Shown: positions 1 through 42,649 of the stretch, piece after piece | How positions within the stretch are numbered: the stretch's first letter is position 1 | Layout of the letters: each line of letters begins with the position of its first letter | NCBI GenBank assembly: GCA_018400535.1 | Contig: JAGYMQ010000077.1 | Span: 1 to 42,649 of the forward strand | Direction of reading: 5' to 3' | Source: Candidatus Cloacimonadota bacterium | GTDB lineage: Bacteria > Cloacimonadota > Cloacimonadia > Cloacimonadales > TCS61 | DNA length: 42,649 bases | Notes under the pieces: model-generated | What the model was told of the DNA's origin: nothing | Databases searched by the model: none | The model's input: the letters and a program-made list of their open reading frames with translations, nothing else | Made by a program: the position numbers and the translations under genes

Positions 1-648
1 GAAGGGATATTCAATCCCAATTTCGATATTTTGATGCTCTGCCTGACCGCCTTAGCAGAAACGATATATCTGGCATTATTAGCAACATTGCTGGCGATTC
101 CCTTTGCTTTTGTGCTCAGTTTTTTTGCAGCACGAAATATGATGCCAAAAAATTTCTTTGGAAACAGTGTTTATCTTTTGATCCGCACGATTGCCACGAT
201 CTTTCGTTCGATAGAAGCTATCGTTTGGGCGATAGTTTTCAGTGTCTGGGTCGGCATCGGTCCTTTCGCAGGTATGCTGGCACTGATGATCCATTCAATC
301 GCTGCTCTCACAAAGTTATATTCGGAACAGATCGAAAATATTGATAATGGACCAGTGGAAGCGATCAAGGCAACCGGCGCCAGCACTTTGCAAATCTGGA
401 TCTTTGCTGTTATTCCGCAAATCATTTCGCCTTATCTGGCATTCACGATCTATCGCTGGGATATAAATGTGCGCATGGCCACGATCGTTGGTTTCGTGGG
501 CGGTGGTGGAATCGGTTTGCTTTTACTTCAGCAACAGCAGCTATTACGCTGGCACAATGTGGGAATCATTATGTGGCTGATCGCTTTAGTGGTTTGGATA
601 ATGGATATGATCAGCGCTCGCGTGCGTGAGAAATTACAGAATATATAA
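1..648 (+). CDS. phnE: phosphonate-type ABC transporter permease, C-terminal part (5' end outside window)
   Basis: Integral inner-membrane permease of a PhnCDE-type importer for phosphonate or a related phosphorus compound. The frame is open from base 1, so the TTG at 31 in the ORF track is only an internal codon and the gene starts before the window. About 215 residues are visible, with several hydrophobic segments. The EAA-type coupling loop that contacts the ATPase is seen as 'EAIKATGASTLQIWIFAVIPQ', followed by 'NVRMATIVGFVGGGGIG', a run typical of PhnE. The ATPase and binding protein would be expected upstream, outside the window. The 230-bp gap before aspA, which holds a repeat remnant, argues against co-transcription with the hyd genes. 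The substrate could equally be phosphite or phosphate; the family call is firmer than the substrate. Confidence 0.87.
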   Translation, partial: EGIFNPNFDILMLCLTALAETIYLALLATLLAIPFAFVLSFFAARNMMPKNFFGNSVYLLIRTIATIFRSIEAIVWAIVFSVWVGIGPFAGMLALMIHSIAALTKLYSEQIENIDNGPVEAIKATGASTLQIWIFAVIPQIISPYLAFTIYRWDINVRMATIVGFVGGGGIGLLLLQQQQLLRWHNVGIIMWLIALVVWIMDMISARVREKLQNI

Positions 649-716
649 ATAATTGAAATATTATATTGATCGTGTGCTGGAAATTTGAGCAAGATACGAG
701 AAAAATGAGAAAGAAA

Positions 717-764
717 AGCACGAGATTCTTCTCAAGCAAAGATGAGAAATTCCTCAGAATGACA
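717..764. repeat. degenerate copy of a dispersed TCATTCTGAG-type repeat
   Basis: Read on the minus strand this stretch begins GTCATTCTGAGGAATTTCTC and continues to GAAGAATCTCGTG. That is a diverged form of the GTCATCCTGAGC repeat clustered at 4775-4860. It contains an imperfect inverted repeat, TTCTC-N10-GAGAA. It lies in the 230-bp gap between phnE and aspA, where I see no gene. Confidence 0.5.
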
Positions 765-878
765 TTGAATTTTTGTTATTTAAAACTAATTCGAATTTGG
801 GTCAATTCTCGTAAAATAAACAATTTGACGTTTTTTTTAGCTTAAAATTATTCGCATCATCTAATAGGAAATTTTATT

Positions 879-2234
879 ATGAAAAAATATTATAGCAAAG
901 AAACAGCGCGTGCTCTCAGGAATTTTGCCGTTTCAGGACAAAAGCTCGATGAAGTTTTCATCAAAGCTTTTGCACTGACGAAATTAGCCTGTGCGCAGAT
1001 CAATACTGAGTTGAATTATCTTCCAAAAAAAATCGGTGCTGCCATTGTGGAAAGCTGTCAGGAAATTGTTGCAGGAAAATGGCATGAACAGATCGTTGTC
1101 GATCCGATGCAAGGTGGAGCAGGAACTTCCACCAATATGAATTTTAACGAAGTTATCGCTAATATCAGTTTGGAAATGATCGGTGAAAAAATTGGAGAAT
1201 TTGATAAGATCCATCCTTTGCAACATGTCAATCTACATCAATCGACGAATGATGTCTATCCCACCGCTTTACGCGTAGCTGTTCTTCTTTACTTGCAGAA
1301 ATTGGAAAAAGAGATCGCCTTGTTACAATCAGAATTTCAAAAAAAAGAACAGCAGTTCAAAGATATTTTAAAGTTAGGTAGAACACAATTGCAAGATGCT
1401 TTACCGATGACGCTTGGGATGACTTTCAGCGCTTTTTCCGAAGCGATCGCACGAGATAGATGGCGCATTTTCAAATCACGAGAAAGGATCAAAACGACAA
1501 ATTTAGGCGGAACTGCGATCGGAACCGGACTGAATGCTCCACGCAAATATATTTTTAAGGTGACAGAACGGCTGCGAAGACTCAGCGGATTAAATATTTC
1601 CCGCAGTGAAAATCTGATCGATGCCACACAAAATCTTGATCCATTCGTGGAAATTTCTGGAATGTTGAAGGCATTCGCTTCAAATCTGATGAAAATTTCC
1701 AGTGATCTTCGTTTACTAAGCAGCGGACCAGAAGGCGGTTTTGCAGAGATCAAGCTTCCAGAATTGCAGAAAGGTTCTTCTATCATGCCAGGAAAAATAA
1801 ATCCAGTGATCCCGGAAATGATGAACCAAATATCACTGAAAGTTATGGCAAATGATCAGCTTGTCACGAGCTGCGCGGCTTCTGGAAATTTGGAATTAAA
1901 TCAATTTTTACCCTTACTTGCTTATGCGATCTTAGATTCTCTGAAACTGCTTTTAAACAGCATCCCGATCTTCACGAAAAAATGCGTTAGCGGAATCGAA
2001 GCAAATGTAGAAAAATGCACAGAACATCTGAATAAGAGCAAAACGCTGGCAACTGTTCTGGTAAAAAAACTTGGCTATGAAAAAGTAGAAGAATTGATCC
2101 AAAAGGCAAAAGAGGAAAATTCCTCGATCATAGAAATAATATCGAAAGAAAAGCTATTTCCTGATGAAGAGATACAGGAAATTCTTTCACCCGAAGCAAT
2201 GTATCAATTAGGATTTGTCGATGAAAAAAAATAA
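879..2234 (+). CDS. aspA: aspartate ammonia-lyase (fumarase/aspartase superfamily)
   Basis: Cytosolic lyase expected to interconvert L-aspartate with fumarate and ammonia. The superfamily signature 'GSSIMPGKINP' is at residues 299-309 and carries the catalytic serine loop. Two other conserved blocks are visible: 'GGAGTSTNMNFNEV' and 'HVNLHQSTNDVYPTALRV'. The length of 451 is slightly shorter than most aspartases (about 460-480). The ATG at 879 is preceded by AGGA. The gene overlaps hydE by 14 bp and hydF follows closely, so the three are almost certainly one transcript. In other anaerobes an aspartase-like gene also accompanies hydE/hydF, which suggests a role linked to H-cluster assembly or ammonia supply (inference). 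Sequence alone does not exclude a fumarase or another lyase of the superfamily. Confidence 0.85.
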   Translation: MKKYYSKETARALRNFAVSGQKLDEVFIKAFALTKLACAQINTELNYLPKKIGAAIVESCQEIVAGKWHEQIVVDPMQGGAGTSTNMNFNEVIANISLEMIGEKIGEFDKIHPLQHVNLHQSTNDVYPTALRVAVLLYLQKLEKEIALLQSEFQKKEQQFKDILKLGRTQLQDALPMTLGMTFSAFSEAIARDRWRIFKSRERIKTTNLGGTAIGTGLNAPRKYIFKVTERLRRLSGLNISRSENLIDATQNLDPFVEISGMLKAFASNLMKISSDLRLLSSGPEGGFAEIKLPELQKGSSIMPGKINPVIPEMMNQISLKVMANDQLVTSCAASGNLELNQFLPLLAYAILDSLKLLLNSIPIFTKKCVSGIEANVEKCTEHLNKSKTLATVLVKKLGYEKVEELIQKAKEENSSIIEIISKEKLFPDEEIQEILSPEAMYQLGFVDEKK

Positions 2235-3279
2235 ACTAACAAAGTCTGATCTAATTCATTTTTTGCAATGTGAGGATCAAAAAGAATTGGATAAGCTTTT
2301 CAATCGTGCCTATCAAGAAAAAATGGAAAACGTTGGGAAAAAAGTCTATTTCCGCGGAATCATCGAATTTAGTAATATTTGTTCCAAAGACTGCTTCTAT
2401 TGCGGGATCCGTCAAAGCAATCAGAAGATGACAAGATTCCGCATGACAGAAGATGAAATTCTGGAATGCGCTGAATTTGCCTGGAAAATGGGTTATGGTT
2501 CACTTGTTTTACAATCAGGAGAACGGACAGACAGAGAATTCATCGAGTTCGTGGAAAAAATCGTTCGCCAGATCAAAAAAATCAGCAATGATGAACTCGG
2601 CATCACGCTGAGTTTGGGAGAACAATCCAAAGAAACTTTTCAGAAATGGTTCGATGCTGGAGCACACCGCTATTTATTGCGAATCGAAACGAGTAATTCC
2701 AGATTATACAGCACTTTGCATCCACCAGATCACGATTTCCAGTACCGTTTCCAATGTCTGGAACATTTGCGGAATGTCGGTTATCAAGTAGGAACTGGTG
2801 TTATGATCGGATTACCAGGACAAACAGCAGAGATGCTGGCAGAAGACATCATTTTTTTTAAAAAACATGATATTGATATGATCGGAATGGGACCATACAT
2901 TCCTCACCCTGATACGCCTTTAGCTTCCAAAGTAAAAAAATTCGATAAAAAGAAACAACTCACTTTGGGATTAAAAATGATCGCTCTCACCAGATTGTAT
3001 TTGCAAGATGTAAATATTGCATCTACGACGGCTTTGCAGGCTCTTCATCCCGAAGGAAGAGAATTTGGTTTGAAGGCAGGAGCCAATATTATTATGCCAA
3101 ATATCACTCACACTAAATATCGTGATAATTACAAACTTTATGATGGAAAACCCTGTTTGAATGAAAATGCAAAAATGTGTCGAGTTTGTCTGGAAGGCCG
3201 GATCGGAAATATTGGTGAAGAGATCGGTTATAATCTTTGGGGTGATTCACCACACTTTCAAAAAAAGCAAAAAAAATAA
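2221..3279 (+). CDS. hydE: [FeFe]-hydrogenase maturase HydE, radical SAM
   Basis: Radical SAM enzyme that acts in building the 2Fe subcluster of [FeFe] hydrogenase. The radical SAM motif CxxxCxxC is Cys54, Cys58 and Cys61 ('ICSKDCFYCGIRQ'). A second, C-terminal cysteine set is Cys312, Cys320 and Cys323. This has the same spacing as the accessory cluster site described for Thermotoga HydE. The ORF track begins at TTG 2215, but ATG 2221 has AGGA seven bases upstream and is the better start, giving 352 residues. It overlaps aspA by 14 bp and is 12 bp from hydF. No hydG or hydrogenase subunit is in the window. Confidence 0.93.
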   Translation: MKKNKLTKSDLIHFLQCEDQKELDKLFNRAYQEKMENVGKKVYFRGIIEFSNICSKDCFYCGIRQSNQKMTRFRMTEDEILECAEFAWKMGYGSLVLQSGERTDREFIEFVEKIVRQIKKISNDELGITLSLGEQSKETFQKWFDAGAHRYLLRIETSNSRLYSTLHPPDHDFQYRFQCLEHLRNVGYQVGTGVMIGLPGQTAEMLAEDIIFFKKHDIDMIGMGPYIPHPDTPLASKVKKFDKKKQLTLGLKMIALTRLYLQDVNIASTTALQALHPEGREFGLKAGANIIMPNITHTKYRDNYKLYDGKPCLNENAKMCRVCLEGRIGNIGEEIGYNLWGDSPHFQKKQKK

Positions 3280-3291
3280 TGAGAAATTAAC

Positions 3292-4509
3292 ATGCCAAAA
3301 ACACCACGCGGAGAAAGATTGATCCTGACACTGACAGGCAGAAGAAATGCTGGCAAATCTTCTTTGATCAACGCGCTCATCGAACAAGAGGTAGCGATCG
3401 TTTCCGAAATTCCTGGCACAACGACCGACCCTGTTGCCAAATCTTTTGAATTGTTACCATTAGGTCCTGTTACTTTCTATGATACAGCAGGAATAGACGA
3501 CGTCGGAGAATTGGGAGAAAAACGGATAGCTCGCACAAGAAAGATCTTATTTCGCACAGATATAGCACTACTTATTGTCGATGCAAAAGGATTGCAAAAA
3601 GAAGATAAAAAATTCATCCAGGAAATTCAAGAAATGGGAATTCCCTTCGTGGTTGTTTTCAACAAGATCGACTTGCACAAACCTTCATCGACTGATAAAA
3701 ATTTTTGTGAAAATGAAAACGTAAAATTCTGTTCCGTTTCTGCAAACACAAAAGACGGGATTTCAGAGCTCAAGGAAATTTTGGTCAATCTTGCTCCTGC
3801 TCATTTGATGCACGAAAAAGTTTTGATCGGAGACATCATTCATCCTGGACAATTGATCTTGCTGATAGCTCCAATCGACCTGGCAGCTCCGAAAGGTCGT
3901 TTGATCTTACCACAGGTTCAAGTTCTGCGGGAAATTCTAGATAATGATGCTTTGGGAATGATCGTGAAAGAACGAGAGATCGAAGCAGCTTTTGAGCAAC
4001 TAAAAAATCCACCCGATCTGGTAATAACTGATTCGCAAGTAGTCTTGAAAGTTGCTGGCGATGTTCCTCCTGAGGTCGATCTCACAACTTTTTCCATTCT
4101 TTTTGCGCGTTACAAAGGTGATCTGGAAATTCTGAAAAAAGGTGCTGATCGCATCGATGAATTGAAAAATGGCGATAAAATTTTGATCGCTGAAACCTGC
4201 TCACACAGCGTGAATTGCGATGATATTGGCAGAGTAAAAATCCCACGTTGGCTAACGCAATACACAGGAAAAAAATTGGAATTCGAGGTAGCTGTTGGTC
4301 ACGATTTCCCTATCGATCTGGAAAAATATCAATTAGTTATTCACTGCGGTGCGTGCATGCTGAATCAGATGGAAATGGGAAGAAGAATCATCGAGGCTGA
4401 ACGAAGACATGTTCCTATCACAAATTATGGGATCACGATCTCCAAAGTGCAAGGCGTTCTGGAAAGAGTTTTAAAACCTTTAACAAAAGGATTGGAAATA
4501 ATTATTTAA
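3292..4509 (+). CDS. hydF: [FeFe]-hydrogenase maturation GTPase/scaffold HydF
   Basis: Scaffold protein that carries the 2Fe precursor and delivers it to apo-hydrogenase. The N-terminal GTPase has a P-loop 'GRRNAGKSS' at residues 16-24, a switch region with 'DTAG' and the base-recognition motif 'NKID'. The C-terminal cluster-binding signature is complete: Cys303-x-His305 ('CSH') and, 45 residues later, His351-Cys352-x2-Cys355 ('HCGAC'). This is the diagnostic CxH-x(44-53)-HCxxC pattern. The length of 405 is normal. It is the last gene of aspA-hydE-hydF; no strong terminator follows, only an A/T-rich stretch. Confidence 0.95.
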   Translation: MPKTPRGERLILTLTGRRNAGKSSLINALIEQEVAIVSEIPGTTTDPVAKSFELLPLGPVTFYDTAGIDDVGELGEKRIARTRKILFRTDIALLIVDAKGLQKEDKKFIQEIQEMGIPFVVVFNKIDLHKPSSTDKNFCENENVKFCSVSANTKDGISELKEILVNLAPAHLMHEKVLIGDIIHPGQLILLIAPIDLAAPKGRLILPQVQVLREILDNDALGMIVKEREIEAAFEQLKNPPDLVITDSQVVLKVAGDVPPEVDLTTFSILFARYKGDLEILKKGADRIDELKNGDKILIAETCSHSVNCDDIGRVKIPRWLTQYTGKKLEFEVAVGHDFPIDLEKYQLVIHCGACMLNQMEMGRRIIEAERRHVPITNYGITISKVQGVLERVLKPLTKGLEIII

Positions 4510-5053
4510 TCTGTTTTTTGCAATTAAAATATTTTTTTTGTTTTTTGCTAAAAAATACTCGATGCATAATCATTTTTTGCTTTGCATCAAGTCCTGCTTA
4601 TTACCACGAGATCAGTCATCGGGCGGATATTATTAATACTAAATCTACGCAATCAATATTTACTCAAAATTATCCAATTTTCGCATATCTATCTTGATCT
4701 ACCGTAAATAAAAAGTGATAGTATGCTTAATTCTACTCACAGACTGTTTAATGTTGATAATTATAGCTCAATGTGTCATCCTGAGCAGATCGTTTCGTCA
4801 TACTGAGTAGTTCGTCATCCTGAGCGAAATATTTGTCATCCTGAGCGGAGTCGAAGGACAAAAGCTACTGCTGTAAAAAAATGATGGTTCGGCTAATATT
4901 TTCCTGAACATTTCAAAGGACTCACCACTAAATATTTTTTTATAATTAAGATTATGAACATTCTCAATCGATCTGTCGCCAAACCATTATATTCGCTGTC
5001 ATACTGATTTATTGAAAGATCCACATTTACAAGGAGCACTTTTGTTACTATAT
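4510..5053. other. gene-poor intergenic region between convergent hydF and the zinc-ribbon gene
   Basis: About 540 bp lie between the 3' ends of two convergent genes. No open frame with coding character was found. It holds the repeat cluster at 4775-4860. A weak GATGCA/TGCATC inverted repeat at 4561-4588 comes after T-runs, not before one, so I do not call it a terminator. The rest is A/T-rich with no recognisable RNA gene. Confidence 0.6.
4775..4860 (+). repeat. cluster of four GTCATCCTGAGC repeat copies
   Basis: Copies start at 4775 (GTCATCCTGAGCAGATCG), 4797 (GTCATACTGAGTAG), 4814 (GTCATCCTGAGCGAAA) and 4835 (GTCATCCTGAGCGGAGTCGA), with spacings of 22, 17 and 21 bp. The last and longest copy runs on into GTCGAAGGA. 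This matches a known type of dispersed intergenic repeat found in many bacterial genomes, particularly in the FCB group and anaerobes. It is non-coding here, and its function is not established. Confidence 0.8.
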
Positions 5054-5443
5054 TTATTTCATTTTCCGTTCGATCTCACTCAATTTTTCATGAATTTTAA
5101 AAATTATGATTATTCCCTCACAAAAAATTCGCCAAAGTAAATTACCTAAAACTAAATATGCTACTCCTGATAACAAAATTGCAGAACCGCCATATCTTGC
5201 TTGAGATCCTCTAATGAAAATTACAATGCTGAAAATTATTATTCCAAGAGCTCCTAATATATAAAGTATTTTGATTAGGGAAACACTCAGCATTTTATCA
5301 AAAGAGAAAAAGCCACCAGAATGGTTGATATCCGATAATTGAGAAGAATTATTCGTTTCCATTTTTTTTGTATCAAAATTATATCCACAGTCGCAAATTA
5401 ATGCTGAATCTGGATTTTCTTTACCACAATTTGGACATTTCAT
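5054..5443 (-). CDS. zinc-ribbon membrane protein, unknown function
   Basis: The N-terminus is a small zinc ribbon, 'CPNCGKENPDSALICDCGY', with paired cysteines (CxxC, then CxC), so metal binding is likely. After a polar linker there are two hydrophobic segments at about residues 53-75 and 80-105. A basic/acidic tail follows ('KIHEKLSEIERKMK'). This is the common 'zinc-ribbon plus membrane' architecture, for which no single function is known. The ATG at 5443 has GGAG seven bases upstream. It is separated from the upstream lipoprotein gene by a strong terminator at 5538-5567, so it probably has its own promoter. Confidence 0.75.
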   Translation of the reverse strand: MKCPNCGKENPDSALICDCGYNFDTKKMETNNSSQLSDINHSGGFFSFDKMLSVSLIKILYILGALGIIIFSIVIFIRGSQARYGGSAILLSGVAYLVLGNLLWRIFCEGIIIIFKIHEKLSEIERKMK

Positions 5444-5537
5444 TATTGCTCCTTGATTTTTTGTGAAAAGTGTTATTTCATTTTTTTGGTAATTTTGAAA
5501 TTAGAAATATTTTCTATTTATCAAAAAATAAAAAAAA

Positions 5538-5567
5538 ACGATGAAGAATGTCTCCACTCTTCATCGT
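5538..5567 (-). terminator. rho-independent terminator after the lipoprotein gene
   Basis: On the minus strand ACGATGAAGA and TCTTCATCGT form a perfect 10-bp stem with a 10-base loop, followed directly by a run of nine or more T. It sits just after the stop of the lipoprotein gene and probably ends the sigma-54 operon that begins at 7472. Confidence 0.88.
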
Positions 5568-5575
5568 ATATACAA

Positions 5576-5983
5576 TTATTTAATCTTTATTCCTTTCCCG
5601 GTCACAGATACTGTGGTTTCTGTGTATAAAAAAGGAATACCGCTGACTTCTTTTGTGAACTTGGGACAAAGCATTGCATCAATATCTGAATTATTATTTA
5701 TTGCGTTATAGATAGCATTGCTTTTTGCCAGATCTATTGTTGATTGGGAAGTTAAATTCGAAGAAAGAAATCCAGATTTATTATAACCTTCGATGCGAAA
5801 CATTAAAAATGTTTTAACTGTTGCAGTTCCTGAAACATTTTTTACAATTTCATATTGTGAACTGGTTAAAGGTTCTAATTCTAAATTCTTTATTCCGACA
5901 GGTTGAACAGTATTATACCTTGCTGAACAACTAATTAAAACCAACATCATAAAACCTACTAAAACTAACAAACTCTTTTTCAT
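5576..5983 (-). CDS. small lipoprotein, possibly DUF6567/TRL-like
   Basis: The 135-residue precursor has a lipoprotein signal peptide with lipobox 'LISC', so the mature protein should be lipid-anchored in the envelope. The body has a repeated-strand look and ends 'ETTVSVTGKGIKIK'. The stretch 'AKSNAIYNAINNNSDIDAMLCPKF' resembles small lipoproteins of the DUF6567/TRL-like type from Bacteroidota; this is from memory and tentative. A clear GGAGG precedes the ATG at 5983. It lies 12 bp after the outer-membrane-like gene and is the last gene before the terminator, so it is probably part of the sigma-54-driven operon. Function unknown. Confidence 0.75.
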   Translation of the reverse strand: MKKSLLVLVGFMMLVLISCSARYNTVQPVGIKNLELEPLTSSQYEIVKNVSGTATVKTFLMFRIEGYNKSGFLSSNLTSQSTIDLAKSNAIYNAINNNSDIDAMLCPKFTKEVSGIPFLYTETTVSVTGKGIKIK

Positions 5984-5995
5984 TTTTCCTCCATA

Positions 5996-6646
5996 TTAAA
6001 ATTTTGCAGATATCCCGAATGAATACTGCATTCCTTCGTAAATATCTGTCATTTTTCTATTAAAATATTCTAGTTTAAACTCGGGTGAAGTATACCAAAA
6101 TTGTTCACTGATAGTATAATCTAAGCAAATATACTCACTTATATCGATTTTTAGTTGCAAGGATGTCTCAATTGAAGGCGAAAAATTTTCATCTCCACCA
6201 TCATATTCGTCTACAAACCAGAATGTTTCATATTCCTCTTCCCAATAGTACAGAACGAGATTAAAATTGTGTGTTACCTTCAAGTTAAGAAAATCAGTGA
6301 ATTGGAATGTTTTGCCAACAAAACAATCAAAATGATTTATATATTCTGTAAATTTCCAATCAGCACCTTTTTCTTCATTTACTAAATCATTGAAATGTAA
6401 TCCATAGTTAAGATAAGTGTTGTTGGAAAATAAAACTTCAATTCCATAACCACCAAAGTCTTTCATAGAAATGAATCTATACCTGCTAATAAATTCGTTA
6501 CTATTAACGTGGGTTTGTTGTGTATTATCCAAAGTATAAACTTCTAAACCTGCAACTGGAACAATCTGATCTTTGGTTTCTTGAGCAAAACTAAAAGTAA
6601 ATAGCAAAAGTAATAACAAAATCAGATATTTTCTTTTCTTTTTCAT
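5996..6646 (-). CDS. secreted outer-membrane beta-barrel-like protein
   Basis: The ORF track starts this frame at 6769, but ATG 6646 is preceded by a near-perfect TAAGGAGGTG and begins a signal peptide ('MKKKRKYLILLLLLLFTFSFAQ'). I take 216 residues as the protein. The mature part is rich in aromatic residues and alternating polar/hydrophobic strands, and it ends 'YSFGISAKF' with a terminal Phe as in outer-membrane barrels. No family was recognised. About 100 bp separate it from the DUF898-like gene; this gap carries an inverted repeat TGAGAA-N5-TTCTCA (6671-6687) that might fold in the mRNA. It is likely co-transcribed from the sigma-54 promoter at 7494-7510. Confidence 0.72.
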   Translation of the reverse strand: MKKKRKYLILLLLLLFTFSFAQETKDQIVPVAGLEVYTLDNTQQTHVNSNEFISRYRFISMKDFGGYGIEVLFSNNTYLNYGLHFNDLVNEEKGADWKFTEYINHFDCFVGKTFQFTDFLNLKVTHNFNLVLYYWEEEYETFWFVDEYDGGDENFSPSIETSLQLKIDISEYICLDYTISEQFWYTSPEFKLEYFNRKMTDIYEGMQYSFGISAKF

Positions 6647-6746
6647 TCGCACCTCCTTATAATATTTTTTTGAGAAAATTATTCTCACGGCGGTCTCAAA
6701 TTTCTCATAATCACCTCGCTTTTTCAAAATTTCTATCATCACATTC

Positions 6747-7079
6747 TCAATATTTTTCAATATCGCCATGATCAGCGAAATAAAGATTATTTACCTGCCA
6801 TCTTTTTATTCTGCAAAAACCCCAGGGGAAATAAATTCCTACCGTGATGATCGTCAAAATGATCACGAGTAGAAAAGTGCCAAAAATTCCTAAACCTGTT
6901 CCTCTGAATACTAACTGTCTGCCATCAATAAACGTGCGTTCTGCGATCCATTTTTGTCTTGCTACATAAGCCCAAGGCCAAAAAAGTCCTGCCGTCAAAA
7001 CTGTTAGCAAATATGTCCAGATCACTAACCAAATGTAACTCAGTCCTTTCCCTTTGAATTCGAATTTTCCTGTCGGTAT
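6747..7079 (-). CDS. DUF898/YjgN-like membrane protein, apparent AUA start
   Basis: Two tandem units are visible, each with a 'F.GxG' strand, a hydrophobic helix and a 'PWxxxRxKxW' motif. The first has 'FEFKGKGLSYIW...LFWPWAYVARQKW' and the second 'LVFRGTGLGIFG...IYFPWGFCRIKRW'. This is typical of DUF898/YjgN-like proteins. The ORF track starts at GTG 7025, which would cut the first unit in half. The frame stays open upstream and an AGGAGG at 7090-7085 points to codon ATA at 7079 (or 7082). No ATG, GTG or TTG is suitably placed. Either a rare AUA start is used or one base is a mutation or sequencing error (ATA for ATG). Length is 110 residues with two membrane helices. It is the second gene of the sigma-54 operon. 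Confidence 0.7.
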   Translation of the reverse strand: MPTGKFEFKGKGLSYIWLVIWTYLLTVLTAGLFWPWAYVARQKWIAERTFIDGRQLVFRGTGLGIFGTFLLVIILTIITVGIYFPWGFCRIKRWQVNNLYFADHGDIEKY

Positions 7080-7115
7080 TATCTCCTCCTAATTTATTTC
7101 CCAAATTTTCTCATC

Positions 7116-7472
7116 TTAAATATGCCCCCCTTCCTCGAACCCCTTCAAATGATTTTTTAATTCACTAAGATCAAATTTAGTTTCCAGTTTGATGTAATTT
7201 GCCGTTTGAATAGTTGAGAAGAGATCCTTGAATTGTTTTTCAGCATGAACCAGAATTTTAATATTTTGAAAATTTTTGTTAAAATATTCCAATATCCCAA
7301 TGTCAGTTAATGAATGAATAAAAATAATGATAGCATCGATTCTTCTTCTATTAATGATCTTGATGGCTTGCTCCAGATCTTTTGCCATAAAAAATCTATG
7401 ATGCAGTTTTTGGGCAAATTCCTGCATCTCTGCCTTTTCTAAATTCGTCTTATCGATCACTAATATACTCAT
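7116..7472 (-). CDS. degenerate response-regulator receiver domain (pseudo-receiver)
   Basis: The 118-residue protein looks like a stand-alone receiver fold. It has 'ILVIDKT' at the position of the first strand, then 'DAIIIFIHS' and 'YIKLETKFDLSEL', where the last resembles the 'KPF' strand. The key acidic residues are missing: only one Asp (D7) remains of the acidic pair, and the phosphoacceptor position is Phe51 by alignment with the neighbouring regulator. It should therefore not be phosphorylated and may act through binding. GAGG precedes ATG 7472. It is the first gene behind a predicted sigma-54 promoter and lies just downstream of an NtrC-type regulator gene. The fold assignment is by eye; other Rossmann-like folds are possible. 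Confidence 0.65.
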   Translation of the reverse strand: MSILVIDKTNLEKAEMQEFAQKLHHRFFMAKDLEQAIKIINRRRIDAIIIFIHSLTDIGILEYFNKNFQNIKILVHAEKQFKDLFSTIQTANYIKLETKFDLSELKNHLKGFEEGGHI

Positions 7473-7493
7473 TTTTTCCTCGTATTGTTATCA

Positions 7494-7510
7494 AGCATTT
7501 TAAGTGCCAA
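7494..7510 (-). promoter_or_regulatory. predicted sigma-54 (-24/-12) promoter of the pseudo-receiver operon
   Basis: The minus strand reads TTGGCACTTAAAATGCT. It has the GG (-24) and GC (-12) doublets exactly 10 bases apart and a full TTGGCAC block. The predicted start of transcription is near 7484, leaving a short leader that still contains the ribosome binding site of the 7472 gene. Three inverted-repeat sites lie 65-210 bp upstream, where an NtrC-type activator would bind. Confidence 0.75.
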
Positions 7511-7574
7511 CTAGCTCATCTCTCTTTATAACAATAGCTTAGTTAATTATAGAGTCAGCTCAGACTAACAAATA

Positions 7575-7590
7575 TTCTCAAAAACGAGAA
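7575..7590. promoter_or_regulatory. inverted-repeat activator site 1 (TTCTC-N6-GAGAA)
   Basis: TTCTCAAAAACGAGAA has perfect 5-bp arms. The flanks (AATA...ATAA) match those of site 3. It lies about 90-105 bp upstream of the predicted transcription start near 7484, the usual range for sigma-54 enhancers. Confidence 0.6.
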
Positions 7591-7688
7591 ATAATGTTAA
7601 TTTTTCAAATCGGTAAAATTTGTTTGTTTTTTTTATCTTCTTTTTCTATAGACTCTTACGAGGAAATTTTCATTAACTGCTCAATTAT

Positions 7689-7704
7689 TTCTCATAATCA
7701 AGAA
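7689..7704. promoter_or_regulatory. inverted-repeat activator site 2, degenerate
   Basis: TTCTCATAATCAAGAA fits the TTCTC-N6-GAGAA pattern with one mismatch in the right arm. It is 18 bp from the start of site 3, so the two form a tandem pair. Confidence 0.45.
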
Positions 7705-7706
7705 TA

Positions 7707-7722
7707 TTCTCAATAACGAGAA
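7707..7722. promoter_or_regulatory. inverted-repeat activator site 3 (TTCTC-N6-GAGAA)
   Basis: TTCTCAATAACGAGAA has perfect arms and differs from site 1 at one base. It lies in the gap between the regulator gene (stop at 7740) and its presumed target operon, about 225-240 bp upstream of the predicted transcription start. Confidence 0.6.
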
Positions 7723-7739
7723 ATAAAATAGGCCAAAAT

Positions 7740-9113
7740 TTATTTAGCTGTTAATGATATTTTATATTTTTTTAATCTGCGTGTCATTGCATCATTTTTG
7801 ATACCAAGAAGTTTTGCTGCTCTTCCTTTATGTCCAGCTGTTCTCTCCAATGCTTTCAGGATCAATTGCTTTTCATTTTTATCCAGATTCAAGTCTTGCT
7901 CTTCGAAATTTTCTTCTTTCTCTAATAAAGTGGGAAAATGCTGCAAATACAAATAGCCATTTTCCGATAAGATCAGCGCATGTTCGATCATATTTTTGAG
8001 CTCTCTCACATTACCAGGGAAAGGATAATCCAGCAATTTTTCTTTTATTTCAGATGATAAAGGCTGGATTTTTCTTTTCATATTTTTGGCGAAAAAACCG
8101 ATAAAATATTCGGTCAGGATGGGAATATCCTCTTTCCTTTTGCGTAGCGGTGGGATAATAAAATTAAATCTATTCAATCTATCGAAAAGATCAGCGCGAA
8201 ATTTTCCTTCTTTGACCTGCTTTTTGATATCATGATTTGTGGCAGCAATAATGCGGACATCCACTTCAATTTCCTGATGACTACCGATCTTTCTGATCTT
8301 TTTATCTTCTAATACTCTCAGTAATTTTGCTTGCAAATTTAAAGACATATCGCCGATCTCATCCAAAAATAATGTGCCGTGATTTGCTGTTTCAAAGCAA
8401 CCAGCTTTGTCCTCGAAGGCTCCAGTGAAAGCACCTTTTTTATGTCCAAAGAATTCGCTTTCAAAAAGATTATCTGCGATCGACGAACAATTTATCGGAT
8501 AAAAAATATTATTTTTTCTGGAGCTGGAACAGTGAATTGCCCTGGCAACCAATTCTTTTCCTGTTCCACGCTCACCTTGGATCAAAACAGAAGTGGAATC
8601 TGTCATTGCCAGTTTCCTGATGCGAGTCAACAAATTCATGACCGTTTTACTTTTTCCCACAATTTTGTAACCGAATTTTTCATCCAGTAATTTGGAAAGT
8701 GCGTCATATTTCAATTCAAGTTGTTTGATCTTTCCCATTTTTTCAGAGAAAATTTTTGTGCGCATGATCGAGTTCCTGATAGATTCAGGAAGGAGCGGTT
8801 TTTCCAGAAAATCAGCAGCACCTTTTCGCAAGGCAAGCAACACATTTTCTTTGTTGCCTTCTGCTGTCATTATAATCACTTCGGTTTCAGGAAAATCAGT
8901 TTTGATCTCTTGTAAAAAATCGAGTCCATTTTTATCGGGCAATATAATATCCAGGAAAACAAGATCGATTTTCTCTGCTTTTATCAACTGCTTTGCTTCT
9001 CCAGCAGTTTCTGCCAACATAGTCGAATAACCCAAGAAACGTAGAGTTTCTAGTGTTTCTAATAAAAAATTTTTATCATCATCGATAAGCAATATTTTCA
9101 GATTTTTTTCCAT
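7740..9113 (-). CDS. NtrC-family sigma-54-dependent response regulator
   Basis: Three domains are visible in 457 residues. The N-terminal receiver has acidic residues D11-D13, phosphoacceptor D55 ('FLDIILPD') and the conserved Lys in 'LEKPL'. The AAA+ sigma-54 activator domain has Walker A 'GERGTGKE', a canonical 'GAFTGA' loop and Walker B 'GTLFLDEIGD'. A Fis-type helix-turn-helix is at the end ('GHKGRAAKLLGIKNDAMTRRLKK'). It is expected to activate sigma-54 promoters when phosphorylated by the kinase encoded immediately upstream (9201-11435, same strand). A predicted sigma-54 promoter with inverted-repeat sites follows the gene, so the downstream operon is the natural target (inference). AAGGTGA precedes ATG 9113. 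Confidence 0.93.
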   Translation of the reverse strand: MEKNLKILLIDDDKNFLLETLETLRFLGYSTMLAETAGEAKQLIKAEKIDLVFLDIILPDKNGLDFLQEIKTDFPETEVIIMTAEGNKENVLLALRKGAADFLEKPLLPESIRNSIMRTKIFSEKMGKIKQLELKYDALSKLLDEKFGYKIVGKSKTVMNLLTRIRKLAMTDSTSVLIQGERGTGKELVARAIHCSSSRKNNIFYPINCSSIADNLFESEFFGHKKGAFTGAFEDKAGCFETANHGTLFLDEIGDMSLNLQAKLLRVLEDKKIRKIGSHQEIEVDVRIIAATNHDIKKQVKEGKFRADLFDRLNRFNFIIPPLRKRKEDIPILTEYFIGFFAKNMKRKIQPLSSEIKEKLLDYPFPGNVRELKNMIEHALILSENGYLYLQHFPTLLEKEENFEEQDLNLDKNEKQLILKALERTAGHKGRAAKLLGIKNDAMTRRLKKYKISLTAK

Positions 9114-9200
9114 TGTTTCACCTTTTTGATTTTTTTTCAGTGAATTTTACATCAGATATAAAAATTTTTTCTTATACTTGAGAGAAAAGACAAATATTTC

Positions 9201-11435
9201 TCAAATTCTATTTAAAATAAGGCGAAAGATCGTGAATTTTTCCGGTTCACTTTCTACCTCGATCTTTCCTTTCATATCTTGCACAAATTGTTCGACAAGC
9301 GGCAGTGCCAATCCTGTTCCAACCTCTTTTGTGGAATAGAACGGTTCGAAGATCTTTTTTTGATCATTTTTTGCGATTCCGATACCGTTATCTTCAATTT
9401 CCAGAATAAGTTTATCTTTCTTCGAAAAGGTTCTGATCATTATCTTTTTTGCAAATTTTCTTTCAGGATATTTTGCATTTTTTTCCTGAATTGCATCGAT
9501 CGCATTGGAAACAAAAGTTAATAGAATATGATTGAAATTATCTTTGTTACCGATCGCAAAAAGTTCGTTTTCAGCCAGTTTTAATTCTAATTCAATGTGA
9601 TATTTTTTCATTTCGAAATCAAGAATGGAACACGTTTTTCGCAATAAATGATTAACAGCTAATTTATGCAAACTGATCCTGATATCTTCTCTGATATATG
9701 CTCGCAGATTTTCATAATATTTTTGGATTTCACCATTATAGCTGCGCAATTGTTTGATCTTTTTTCGTAAATAAGTTTTATCCAGATCATCATCCATCGA
9801 AAGTTCGATATTGCTCAGGTTCATATCAATATTGATCGAAAGCGGTCTGATCTTGTGCGAGAAGCCAGAAGCGATGCGACCAAAAATTTCCATTCTTGAT
9901 TTGCGTTCCAAAAGCAAATTTTGCTGTGAATTTTTTAAATTGATCTTATAATAGATCGCCGCAGCAATTGATATTATAGCGATCAATAAAATTATAAAAA
10001 AAAGAAGCAGAAATTTTTGTTTGGAAATTTGGTTAGTTTTAAATTCATTCTCTTTTTTTAACAATTGATTTTCCTTTTCTTTTTCTTTGGTCTCATATTT
10101 CAATTGCAGATCGTGGAATGTCTTTTCGTTATCCAAAGCGTTCAGGCTGTCTTTCAGCGCGAGTAACTTTTTCTGGAAAGTAAACGCACTGGCAAAATCT
10201 TCCAGGTCTTCATAGATAATGATAAGATTCTTATAACTGTCTGAAATGTTTTTTATCAAATCGTATTCTTCTGCTAACATCAAGCTTTTTTGGAAATATT
10301 TTTCAGCTTCTTTTTTATCTCCTTTTTTACTGCTAATAATTCCCAGATTCATATAATTTTGTGTGATGCCTTCTTTATCTTCCAATTTTTGGTTGATTTC
10401 GAGAGATCTATCCAGATATTTTTTTGCCAGATCATATTTTTCAAAATCAAGATTTAATACAGCAATATTATTCAACGACCGTGCTAAGCCATATTGATCA
10501 CCGAGTTCTTCTTCCATAACCAAAGATTTTTCTGCGTAGAAAAGTGCCTTATCATAATCATTGATCTTTTTGTATAATAGCGAAACATTGTTGTAATCAA
10601 AAGCCAGCCTCCGCTTAAGTCCGATCTTTTTTTCAATCTCGATCGCTTGCTGAAAATACTTCAGAGCATTATCATAATTTCCCATACCATAATTGGAAAT
10701 ACCGAGATTGGAATAGATCACTTCTCGATCATTAAAATAATCGTTCTTTTCGGATAAGTTTAATGCTTTCAGGAAATATTCAAGGGCGTCAGAATGTTGC
10801 TTCTTCATATCATGCAAACGTCCGAGCGAAACATAATTACGGATAAGCAATTCATCGTTTTTCATCATTTTTGTCAAAGTTATATTTTGTTGGATAAATT
10901 GCTCAGCAGTCACATAATATCCTTTTTCCAGATAGATATTACCAATATTTTTCAGATTGTATGAAAGCCCCAAACTATCCTTGATCTCCTGATTTAAATC
11001 TTTCGCGTTTAGATAATATTCCAAAGCTTTGTCCTTTTCGCCCAGAATATTGCAGATCGCACCAAGATTATTCAAAGAAGCTGAATAAGAGTTTTGATCA
11101 TGATTATCTTCTGCATAGTGAAGTATTTCTTCAAAGAGTTTTTTTGCTTGTGAGTATTCACCAGAGAAATAATGTGCCATTGCCAGATTTTTGGTGGATT
11201 TTTGTTCGCCCTGGGAATATTTGATTTTCCGGGAAATCTCCAATGCTCTTTCCGCATATTCTTTTGTCTTTTGTAGATCTTTCTTCAGAAAGCTTTTCGA
11301 TAATTTATTCAGGACATCGACTTTTTCGATCCTTTCAGCATTTTCCAGAACAATTAAGAGACTATCTATTTCTGCATTTTCAGCTAAAAGAGAACCTAAA
11401 ATAAAAAATATGAATAATGAAATTATTTTTTCCAC
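9201..11435 (-). CDS. TPR-repeat sensor histidine kinase
   Basis: The 744-residue protein starts with a signal-like hydrophobic segment, then about eight TPR repeats (about residues 40-430, e.g. 'ALEYYLNAKDLNQEI', 'ALKYFQQAIEIEKKI') that should lie outside the inner membrane. A coiled coil and one membrane helix (about 476-498) follow. The kinase part has the presumed phosphoacceptor His527 in 'GFSHKIRPLSI', an N box 'SNAIDAI', G1 'DNGIGI' and G2 'GTGLAL'. The H-box is atypical: the acidic residue usual after His is Lys. GTG 11435 is the start, preceded by AGGTGAGG. The partner is the NtrC-type regulator 87 bp downstream. The TPR part suggests sensing of protein or peptide partners (inference). 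It is paralogous in layout to the divergent kinase at 11678. Confidence 0.88.
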   Translation of the reverse strand: MEKIISLFIFFILGSLLAENAEIDSLLIVLENAERIEKVDVLNKLSKSFLKKDLQKTKEYAERALEISRKIKYSQGEQKSTKNLAMAHYFSGEYSQAKKLFEEILHYAEDNHDQNSYSASLNNLGAICNILGEKDKALEYYLNAKDLNQEIKDSLGLSYNLKNIGNIYLEKGYYVTAEQFIQQNITLTKMMKNDELLIRNYVSLGRLHDMKKQHSDALEYFLKALNLSEKNDYFNDREVIYSNLGISNYGMGNYDNALKYFQQAIEIEKKIGLKRRLAFDYNNVSLLYKKINDYDKALFYAEKSLVMEEELGDQYGLARSLNNIAVLNLDFEKYDLAKKYLDRSLEINQKLEDKEGITQNYMNLGIISSKKGDKKEAEKYFQKSLMLAEEYDLIKNISDSYKNLIIIYEDLEDFASAFTFQKKLLALKDSLNALDNEKTFHDLQLKYETKEKEKENQLLKKENEFKTNQISKQKFLLLFFIILLIAIISIAAAIYYKINLKNSQQNLLLERKSRMEIFGRIASGFSHKIRPLSINIDMNLSNIELSMDDDLDKTYLRKKIKQLRSYNGEIQKYYENLRAYIREDIRISLHKLAVNHLLRKTCSILDFEMKKYHIELELKLAENELFAIGNKDNFNHILLTFVSNAIDAIQEKNAKYPERKFAKKIMIRTFSKKDKLILEIEDNGIGIAKNDQKKIFEPFYSTKEVGTGLALPLVEQFVQDMKGKIEVESEPEKFTIFRLILNRI

Positions 11436-11677
11436 AACCTCACCTATCAGGACAAAAATTTAAAAATATATCTGTTTAGAAAAAATTGGAAGTTAATATT
11501 GTCAAAGAAAAAAAAGGAAAGTAGAAAAGCGGGAAGAATTTGCAATGTTGAATTTTTTCTATTTTGAGTTATTTGCAAAGATAAAAAATTCTATCACGAA
11601 TATTTTTATAAATTGACGAATGAGAAACTGTTCATTCAATGCCCTACAAAAGAAAAATGTTAATGGAAAGCTCGATT
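11436..11677. promoter_or_regulatory. divergent intergenic region between the two sensor kinase genes
   Basis: A/T-rich gap of about 200-240 bp from which both kinase/regulator modules are read outward. I see no -24/-12 element and no copy of either inverted-repeat motif, so the regulators do not appear to control their own operons from here. A TTGACA on the minus strand lacks a convincing -10 at normal spacing. Confidence 0.4.
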
Positions 11678-13699
11678 ATGTATTGTTCAAATTTAAAAAA
11701 GATATTGATCATCATGATTTTGTTGATCGGAAACATTTCGTTTATACATTCTGACGAAGATCACCAATATAAAGAAAGGTTCTTGCAGATGATCGACAGC
11801 GCCAGAGAATTGAACAATGAGAATAAAATTGAAGAGAGCATATCCAAATATGATGAGGCAATTACTTTTGCGGAAAAATCTGGTCTGAACAAAATTCTGC
11901 AAAAATATTATCTGGAAATTGCAAATCTTTGTTTTGATAATCTGCGAAATGAAAAAGCGATCAGTTACTATTCAAAATGTTTGTCTATTACAGATAAAGA
12001 AAAAGATAATGTGATTTTGAATTGTCTGAATTCTCTTGGAGCAGCTAATATCAAGATCGGAGAATATGAAAAAGCAATCGCCTATCTTTTGGAAGCTCTG
12101 CAACTTATTGATACACCAAAAACACAGCTTCATTCAAAGATATTAAATGGATTAGGCGTGGTGCATATAAAAATTTCTGATCATGAAACTGCGTTACGCT
12201 ATTTGAGTTCAGCTTTGGCTTTGATACCCGCTTCAGAAATTTCATCTACAAAAGCTTATCTTCTCAATAACATCGGAATTTGTTATCATAATCTGGATAA
12301 AAATGAAAAAGCAGCAGACAATTATAATCGAGCAATTGCGATCTGGAGAAAGATCGAAGACAAAAAAGGGCTTGGAATGACCTATTCCAATCTATCCACG
12401 ATTTTTAAAGAAGCAGGAAACAATCAGCAAGCAATAGAATATTTAAAAAAATCTTTAGAATATAAAAAAAATGAAAAATCTTCTGAATCAATTATTTTTT
12501 CTTTTCTGAATTTAGGTGAAATTTACATCCAAAGCGAAAATCTGGAAGAAGCAGAATTCTATTTGAAACAGGCTTTGCTAAAAGCAAAAAAATCCGATAA
12601 TCTCGATCTGAAAAAATCAGCTTTTCTACTGATGGCAAGATTTTATGAAGCTCAAAAAAATGATGAACAAGCCTTGAAACAGTATAAAAAATATATTGAG
12701 ATAAAAGATTCTCTGCTCAATAAAACGATCAGTAAACAGATCCGTGAATTGCAGATCAAATATAATTCTGAACAACAAAAGCAGGAAATCGAACGCTTCA
12801 AATTGGAACAGGAAAAAAATCGTTTGATCAGAACCAGATTGATCCTTATTATTATCCTTATAATATTGATCCTACTTTTCTATTATTATCAATTTCGGAC
12901 AAAGAAAAAGACAAATCAGAAATTGGAAAAAGAGATAAATATCAAAACAGCAGATTTGATGAAAACAAATATTGAACTGGAAAAAGAGATCGCTGAACGC
13001 AAAAAAATGCAAGCTGAATTGATAAAATCGGAAAGACTTGCCGCAATCGGTGAAATGGCGTCGATCGTCGCTCACGAGATCAGAAATCCGATAACTGCTT
13101 TGAGATCAACTGCACAATTTTGTGAAAATAATTTTACCTCGATCTCCGAAAATAAAATGAAAAAAATGATGAATATTTTCACAGAAACGACTGATCGCGT
13201 AGGGAAAATATTGAAAGATCTTTTGGATTATTCCAAACCAGAACCTAAAAATTTTATTGTTATTGATCTGGTCGATCTGCTCAAAAAAAATATTTCTATG
13301 GTCGAAGACAAATGCCAGAAGAATGAGATCGATATCTGTCTGAATACAAATCGTGCGAACATCAAAGCAAAAATCAATGTAGAACAATTCAACGGAGCAA
13401 TTTTGAATCTGCTTTTAAATGCGATCGAAGCTATCGAAAAAAAAGGAAAATTGCAGATCAATCTAATCGAAAAAAAATCCAAAATAATTTTGGAAATCGA
13501 AGATAATGGCTGCGGTATCGATCAAAAACTGCTCGATAAAGTATTCCAACCCTTTTTCACTACAAAATCGACGGGAAGCGGTTTGGGACTGGCATACGTG
13601 CAAAAAATAGTTAATTTTCACAATGGCGAAATAAGAATTTTCAGCAAAAAGAACAAAGGAACAAAATTCCAAATAATCTTAGGTGGAGAAAATGAATGA
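11678..13699 (+). CDS. TPR-repeat sensor histidine kinase, paralogous module
   Basis: The frame opens at ATG 11639. I prefer ATG 11678, preceded by GGAAAG, because it begins a compact export signal ('MYCSNLKKILIIMILLIGN'); neither start has a strong ribosome binding site. TPR repeats fill roughly the first half (e.g. 'ALRYLSSALALIP', 'AIEYLKKSLEYKK'). A membrane helix ('LIIIILIILILLFYYYQF') and a coiled coil follow. A canonical HisKA box 'AHEIRNPITALRS' holds His479 in ORF numbering. The ATPase domain has 'NLLLNAIEAI', 'DNGCGI' and 'GSGLGLAYV'. It overlaps the next regulator gene by 8 bp, so the two form one operon. It has the same plan as the divergent kinase but with an intact H-box. Confidence 0.9.
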   Translation: MYCSNLKKILIIMILLIGNISFIHSDEDHQYKERFLQMIDSARELNNENKIEESISKYDEAITFAEKSGLNKILQKYYLEIANLCFDNLRNEKAISYYSKCLSITDKEKDNVILNCLNSLGAANIKIGEYEKAIAYLLEALQLIDTPKTQLHSKILNGLGVVHIKISDHETALRYLSSALALIPASEISSTKAYLLNNIGICYHNLDKNEKAADNYNRAIAIWRKIEDKKGLGMTYSNLSTIFKEAGNNQQAIEYLKKSLEYKKNEKSSESIIFSFLNLGEIYIQSENLEEAEFYLKQALLKAKKSDNLDLKKSAFLLMARFYEAQKNDEQALKQYKKYIEIKDSLLNKTISKQIRELQIKYNSEQQKQEIERFKLEQEKNRLIRTRLILIIILIILILLFYYYQFRTKKKTNQKLEKEINIKTADLMKTNIELEKEIAERKKMQAELIKSERLAAIGEMASIVAHEIRNPITALRSTAQFCENNFTSISENKMKKMMNIFTETTDRVGKILKDLLDYSKPEPKNFIVIDLVDLLKKNISMVEDKCQKNEIDICLNTNRANIKAKINVEQFNGAILNLLLNAIEAIEKKGKLQINLIEKKSKIILEIEDNGCGIDQKLLDKVFQPFFTTKSTGSGLGLAYVQKIVNFHNGEIRIFSKKNKGTKFQIILGGENE

Positions 13700-15044
13700 T
13701 GCAAAAATTTTGATCGTAGATGATGAAGAACACATTCTCTTCATTCTCACTGAACTTCTGATAAAACAAGGTTATCAAGTTATCAAAGCAAAAGATGGCA
13801 GAACAGCTTTAAATATTTTTCGGCAAAAACAACCACAGATCGTTTTATTAGATTATAAATTGCCTGATCTCAGTGGAATCGAAATTTTGAAGAAGATCAC
13901 ATCAGATCAAAAATATTCGGAAGTGATCATGATGACAGCGCATGGCAATATTGAACAAGCTGTAACTTCTATGAAATTAGGTGCTTATTATTATTTAACG
14001 AAACCTTTCAATAATGATGAGATCATTTTGCAGATAAAAAATGCTCTAGAAAAGATCAGCTTAAAACAGAAAATAGTTTCTCTTCAAAACCAATTATCTT
14101 CAGCAAAAAAAAATTCTCTTTTGATCGGAGATAGTAAAGCTTTGCATAACATTTTGGAACAGATACAGATCGTGGCGAAGAATGACATTGCAGTTTACAT
14201 TGAAGGAGAAACAGGAACAGGAAAAGACCTGATCGCAAGATCTATTCACGAAAAAAGTGATCGCAAAAAAAATCCTTATGTAGCTGTCGATTGTGGCGCG
14301 ATCCCGCCCACGCTGTTTGAAGCGGAAATGTTTGGTTATGAAAAAGGAGCATTTACCGATGCAAAATTATCTCGCATAGGAAAATTTGAACAAGCAAATA
14401 CTGGTACTATTTTTTTGGATGAGATCACGAATTTATCGCTCGATATGCAAGCAAAGCTGTTGCGCGTCATACAAAATAAAAAAATTTCCAGGATCGGTAG
14501 TAAAAAAGAAATTGCAATTGACGTTAGGATCATTTCTGCCAGCAATCAAAATATCCTGAAAAAAGTAGAAGAAAAAAAATTTCGCAATGATATTTTTTAT
14601 CGTATCTGCGAATTCAAGATCGACGTTCCAGCACTGAAAGAAAGAAAAGAAGATATTCCAATTTTGGTTAACAATTTCATCAAAAAATATGCGATAGAAT
14701 TCCAAAAAAAAGTAGTTGGCATCACACCTGAAGCTCTGCAGAAAATGATCAATTTTGATTGGCCAGGCAATGTGAGAGAACTGATAAACGTGATCAAACG
14801 CGCCGTTTTGGTTTCCAATTCTGATAAGATCGATTGTGATGCGATCAGTTTCATTAATCTCGCTCAGAACGATATCTTTGAGGATAACAATTATTTTGAT
14901 CTTAAAAAAATCGATGCCGAAGCAGACCGTAAGAAAAAAATGCTGATCCAAAGAAAGATCGAAGAATTGAAAGGGAACAAAACTCAAGCTGCCAAAGAAT
15001 TGAAGATCAGCCGCAATAAACTTTATGAACTATTGAATTCATAA
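13692..15044 (+). CDS. NtrC-family sigma-54-dependent response regulator with GAFTDA loop
   Basis: The receiver has D10, D11 and phosphoacceptor D54 ('LLDYKLPD'), and the Lys in 'LTKPF'. The AAA+ domain has Walker A 'GETGTGKD' and Walker B 'GTIFLDEITN'. The sigma-54 contact loop reads 'GAFTDA' instead of GAFTGA. A C-terminal Fis-type helix-turn-helix is seen in 'GNKTQAAKELKISRNKLYELL'. ATG 13692 (with GGTGGAGA upstream) is preferred over GTG 13683. The gene overlaps the kinase stop, so they are translationally coupled. Tandem 20-bp inverted-repeat sites begin 7 bp after its stop codon, and a sigma-54 promoter lies just before the next gene, which is its likely target. It is paralogous to the regulator at 7740-9113. 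Confidence 0.93.
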   Translation: MNDAKILIVDDEEHILFILTELLIKQGYQVIKAKDGRTALNIFRQKQPQIVLLDYKLPDLSGIEILKKITSDQKYSEVIMMTAHGNIEQAVTSMKLGAYYYLTKPFNNDEIILQIKNALEKISLKQKIVSLQNQLSSAKKNSLLIGDSKALHNILEQIQIVAKNDIAVYIEGETGTGKDLIARSIHEKSDRKKNPYVAVDCGAIPPTLFEAEMFGYEKGAFTDAKLSRIGKFEQANTGTIFLDEITNLSLDMQAKLLRVIQNKKISRIGSKKEIAIDVRIISASNQNILKKVEEKKFRNDIFYRICEFKIDVPALKERKEDIPILVNNFIKKYAIEFQKKVVGITPEALQKMINFDWPGNVRELINVIKRAVLVSNSDKIDCDAISFINLAQNDIFEDNNYFDLKKIDAEADRKKKMLIQRKIEELKGNKTQAAKELKISRNKLYELLNS

Positions 15045-15050
15045 TTGTTG

Positions 15051-15109
15051 TTGTTTGATTTTTACAACAATTGTTTGGATTATAAAACAATCTTTCATTT
15101 TATCAACAA
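15051..15109. promoter_or_regulatory. tandem activator sites, TTGTT-N10-AACAA
   Basis: Two directly abutting 20-bp copies are TTGTTTGATTTTTACAACAA (15051-15070) and TTGTTTGGATTATAAAACAA (15071-15090). Both have perfect TTGTT/AACAA arms separated by 10 bases. A third, degenerate copy (15 of 20 matches, right arm intact) covers 15090-15109. They lie 105-165 bp upstream of the predicted sigma-54 transcription start, as expected for enhancer sites of the upstream regulator. A 9-bp stem (15043-15051 with 15064-15072) could alternatively form in RNA, but it is all A/T-rich and has no T-tract. Confidence 0.6.
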
Positions 15110-15186
15110 ATTTTAATTTTATACGAAATTAGAGTATCCAACTGGTATCAAAGAAAATAAACTCCCCAAAAAATTTTTAACTTGGT

Positions 15187-15203
15187 TTGGCATTCCGATT
15201 GCA
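15187..15203 (+). promoter_or_regulatory. predicted sigma-54 (-24/-12) promoter of the secreted-protein gene
   Basis: TTGGCATTCCGATTGCA matches TGGCAY-N5-TTGCA, with GG at 15189-15190 and GC at 15201-15202 ten bases apart. Transcription would start near 15214, just before the GGAGG that serves ATG 15239. Confidence 0.82.
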
Positions 15204-15238
15204 GGCTAAAATGAAAAAAATGTTTTTGGAGGATGTTT

Positions 15239-18200
15239 ATGAAACAAAAATTGATCGTTTTTCTTGTGATTCTATTTTATGGAAGTTTGTTTTCCTTGCA
15301 GACTACAAATTTCACAGAAACTGATGGGATAATTCAGAGTGATAAGATACTTGATGTTTTCTATTACAATACGCAAAATGATAATATTGCAGATAACTGG
15401 CGGACAGATAATTCTCTTAGCTGGTATAATGAGCCAGCAAATCCCAGCGATGAATTCACGGGAACTATAGATAACAATCGCTGGCAATCGATGGGAGATG
15501 TAACGCTTTCTGACGGAATTGTGGAATATTCGGGAAGCTGCTCCTATTCAATTGATGGCACACCAACGAACGGTGCTTTATATTCTCAAGGCAAATGGAA
15601 TTTCAGCGGAGATTTCAATATCCAAATAAGTTACAGCGATTTCGTTGCTGATAATGGAAGTGGGATCAGGCTGGAAATCAAAGATGATGGACTTCCTCAA
15701 AATTATTTTCTCTTCGTGGAAAGAGTCGTGCAAAATGATGGAACACATCAATATTGCCGAAATGACCACAATAATAATTTTGCTTCGGTCAATACTGCAG
15801 CGACCGAAGGAAGATTGCGCATTGAGAGATCGGGCACAAATGTAACGACATATTATGGTTATTGGGACGAAGGTTCTGGCGTGGATGAAGATCGTTGGAA
15901 ATGGACAACAATTGGTTCTGCATTAAATTTCGGTGATCATGATATTTACGTGAAAATTTTCACCGTGGGAACTGATAACGAAAAGTCAGTTGCTGTCGAT
16001 GTCGATAATTTTATCGCTTCATTTTCTGCAGGAAGCTGTAATTTTACTAATCTTGGTAGCAATTCCAGAAGCACAACTAAAGCATTTCCTGAACAAACCA
16101 TTCTTGTTGCAACTGATAAAGGATTAGATATCATCGATGCTTCTGATAACACATTGTGGATGAGGTTTAAAAATTATGATAAAGATCGCAACGATGCTGA
16201 AGATCAAAATATGGTCGTAGATACTTTGAATACGATCTTTGCTTTGAACGGAAGGATCTATTGTGGAGCTTATGAAGGTTATATGGCTGGATTAGGCGTA
16301 ATAGATTTCACTCAGGATAAATGCTGGTTTTATGATTCTCACATTGAAGATGGAACAGGCTGGGATTGTCTGGCTGATATTTCTGAAAGGAATATGCATC
16401 GAGGATGGACAGACAATTCCAGCACCTATACACAGATACAAAGTTATGAAGTTTATGACATCAGTGTAAAAGTGATCGATGATGGTAGAGCAGAAAAAAC
16501 TTTTGTTGCTCTGGGACAAGGTGTGTCTGAAGGTGGTTCTAATTCATCAGTGTGTGTTGTAAATATCGATGATAATTCTGCGAGTTATGACATTATTCAA
16601 GGTTATAGCGATCCAGTGATCTCAGTGGATTTTGGAATAAATGATTATCTCTATTATATGACGAGAAGCAGATTGCATAATTCTTATACAGATTATCAGA
16701 ATTCGGGAGAATTTGTTCCAGATAATTCCGTCTCGATCGCTACGCCGACTGATCGCGTGGGAGCCGAACTGGTTACTTCTGATGCAAATCTTTTTATCGC
16801 TGAAAAAGATATTATCACACCTCTGAATTCTGGGTCTGCTACCAGAAGAGCACTATCAGATTTCTCCATTCAAACCACTTATAATGTTTCTCCTTCTTCA
16901 ATTTTGTGGGGTTCTTCTTCCTGCTCTGCTCTGGCTACAAATAATAATGCACTTTTTATCGCCACGAATCACAGTTCGGAAGGCAGGATCTATGTCGTTG
17001 GATTGACTGCTCCAGACGATGATCAGGTGCGTGGAGAATTTAATTATCCCTCAATTCTCTCATCACCTGATATTGCTGGAATAACTTTTGGTTCTGCAAC
17101 TGATGAAGAAAATCTTTTTGTCTTTTATGGAAACAACTCTGGTTTGACCAGAATTGTTGGCAACGATGCAGAGCTTACTATGCAAGAACCTTTCGAAGGA
17201 GAAATACGTCATCAATTTACTGATGGAAATGCTTTTACCTATGATTTTGCTAATGTCACTTTGACGCTTGATCCTGCTGATGCTCGCGCTGAATATGGAG
17301 AGATAGCTGTCACCCTATATAATGATGCACCAAACGTGCAAAATCCTGATAACGCGATCGAAAGCTGGTTCGAAATCGAGGCAGAAACTGGTTTTGACGC
17401 ATTACCACTTGATGTAAGATTTGAGATCGATGAAACCATCGCTCCTGTCGGATCAGATAATCTAATACTTTTCTCTTCTGAAACTGCTTTACCTGGAAGT
17501 TGGACAACGCATAATGAAGATCCAGAAGTCACTGTCACAGAATGGCATTATGATGAACAACCCTACTACGTTGATTTCCAAACTAATCATTTTTCTGCAT
17601 GGGGAACTTCTAATGGAAGTGGTGATACTCCATTACCAGTCACTTTATCAAATTTCTATGTCGAATTGCATGAAAATCCAATTTTACACTGGATAACAGA
17701 ATCTGAAACAGAAAATGCCTGTTGGAATATCTATCGTAGCATGTCCACAGATTTGGAAAATGCACTTTGGTTGAATAATAATGAAGTTATCGTCGGACAC
17801 GGCACGACAACTATGTCTTCAGAATATGAATATATGGATAATTATCCTATACAAGGTGGAGTTACTTATTGGTATTGGCTGGAATCGATCGATCTCACTG
17901 GAAACAGCGAACACTTTGGTCCAATCCAGTTAAACATCCCTGAAGGTGGTGGTAATGATGATCCACCCACGATTCCCTATGAATTTGGACTCTTCCAAAA
18001 TTATCCTAATCCTTTCAATCCGAACACAAATATTCGTTTTACTTTGAAAAATGACAGTTTTTGCAAATTGACGATCTTTAATATCAAAGGTGAAAAAGTT
18101 TACACTCTCTTTGATGGTCTGGCAAGCAAAAATCAAATCTACAATTGTGTTTGGAATGGAAAAGATGAGAATGCAAAAAATGTTGGCAATGGAATATATT

Positions 18201-18259
18201 TTTATCGTATCGAAACCGATAATTTTATTTCCACAAAAAAAATGTTAATGATCAAATAA
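15239..18259 (+). CDS. large secreted protein with C-terminal FlgD/T9SS-like sorting domain
   Basis: ATG 15239 is six bases after GGAGG and is preferred over ATG 15233; it gives 1006 residues. A signal peptide ('MKQKLIVFLVILFYGSLFS') is followed by a jelly-roll-like region at about residues 60-265 (starting near 'DEFTGTIDNNRWQSMGD'). That region resembles LamG/DUF1349-type sugar-binding modules. A propeller-like central region ('ILVATDKGLDIIDASDNTLW') comes next, then a fibronectin-like segment. The C-terminal sorting domain begins 'FGLFQNYPNPFNPNTNIRF' and ends 'NGIYFYRIETDNFISTKKM'. It should be exported and either surface-attached or released. It sits alone between a sigma-54 promoter and a terminator, directly after the kinase/regulator pair. 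No catalytic motif was recognised. Confidence 0.85.
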   Translation: MKQKLIVFLVILFYGSLFSLQTTNFTETDGIIQSDKILDVFYYNTQNDNIADNWRTDNSLSWYNEPANPSDEFTGTIDNNRWQSMGDVTLSDGIVEYSGSCSYSIDGTPTNGALYSQGKWNFSGDFNIQISYSDFVADNGSGIRLEIKDDGLPQNYFLFVERVVQNDGTHQYCRNDHNNNFASVNTAATEGRLRIERSGTNVTTYYGYWDEGSGVDEDRWKWTTIGSALNFGDHDIYVKIFTVGTDNEKSVAVDVDNFIASFSAGSCNFTNLGSNSRSTTKAFPEQTILVATDKGLDIIDASDNTLWMRFKNYDKDRNDAEDQNMVVDTLNTIFALNGRIYCGAYEGYMAGLGVIDFTQDKCWFYDSHIEDGTGWDCLADISERNMHRGWTDNSSTYTQIQSYEVYDISVKVIDDGRAEKTFVALGQGVSEGGSNSSVCVVNIDDNSASYDIIQGYSDPVISVDFGINDYLYYMTRSRLHNSYTDYQNSGEFVPDNSVSIATPTDRVGAELVTSDANLFIAEKDIITPLNSGSATRRALSDFSIQTTYNVSPSSILWGSSSCSALATNNNALFIATNHSSEGRIYVVGLTAPDDDQVRGEFNYPSILSSPDIAGITFGSATDEENLFVFYGNNSGLTRIVGNDAELTMQEPFEGEIRHQFTDGNAFTYDFANVTLTLDPADARAEYGEIAVTLYNDAPNVQNPDNAIESWFEIEAETGFDALPLDVRFEIDETIAPVGSDNLILFSSETALPGSWTTHNEDPEVTVTEWHYDEQPYYVDFQTNHFSAWGTSNGSGDTPLPVTLSNFYVELHENPILHWITESETENACWNIYRSMSTDLENALWLNNNEVIVGHGTTTMSSEYEYMDNYPIQGGVTYWYWLESIDLTGNSEHFGPIQLNIPEGGGNDDPPTIPYEFGLFQNYPNPFNPNTNIRFTLKNDSFCKLTIFNIKGEKVYTLFDGLASKNQIYNCVWNGKDENAKNVGNGIYFYRIETDNFISTKKMLMIK

Positions 18260-18284
18260 CCAATACCAATCGATAAAATGCGAG

Positions 18285-18312
18285 AAACAGACGTCTTAGC
18301 AGGCGTCTGTTT
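18285..18312 (+). terminator. rho-independent terminator after the secreted-protein gene
   Basis: AAACAGACG pairs with CGTCTGTTT. The stem can be extended inward by a G-U and a C-G pair around a UUAGCA loop, and it runs into a T-tract. It lies 25 bp after the stop at 18259. Confidence 0.9.
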
Positions 18313-18366
18313 TTTTATTCTATCGGATAAAAATTCTGGCTCTGGGATAATATCAGAATAAAATTA

Positions 18367-18382
18367 TTAACTAATTAGTTAA
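18367..18382. promoter_or_regulatory. perfect 16-bp palindrome, candidate SOS operator 1
   Basis: TTAACTAATTAGTTAA is its own reverse complement and lies just upstream of the TTGACA hexamer of the umuD promoter. LexA boxes differ between phyla, and this may be the local one. A second, related site overlaps the promoter 32 bp downstream. Confidence 0.6.
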
Positions 18383-18390
18383 AATAAAAG

Positions 18391-18417
18391 TTGACACGTT
18401 ATCTCTGTAGTTAATAT
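18391..18417 (+). promoter_or_regulatory. putative promoter of umuD-umuC-dinB
   Basis: TTGACA at 18391-18396 is followed by TAATAT at 18412-18417. The spacing of 15 is short for a standard sigma-70 promoter. It is bracketed and overlapped by the palindromic sites. Confidence 0.45.
18399..18414. promoter_or_regulatory. related imperfect palindrome, candidate SOS operator 2
   Basis: TTATCTCTGTAGTTAA shares 12 of 16 bases with the perfect palindrome at 18367, including the whole right half TAGTTAA. It overlaps the spacer and -10 of the umuD promoter, 32 bp (about three helical turns) from site 1. Confidence 0.45.
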
Positions 18418-18451
18418 TTGCTTTGTAAATGAAAAGCAAGGAGGTAATGAA

Positions 18452-18904
18452 ATGGCTGATAAACTAACATTAGAAACCAAAGTTACGGAAATTTACAGAG
18501 CAAGCGCAGAAATTTCGCTGCCTCGTCCCTTGCTTGCTTCCAACATCTCAGCTGGATTTCCTTCGCCAGCCCAAGATTATATCGAAGACAATCTCGATCT
18601 TAACCAATTTTTGATATCTCATCCTGCTGCCACCTATTTCGTGAAAGTGGAAGGCTATTCTATGATCAATGCCGGAATTTATCCTGATGATATTCTGATC
18701 GTGGATCGTGCTGCTGAACCACTTCACAAAAAAATTGTCATCGCGGTTGTCGATGGCGAACTCACCGTAAAACGTCTTTTCAAAGAAAAAAATAAATGGT
18801 TTTTATTGCCCGATAATGATGAATTCACACCGATCGAGATCACGCGAGAAATGGAAGTTAATATCTGGGGCGTTGTAACTTATGCTATCCACAAAATGAG
18901 GTGA
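18452..18904 (+). CDS. umuD: UmuD-type self-cleaving subunit of DNA polymerase V
   Basis: S24-family protease-like protein of 150 residues. The cleavage site is Ala34-Gly35 in 'NISAGFPSPAQDY'. The catalytic Ser70 lies in 'EGYSMINAG' and Lys107 in 'GELTVKRL'. The block 'DLNQFLISHPAATYFVK' is very close to classical UmuD. No DNA-binding helix-turn-helix precedes it, so it is UmuD and not LexA. On DNA damage, RecA filaments would trigger cleavage to UmuD', which joins UmuC. GGAGG precedes the ATG. umuC starts three bases after its stop, so the two are coupled. Candidate SOS operators lie 35-85 bp upstream. Confidence 0.94.
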   Translation: MADKLTLETKVTEIYRASAEISLPRPLLASNISAGFPSPAQDYIEDNLDLNQFLISHPAATYFVKVEGYSMINAGIYPDDILIVDRAAEPLHKKIVIAVVDGELTVKRLFKEKNKWFLLPDNDEFTPIEITREMEVNIWGVVTYAIHKMR

Positions 18905-18907
18905 AGA

Positions 18908-20188
18908 ATGGCAAAAGAGAGAATTGCACTGGTGGATTGCAACAGTTTCTACGCTTCCTGTGAAAAAGTTTTTGCACCACATTTACGAAATAAACCGATC
19001 GGCGTTCTTTCCAATAATGACGGTATTATTGTTGCGCTTTCACCAGAATTGAAAAAATTGGGTGTGAAAAGAGGAACACCAGCGTTCAAGATAAATAAGT
19101 ATTTGATCAAAAAATTTGATATCAGACTTTTTTCTTCCAATTACACGCTCTATGGCGATATGTCTGCCCGTGTGATGAAGACATTGACGCAATTCACTCC
19201 AGAATTGGAAATATATTCTATTGACGAGGCTTTTCTTTCGCTCACCGGTTTTGATCATTTGAATCTCACAGATTATGGAAAAGAGATCAAAAAAATGGTG
19301 AAAAAATGGACAGGCTTACCTGTTTCTGTGGGAATCGGACCGAGTAAAACACTGGCGAAAGTAGCAAATCGTTTTGCCAAAAAACATCGTTTCACGGAAG
19401 GAGTATTTGACATTAGCGATCATCCTGACCGCGAGAAAGTTTTGCGCTGGATCTCAGTAGAAGATATTTGGGGCGTGGGCAGACAATATGCCAAAATGCT
19501 GCGTCGTAATGGAATTACCAATGCTTTCGAACTAACAAAAGCGCCTGACAAATGGATACAAGATAAAATGACAATCGTAGGATTGCGTATGGTGAAAGAG
19601 CTGCGCGGCATTCCCTGTCTTGATCTGGAACTCGATGTTGATCCAAAAAAGGAAATCGTTTCTTCCAAATCCTTCGGCAGAGCTGTCACCTCCTTTCAAG
19701 AAATGAAAGAAGCTGCCGCCGATTATTGCACGCGTGCTGTGGAAAAATTGCGCAGAGACAAACAGGTCGCCTCGCTTTTGATGGTTTTCCTTTCTACAAA
19801 TCGGTTCAAAAATGAACCGCAATATGCCAATTATGCCAGCTTGCATTTACCACTTCCTTCTGCCTATACTCCCGATTTCCTGCACGCAACACACAAAATT
19901 CTCAAAAAGATCTTTCGTCCTGGCTATAAATATAAAAAAGTCGGGATCATGCTGGCAGAGATCACGCATCAAACCAAAGCGCCACTCGATCTTTTCCGTC
20001 CCACGTATCTAGATGATCATCGCAAAATCGTTATGGATTGTATGGACGAGATCAATGAAAAGATGGGCAATCACAAAATGATCTATGCCGCTGCTGGAGT
20101 TTCCAGAAAATGGCAGATGCGACGTGATCATCTAACTCCACATTACACAACAAATTGGCAGGACATTCCCATCGTGCAGGCAAAATGA
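18908..20188 (+). CDS. umuC: translesion DNA polymerase V catalytic subunit UmuC
   Basis: Y-family polymerase of 426 residues, the normal UmuC length. Metal-binding acidic residues are Asp10 ('LVDCNSFYASCE') and Asp106-Glu107 ('YSIDEAF'). Further conserved blocks are 'VLSNNDG' and 'VGIGPSKTLAKVANRFAKK'. The little-finger region and a typical UmuC C-terminus with 'PHYTTNW' are present. It should copy damaged DNA in complex with UmuD'. It sits three bases after umuD and overlaps dinB (TGATG type), so all three are probably made from one damage-inducible transcript. Confidence 0.95.
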   Translation: MAKERIALVDCNSFYASCEKVFAPHLRNKPIGVLSNNDGIIVALSPELKKLGVKRGTPAFKINKYLIKKFDIRLFSSNYTLYGDMSARVMKTLTQFTPELEIYSIDEAFLSLTGFDHLNLTDYGKEIKKMVKKWTGLPVSVGIGPSKTLAKVANRFAKKHRFTEGVFDISDHPDREKVLRWISVEDIWGVGRQYAKMLRRNGITNAFELTKAPDKWIQDKMTIVGLRMVKELRGIPCLDLELDVDPKKEIVSSKSFGRAVTSFQEMKEAAADYCTRAVEKLRRDKQVASLLMVFLSTNRFKNEPQYANYASLHLPLPSAYTPDFLHATHKILKKIFRPGYKYKKVGIMLAEITHQTKAPLDLFRPTYLDDHRKIVMDCMDEINEKMGNHKMIYAAAGVSRKWQMRRDHLTPHYTTNWQDIPIVQAK

Positions 20189-21279
20189 TGAAAAAGATCA
20201 TTCATATTGATATGGATGCATTTTTTGCTGCGGTCGAAATTCGCGATAATCCAGAATATGAAGGAAAACCGTTGATCGTGGGCGGCAAACCGAACAGCCG
20301 AGGTGTTGTTTCCACCTGTTCCTATGAAGCCAGAAAATATGGAATTCATTCAGCGATGCCGAGTTTCAAAGCCTATCAGCTCTGTCCGCATGCTATCTTT
20401 GTGCGTGGCAGATTTGATGCCTATCGCGAAGCTTCGCAGCAGATCAAGGAAATTTTCTTTGATTATACTGATCTCGTCGAACCCGTTTCTATCGATGAAG
20501 CCTATCTTGATGTTACAAAAAATAAAAAAAATATGGCTTCTGCCACAGAAATCGCCAGCGAGATCAGAAAGCGCATCAAGGAGAAAACAAAATTGACGGC
20601 ATCTGCTGGAGTTTCCTACAATAAATTTCTGGCGAAGATCGCTTCTGATCTGGATAAACCAGATGGATTGGTCATCATTCCACCGCATAAAGCCTATCAA
20701 ATTCTGGAAAATTTGCCGATCGGAAAATTTCACGGTATTGGAAAAGCCAGCGAGAAAAAAATGAATGAATTGGGAATTCGAACTGGAAAGAATTTGAAAG
20801 AATGTTCATTATCAGAATTGATCAAACATTTTGGAAAAGTGGGAAGTTATTATTTCAATATTGTGCGCGGTATAGATGAGCGAGAAGTTAAAACAAAAAG
20901 GATCAGGAAATCTTTGGGACACGAGCGCACTTTTAGCAAAGATATTTCCGATATTGCTTCCATGCTAAAGATTTTGGAAAAAATGGCAAAGAAGATCAGC
21001 TTGGAAATGAAAGCAAAAAATTTTCAGGCAAAAACTTTAACTTTAAAGATCAAGTATGCCAATTTTGATTTAATAAGCAGAAGTAAAACGCTTGAAATTC
21101 CTTTTGATAAAGAAAAACCGATCTTTTATCTGGGGAAAAAAATGCTGCTGGAAACTTTGGGTCCCAAATGCAATATCAGACTTCTGGGTCTGACTGTTTC
21201 AAATTTGGTTTGGAATAATGATTCCCGAGATGAGCAGAAACTTTTTTCCTTCTTTACAGACGAGTTACCGGAAATTTGA
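20188..21279 (+). CDS. dinB: DNA polymerase IV (Y-family translesion polymerase)
   Basis: The ORF track starts at TTG 20155 inside umuC, but the conserved N-terminus 'MKKIIHIDMDAFFAAVE' begins at ATG 20188 (or 20185); AGG lies seven bases upstream. Length is 363 residues. Catalytic acidic residues are Asp8 and Asp103-Glu104 ('SIDEAYLDVT'). The steric-gate region 'MDAFFA', 'SYEARKYGIHSAMP' and the helix-hairpin-helix 'FHGIGKASEKKMNELGI' are all present. It is the last gene of the cassette. umuDC and dinB in one operon gives coordinated expression of two different bypass polymerases. A bidirectional terminator follows at 21380. Confidence 0.95.
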   Translation: MKKIIHIDMDAFFAAVEIRDNPEYEGKPLIVGGKPNSRGVVSTCSYEARKYGIHSAMPSFKAYQLCPHAIFVRGRFDAYREASQQIKEIFFDYTDLVEPVSIDEAYLDVTKNKKNMASATEIASEIRKRIKEKTKLTASAGVSYNKFLAKIASDLDKPDGLVIIPPHKAYQILENLPIGKFHGIGKASEKKMNELGIRTGKNLKECSLSELIKHFGKVGSYYFNIVRGIDEREVKTKRIRKSLGHERTFSKDISDIASMLKILEKMAKKISLEMKAKNFQAKTLTLKIKYANFDLISRSKTLEIPFDKEKPIFYLGKKMLLETLGPKCNIRLLGLTVSNLVWNNDSRDEQKLFSFFTDELPEI

Positions 21280-21379
21280 TAAAATTGTTTTTCGGTTCGT
21301 TCAAAAAATATCTTCTAACCAAAAAAATAATTCCAGTTATTAAAGCAAATTAATCCAATCAAGATAGAATAAAGAAAAA

Positions 21380-21402
21380 GCCTGTTTTATGAGAAAACAG
21401 GC
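21380..21402 (-). terminator. bidirectional terminator between dinB and the S1-domain gene
   Basis: GCCTGTTTT and AAAACAGGC form a perfect 9-bp stem with a 5-base loop. On the minus strand TTTTTCTTT follows at once, so it fits best as the terminator of the minus-strand S1 gene. On the plus strand a T-run follows after five bases, so it may also stop dinB transcripts. Confidence 0.85.
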
Positions 21403-21425
21403 AATGATTTTTTAAAGAAGGAAAT

Positions 21426-23063
21426 TTATAATTCAATATCTGTAAAAGGATTATCCTCGCGGATTATTTCTTTTTTAGATTTTTGCTGCTGATAATTTTG
21501 CCAACCATCTTTTTCTCTTCTGGTTTCTGGCATATTGGTCGGCTCTAAAGAAATTCTACGAGCTAATGGATCGATTTTCACAACTTTCAATTTGATCTCC
21601 TCACCTACATTTTTGGATTTCAAAGATAATTTTGCTGCTTTCATTTTGGATGCAGGCAATAAACCAGTCACTCCATCAGCTACTTTTACGAATGTGCCAA
21701 AGCTCACAACATTTTCGATAATGCCGTTGATCACATCACCTTCTTTAACTTCTTCTGCGATCTTATCCCAAGGATTCGGTTGCAATCTTTTCAAAGAAAG
21801 CGAGATCTTTCTCTCGTTCTGATTGATATTTAGGATCTGTGCTTCCACCATTTCTCCTTCATCAACAACTTCAGAAGGATTGGCAATGCGACGACCGTGT
21901 GACATTTCGGAGATCGGGATCAAACCTTCCACACCTGTTTTGATCTCTACAAATGAGCCAAAAGGTAAATTGCGAAGCACTTTGCATTTGACGACATCTC
22001 CTTCATTTAATTCTTTTAGAGCTTTATCCAAAGGATTTTCCTGAAGTGCTTTCATGCTCAAAGATATTTTTTCTTTTTTGATCTTGATCACTTTCGCTTT
22101 TACTTCGTCACCCAGATTCAAAATATCGGAAGGAGAATCAATATGTTCCCAGGAAAATTGTGAAATATGTAGCAATCCATCTATACCACCCAGATCAATG
22201 AAAGCACCAAAATTCGTGAGCCTGATGACCTTGCCAGTTACGATCGAGCCTACTTCAAGCTCTTTCAAAAGTTTCTTTTTCTTCTTCTCGAGTTCTTTTT
22301 TTTGTAGAACCTTGCGTGAAACAACAATATTATTGCCCCGATCCTTGAACTCGATGATCTGAAAATCAAAAGTCTCTCCGATGAATTGTTTCGGTTCTGT
22401 CACGATCTTGATATCGATATGCGAGATCGGACAAAATGTGTGAATGCCAGATATATTAATGATGAAACCACCTTTCGTGATCGATTGCACTTTTCCTTTG
22501 ACAGGAATTTTTTCCTCGTAAGCCTCTCGCAAAACATTCAAATTTACTGTGATCAAGCTCTTGGCGATGACTGTTTCCGTATCGGAATATTTTACGATAT
22601 AGCCTTCTAAACTATCGCCTTTTTTATAGGGAAGTTCACCCTTTTTATCTAAATAATCTTGCTTTTCTGCATAAGCATCTCTTTTGCCACCCAAAGTTAC
22701 AAAAATATATGAATCTGTGATATTGATGATCTCGCCTTTGACCTTATCACCAACTTCCAGCTCTTGCATATTTGCCAGAGAATCTTCCAGCATCTGCTCA
22801 AATTCAGGATCTACTAAAGATTCTTCTTTTTCTTCATCGGTTGAATTTTCTTCAGGCTTTTCTTCTGTGCTTTCTTTGGGTTCTGTTTCAATTACTTCTT
22901 CGGTTGGTTCTTTTTCTGTGGTGGGTTGTTCAAGTTCTTCAGATTCTTGCACGCTCTCTATTGTCTCTGGCTTTTCCTGTGATTTGGTTTCTTCGGCTAT
23001 TTGCTCTTTATCTTGCGCAGTCTTTTTCTCTGAGTTGTTTTGTTCATCACTCATAACTAACAT
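21426..23063 (-). CDS. rpsA: ribosomal protein S1-like RNA-binding protein with five S1 domains
   Basis: Start chosen at ATG 23063 because GGGAG lies seven bases upstream; the track's TTG 23099 has none. This gives 545 residues. The first 100 or so residues are a very acidic low-complexity tract of Glu, Ser and Thr. Five S1 (OB-fold) domains follow at roughly residues 100-170, 185-255, 265-340, 350-425 and 435-510. Good examples are 'GKVIRLTNFGAFIDLGGIDG' and 'VEGLIPISEMSHG'. It should bind mRNA on the 30S subunit. The acidic tail is unusual compared with E. coli S1, which has six domains. It is monocistronic and ends at the terminator at 21380-21402. Confidence 0.88.
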   Translation of the reverse strand: MLVMSDEQNNSEKKTAQDKEQIAEETKSQEKPETIESVQESEELEQPTTEKEPTEEVIETEPKESTEEKPEENSTDEEKEESLVDPEFEQMLEDSLANMQELEVGDKVKGEIINITDSYIFVTLGGKRDAYAEKQDYLDKKGELPYKKGDSLEGYIVKYSDTETVIAKSLITVNLNVLREAYEEKIPVKGKVQSITKGGFIINISGIHTFCPISHIDIKIVTEPKQFIGETFDFQIIEFKDRGNNIVVSRKVLQKKELEKKKKKLLKELEVGSIVTGKVIRLTNFGAFIDLGGIDGLLHISQFSWEHIDSPSDILNLGDEVKAKVIKIKKEKISLSMKALQENPLDKALKELNEGDVVKCKVLRNLPFGSFVEIKTGVEGLIPISEMSHGRRIANPSEVVDEGEMVEAQILNINQNERKISLSLKRLQPNPWDKIAEEVKEGDVINGIIENVVSFGTFVKVADGVTGLLPASKMKAAKLSLKSKNVGEEIKLKVVKIDPLARRISLEPTNMPETRREKDGWQNYQQQKSKKEIIREDNPFTDIEL

Positions 23064-23292
23064 ATTTCTTACTCCCGTAATATACTGATTTTGTGACAAA
23101 AAGAAATCCCCGCTTTCTTTGTCCAGAAATATTTTGTTTTAATCAATATTAATGTTTTTCTATACTTTTTTAAAATTTTTCAAAATTTCCAAATCCTAAA
23201 AAATGAAATGGATCTTTTTTTTTTGGTTGACACAAAATAGATGATCTATTCTTCTCTGTTAAAATTTGTAAAAAAAATTGTTTGGAGGAAAT

Positions 23293-24366
23293 ATGAAAAA
23301 AGTGATCAGTTTCTTTGTTGTTTTTGTTTTTGTTAGCTTCCTGTTTGCTGAAGAAGAAAAAAGTCTGGATCAAACGCTGGAAGAACTTTCAGGTCAGGCT
23401 GCCAAAGAATATGTTCGTCCGATCGTTTCAGCTTTTGGCACAAATTTGAATGGCGGCTGGTTTCATAAAGCACCAAAATCAAAATTCCTTAATATTGATG
23501 TGGAATTTGCAATGGTCTTCATGGGAACGACTTTCCCCGATGATGCAAAAGATTTTAACGTGGAAGGAGATTTCCGTTTCACAGAATCTCAGGCAGAAAA
23601 ATACTTAACACAGGATTTTGCCGGTACTCCGGAATTGCAAAATATTTTAATCGATGGGATCATCAATCAGGATTTTACTGTAGGTATGTCTGGTCCTACC
23701 ATTGTTGGTTCTGCTGAAGATAGCATTAGAATCGACTTTGAAGGTTATGATATTCAGTATATTAGTCCTTATACTGGACAAGATACAACGTCGACATTAG
23801 GAGCTTTAGCAATACCCTTGCCGGTCACCGGTCTTTTAGAAGATGCCAGCATGCTTCCCCTTTTCACACCGCAGCTCGCTGTGGGAACGCTTTATGGAAC
23901 GAAGCTGGCTTTCCGTTATTTGCCGCCATTTGATCTTGGTGACGAATTAGGAGAATTCAATTATTGGGGAATCGGCATTCAGCATAATCCTAAAGCCTAT
24001 ATTTTCTTTCCTGTACCGATCGATGTTTGTCTTTCATTTTTCACGCAACAGATGGATCTGGGAAATTATATCACGGCAAAAGCTTCGACTTTTGGGCTGA
24101 ACGTTAGCAAACAATTTGGCCTGAAAATGTTCAATATCACACCTTATGCTGGATTGATGTATGAAACATCTACGATGGAATTTTCCTATCAATACTTGAT
24201 CTCAGATGATATCGATCCAATGAATATCAATTTTGAATTAGAAGGTGAAAACAATTATCGCCTCACCATCGGTTCTTCTTTCAAGCTGGGGATGTTCCAT
24301 CTCAATGCTGATTATAACATTGGTGACTACAATTCGTTCACAGCAGGATTCGGCGTTGCTTTCTAA
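23293..24366 (+). CDS. outer-membrane protein, DUF6588-like
   Basis: ATG 23293 follows GGAGGAA and starts a signal peptide ('MKKVISFFVVFVFVSFLFAEE'). The 357-residue protein has 'YVRPIVSAFGTNLNGGWFHKA', a motif I associate with DUF6588 outer-membrane proteins of Bacteroidota; this is recalled, not searched. The second half alternates polar and hydrophobic residues ('FGLKMFNITPYAGLMYE') and ends 'FTAGFGVAF', with the terminal Phe typical of barrels. A TTGACA lies at 23227-23232, but its -10 is unclear. It is divergent from the S1 gene. Function unknown. Confidence 0.78.
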   Translation: MKKVISFFVVFVFVSFLFAEEEKSLDQTLEELSGQAAKEYVRPIVSAFGTNLNGGWFHKAPKSKFLNIDVEFAMVFMGTTFPDDAKDFNVEGDFRFTESQAEKYLTQDFAGTPELQNILIDGIINQDFTVGMSGPTIVGSAEDSIRIDFEGYDIQYISPYTGQDTTSTLGALAIPLPVTGLLEDASMLPLFTPQLAVGTLYGTKLAFRYLPPFDLGDELGEFNYWGIGIQHNPKAYIFFPVPIDVCLSFFTQQMDLGNYITAKASTFGLNVSKQFGLKMFNITPYAGLMYETSTMEFSYQYLISDDIDPMNINFELEGENNYRLTIGSSFKLGMFHLNADYNIGDYNSFTAGFGVAF

Positions 24367-24407
24367 TATTTTACCTAAACTCTATTCTGCAAATTAGTTG
24401 TTAGCTT

Positions 24408-24968
24408 ATGGAATTTTTGGAAGTAATCAAAACTCGAAAAAGCATCAGAGATTTCAGCTCCAAATCAATTCCTGAAAAAATTTTGCAGGAAATTCTGGAA
24501 GCTGGAAGAATAGCTCCATCTTTTCAAAATAGACAATGCTGGCATTTTATTGTGGTGACCGAAACAAAATTGCGGAAACAACTTGCTCTCCACAACGGTT
24601 TGATCGGGAAAGTGAATTTCTTTATCAAAAACGCACCCGTGATAATCGCTGCCTGCGCAGATCCATCACAAAGCGGCACACTTAATCAACAGAATTATTA
24701 TCTGGTCGATGTTGCTATCGCTTTCCAGCAAATGATGTTGACAGCTTGGAATTTTGGTATTGGCAGCTGTTGGCTGGCAGCTTTCAAAGAAAAAAAAGTG
24801 AAGAAAATCCTTGCACTACCAGCAAATTTTCGCGTTGTGGCAATAAGTCCCTTTGGCTATCCTAACAAGAAGGAACATATTTATAGCAAAGCGGTGAAAA
24901 CTATTGCTCGAAGCAAAAGAAGAAAAGATATCAAAAAAATCGTTTCTTATAATTATTATGAAGGATAA
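24408..24968 (+). CDS. nitroreductase-family flavoprotein
   Basis: The 186-residue protein has the family's opening 'FLEVIKTRKSIRDFSSKSIP' with the Arg-Ser phosphate-binding pair for FMN. 'LEAGRIAPSFQNRQCWHFIVV' and 'LTAWNFGIGSCWLAAF' are further FMN and dimer-interface motifs. It probably reduces an unknown substrate with NAD(P)H in the cytosol. The family also contains enzymes with quite different roles, so no substrate is proposed. It lies 41 bp after the barrel gene and 3 bp before the adenosine deaminase gene. The ribosome binding site is weak. Confidence 0.85.
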   Translation: MEFLEVIKTRKSIRDFSSKSIPEKILQEILEAGRIAPSFQNRQCWHFIVVTETKLRKQLALHNGLIGKVNFFIKNAPVIIAACADPSQSGTLNQQNYYLVDVAIAFQQMMLTAWNFGIGSCWLAAFKEKKVKKILALPANFRVVAISPFGYPNKKEHIYSKAVKTIARSKRRKDIKKIVSYNYYEG

Positions 24969-24971
24969 AAT

Positions 24972-26045
24972 ATGAAGTTAAATCGAAAATTTATTGAAAA
25001 ATTACCAAAAACTGATCTACACGTCCATCTTGATGGCTCGCTGAGATTGAACACTTTGCTGGACCTTGCCAAAGAACAAAACGTCAAATTGCCCACAACT
25101 GATAAAAAGAAACTGAAAAAGATCGTCAGCTGCGATGATGATTGTAAAAGTCTGGAAGAATACTTGAAAGCCTTTGAGATCACTTTGAGCGTTTTACAGA
25201 CAAAAGAAGCTTTGGAACGAGTAGCTTATGAGCTGGCAGAAGACGCCGCCAAAGAGAATATTCGTTATATGGAAGTGCGCTATTCTCCCATTTTGCATAT
25301 CCAAAAAGGACTTTCTCTTTCACTCATATCCGATGCCGTTCTCAATGGATTACGCAAAGCAGAAAAAGCATTCAATATAAAAACTTATGTGATCATCTGC
25401 GGTATTCGTAATATGGATCCTGATACTTCGTTACGCCTGGCAGAGCTCGCCGTCGCCTACAAAAATAAAGGTGTCATCGGCTTTGATCTTGCTGGTGCAG
25501 AATATAATCATCCTGCAAAAGATCATATGGATGCTTTTTATCTGGCTTTAAATAATAATGTCAATATCACTGTTCATGCTGGAGAAGCTTATGGACCGGA
25601 CAGCATTCATCAAGCTTTGCATTATTGCAGCACTCATCGGATCGGACACGGCACACGACTGATCGAAGACGGTGATCTCTTGAATTATGTGAATGATCAT
25701 CGCATTCCGCTGGAGATCTGTCTGAAAAGTAATCTGCACACCAAATCAGTCAAATCTATCCAAAGCCATCCACTCAGTTTTTATCTTGATTATGGTTTGC
25801 GCGTTACGCTAAATACTGATAATCGGCTTGTATCCAGCACAACTTTGACCGACGAATTTATGCTGGCTATAGAAAAATTAAATTTAAATTATAACGATGT
25901 GAAAAACATTATTATCAATGGATTTAAAAGCGCATTCATCCCATACCGCGAACGTGTCGTTCTCATCAATAAAGCGATCAAAGAAATCGAAAGTTTGGAA
26001 GAAGCAGAATTGAAAGAAAAGATCGTTCTGGAAGAAAAAATTTAA
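24972..26045 (+). CDS. add: adenosine deaminase
   Basis: Zinc hydrolase converting adenosine to inosine, or a close relative acting on another purine compound. Zinc ligands and catalytic residues are visible: His17 and His19 ('LHVHLDGS'), His202 ('VHAGEAYG', with Glu205), the His in 'RIGHGTRL', and Asp283 ('LNTDNRLVS'). The residue after Asp283 is Asn instead of the Asp seen in animal enzymes; this 'NTDNR' variant is common in bacterial family members. Length 357 is normal. It starts 3 bp after the nitroreductase stop and ends 6 bp before rmuC, so the three are probably co-transcribed. Confidence 0.92.
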   Translation: MKLNRKFIEKLPKTDLHVHLDGSLRLNTLLDLAKEQNVKLPTTDKKKLKKIVSCDDDCKSLEEYLKAFEITLSVLQTKEALERVAYELAEDAAKENIRYMEVRYSPILHIQKGLSLSLISDAVLNGLRKAEKAFNIKTYVIICGIRNMDPDTSLRLAELAVAYKNKGVIGFDLAGAEYNHPAKDHMDAFYLALNNNVNITVHAGEAYGPDSIHQALHYCSTHRIGHGTRLIEDGDLLNYVNDHRIPLEICLKSNLHTKSVKSIQSHPLSFYLDYGLRVTLNTDNRLVSSTTLTDEFMLAIEKLNLNYNDVKNIIINGFKSAFIPYRERVVLINKAIKEIESLEEAELKEKIVLEEKI

Positions 26046-26051
26046 GCTATT

Positions 26052-27356
26052 ATGCTTGATCCTATCACTGTTATCATCGCAGCTGTTTTTGTTTTTGTGA
26101 TCCTTTATCTGATCCATAATCAAGTTCTGAAAAAGAAGCTGTCTTCCTTGAATACAGAAAAGACAGAATTGACCACACGCAATGATCTGCTGATACAAGA
26201 AAGCAGCGATCAAAAAAGCGAGATCAATAAACTACGCGAATTAGACCGACAACAAAGCTCTGAGATCACAAAATTACAGACGATCAATCAGAATCTGGAA
26301 AACAAATTCACTGAGCAAAAAGAAGAAATTGCAGAACTCCAATCAAAATTTACAGAAACTTTCAAGAACCTGGCGAATGAGATATTGGAAGAAAAAACAC
26401 AAAAATTCACCGAACAAAACAAATCCCATTTGGATCAAATTCTCAATCCTTTGCGCGATAAGATCAAAGATTTTGAACAAAAAGTGAATGATACGAACGA
26501 GAAAAATCGGATGACAAATGCTTCCTTGATCCAGCAGATCAAAGATCTAAAAGATTTGAATCATAAGATCAGTGATGATGCAAAAAATCTGACTAAAGCT
26601 TTGAAAGGTGAAGTGAAAGTGCAAGGAAACTGGGGCGAGGTAATTCTGGAAAGAATATTGGAAGAATCCGGATTGAAAAAGGGCGAAGAATTCACAGTTC
26701 AGGAAAGTTTTTCTGAAGGTTCCAGTCGCCTGCAACCCGATGTGATAATCTATCTTCCCGAAGAAAAACACCTGATCATCGATTCCAAAGTTTCTCTGAT
26801 CAATTATGAGAAAATGATCAATGCAGAAAGTGAACAACATCGCGAGACCTATAAAAAAGCTCTCAATAATTCTGTCAAATCTCACATCGACAGACTACAA
26901 AAAAAACACTATGAAAACATCAAGCGACTGAATTCACCCGATTTTGTCTTTTTATTCCTACCGATCGAAGGTGCTTTCGCTTCCGTTTTGCAACAAGACA
27001 CTGAAATCTATCAATATGGCTTGAAAAAACACATCGTGATCGTCAGTCCGAGCACCTTATTGGCAACTCTCAGAACAATCGCTTTTATCTGGCGTCAGGA
27101 AAACCAAACAAAAAACGCCTTGGAAATCGCTCAAAAAAGTGGTGATCTACTCGATAAATTCATTGGCTTTTTGGAAGACATGAAAAAAATCGATGTCAAT
27201 ATTAGTCGCACGAGATCAGCTTATGATGATGCAGTGAAAAAACTTTCTGAGGGTAAAGGAAATATTTTGAATCGAGTAAAAATTTTAGAAGAAATGGGGG
27301 CAAAAGCAAAAAAGGAAATGCCCACAAAATTTAAAAAATTACAAATGGAAGATTGA
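26052..27356 (+). CDS. rmuC: RmuC-family DNA recombination protein
   Basis: An N-terminal membrane anchor ('ITVIIAAVFVFVILYLI') leads into a long coiled coil (about residues 25-170) and then the RmuC nuclease-like domain. Conserved blocks are 'GNWGEVILERILEESGL', 'LQPDVIIYLP' and 'LIIDSKVSLINYEKM'. The Asp and Lys in 'IDSK' match PD-(D/E)XK-type active sites. Family members limit inversion of short repeats and are linked to defence in some bacteria. Length 434 is normal. Tight spacing to add (6 bp) and to the small membrane protein gene (7 bp) indicates one operon. Confidence 0.93.
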   Translation: MLDPITVIIAAVFVFVILYLIHNQVLKKKLSSLNTEKTELTTRNDLLIQESSDQKSEINKLRELDRQQSSEITKLQTINQNLENKFTEQKEEIAELQSKFTETFKNLANEILEEKTQKFTEQNKSHLDQILNPLRDKIKDFEQKVNDTNEKNRMTNASLIQQIKDLKDLNHKISDDAKNLTKALKGEVKVQGNWGEVILERILEESGLKKGEEFTVQESFSEGSSRLQPDVIIYLPEEKHLIIDSKVSLINYEKMINAESEQHRETYKKALNNSVKSHIDRLQKKHYENIKRLNSPDFVFLFLPIEGAFASVLQQDTEIYQYGLKKHIVIVSPSTLLATLRTIAFIWRQENQTKNALEIAQKSGDLLDKFIGFLEDMKKIDVNISRTRSAYDDAVKKLSEGKGNILNRVKILEEMGAKAKKEMPTKFKKLQMED

Positions 27357-27363
27357 GGGAATT

Positions 27364-27561
27364 ATGGCTGGGGAGAAGGAAAAAAAGAAGGAAATCCATC
27401 GTGTGAAGAAAATCGTCCGTGTCAAAAAACCGATCAGACATACACGCAGGAAAAAGACATCCGATTCAATGTTGAAAACAATTTTGGTGCTGGGAGTATT
27501 TTTTTTCCTGGCCTATATTGGTTTTAATTTCATTATGTATATTATTGATGCAGTATTTTAA
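27364..27561 (+). CDS. very basic single-helix membrane miniprotein, copy 1
   Basis: 65 residues: a Lys/Arg-rich cytoplasmic stretch of about 35 residues ('KKIVRVKKPIRHTRRKK'), then one membrane helix ('ILVLGVFFFLAYIGFNFIM') ending 'YIIDAVF'. GAGGG precedes the ATG. The next gene has the same plan and a similar 'GFN...Y.I' end, so the pair looks like a tandem duplication. The basic tail could bind nucleic acid or acidic lipids (inference). No family was recognised. Confidence 0.75.
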   Translation: MAGEKEKKKEIHRVKKIVRVKKPIRHTRRKKTSDSMLKTILVLGVFFFLAYIGFNFIMYIIDAVF

Positions 27562-27564
27562 AAA

Positions 27565-27756
27565 ATGAAAAAAGTTAAACATCCCAAAAAGCACCGAGTG
27601 CTATCTGATGATGGTAAAGTGCTGAAAAAACGGCGTGTCGTGAAATTCAAGACAAGGCGGTTCCGCGCCTTGATCATTATTGGTATAATCATTCTTTTTC
27701 TATTGCTTGCTTTTGCAGGATTCAATCTACTGCTCTATCTGATCGAAGTTATCTAA
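27565..27756 (+). CDS. very basic single-helix membrane miniprotein, copy 2
   Basis: 63 residues with the same design as its neighbour: a Lys/Arg-rich N-terminus ('KKRRVVKFKTRRFR') and one C-terminal helix ('IIIGIIILFLLLAFAGFNLLLYLIEVI'). The start codon is three bases after the previous stop, which indicates translational coupling. Both copies keep 'GFN' followed by 'Y.I', although their basic tails differ. Function unknown. Confidence 0.73.
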   Translation: MKKVKHPKKHRVLSDDGKVLKKRRVVKFKTRRFRALIIIGIIILFLLLAFAGFNLLLYLIEVI

Positions 27757-27760
27757 AAAT

Positions 27761-28102
27761 ATGGAAAAAATAATCAGCAATGCAGTAATGATCCTGGCTT
27801 ACTTCGCTCATTTAGTTGCCATAATTGTTATTACAACAGGTATGATAAAAGCTCTCAGAATCTTTGTGAAAGATATTTTCACCAGACGTAAATCAAGAAA
27901 AGCGATCGAAGAAAGTAGATTGGAAATTGGACACGCTTTTTCTTTGAGTCTGGGTTTCCTGATCGGAGCAAGTATCATCAAAACAGTTATTGCACCCACC
28001 TGGAATGATATCGGAAAATTAGCTGCCATCATTGCCATCAGAACCATTTTGAATTTTTTCTTGATGCGGGACATCGAAGACCTGACTAATAAAGATAACT
28101 AA
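27761..28102 (+). CDS. DUF1622-family membrane protein
   Basis: 113 residues with three hydrophobic segments. The diagnostic block is 'RLEIGHAFSLSLGFLIGASI' followed by 'APTWNDIGKLAAIIAIRT', as in DUF1622 proteins. These small membrane proteins are widespread and have no established function. It starts four bases after the second miniprotein and its stop overlaps the next start by one base (TAATG), so it belongs to the same operon. Confidence 0.85.
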   Translation: MEKIISNAVMILAYFAHLVAIIVITTGMIKALRIFVKDIFTRRKSRKAIEESRLEIGHAFSLSLGFLIGASIIKTVIAPTWNDIGKLAAIIAIRTILNFFLMRDIEDLTNKDN

Positions 28103-28560
28103 TGATAAAGAAAAAAGCAGAAAGATATCAGCGCATTTTAAACCAGCTCAGAGAACTTTTTGAACAAACTGATGAACCTCTGTCAAGAATGAGCACGATC
28201 GCTGCAATTTTACACCATAAATTTAAACATTACTTTTGGACCGGCTTCTATCAATTGATCGATGAAAATCTGGTTGTTGCCTGTTATCAAGGCAGTCTTG
28301 CTTGTTTGATCCTGGAAAAAAATAAAGGAGTTTGCTGGAAAGCAATTAACACAAAAGAAATTGTAATCGTTCCAGATGTAACAAAATTTCCTGATCATAT
28401 TGCCTGCGATAATCGTTCTCGATCAGAAATAGTCGTGCCGATAAAAAATTCTGCTGGAAAGATCATTGCTGTTTTGGATGTGGACAGTCGTGAATTTAAT
28501 GCCTTTGATGAGATAGATGCAAATTGGCTACAAAAGATCGTTACGCTGATCCACAATTGA
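28102..28560 (+). CDS. msrC: free methionine-(R)-sulfoxide reductase (GAF domain)
   Basis: GAF-fold enzyme that reduces free L-methionine-(R)-sulfoxide in the cytosol, using thioredoxin as partner. The three redox cysteines are Cys68 ('SLACLIL'), Cys78 ('KGVCWKA') and Cys102 ('HIACDN'). The spacing of 10 and 24 residues equals that of the E. coli enzyme (84, 94, 118). 'CYQGSLACLI' and 'SRSEIVVPI' are also typical. Length 152 is normal. The usual 'GVCG' is 'GVCW' here. The last 33 bp overlap the end of the convergent aroB-like gene. Confidence 0.9.
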   Translation: MIKKKAERYQRILNQLRELFEQTDEPLSRMSTIAAILHHKFKHYFWTGFYQLIDENLVVACYQGSLACLILEKNKGVCWKAINTKEIVIVPDVTKFPDHIACDNRSRSEIVVPIKNSAGKIIAVLDVDSREFNAFDEIDANWLQKIVTLIHN

Positions 28561-29544
28561 AGATAACGTTGTTACAAGCTTTTCAGGTGAAATTTTTCTG
28601 ATAGTGACATTTTCTTTCTGAAAAAGAATTACGACATTTTTTTCTTCAAATTTTTTATCCTGATACAGGATTCGCAGCGCTTTTTCTTTCCAATTCGAGA
28701 TTTTGCTTTTCATCTTTTTTGGAAAATCAAATTTGTTTAAAATGTTATTTATCTGATCATATTTTATTTTTGAGATAAGATTTTCTTCATAACTGAGTTT
28801 AGCAGCTGCTCGCATTCCCAATGAAACGGCTTCACCATGAGACAAGTTAAATGCTGATAAAGTTTCCAAAACATGTCCGAATGTGTGACCCAAATTCAAT
28901 TTCCGTCGTTCAGATGAATCAAAAAGGTCTTGTTCACAAAATGATAATTTTAGCTCAATCGCTTTTTTAATAATACTTTCGGTGATCTTCTGGCTGGCAG
29001 AAATCGTTTGTAGCAATTCGCCATTTTCGATCAAAGCAATTTTCACGCATTCCGCCCAGCCTTGCAATTTTTCTCGTGAAGATAAAGTTTCCAAAAAATC
29101 CAAATTAATGTAAATTTTTTCAGCTGGATAAAATGAACCGATCAAATTTTTATAGTTCTGGAAATTGACTGCAGTTTTCCCACCGACAGCAGCGTCGATC
29201 ATTCCCAAAAAAGTGGTCGGCATCAAGATAAGACGGCAACCTCTTTTAAATATGGAGGATGCCAGGGCTGCAATATCCAGTGTGATCCCGCCACCAATGG
29301 CAAAAATGATCGTTTCCCGCTTTACTTCGTTCTCCAAAAAAAAATGGAAGATCATTTCCAGATATGATAAACTCTTGTTTTTTTCTTTTGCCTCAAATAA
29401 AAAAATTGGACGATATTTCCAGATACAACTCAATTTTTTTTCATACAGAGCAAAGACTTTTTTATCCACGACGAAAATTTTTTCAGCAGGATCTGCTTTC
29501 GTTAAATTTTCTAAAGATGATAAAAATCTAATTTTGGATTTCAT
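28528..29544 (-). CDS. aroB: 3-dehydroquinate synthase-family protein
   Basis: NAD- and metal-dependent cyclase family. Seen motifs are 'FAIGGGITLDIAAL', 'PTTFLGMIDAAVGGKTAVN', 'KNLIGSFYP' and the metal-binding 'NLGHTFGHVLE' and 'HGEAVSLGM'. Active-site Asp, Lys and His positions appear intact. Length 338 is close to AroB. It is the last gene of the polysaccharide operon, overlapping the flippase stop by ATGA. No other shikimate gene is in the window. It may therefore be the housekeeping enzyme or a relative making a cyclitol for the glycan; sequence alone cannot decide. The 3' end overlaps msrC on the other strand by 33 bp. Confidence 0.8.
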   Translation of the reverse strand: MKSKIRFLSSLENLTKADPAEKIFVVDKKVFALYEKKLSCIWKYRPIFLFEAKEKNKSLSYLEMIFHFFLENEVKRETIIFAIGGGITLDIAALASSIFKRGCRLILMPTTFLGMIDAAVGGKTAVNFQNYKNLIGSFYPAEKIYINLDFLETLSSREKLQGWAECVKIALIENGELLQTISASQKITESIIKKAIELKLSFCEQDLFDSSERRKLNLGHTFGHVLETLSAFNLSHGEAVSLGMRAAAKLSYEENLISKIKYDQINNILNKFDFPKKMKSKISNWKEKALRILYQDKKFEEKNVVILFQKENVTIRKISPEKLVTTLSSIVDQRNDLL

Positions 29545-30992
29545 TGAACTTCTTGCCCAAAAAATGATCTAAATCTAAACCATTTATTTTTTTGTTTGAG
29601 AAACAGAAAAACAAGAATGATCAGGATTCCAATTACTTTATATAGCGTGATTTTCCAACTCATTTGCAATTGCCAGCTGAAAAATGTCACCACAAAAATA
29701 AGTAACAGCGAAAAAAATATTTTCCAGAGATCAAATCCTATCTTGATCTGCTTTTCGACGCTGATGAACATCATTATCACGATAAAAAGATAGGAAATAA
29801 TAGACGTGATAGCAGCTCCATAAATTCCATATTTGGGAATAAAAAGATAATTTAAAAAAAGATTTAGCACAGCTCCGATCACAACTGACAAAGATAGTTT
29901 TTTGGCATCCTTTTTAATATAAAATCCGATTTTGATGATATTAAAAATTCCCAACAGGAAAACAGAGATCACGCCAGCAAATACGACATTTTTCGCTTCA
30001 AAATATCTGGGATCAATGAATAGTGCAAAAATCTCGTTCGTGAATAAAATTATCGAGATCGCCAAAAAACTACCCAATCCCAAAAAGTAATTGAAGATCT
30101 TCCGATAAATTCTTTTTGCCTGCGGCTGTTCAGCAATTCGCATCGCATAGGGCACGAAGATCAAGCTGACGATTGTCACCAAAAATTGCATGATCATCCC
30201 AATGCGATAACCTGTCGAATAAATCCCCGCATCGTGCAGACCATTTTTGGAGAGATAAGTAAGCATATAACGGTCCATCACGCGCAAGATGAGCGCTGCC
30301 AGAGTTCCTGGCACCATTACAACACCAAATTTCAAAAGCGGTCGTAATAGCTTCCAAGAAAAAAAACAATTTTTTGCTGTGGAAAATTTTTTCAGGACCC
30401 ATCCAATATTCCCCAGAGCAAATATTACTGAAACAATTGATGAGATCATCATATAATTGAAAACCGTGTTAACATCAAATTTTTTTGTCAGTGCTCCAAA
30501 CAAAAAGAGGATCAGCAAAAGAAAGTTTTTAATTCCACCCAAAATAGCATAATTCAAAGACCTTTCCATCATGATCAGAATTGTGAGCGTCAAGCCGTAA
30601 ATGCAGCCAGTCAGGATGATGATAACAACTTGCGGGATCAATTTTGAATATGCCGGATCACGGACGACTAGTTCAGCGATAAATTTCGCATTAACGAGAA
30701 TGATCAGCGAGAAAAAAGTTCCAATGAAAATCAGAAATAAAAAGATCGAAGAAATGAGCGTGAAACGATATTCCTTTTCGTAACTTTCATGAAAGTAGGA
30801 AAGAACAGCTTGTTCCAAACCAAAAAGATAAAAAAGATTCGCCACAGCAACAAAAAAGAGAAAATTGGAATAAACGGCATATTCTGCCGGCAGCATAAAG
30901 CGTGTGAAAATCGGCAAAAAGATCAATAAAATGATCTTATTGAAAAGATTCCCAGCAAAATAATGCGCTGCTTTTCTAAAATATTTTTTCAT
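29541..30992 (-). CDS. Wzx-like polysaccharide flippase
   Basis: 483 residues with about 12-14 membrane helices throughout, starting 'FAGNLFNKIILLIFLPIFTRF', a typical opening of the polysaccharide-transporter (MOP/Wzx) superfamily. Further blocks 'MVPGTLAALILRVMDRYML' and 'GIYSTGYRIGMIMQFLV' match flippases. It should move lipid-linked oligosaccharide across the inner membrane. It overlaps the upstream glycosyltransferase and the downstream aroB-like gene by four bases each. No Wzy-type polymerase was recognised in the window. Confidence 0.88.
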   Translation of the reverse strand: MKKYFRKAAHYFAGNLFNKIILLIFLPIFTRFMLPAEYAVYSNFLFFVAVANLFYLFGLEQAVLSYFHESYEKEYRFTLISSIFLFLIFIGTFFSLIILVNAKFIAELVVRDPAYSKLIPQVVIIILTGCIYGLTLTILIMMERSLNYAILGGIKNFLLLILFLFGALTKKFDVNTVFNYMMISSIVSVIFALGNIGWVLKKFSTAKNCFFSWKLLRPLLKFGVVMVPGTLAALILRVMDRYMLTYLSKNGLHDAGIYSTGYRIGMIMQFLVTIVSLIFVPYAMRIAEQPQAKRIYRKIFNYFLGLGSFLAISIILFTNEIFALFIDPRYFEAKNVVFAGVISVFLLGIFNIIKIGFYIKKDAKKLSLSVVIGAVLNLFLNYLFIPKYGIYGAAITSIISYLFIVIMMFISVEKQIKIGFDLWKIFFSLLLIFVVTFFSWQLQMSWKITLYKVIGILIILVFLFLKQKNKWFRFRSFFGQEVQ

Positions 30993-32026
30993 TGAAGTAA
31001 AATATTTTGATACATTTGACTGGTCTTTGCTGCGATCTTTTGCCAGATAAAATTATCCAGAATGTGCTGCTTCAAAAGTTCATTCTGCTTTTTATCAAGA
31101 GATTTTTCAATCGCTTTTTGGATCGACTGAAATGAACTGGGATCGGGATATTCTGCTAGGTCCAGAAAATATTCTTTCGTGCCACCAAAAGGTGTGATCA
31201 CGATATTTGCACCAGCCAATCCCGCTTCCAAAGCTGCTCTTCCCGGCGTTTCATATAGCGTGGGCAAAATAAACGTGTGGCAGGCAGCATAAGCTGAAGA
31301 TAATATTGGATCATAATGATCAATCCATTTCAAAAGCAACATATTGGAATCTTTCGTGATCTCTCTTTCGCACCATTTTCCTTCGGGATTATTGAGGACA
31401 TCAGCGATGATAACGCTCGGATGATCGATGTTTTGTAGAGCTCTGATTATTTTTCGGCAATTCTTTCGCGCTGCACCCAAATGACCAACAAATAAAATGA
31501 AATCCTTTAATCCAAATTTTTTTTGGAAAAGGGAAGGATCAGCTTCAGCAAAACGCTTTTCCACTCCGTTCTCGATAACTTGCATTTTCTCAGCCTGCAA
31601 ATTCAATCCATTAAATAAAATTTCTTTTTCTGCTTTTGTATTTGGCAGGATCATTTCCGCCTCGTCGCAGATCTTTCGCGTAATGTGAAAATCAGATAAT
31701 ATCCCTTTTAAAAAAACTCTGGCAACAGATTCCAATTTCCGATATGAACGGATCTTCCAGACTGGATGGCGATTGAAAAAAATTGGATTAACCACGTAGC
31801 GCAAGTGTGAATTTTTTAAGCTTTGAGCCAGATGATAGGAACCGATATTTGCATTGAAAAGATGAAAAAGATCATTTCGTCCAAATTTTTGCTCGAAATC
31901 CCAGCTCTCAAAAAAATGCACGTCAATTCCCAGTTCGGACAGCGCTTTTTTCAATTGAATGACTTTGTAAGTGATTCCGCCTTTCAAAAAATTCACTGCT
32001 TGATAAGTGCTGAAAAATATTCTCAT
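30989..32026 (-). CDS. glycosyltransferase, GT4-like
   Basis: GT-B-fold sugar transferase of 345 residues. The N-terminal domain opens 'MRIFFSTYQAVNFLKGGITY'. The C-terminal nucleotide-sugar domain has 'LFVGHLGAARKNCRKIIRAL' and the EX7E-type region 'PTLYETPGRAALEAGLAGAN', followed by 'PFGGTKEYF'. It acts at the cytoplasmic face on a lipid-linked acceptor. Start and end overlap its neighbours by 4 bp. Donor and acceptor sugars are unknown. Confidence 0.85.
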   Translation of the reverse strand: MRIFFSTYQAVNFLKGGITYKVIQLKKALSELGIDVHFFESWDFEQKFGRNDLFHLFNANIGSYHLAQSLKNSHLRYVVNPIFFNRHPVWKIRSYRKLESVARVFLKGILSDFHITRKICDEAEMILPNTKAEKEILFNGLNLQAEKMQVIENGVEKRFAEADPSLFQKKFGLKDFILFVGHLGAARKNCRKIIRALQNIDHPSVIIADVLNNPEGKWCEREITKDSNMLLLKWIDHYDPILSSAYAACHTFILPTLYETPGRAALEAGLAGANIVITPFGGTKEYFLDLAEYPDPSSFQSIQKAIEKSLDKKQNELLKQHILDNFIWQKIAAKTSQMYQNILLQ

Positions 32027-33522
32027 AGTCTTTTCCTCGCTCGCTTCGATACAATATCATAAAGAAGATCTCGCCAGTTCCATTTTCGCATTGATGCTTT
32101 TTCTTTCCCTTTTGTTCTTTGTCGTTCCTGAAAATTTATCTGAGCCAATGAAACATCGATTTTGGGAATTATCGTCCAACCTTTTTTTGTGGTGATCTGC
32201 AGAAAATTGTCTGGTTCTGGTGTGATAAAATGAAGCTCCTCATTTTCCAGCGAACATTGAATATCTTGATCCTGTCGTTTCCGCCACCAATCATTGAATT
32301 CTTGCATCGTAATATTTTGTAAGCCCATTTTTTTTGTGAAACGAAAAATCTCTGACCAGAGTTCGAATTGCTGTTGATTTGGATGATGATACAAAATAAC
32401 CGGTTCTTTGCTGGCGATTTTTTCTAATATGACACGCTGATAATAATGCATTTTTTCTTTTTGAGAAAAATGGGAACGGCGCAAACGTCCCACGCTGATA
32501 GGATGGATCGGTATTTGAAGCACTTCAGAAAAATGATCTTTCAGATAGGGAAAAAAAGGTAGATCATCGTGAGCGAGTGTGAATTCGGAAGAGTAATGAA
32601 ATTGGAATTTTCCCAAAACTTTCGCGAGCTGGAAATTCCAGTCTCCAAAAGGCGAAACGAAACCGCTCGCATCAATTCCGGCATCGTGCAATTTTTCCAG
32701 ACCCTGCTGAATATTCTCATAATTTCGCTGATAATCAGGAAAAACAAGATGACGGTCACAGTGAAAACCAATTTCCTGATCTGACATTTTGCTGTAAATC
32801 TCCGTTATCATTCTTACTGAATTGGTATCGATGAACCAGCTGGCGCGAATGCTATTTTTCTGACATATTTTTTGCAGTTCGCGTGCATTATGCTCTGAAG
32901 AAAAATCTGTATCGATACGGAAAATAAAAACATTTTTGCGATTTGGATAGTTTGTTTTCTGGATGAAAGGTAAATCATTTTCGATGTGGATGATCTGTAT
33001 AATTCTTTCGATCAAACGGCGAATTTTCCCTTTGGAATTTCGGGCAACAATTTCTGATGGTAATTCTTTGCGCTCTGCAAAAAATCTTTTTCTCCGACTG
33101 GCATGATCGATGATCACGTCATCCAGAGAAAAAGAAATAATCAGAGAATTTGCTTTGCGGAAAAGAAATTGCTCGTTTACTGGAAACACAAATTTTGTCG
33201 ATGGGTAATAGAAATTTTTATTGAAATCGATTATTCCGAGATCACTAAAACTTTTGTTCATCTGCAAAAATTTTATCTTTTTCTTCTTTGCTGGAATGCC
33301 GAACCAGCGAGCGAAGGATTTTGCTTCCCATAAAACTGGTCTGTTTTGAGCAAGCCAGTCGTTCAGAAATCTTTCATTTTCAGGTAATTCATTGACGATC
33401 AGCAGGTTGTATTCATCAATTTTACTTTGCAAAGATATTTCAGAAAAATCAACTCCAATTTGCTGCAAAATTATTTTCCAGCCAGGACTCTCTTCGCTAA
33501 TGCCGATCTTGAGTTTTGTCAT
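32023..33522 (-). CDS. NodB-like polysaccharide deacetylase with extra N-terminal domain
   Basis: ATG 33522 overlaps the previous stop as ATGA and has GGAAG upstream; the track's start at 33552 lies inside that gene. This gives 499 residues. The central NodB-fold part (about residues 200-420) has the Asp motif 'FRIDTDFSS', the metal motif HxxxH as 'GFHCDRH', and 'VSPFGDWN'. The roughly 190 residues before it ('KLKIGISEESPGWKIILQQ') match no domain I know. The last 60 or so residues form a strand-rich tail. It probably deacetylates an N-acetyl sugar of the surface glycan, or is an inactive relative. No signal peptide is seen, so it would act in the cytoplasm. Confidence 0.75.
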   Translation of the reverse strand: MTKLKIGISEESPGWKIILQQIGVDFSEISLQSKIDEYNLLIVNELPENERFLNDWLAQNRPVLWEAKSFARWFGIPAKKKKIKFLQMNKSFSDLGIIDFNKNFYYPSTKFVFPVNEQFLFRKANSLIISFSLDDVIIDHASRRKRFFAERKELPSEIVARNSKGKIRRLIERIIQIIHIENDLPFIQKTNYPNRKNVFIFRIDTDFSSEHNARELQKICQKNSIRASWFIDTNSVRMITEIYSKMSDQEIGFHCDRHLVFPDYQRNYENIQQGLEKLHDAGIDASGFVSPFGDWNFQLAKVLGKFQFHYSSEFTLAHDDLPFFPYLKDHFSEVLQIPIHPISVGRLRRSHFSQKEKMHYYQRVILEKIASKEPVILYHHPNQQQFELWSEIFRFTKKMGLQNITMQEFNDWWRKRQDQDIQCSLENEELHFITPEPDNFLQITTKKGWTIIPKIDVSLAQINFQERQRTKGKEKASMRKWNWRDLLYDIVSKRARKRL

Positions 33523-34262
33523 TTTTTCTTCCACAAGATCAATTGAGTCCAATTCCAGGCAGGATAGAGCGCTGAGATCTTTTCAACAAATTTTTCTTTC
33601 CAGCTTTTCAAATTTTGATTGAAAGAAAGATAACGATGATCGATTGTTGCAAAGCCACATTTTTTGCCCATTTCGATCAATTCCTTTTTTGTATATTCGC
33701 GATAATGACCAGGATTCTCACTAAAAAACCTGATCCTGGCAAAAGGTTGAAAGCCAAAAAGTAATTTGTAACGACGAAAAAGAGCTGCTGCATTTGGCGT
33801 TGTGCAGAGTAAAAAGCCATTTTTTTTTAGCAGATAATGGAAAAATAACAAAGCAAATTCTGGCGCTTGCGAAAGATGTTCAATCACTTCAGAAAAAATG
33901 ATGATATCAAATTCAGCTTTGAACCAACTATCAATTTTTTTTGCCTGGTTCAAATCAAATGATAAGTGAGGAATTTGATCTTTATCCTGCACTGTATGGC
34001 CGCCTTCATCCTTTTCAGGAGCAAAACCAAGCGTAGATATATTTCGATAATATTTCGCCAGTTTCAAAGTTAATTCACTTTTTCCGACATCAAGTATTTC
34101 CAGGTCTTCAGCAGGAAATTTTTGCGTGATGAAATGAAAGAGATAAGAAAATCTTTTTTGATGAGTTTGTTGATATCTTGCGCGAGAAGCTGCACTGCTG
34201 GTCTGTAACTTTTCAGCTTCGATCCATCTTGCCGCGATTTTCTTATAATCTTCTTTGTTCAT
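33519..34262 (-). CDS. SAM-dependent methyltransferase, class I
   Basis: 247 residues. The SAM-binding motif I is degenerate ('LEILDVGKSELTLKLAKYY'; the usual second and third Gly are replaced). Motif II/III and later parts are recognisable: 'FDIIIFSEVIEHL' and 'LLKKNGFLLCTTPNAAALFR'. Such proteins are common in polysaccharide clusters, where they methylate a sugar. The HYREYTKKEL stretch is typical of the Methyltransf_23/11 type. It overlaps both neighbouring genes by four bases. Confidence 0.82.
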   Translation of the reverse strand: MNKEDYKKIAARWIEAEKLQTSSAASRARYQQTHQKRFSYLFHFITQKFPAEDLEILDVGKSELTLKLAKYYRNISTLGFAPEKDEGGHTVQDKDQIPHLSFDLNQAKKIDSWFKAEFDIIIFSEVIEHLSQAPEFALLFFHYLLKKNGFLLCTTPNAAALFRRYKLLFGFQPFARIRFFSENPGHYREYTKKELIEMGKKCGFATIDHRYLSFNQNLKSWKEKFVEKISALYPAWNWTQLILWKKK

Positions 34263-35374
34263 AAAAGATCCTGATAAAATTGTTGATATTTTGCCAGCGT
34301 TTTTTGCCAGGAAAATTTTTCATTGAAATCTCGAAATGCTTCGCTGGAAATGGTTAGCATTCTTTTTTTCAGTTCCAAAATACCCTGTGCAATATTTTCG
34401 CTATCTGGCTTTACGATCTGGGCGAAATCTTCCGAAATAAATTCACTCAATCCTCCTACGTTTGTAACTAAAAATGGTTTTTCCAAGGCTGCAAAAAGAA
34501 AAGGTAAACTGCTCTGGGTAGCACTGTGATAGGGCAAAAGACAAAAATCAGCCGCATGAATTTCAGCAAACATTTCTTTGTAGCTCAAATAACGATTTTC
34601 CAAAATGATATTTTTCTGCAATTTTTTTTTCTGGATCAATTCGTGTAAACGGGAAGCGTATTCTTTTGAACTTTTTCCCAGAATACGAAATCTGAGATTT
34701 TGTAACTGATCATTTTTTTTCAGCAAAGCAATTGCTTGAATCAGAAGATCGATGCCTTTGTATGCGCGAATCGAACCCACGAAAAGAGCAGTGTTATTTT
34801 GATTTTGTTTTTGTGGTTGGAATTTTTTCATCTCCGTCACAAAGCAATTTCCATGTTCGATGACAGAGATCTTTTTCTGCAATTCTGGAGTAAATTTATT
34901 TTTTACAAAATCTGATAAGCAGATGATACGATCAAAATATTGGAAGATCTTTTTCTCGAACAAACGCAGCTTTTTCTTGTTATGAGGAAAATAATTATGA
35001 CGCGTTAACACAATTTTCACGTTCACTGCATGTAAATTTTTGATGAAAAAAAATTCATAAAAAGGGAAATTCAACCAATTAAAATGAACAATATCAGCTT
35101 TTTCTTTTTTGATCTTTATCAGCAATTTTTTCAAAGATATCGGATAAGAAATAAATTTGATGAGTTTCCGAAAAAAATTTATTTTGATCCGATTTGAATA
35201 TTTGAAGAAAAAATAATCCGCGATATGATAATAGTTTTCTTCATAATAATCTGTGATCTTGGGCACGTAAGTTGTGAAAAAAGAGATATTTATTCTCCGT
35301 TTTCGTAAAGATCGAATTAGTGGATAGTTCAATCTGGGAGTGGTATTATTCGGATCGATGTAAAAAATCTTCAT
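34259..35374 (-). CDS. glycosyltransferase family 4
   Basis: 371 residues, GT-B fold. The N-terminal half includes 'ADIVHFNWLNFPFYEF' and 'VKIVLTRHNYFPH'. The C-terminal half has 'ALFVGSIRAYKGIDLLIQAI', 'FRILGKSSKEYA' and the catalytic region 'ADFCLLPYHSATQSSLPFLFA' (first part quoted). The usual EX7E Glu near there is not obvious, so the retaining-GT4 assignment rests on the overall pattern. The start overlaps the stop of the secreted propeller gene by one base (TAATG). Confidence 0.85.
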   Translation of the reverse strand: MKIFYIDPNNTTPRLNYPLIRSLRKRRINISFFTTYVPKITDYYEENYYHIADYFFFKYSNRIKINFFRKLIKFISYPISLKKLLIKIKKEKADIVHFNWLNFPFYEFFFIKNLHAVNVKIVLTRHNYFPHNKKKLRLFEKKIFQYFDRIICLSDFVKNKFTPELQKKISVIEHGNCFVTEMKKFQPQKQNQNNTALFVGSIRAYKGIDLLIQAIALLKKNDQLQNLRFRILGKSSKEYASRLHELIQKKKLQKNIILENRYLSYKEMFAEIHAADFCLLPYHSATQSSLPFLFAALEKPFLVTNVGGLSEFISEDFAQIVKPDSENIAQGILELKKRMLTISSEAFRDFNEKFSWQKTLAKYQQFYQDLL

Positions 35375-37782
35375 TATCGAATGAGGGCGATCTTTCCTTT
35401 TTTGATCTGACCGTCTTCAGTAGAGATCAAGAAAAAATACATTCCAGAGCTGCAGTCTTTCCCAGCTTCATTTGTTCCGTCCCAGCTGAATTGTTCATAA
35501 ATATCTTTGTCCAAGATCCTGATCAATTCACCATTTAGATCATAAATACGACATTTTGTTTTTCCCAACGGCATCGTGATAGCAGTTTGATTTTTGATCT
35601 TCAAAGTTTCATCTTTTTCGGGATAAAAGGGATTAGGAAAAGCGATCACTTCATTCAATTCAGTTTCTGTATTTTGCTCTTCAGCAATGCCGATCTCGAC
35701 AGTATTCAATCCATTTGTCGTGCCAATATAAAGAATTCCTGTTATCTCATTATAAACCAGATCGTTAATAATATTTGCCAGCAGCGCAGAATTATCCATC
35801 GTGATATTTGTGAACGTATCTTCTTCCACATCAAAGATCGTGATGCCAGCTGTAGCTGTGCCTATCCAGACACGATTGAATGGATCAACAAAAAGCGCTG
35901 TCGGATATGTACTTTGTGAACCATACAGCCGTTCCTGACCTTCATAATACCAATATTCAGGATTGGGGTTGTCTTCGCTTCCATACCAACTATTATTCAA
36001 CCAGACTTTTTTCTTGATACTCGTTCCATATTTAAACCAGTCAATTCCATCGAACATATAGAGTCCTGAACCAGCTGCGATCCAGATTTCTTCTGTTCCA
36101 AAATCATTGCGGCGAGAAGTGATATCATATACTTGAGTCGTGGCAATATCGACGGAAGGCGGTTTGATCCAATATTCACCATTATTTTGCGGACGGCTGA
36201 GACGATTCCAGATACGGATTCCGTTGTATCGCATTCCAAACACGATCTTTTCTTCTGCAATATGAACATTCAGAAAATCAGAAAAATCTAAGGCAGCAGC
36301 AGGTTCAAAAACTTCAAAAGAGTCGATTATAACATCATTTTGATCCATCACAACAATATTATTGGGATAGGAGCCGATCCACATATTATTATCCAAACCA
36401 TTTTCGATCAGACTGATGGAATTTGAGCTCAATCCGGTTAATTGATTGGCGGTAAATATTTCCCAGTTATCATTATTTTCATCATAACGAGAAAAACCAT
36501 GTCCCCAGGAACCGAACCATTTTCGGTCATTTCCATCGATCTCGATATTCATGATATCATTATTTTGCAAGGGTGAATTGTAAATTGTAAAATTCTGCCA
36601 GTGTTCGTCTTCAAGAACAGAAATTCCGCGAGAATCTCTTTCATTAAAAACTCCCAACTGTCCATTTGCCAGCCATAAATTTTTATCTGCATCAAGTTCC
36701 AATTCTGTAGCAAGGTTGGAATTCAGGCAATTTGCTTCTTTTTTGGAAGTCCATTCTTCAGTTTCCAGATCATAGCAGAAGAATCCTTCTCCCCAGGTAT
36801 AGAAATAGATCTTCTTATCGATCTCTTCCATTCCCATGATCTCAGTTTCAAATAAGCCAAGCTCATCTTTTGAAAAAGATTCTGGTATAGAAGTGGTTTG
36901 ATCGTTGAATCGAAAAAGAGCGATATTCGTCGAGTCTATAACATTTTGTTCAGTTTCGCTCCAGAAACCTGCTCCTGACCAAAAATTAAATTCGGAATCG
37001 ATAAAAACAGGAAAAAGAGAGGACGTCTCATTCTGGAAAAAATCTTCTTCTTTGATGATCCAATTCAGATTAGGAAAACAGGAAAAAGCTATCCCTCTTT
37101 TTGTTCCCACTAATACAATGTCCTGATAGATAGCAATATCATTTATTTCAGAACTGGGTAAAGAAGAATTTGAGTTATTAAGATGTTGCCAGGCAGAATC
37201 TATCTGTAGAGAATCAATGTGAACATAATCCAGTCCGTTGTAGCTTCCTACAAAAAGATGACCGGAATTGGCAACTGCCAGCGCAGTGATATTATCAGCT
37301 GCTAGTTGATTGGAAGAATCATAGTTATTTAACAGCAATGGAAAGGAAAGCGAAGCTTCTTCTCTAAAAACACTGAGACCACTTTTTGTGGCGATGAAAA
37401 GGAGAGAATCATATTGCACAATTTCATTGACTTTTTTATCAGCCAACCCGAGTGTTTCAGAAATGGGCATCACAAATATGCTGCCATCGAATCTATCCAG
37501 ACCGCTCGTAGCAGTTCCCAATAAAAGTTGATCATTGAAAGGAAAATATTCCAGCGCTCGCAGATTGTTATCACTCAATCCGTTCAGTGTTGTATAAACT
37601 TGCTCAAATTCGTCTGACAATGGATCATAGATCATCAATCCACCCCAGCTAGCCAGATACAATTTTTCTTCAAATTGCGTCAGGTCAGAGATATGATTTG
37701 TATTCGTGAAAGCTTGCCAATTTTGCAATCCAATTAGAAAAGCAGCGAAAGACATTATTATCAGGATTAACTTGATTTTCAT
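35374..37782 (-). CDS. secreted two-propeller protein with C-terminal sorting domain, PorZ-like
   Basis: 802 residues: signal peptide ('MKIKLILIIMSFAAFLIG'), then many propeller blades of the 'NGLSDNNLRALEYF', 'LWLANGQLGVF' and 'VWIGTATAGITIFD' type, enough for two beta-propellers. A C-terminal domain of about 90 residues starts 'VIAFPNPFYPEKDE' and ends 'GMYFFLISTEDGQIKKG'. This is the layout of PorZ, the T9SS surface protein that handles the anionic LPS used to anchor cargo. Placement inside a surface-glycan operon, 2 bp after the initiating sugar transferase, fits such a role (inference). A generic secreted 'regulator propeller' protein is the alternative. Confidence 0.8.
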   Translation of the reverse strand: MKIKLILIIMSFAAFLIGLQNWQAFTNTNHISDLTQFEEKLYLASWGGLMIYDPLSDEFEQVYTTLNGLSDNNLRALEYFPFNDQLLLGTATSGLDRFDGSIFVMPISETLGLADKKVNEIVQYDSLLFIATKSGLSVFREEASLSFPLLLNNYDSSNQLAADNITALAVANSGHLFVGSYNGLDYVHIDSLQIDSAWQHLNNSNSSLPSSEINDIAIYQDIVLVGTKRGIAFSCFPNLNWIIKEEDFFQNETSSLFPVFIDSEFNFWSGAGFWSETEQNVIDSTNIALFRFNDQTTSIPESFSKDELGLFETEIMGMEEIDKKIYFYTWGEGFFCYDLETEEWTSKKEANCLNSNLATELELDADKNLWLANGQLGVFNERDSRGISVLEDEHWQNFTIYNSPLQNNDIMNIEIDGNDRKWFGSWGHGFSRYDENNDNWEIFTANQLTGLSSNSISLIENGLDNNMWIGSYPNNIVVMDQNDVIIDSFEVFEPAAALDFSDFLNVHIAEEKIVFGMRYNGIRIWNRLSRPQNNGEYWIKPPSVDIATTQVYDITSRRNDFGTEEIWIAAGSGLYMFDGIDWFKYGTSIKKKVWLNNSWYGSEDNPNPEYWYYEGQERLYGSQSTYPTALFVDPFNRVWIGTATAGITIFDVEEDTFTNITMDNSALLANIINDLVYNEITGILYIGTTNGLNTVEIGIAEEQNTETELNEVIAFPNPFYPEKDETLKIKNQTAITMPLGKTKCRIYDLNGELIRILDKDIYEQFSWDGTNEAGKDCSSGMYFFLISTEDGQIKKGKIALIR

Positions 37783-37784
37783 AA

Positions 37785-39146
37785 TTACCTACCTTTATGA
37801 GAAAAAACTGTGCTAATTGTTTTTAGAATTATCGATATGTCAAGTAGCAAAGAACGATTTTTGATGTAAAATAGATCATATTGCAGCTTTTTGAGCGTAT
37901 CTTCCAGCTCGGGAGAATGATATTCATTTGAGACCTGATCCCAACCGGTGATTCCTGGTTTGATCAGCATTCTTTCATTATAAAACGGAATTTTTTGTTC
38001 AAGGCTTTTAATCAGTTCCGGGCGTTCAGGTCGAGGACCAACAAAGCTCATATCACCTTTAATGACATTGATCAACTGCGGAGTTTCATCCAATCTGATC
38101 TTTCGCAAAAAAGAGCCAAATTTCGTGATACGTTCATCATTTATCTCTGTCGGATCAAAATTATCGGTCACTTTCATCGTGCGAAATTTGTAGATTGTAA
38201 ATTTTTCTCCGTTTTTTCCACGTCTGATCTGTTTGAAAAGAATCGAGCCTTTACTTTCAAATTTTATGATCAGCGCGATAAAGAGCCAGGCAGGGAAAAA
38301 GATGAGGAAAAAGAAAATAGCGAGAATTAGATCGGTCAATCGTTTGAATTTGTCATAAATATTCTTATTCCCTTCTTCCAGATTTTCCAGAAACCAAGTT
38401 TTATTGATGATATTGATCGGAACTTTTCCAGTAATATCTTCGTAGAAATGAGTGAAATTAACAAAATTCAACTTTAAAGATAAACATTGGAAAAGCATCG
38501 AGGTTAATTTTTCTGATGAAACCGGATCAACAGCGAGAATAAGCGTGGAAATCTGCAAATTCGTTATCAATTCTTTGATATTTTTATTTTCATGATAAAT
38601 TTTGATCGTCTTAAATTCTGGCACTTCTTTTTTTTCAAGACAATAAATAAATTTGATGTCAAAACCGAATTGCTTCTTTCCTTGAAATTCCTTCAGCATT
38701 TCTTTGACTTGATCATTAAAACCGATGATCGCAACTTTATCCTTTGGTAGATAGGCTTTTAATGACCAATTAAAGAAATTTCGCCATAAAAAAAACAACA
38801 ATCCAAAAATGAGCATAAAAAGCAAAAGATTGGTTTTGGGTTCAATGCTGATGCGGGGAACCGTGTAAAAAAAGAGCACAGAAAATCCCCCACAAATAAC
38901 GAAGCTTTGCAAAGCTAAACGATAAAATCTGCGATTATTAATAGCATAATTGAGGTTATACAGTTCAGAAATATAAAAGATGAACAACCAAAAAAGGAAA
39001 ATGAGAGAAAAAGGAGTGATGTGCAGTTTCCAATAATATAAATCTGGCTTACTCATATGTCTCACGTATAAAGTGATATACAGAGCAGCATACAGCAGAA
39101 CCACATCTCCTATAAAAATCAGGAATTTACGAAATTTATTATTCAT
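37785..39146 (-). CDS. polyprenyl-phosphate sugar-1-phosphate transferase (WbaP/WcaJ type)
   Basis: 453 residues. Four or five N-terminal membrane helices and a central Rossmann-like domain ('KVAIIGFNDQVKEML') precede the bacterial sugar transferase domain. That domain has 'ILFKQIRRGKNGEKFTIYKFRTM', 'LRKIRLDETPQLINVIKGDM' and 'FVGPRPERPEL'. It starts glycan synthesis by moving sugar-1-phosphate onto undecaprenyl phosphate, consistent with being first in the operon. ATG 39146 has no Shine-Dalgarno sequence, unlike most genes here, and a putative promoter lies immediately upstream, so translation may be leaderless. Confidence 0.92.
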   Translation of the reverse strand: MNNKFRKFLIFIGDVVLLYAALYITLYVRHMSKPDLYYWKLHITPFSLIFLFWLFIFYISELYNLNYAINNRRFYRLALQSFVICGGFSVLFFYTVPRISIEPKTNLLLFMLIFGLLFFLWRNFFNWSLKAYLPKDKVAIIGFNDQVKEMLKEFQGKKQFGFDIKFIYCLEKKEVPEFKTIKIYHENKNIKELITNLQISTLILAVDPVSSEKLTSMLFQCLSLKLNFVNFTHFYEDITGKVPINIINKTWFLENLEEGNKNIYDKFKRLTDLILAIFFFLIFFPAWLFIALIIKFESKGSILFKQIRRGKNGEKFTIYKFRTMKVTDNFDPTEINDERITKFGSFLRKIRLDETPQLINVIKGDMSFVGPRPERPELIKSLEQKIPFYNERMLIKPGITGWDQVSNEYHSPELEDTLKKLQYDLFYIKNRSLLLDISIILKTISTVFSHKGR

Positions 39147-39153
39147 ATTTTTT

Positions 39154-39181
39154 CAAATCTATAAACTGCTTTTATTGTCAA
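39154..39181 (-). promoter_or_regulatory. putative promoter of the polysaccharide operon, Bacteroidota-like
   Basis: On the minus strand TTGACA (39181-39176) is followed 14 bases later by TAGATTTG (39161-39154), a match to the TAnnTTTG -7 element of Bacteroidota. Transcription would start within a few bases of ATG 39146. Only this one convincing match was seen, so it is tentative. Confidence 0.35.
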
Positions 39182-39239
39182 TAAATATTGCATTTCATTC
39201 GATCTCAATGAGAAATTATTAGATCATTCCGTAAAAAAA

Positions 39240-40223
39240 TCAGCAGATTCGTGGAAGTGGATCAGAATCCAAGATCGGAAGTGGTCGCAGTCCACCAATT
39301 TCGGTGCGCAGATAAACGCCTTGCAATTCATCTGTAACTTCGCCGATCTCAATTGCATTTCTACCCAATTCGTGCTTTTTCATTTTGGAGATCAGCATTT
39401 TTGTATCATCTTTAACAAAAGCAACCAATTTCCCTTCATTAGCCATATAGAGCGGATCTAAACCCAAAAGTTCGCTGATCGAAGTTACGATTGAACTAAC
39501 GGGAATTTTTTTGGAGTCAAGGATGATACCCAGTTTAGTTTCTTCAGCGATCTCATTCAAGATCGTTGCCACACCGCCTCGCGTTGCATCTCGCAAGAAA
39601 TTGACATCTCCATTTTCCAACATCAATTGCACCAGCTTATCTAATGCTGCACAATCGCTTCGCGGAGCGGGAGAAAGTTCCAGCTTTTGCCGCAGATTGA
39701 TGAGAGCGATCGTGTGATCTCCCAAGTTCCCGTTTACTAATATTTTATCTCCATTACGGACTTTCTTCGCAGAAAGTTTGTTTTTTTCTACAAATTGACC
39801 AATTCCAGTTGTCGTAATAAAAATTCCATCAGCTTTTCCTTTTTCCACGACTTTCGTATCACCACCCAAGATCTGAACTCGCGCAGCTTCTGCTTCCTTT
39901 TGCATTGAATAAACGATCTTTTTGAGATCGGAGAAACGAAATCCTGCTTCGATAATGAAGGCTACCACGATAAATTTGGGAATCGCTCCGCTCATCGCCA
40001 CATCATTTATCGTGCCTGTGATCGCTAATTTTCCAATATCACCACCAGGAAAAAACAACGGACTGATCACGTGCGCATCTGTGGAAATAACCATGTTTTT
40101 ACCAATTTCTGCGCTGTCATCCAATGAAGTAATTTTGAATTCGCTGGCAAAAACAGAATTGATCAGTTCTCTGGTCAATCCTGCACCGCTTCCGTGTCCA
40201 ATTGTGATTTTGTCAATTCTCAT
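39240..40223 (-). CDS. hypE: [NiFe]-hydrogenase maturation protein HypE
   Basis: ATP-dependent dehydratase that turns a C-terminal thiocarboxamide into the thiocyanate that becomes the CN ligand of the active-site iron. ATG 40223, with GGAA upstream, starts the conserved 'KITIGHGSGAGLTRELI'; the track's start at 40256 adds 11 non-conserved residues. Length is 327. It ends 'DSDPLPRIC', with the essential terminal cysteine. 'ILGGDTKVVEKGKAD' and 'DATRGGVATILNEIA' are further family blocks. It is the last gene of hypF-C-D-E. Confidence 0.95.
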   Translation of the reverse strand: MRIDKITIGHGSGAGLTRELINSVFASEFKITSLDDSAEIGKNMVISTDAHVISPLFFPGGDIGKLAITGTINDVAMSGAIPKFIVVAFIIEAGFRFSDLKKIVYSMQKEAEAARVQILGGDTKVVEKGKADGIFITTTGIGQFVEKNKLSAKKVRNGDKILVNGNLGDHTIALINLRQKLELSPAPRSDCAALDKLVQLMLENGDVNFLRDATRGGVATILNEIAEETKLGIILDSKKIPVSSIVTSISELLGLDPLYMANEGKLVAFVKDDTKMLISKMKKHELGRNAIEIGEVTDELQGVYLRTEIGGLRPLPILDSDPLPRIC

Positions 40224-40271
40224 TATTATTTCCTTCGATTTTGCTTGGAGTGACAAATTATTTCATTTTTT

Positions 40272-41330
40272 TCAACTTTCATATTTGTAATAAGCTGCAC
40301 AGCTTCCTTCTCCCGAAACCATACAAGGTCCGATTGGATTGGTTGGAGTACATAAATTTCCAAACAGTTTGCATTCAGGTGGGATTGCTTTACCTTTCAA
40401 AACGTCAGCACAACGGCAGCCTTCAGGTTCTTTGGTTGGTTTTAAGGAAATTTGATATTTTTGAAAAGCATCAAACTGCTGATATTCATCTCCTAATTTC
40501 AAACCAGAATTTTTTATTTCTCCCAATCCACGCCATTCCGTATCACACGTCACAAAAACTTTTTTAATGATATTTTGTGCTGTTATATTTCCTTCATCTT
40601 TCACGACGCGAGAATATTTATTTTGGATTTGAGGAATATTTTCACTGATCTGATCTGTAAGCGTTTTTATCCCGATAAAAATATCCAGCGGTTCAAAGCC
40701 AGTTATCACACCGCCGATCCCGTATTTCCTGGGAAGCGCAGAAAAAGCTTTTTTCCCGATAATAACGCTTACATGACCGGGCAAAATAAAACCATCGATC
40801 TTGATATCCTGAGATTGTAATAGAGCTTTTAAGGCAGGTGGGATTGTTTTCAAAGATGATAGAATAGAAAAATTTTCCAGGTTTTTCTTTTTCGCTTCCA
40901 GAATTGTCTGTGCAATGCCGGGAATGGTTGTTTCAAAGCCAATCGCCACAAAAACTGTTTCTTTTGTTTCCGCAAATTTCAAGGCATCGAGAGGAGAATA
41001 GACCAATTGAATATCTCTGCCTTGGCTTTTTGCTTCCGCCAGACTGGAAGAGGAACCAGGAACACGCATCAGATCACCGAAAGTTACGATCGTTACATCT
41101 TCCAACTGCAAAACAGCGTCAATTATTGATTGCGGCGTTACGCAAACTGGACAACCTGGGCCAGAAAGTAATTTGATGGTTTTCGGAAGTAATTTTCTGA
41201 TACCCCAATGTCCAATTGCCATCGTATGTGATCCGCAAACTTCCATCAATTTGATCGGTTTTTGCCAGTTTGAAAGTTCTGCAATTATTTCTTTGATCAA
41301 TTTGGGATCACGAAAATTATTTAATTCCAT
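40272..41330 (-). CDS. hypD: [NiFe]-hydrogenase maturation protein HypD
   Basis: Iron-sulfur scaffold on which Fe(CN)2CO is put together with HypC. Conserved 'MEVCGSHTMAIG' (Cys32, His35) and 'GPGCPVCVTP' are present. The C-terminal cysteine cluster for the 4Fe-4S centre reads 'GCRCADVLKG', 'PPECKLFG', 'LCTP' and 'IGPCMVS'. Length 352 is normal. It overlaps hypC by 14 bp. Confidence 0.95.
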   Translation of the reverse strand: MELNNFRDPKLIKEIIAELSNWQKPIKLMEVCGSHTMAIGHWGIRKLLPKTIKLLSGPGCPVCVTPQSIIDAVLQLEDVTIVTFGDLMRVPGSSSSLAEAKSQGRDIQLVYSPLDALKFAETKETVFVAIGFETTIPGIAQTILEAKKKNLENFSILSSLKTIPPALKALLQSQDIKIDGFILPGHVSVIIGKKAFSALPRKYGIGGVITGFEPLDIFIGIKTLTDQISENIPQIQNKYSRVVKDEGNITAQNIIKKVFVTCDTEWRGLGEIKNSGLKLGDEYQQFDAFQKYQISLKPTKEPEGCRCADVLKGKAIPPECKLFGNLCTPTNPIGPCMVSGEGSCAAYYKYES

Positions 41331-41535
41331 AAGCCGCTTGCAATAATTCGATCGTTTCCTGCGCCTCTTTTTCCGAAATTATTTCCAGAGCAAATCCCGT
41401 GTGTAAAAGGACCCATTCACCTTCTTTGATCTGGGGAACAAAAGCGAGTGAAATTTCTTTGTTCACTCCACCCAGATCAACGATTCCGATCTCACCTTTT
41501 TTTTCAATCAATTTTGCGGGAATTGCCAGACACAT
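41317..41535 (-). CDS. hypC: [NiFe]-hydrogenase maturation chaperone HypC
   Basis: 72-residue chaperone that carries iron with HypD and delivers it to the large subunit. The N-terminal 'MCLAIPAKLI' has the essential Cys2. 'IVDLGGVNKEISLAFVP' and 'GEWVLLHTGFALEII' are typical of the HypC/HupF family. It starts 12 bp after hypF and overlaps hypD. Confidence 0.96.
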   Translation of the reverse strand: MCLAIPAKLIEKKGEIGIVDLGGVNKEISLAFVPQIKEGEWVLLHTGFALEIISEKEAQETIELLQAAYGIK

Positions 41536-41547
41536 AATATTTCCTCT

Positions 41548-42649
41548 CTATTTTTGTTCTGCTACCACCATGATCTGTCCAACAGCGAGCGAGCTGTCAT
41601 TTGGAGAAAGAGATTTTGGTGTGTAAACTGTAAAGTTTTTTTTCCGCAATTCTTGCTGCAAATAACGCCAGAGAACACCATTTTGCATCACTCCACCAGC
41701 AAGAATGACGTCATTCAATCGATATTTTTTTCTAATCTTGAGAGCAGCCTGCACCGTGAAATCAATAACTGTGTGATGGAATTTGCTGGCAATGATCTTG
41801 GGAGAAATTTTTCGCGACCGATCTTCTGCCAATTTTGAGATCAGCGGACGGATATTTATCGTTTTTTCCGAAATTTCATAAGGATATTTTGGAAGATCAA
41901 GCATATTTTCATTCGCACACAAAAATTCCAGAGCCATCGCTGATTGCGCTTCAAAAGTGATTTCGGGGAAAAGACCCAAAATTGCTGCAGCACAATCAAA
42001 AAGTCTGCCCATGCTGGAAGTTTGATGAAGATAGGCGTTCGTTTCCAGAAGCCGATCTATTATCGTTTTTTCTTCTTTAGAAATATTGGAAAGTAATTCT
42101 GTATTCTCGCCGATTTCACGCAAATATGCATAGGCGATCCTGATCGGATGTTTGATCGCTGCATCACCGCCGGGTAGCGGCATATAATTCAGATGATAAA
42201 TTCTTTCAAAACCTTCCAGATTTGCTCGAAAAATCTCTCCGCCCCAAATATTTCCATCATTGCCAAAACCTGTTCCGTCATAGACGATTCCGATCACATC
42301 TTTTTCCAGTTGATTTTCTGCCATAACCGCGGCAATATGTGCGTGATGATGCTGAACCTGAAAAAACGGCAACCCAGATTTTTTGGCAAAATTCGTTGTG
42401 AAATAGTTTGGATGCAAGTCGCAAGCTATCATTTCAGGCTTGATCTTGAACCAGTTCTGATATTTTTCCAAAACTTCTCGATAGAAATCTTCAGTTGCTT
42501 TACTTTCCTGATTGCCAATATAAGGTGAAGGATAAATGCGGTCATTTTTAGAAAGTGCAAAAGTCAATTTCAGCTCTGCACCTGCTCCCAAGATCATTGG
42601 CAATTTTTTCTTGATCAAGATTGGATTGGGAACGTAGCCGCGTGAACGT
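41548..42649 (-). CDS. hypF: [NiFe]-hydrogenase maturation carbamoyltransferase HypF, C-terminal part
   Basis: The frame is open to the window end, so the gene begins beyond 42649; the track's TTG 42618 is internal. Upstream of it one reads 'RSRGYVPNPILIKKKLPMIL', typical of HypF. The visible part (about 366 residues) is the Kae1-like carbamoyltransferase domain, with 'VQHHHAHIAAVMAENQL', 'YDGTGFGNDGNIWGGEIF' and 'VILAGGVMQNGVLW'. It passes the carbamoyl group from carbamoyl phosphate, via an adenylate, to the HypE cysteine. The acylphosphatase, zinc-finger and YrdC parts must lie outside. hypA and hypB are not seen. Confidence 0.95.
   Translation of the reverse strand, partial: RSRGYVPNPILIKKKLPMILGAGAELKLTFALSKNDRIYPSPYIGNQESKATEDFYREVLEKYQNWFKIKPEMIACDLHPNYFTTNFAKKSGLPFFQVQHHHAHIAAVMAENQLEKDVIGIVYDGTGFGNDGNIWGGEIFRANLEGFERIYHLNYMPLPGGDAAIKHPIRIAYAYLREIGENTELLSNISKEEKTIIDRLLETNAYLHQTSSMGRLFDCAAAILGLFPEITFEAQSAMALEFLCANENMLDLPKYPYEISEKTINIRPLISKLAEDRSRKISPKIIASKFHHTVIDFTVQAALKIRKKYRLNDVILAGGVMQNGVLWRYLQQELRKKNFTVYTPKSLSPNDSSLAVGQIMVVAEQK

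Follow-up and report, generated by a model that had tools for sequence, protein, structure and literature searches.

The window analysed here, a stretch of 42,649 nucleotides, belongs to a Candidatus Cloacimonadota MAG with a genome of 2.62 Mb, which carries rpoN (Sigma54_DBD at C123:6675, E 9e-49) and 18 strong sigma-54 activator domains. On the minus strand, a gap of 267 bp separates a regulator gene (9113-7740) from the gene of a 118-aa protein downstream (7472-7116), and this gap holds a -24/-12 element at 7510-7494 together with three dyads (7707-7722, 7689-7704 and 7575-7590). The features of the locus are given below; centres of sites are counted from the transcription start predicted at ca. 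7483, which was set from the -12 C.

5538..5567, minus strand: intrinsic terminator from the terminator scan, probably the operon end
5576..5983, minus strand: DUF6567 protein with a lipobox-like N-terminus (Pfam, alignment)
5996..6646, minus strand: signal-peptide protein, probably of the outer membrane, its start placed by AAGGAGGTGCGAATG; without match in Pfam or NCBIfam
6747..7025, minus strand: DUF898-like membrane protein, presumably encoded by the second gene of the operon; the reading frame continues upstream but has no ATG there
7116..7472, minus strand: pseudo-receiver of 118 aa, with a predicted receiver-like fold, without acceptor Asp and with one acidic residue missing
7478..7481, minus strand: putative Shine-Dalgarno sequence GAGG in the 11-nt leader before the ATG at 7472
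7494..7510, minus strand: predicted sigma-54 -24/-12 promoter TTGGCACTTAAAATGCT, at the same place before the pseudo-receiver gene in relatives
7572..7592, minus strand: putative proximal UAS, dyad C, ATTTCTCGTTTTTGAGAATAT, core 7575-7590, centre -99.5, a position found phylum-wide
7687..7707, plus strand: putative distal UAS, dyad B, ATTTCTCATAATCAAGAATAT, core 7689-7704 with one mismatch, centre ca. -213.5
7704..7724, minus strand: putative distal UAS, dyad A, ATTTCTCGTTATTGAGAATAT, core 7707-7722, centre ca. -231.5
7740..9113, minus strand: NtrC-family response regulator (Pfam: receiver, sigma-54 activation domain with GAFTGA, Fis-type HTH)
9201..11435, minus strand: TPR histidine kinase with a transmembrane segment and H-box GFSHKIRPLS, presumed partner of the regulator
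15048..15091, plus strand: tandem dyads TTGTTGT..ACAACAA / ATTGTTT..AAACAAT, a parallel, different putative UAS (pair score matched by 6/100 shuffles)
15187..15203, plus strand: second predicted sigma-54 promoter TTGGCATTCCGATTGCA, before the T9SS-tail protein 15233-18259

By its domains and residues the regulator is an NtrC-family two-component enhancer-binding protein, with the acidic triad and acceptor Asp in its receiver, an AAA+ domain carrying GAFTGA, and a Fis HTH. It stays well below the curated NCBIfam cut-offs for AtoC (365.4 vs 714), PrsR (354.1 bits vs 502.6), NtrC and ZraR, none of which is reached. In the kinase, Pfam recognises the TPR and HATPase domains and misses the H-box. 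The 118-aa protein, for which neither Pfam nor NCBIfam gave a match, has in alignment a replaced acceptor Asp, an incomplete acidic pair and His in place of Thr. Its predicted structure (pLDDT 81.8) alternates strands and helices and finds receivers as its best PDB matches, with E ca. 5e-5 but with TM ca. 0.6 and high rmsd; a receiver-like fold has moderate support. The genes behind it are three small envelope genes rather than a giant secreted protein, with the terminator at 5567-5538 after them, and spacing and strand suggest that 7472-5538 forms one operon. At the DUF898-like gene (6747-7091, minus strand) AGGAGGAG is present, and the expected start has no ATG (GAGGAGATAATACCG...), pointing to either a non-AUG start or an assembly error.

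The original prediction placed a sigma-54 promoter with correct GG/GC spacing directly before the first gene of this operon. Both points hold: the element reads from 7510 to 7494 on the minus strand, and its predicted start leaves an 11-nt leader, unstructured according to RNA folding, before the ATG. Genome-wide there are only ten occurrences of the strict pattern TTGGCAYNNNNNWTGCW, two of them within the window, and more loosely sigma-54-like elements also arise in the window by chance. A GG/GC element, an rpoN gene in the host and repeated upstream sites at the usual enhancer distance place the predicted promoter among the ordinary members of the known sigma-54 enhancer promoter kind.

Two perfect copies and one near-perfect copy of TTCTC-N6-GAGAA had been described upstream, and they are found at 7575-7590, at 7707-7722 and, with one mismatch, at 7689-7704; the perfect sites differ at a single base, as had been said. 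The likeness is longer than had been recognised, since dyads A, B and C all fit the 21-mer ATTTCTCRTWWTYRAGAATAT (C and A on the minus strand, B on the plus strand), whose best match elsewhere in the 2.62-Mb genome has two mismatches and is intragenic. Dyads A and B lie in opposite orientations 18 bp apart, centre to centre, and C lies 114 bp from this pair. The claim that identical arms are improbable by chance is sustained by shuffling. With any 5-bp arms and a spacer of 0-10 allowed, 91 out of 5000 dinucleotide-shuffled versions of the 229-bp gap contained a perfect pair with the same arms and the same spacer (1.8%), and 22 contained such a pair together with another, near-perfect copy (0.44%). 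A pair score for likeness and symmetry, which pairs A with C, was matched by 0/100 shuffles of the 300-bp promoter, and a differently weighted score of the same idea by 1/100. A looser statistic, three 21-mer copies with up to 6 mismatches, was dropped because 39 of 200 shuffles of this A/T-rich gap qualify.

The short core itself is not rare, with 11 perfect matches genome-wide vs 4 for the reversed control pattern, and it is the clustering of the dyads that is unusual. A motif scattered over the genome without relation to promoters would speak against the prediction; in the genome-wide scan, eight of the nine other perfect matches were intragenic and one intergenic, and a good sigma-54 promoter was found near none of the nine, which had only two weak elements nearby (scores 13.3 and 13.9). 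Between dyad C and the promoter no consistent IHF-like element was found, and a weak one lies at about the same offset in six clade-A promoters.

Relatives of the 118-aa protein occur as standalone members throughout the phylum, in a family that is unnamed in Pfam and NCBIfam. These pseudo-receivers lack the acceptor aspartate, and intact receivers stand at the same place on contig C59 of the same genome and in genome G005. A sigma-54 promoter lies 32-63 nt upstream of the start codon in 19 of the 23 standalone Asp-less members, vs 0/23 on the opposite strand, and most of these members adjoin a histidine kinase and an NtrC-type regulator. Of 52 loci with regulator homologues, 13 have a same-strand sigma-54 promoter in the 700 bp downstream, and 0/52 have one on the opposite strand. 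The pseudo-receiver is absent from the two genomes of the same genus, and among Bacteroidales regulator loci no convincing pseudo-receiver module was seen, the sole strong match (L109) being from Cloacimonadota. The gene downstream is elsewhere often that of a giant secreted protein, with type IX tails, beta-helix or laminin-G domains, or, on C59, a C25-peptidase protein. The C59 locus (L199, 1-9837) has a sigma-54 promoter, the intact receiver in place of the pseudo-receiver, and then a C25 (gingipain-type) peptidase protein of 2623 aa. In five genomes the order is kinase, enhancer and promoter, pseudo-receiver, regulator, which would imply autoregulation there. In L239, L240, L241 and L243 (genomes G111, G110, G108 and G113) pseudo-receiver and regulator apparently share one transcript, which starts from a sigma-54 promoter located behind the kinase gene, so that in that clade the autoregulation would be positive.

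The position of the proximal dyad is shared among these modules. For each promoter, the best pair of like, symmetric 16-mers was sought blindly, with positions counted from the start predicted by the -12 C. In 18 of 19 pseudo-receiver promoters the paired dyads were matched by at most 2/100 shuffles, and in 15 of 19 one member of the pair was centred within 2.5 bp of -99, vs 6.9% in shuffles. The 15 modules represent only five of the seven clades distinguished, so that the independent evidence is less than the raw count and still far from chance. Two more promoters (G114 and G075) have a dyad at -99 outside the best pair. A position-averaged palindrome score without the repeat criterion was too weak at -99 (z ca. 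2.5, with similar values at other positions), and the blind repeated-dyad score was used instead. Distal dyads elsewhere are at -180/-204 or at -190, depending on the clade, and those of the window at -213 and -231 do not coincide with them. Dyad C, at -99.5, occupies the place at which related modules have enhancer dyads of different sequence, which supports the predicted arrangement of a sigma-54 promoter with three sites before the pseudo-receiver operon. In the closest relative of the window's module (L013 of G014, 3598-4000), there are two candidate enhancers: TCGTTTCCG-like repeats in tandem, at about -100 to -140, and, apart from these, an inverted pair TGAAATCYCGAGTCGRGTTTTGA directly behind the regulator.

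Sigma-54 promoters directly behind regulators are also found in the same genome on C59, C93, C117 and C111, with dyads of unrelated sequence: TCGCACA-C-TGTGCGA on C59, GAACGATWTCGTTC on C93, GGTCRTWWACGTCC-like on C117 and TRTCTCAATYTGAYA on C111. On C117 (L194, 4703-5175) three such dyads precede the promoter at -119.5, -209.5 and -308.5, ca. 90-99 bp apart, a different regular spacing. The window itself holds, at 11639-18259, a second and divergent TPR kinase-NtrC pair of the same layout without a pseudo-receiver; its regulator (13683-15044) lies within 6 kb of the first, and the tandem dyads and promoter behind it precede the gene of a protein of 1008 aa that carries a type IX sorting tail. 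The -99 position was not found in the promoters of this genome that lack a pseudo-receiver, namely those of C117, C111 and the second pair.

The sequence of the dyads varies with the DNA-binding helix of the adjacent regulator. Regulators with the helix (I/T)TRT(S/G)LNR, or with the ISRTSLNR variant of G034, go with GAACG-N4-CGTTC sites, and those with ISRSALNR go with TTGNYCGAWATCGAACAA-like sites, which are kept in five species with less conserved flanks, while the helix IKNDAMTRR of the window is alone with TTCTC-N6-GAGAA. The closest HTH to it in other loci is identical at 25 of 41 positions, and the window's dyad is thus apparently without a close orthologue for footprinting. Distances among regulators and among pseudo-receivers are strongly correlated (Mantel r = 0.87, 0/5000 permutations), and the window's pair resembles that of G014 more than it does the one on C93 in the same genome, so that the correlation does not reflect species descent only. 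Since, where it can be traced, dyad sequence follows the regulator helix at constant position, TTCTC-N6-GAGAA most likely constitutes the enhancer of regulator 7740-9113, which would bind it.

It is unlikely that the promoter is real and the dyads are bound by another protein, such as a dimeric repressor or the regulator at 13683-15044. TTCTC-N6-GAGAA is a generic inverted repeat, there are two NtrC-type regulators within 6 kb and the assignment at this particular locus rests on position; however, directly behind the second regulator lie tandem dyads and a sigma-54 promoter of its own, the dyads being different, dyad sequence tracks the helix of the adjacent regulator in two other clades, and dyad C occupies the shared enhancer position. 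Very unlikely, in our view, is that the A-B pair forms an RNA hairpin ending the kinase-regulator transcript, which would leave C, or nothing, as a protein site. The 61-nt stretch with A and B does fold at -16.3 kcal/mol, a value as low being reached by 0/200 shuffles, but two similar dyads that face each other are expected to fold back in this way, there is no U-run after the hairpin, and the terminator scan was negative there. Moreover, a terminator would not account for C, which lies 114 bp away and matches the 21-mer consensus shared by A and B, and the combination of a distal with a proximal dyad recurs in related promoters.

That the similarity arose by chance, in a gap rich in A/T, seems to us extremely improbable. 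The 1.8% of shuffles with some same-arm dyad pair and the sigma-54-like elements that occur at random in the window would fit such an origin, but it does not accommodate the full 21-mer in three copies or the placement of C, and the family of the next gene nearly always has a sigma-54 promoter and parallel modules exist. We therefore take the dyads to be, very probably, part of a sigma-54 promoter with its enhancer, driven by the kinase 9201-11435 and the regulator 7740-9113 and transcribing the pseudo-receiver and three envelope genes.

Phosphorylation, enhancer assembly, looping and opening of the polymerase are established for NtrC-type activators. Here, the TPR histidine kinase would sense a signal and phosphorylate the regulator, which would oligomerise on the dyads behind its own gene, A and B being distal and C proximal. 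The DNA would then presumably loop, allowing the AAA+ domain of the regulator to open sigma-54 RNA polymerase at 7510-7494, and the resulting transcript would cover the pseudo-receiver and the three small envelope genes and end at 5567-5538. The pseudo-receiver would belong to the signalling part, where it would assist or compete with the kinase or the regulator independently of phosphorylation: since it is constant while the cargo varies, and since it and the regulator co-evolve, one of these two proteins is its most likely point of action. Directly visible in the sequences are the promoter and its sites, their conserved geometry and the co-variation with the regulator. A wider reading is possible rather than probable and is put forward tentatively, namely that this is a duplicated, phylum-wide cassette in which a standalone pseudo-receiver, as first product of its own sigma-54 promoter, would exert phosphorylation-free feedback on kinase or regulator, in which the proximal site would keep its helical position as its sequence changes along with the recognition helix, and in which each cassette, insulated from its paralogues, would control its own surface or secreted protein.

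Activator genes are usually near their targets and have repeated inverted sites (PMC6615313, PMC4641369), and at glnA the sites are at ca. -90 and -140, with a flexible distance and a helical dependence in some cases (PMC7408454, PMC4740811). Like NtrC-glnA and other sigma-54 promoters (PMC7408454, PMC6615313, PMC4641369), the locus described here has a -24/-12 element, dyads at least ca. 100 bp upstream and an activator with AAA+ and Fis HTH domains. It differs in that the target is a standalone pseudo-receiver operon, that the enhancer is located between the stop codon of the activator and the target, and that the position of the proximal dyad is nearly fixed across lineages. The PEP-CTERM system PrsK-PrsR (PMC1569441) is also a two-component system with an NtrC-type regulator, in which a 17-nt motif 1, sometimes repeated, precedes the sigma-54 promoter of sorted surface proteins. 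There, one motif serves many genes at varying spacing (mean 62.8, S.D. 10.6 nt), whereas here there is apparently one motif per pair, only one target was found for the window's pair, and the window's regulators score 354.1 and 401.9 against the PrsR cut-off of 502.6. Clustered distances between tandem sites and the sigma-54 promoter are also known from the Vibrio qrr enhancers of LuxO (PMC4740811), but there the lengths cluster in steps of ca. 11 bp, while here one distance is kept and the sequence of the site changes. Known two-component control linked to the T9SS likewise ties a two-component system to this secretion system, but it operates through an ECF sigma factor on secretion components, and here it would be through sigma-54 on adjacent cargo.

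No description of the cassette was found in the open-access literature, to which the search was confined, and a phylum-wide module of kinase, NtrC regulator, fixed-distance enhancer, pseudo-receiver and, usually, a giant secreted protein appears to be undescribed. What is new is the cassette around the promoter, with a pseudo-receiver and an enhancer at a nearly fixed position; the promoter itself is ordinary. The near-fixed position at -99 stands out because sigma-54 enhancers are usually described as distance-tolerant (PMC7408454). The mode of action of pseudo-receivers, a type defined in PMC12632262, is an open question, for which those of the cassette offer a genetically defined case. Since activator, DNA site and target are adjacent many times within one phylum, each Fis-type domain is paired with its likely site, and the recognition code may become readable by comparison. 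Most cassettes would also point to the secreted protein that is controlled, in a phylum of mostly uncultured bacteria.

Follow-up and report, generated by a model that had tools for sequence, protein, structure and literature searches.

Tandem dyads behind an enhancer-binding-protein gene as the predicted sigma-54 enhancer of a secreted protein in a Candidatus Cloacimonadota bacterium

In a Candidatus Cloacimonadota genome of 2.62 Mb, assembled in 146 contigs, the gap between the gene of an NtrC-family response regulator and that of a secreted protein holds two abutting dyads, and the question raised by this locus is what those dyads serve. The window considered here is the whole stretch of 42,649 nucleotides of contig JAGYMQ010000077.1 that was analysed. 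A previous sequence-only reading of it had pointed to two adjoining 20-bp repeats with TTGTT/AACAA arms, which are indeed read at 15051-15090, coordinates and counts being right, and to a degenerate third repeat with the same arms, which does follow but keeps the AACAA arm alone. We put at about 0.82 the probability that 15045-15238 is the control region of 15239-18259, in which an adjacent regulator is joined to an enhancer of its own, a sigma-54 promoter and a secreted target. Observed directly were the sequences and the distances between them, the protein domains, rpoN and an association across a class of related loci. The features of the locus are collected in Table 1.

Table 1. Genes and candidate regulatory elements of the focal locus
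Feature	Coordinates	Strand	Remarks
Sensor histidine kinase	11639-13699	+	Pfam TPR_12 3.6e-35, HisKA 1.1e-11, HATPase_c 4.1e-22
NtrC-family response regulator / bacterial enhancer-binding protein	13692-15044	+	Response_reg 1.6e-29, Sigma54_activat 4.5e-67, HTH_8 3.9e-06
Dyad 1, TTGTTTGATTTTTACAACAA	15051-15070		TTGTT-N10-AACAA; candidate site of regulator 13692-15044
Dyad 2, TTGTTTGGATTATAAAACAA	15071-15090		Second copy, adjoining dyad 1 at a 20-bp interval (about two helical turns)
Degenerate third copy	15091-15109		Half-site at best
Sigma-54 -24/-12 promoter element, TTGGCATTCCGATTGCA	15187-15203	+	16.4 bits; predicted start about 15214
Ribosome binding site	15228-15232	+	GGAGG, 6 nt before ATG 15239
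Target, secreted 1006-aa protein	15239-18259	+	Por_Secre_tail 3e-07; TIGR04183 4e-08, above cut-off

The kinase, in which a signal peptide and a transmembrane segment are recognised by eye from the sequence, and the regulator are encoded in overlapping reading frames. All profile matches of the regulator exceed the curated cut-offs and join in one protein a receiver, a Sigma54_activat AAA+ domain and a Fis-type HTH, which bears out the earlier claim that a candidate regulator lies just upstream of the repeats; its stop ends at 15044 and dyad 1 begins 6 bp after it. The genome carries rpoN as a full-length open frame and encodes about 18 full Sigma54_activat proteins. On the other side of the gap, the protein described beforehand as giant and secreted is large rather than giant at 1006 aa, while its secretion is well founded in prediction: the N-terminus is hydrophobic, and a signal peptide together with a C-terminal T9SS sorting domain (TIGR04183, 33.1 bits against a cut-off of 23; PF18962, 31.1 against 27) is what marks type IX secretion cargo. 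A single-sequence AlphaFold model of this protein was uninformative (mean pLDDT 31). Its C-terminal 215 residues (792-1006) recur with about 35-52% identity in well over 100 otherwise unlike proteins of the order, and this part is a predicted lineage-specific extended T9SS tail. Further downstream, 18452-21279 on the forward strand encodes an S24 peptidase and, after it, two Y-family DNA polymerases, of which the first carries DUF4113; by its domains this is a putative umuDC-like pair with a second polymerase in a row.

A near-consensus sigma-54 promoter had also been announced, and the site found merits the description. GG at 15189-15190 and GC at 15201-15202 have the exact -24/-12 spacing and fix the predicted start in Table 1; the element scores highest of the window on both strands, on a matrix self-made from the published consensus, to which the 16.4 bits refer, and it sits in the gap before the gene. 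Relative to this start, the dyad centres (15060.5 and 15080.5) fall at about -153 and -133, in agreement with the distance of some 100-165 bp that had been claimed, within the usual enhancer range (about -80 to -200) and, being 20 bp apart, in helical phase.

Could a pair of similar dyads and a word resembling a sigma-54 site have arisen by chance in AT-rich intergenic DNA? A de novo search of 15045-15187 for a symmetric motif in two copies, blind to the claim, picks the focal repeats (22-mers at 15050-15071 and 15070-15091), with a score matched by 12 of 1000 dinucleotide shuffles (1.2%); the exact dyad was found in two copies in none of 20,000. Recurrence of a 5-bp dyad of any sequence at a fixed spacer is seen in 15% of shuffles, which speaks for chance. 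Among 99 genomes of the order, TTGTT-N10-AACAA stands in tandem (0-14 bp between copies) only once, at the focal locus, and a tandem of the reversed-pattern control is absent from all of them. Single sites are ordinary, 8 in the focal genome versus 7 for the reversed-pattern control, and as possible targets the six further single dyads amount to little: four are intragenic, one has no sigma-54 site nearby, and the sixth has a weak one in the wrong orientation. The arms are rich in A and T, and the one on the left of dyad 1 coincides with the end of a (TTG)3 run, which lowers its information content. Strict sigma-54 words number 11 genome-wide and are mostly intragenic, which makes them a poor regulon predictor when used alone. 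The promoter word before the target is correct in place, strand and spacing. The focal locus by itself is suggestive, not overwhelming, and it is the class evidence that carries the argument; with the arrangement recurring class-wide, chance is an extremely unlikely explanation.

This class was defined by 122 gaps lying 3' of related enhancer-binding-protein genes of the lineage (nearest homologues in 59 genomes, further regions, and the genes of the focal genome), chosen by regulator sequence and not by downstream content, many of the relatives being fragmented assemblies. Using a single fixed threshold, a sigma-54 site was called at most 350 nt behind 39 of the 122 regulator genes, in comparison with 0-2 when any of six wrong spacings was imposed, none on the reverse strand and a mean of 1.4 in shuffles, the other 83 regulators having no strong site behind them. 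In other phyla the corresponding figure was 7 of 65 gaps, against 2.8 in shuffles. For the dyads, a single-palindrome test per gap is too weak in AT-rich DNA, and a two-copy test was used instead. The best two-copy dyad in the 39 positive gaps exceeded shuffles by a mean z of 1.34, and in 13 of them its score was reached by at most one shuffle in 20. In 20 of 39 gaps the distance between the two copies was 19-22 or 30-34 bp, versus 9.3% in shuffles, with a mode of 21, which the focal 20-bp spacing fits; counted per cluster of related DNA-binding domains, these bands held 9.1 of 17 against 1.6 expected (p 6e-6), p-values that are optimistic, the bands having been picked after the two-copy results were viewed. 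The succession of regulator, dyads, sigma-54 site and target is repeated in relatives and is present about six times in the focal genome. By simple hydropathy and motif rules, 23 of the 39 classified targets begin with a signal peptide, the others often being receivers. The arrangement is thus conserved as a class, though the TTGTT tandem itself is seen at the focal locus alone.

The position of the repeats bears on another explanation, already raised by the sequence-only reading as a possible refutation, in which they work at the RNA level only, folding into a hairpin or attenuator-type structure that would stabilise or terminate the kinase-regulator transcript at its 3' end. Their start 6 bp after the stop codon suits such an element, and an AU hairpin can be drawn from them, but the folding energy is no better than that of shuffles (z -0.7 for 81 nt and -1.7 for 51 nt), no terminator-like site was found and the repeats have no Rfam match. 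Across the class, 77% of first dyads start no more than 40 bp beyond the regulator stop, versus 42% in shuffles; in 16 modules chosen for clearer dyads the position of the first dyad shifts with that of the promoter (slope 0.60, p 5e-4), which is how an operator would behave, unlike an RNA element at the 3' end. With dyads that follow both the promoter and, as described next, the DNA-binding domain, an RNA role for the repeats is quite unlikely.

Which protein would then occupy the dyads? When gaps are compared in pairs, their dyads become more alike as the identity of the regulators' C-terminal 45 residues increases (rho 0.29; Mantel p<0.002 with 600 permutations), and a mirror-symmetric control score gives a rho of 0.03, so that the correlation is not accounted for by common descent of the gap DNA. 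Dyads that follow the DNA-binding domain are most simply taken as the binding sites of the adjacent regulators. The focal cross-gap scores are unremarkable on their own, and binding of the focal repeats by the focal regulator, for which class behaviour and position argue, is probable. The dyads might instead belong to a different protein, such as another sigma-54 activator, a repressor or a nucleoid protein of the HU/IHF type, the adjacent regulator acting elsewhere. The genome offers candidates in its many Sigma54_activat proteins and two HU/IHF-family genes, and the third repeat departs from the IHF consensus at a single position. Against this, dyad type varies across the lineage together with the adjacent regulator's DNA-binding domain, and other modules of the focal genome have other dyads: TTCTCGTTWTTGAGAA twice behind 7740-9113 in the focal window, TGAACGATWTCGTTC twice on contig C93, and sites of the TGGTC...GACCA type on contig C117. 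Moreover, the class has no excess of IHF-like sites (29 versus 31 in shuffles), and an IHF site in the third repeat was rejected on that ground. Occupation by a protein other than the adjacent regulator is accordingly unlikely.

The regulator itself calls for mild caution in one respect, namely that its loop reads GAFTDA in place of GAFTGA. FlgR, the sole sigma-54 activator of Campylobacter, has GAFTDA (PMC3162934), and the variant has been accepted as functional in Desulfovibrio (PMC4641369); by analogy, the loop would be compatible with function. Ten regulators in the set have GAFTDA, and a strong sigma-54 site lies behind the focal one only (0 of 9 others). GAFTDA was also considered as the mark of an altered -12 element, an idea that was rejected in view of the lack of co-variation.

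Conservation of the exact focal dyad can be judged at class level only, because the regulator lacks a close orthologue: its nearest homologues in the genomes searched are 53% identical at best, and the TTGTT tandem is absent from 98 relatives. One such homologue (53%), in genome G030, has TTGTACC-N6-GGTACAC and TTGTGCC-N6-GTCACAA 21 bp apart directly behind its stop. In genome G008 we find the only protein that matches most of the target's length (44% over residues 2-821), with no regulator gene before it on its contig and with the genome's single GTACC-N6-GGTAC about 200 bp before its start, in front of the target and not behind a regulator, as an RNA element of the regulator transcript would be. 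The GTACC-N6-GGTAC dyad is thereby common to the G008 target upstream region and the G030 regulator gap; the -24/-12 site downstream of it in G008 is weak (8.6 bits). This coincidence, spotted post hoc, is compatible with a link between regulator and target that is conserved although its site drifts. Some close homologues of the regulators in relatives (L018 and L019) have downstream sites with TTGT and not TTGC at -12 (TGGTACAAGACTTGTA and TGGAACAATTATTGTA), possibly a weaker promoter variant.

The window also contains a divergent second module of the same design on the reverse strand (7116-11435), with a TPR kinase (9201-11435), a regulator (7740-9113), dyads at 7707-7722 and 7575-7590, and a sigma-54 site, TGGCACTTAAAATGCT, at 7509-7494 that precedes a 118-aa protein (7116-7472), which matches Response_reg at an E-value of just 0.059. 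A small receiver or degenerate receiver-like protein comes first behind several sigma-54 promoters, those of 7116-7472, L068, L103, L134 and L152. Adjoining 7116-7472 on the same strand, a frame at 6770-7115 with a clear DUF898 match (2e-14) lies outside the listed ORFs of at least 100 aa, and no ATG was seen at its expected start.

For the steps of phosphorylation, binding and looping, and for the direction in which control would run, the sequence suggests the following course at the focal locus. The kinase would sense a signal and phosphorylate the regulator, whose dimers would occupy the two abutting dyads, about two helical turns apart and some 130-155 bp upstream of the start. Once bound, the regulator would oligomerise into an AAA+ ring, and this ring would loop to the RNA polymerase-sigma-54 complex at TTGGCA-N6-TTGCA and drive formation of the open complex, from which the T9SS cargo protein would be made. 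Such a unit would be self-contained, its enhancer lying directly behind its own regulator gene and no other such tandem occurring in the genome. The textbook enhancer-binding-protein arrangement that had been proposed therefore stands as regards domains, rpoN, promoter spacing, dyad distance and recurrence in relatives, with binding as its predicted part.

The analysis assigns a candidate regulator, operator and promoter to an uncharacterised secreted protein and indicates that the sequence following such a regulator gene is often readable as that regulator's operator. In a broader proposal, to which we give even odds, a lineage cassette (kinase, enhancer-binding protein, tandem dyads, sigma-54 promoter, and secreted protein or small receiver) has been duplicated and given new targets many times in each genome, with changes of the dyad accompanying those of the recognition helix. 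If this is true, the cassettes are a natural library for reading the DNA-recognition code of the Fis-type HTH domains of enhancer-binding proteins; as many regulators have their own site within about 200 bp, the specificity of the family would be predictable and testable in a reporter host.

Parts of this picture are already known. The focal system resembles those of the NtrC/AtoC-type Ia enhancer-binding proteins (Francke et al. 2011, PMC3162934) in its receiver, AAA+ and Fis-type HTH domains, in the RpoN encoded, and in palindromic sites that lie about 100-165 bp ahead of a -24/-12 promoter; it differs from them in the GAFTDA loop, in a new site sequence and in an enhancer directly behind the regulator's own stop. 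Local sigma-54 regulons were described in Desulfovibrio vulgaris, with many enhancer-binding proteins, many of which have their own motif by a co-localised promoter (Kazakov et al. 2015, PMC4641369), as is also the case here. Most of the classified one-component regulators of that species lie in the sigma-54 operon or divergent from the promoter, and one has the promoter downstream (PMC4641369), whereas in the present lineage the downstream layout recurs, with tandem dyads about 21 bp apart. Control of the bacterial exterior by sigma-54 is equally known, for exopolysaccharide, flagella, lipopolysaccharide and lipoproteins (PMC3162934); the targets found here likewise look mostly secreted or of the envelope, but they are signal-peptide proteins, T9SS cargo among them, and small receiver proteins. 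What goes beyond these precedents is the stereotype shared across the lineage, with its mostly signal-peptide or receiver targets and its pair of dyads, which follow immediately on the stop of the regulator at a distance of two or three helical turns from each other.
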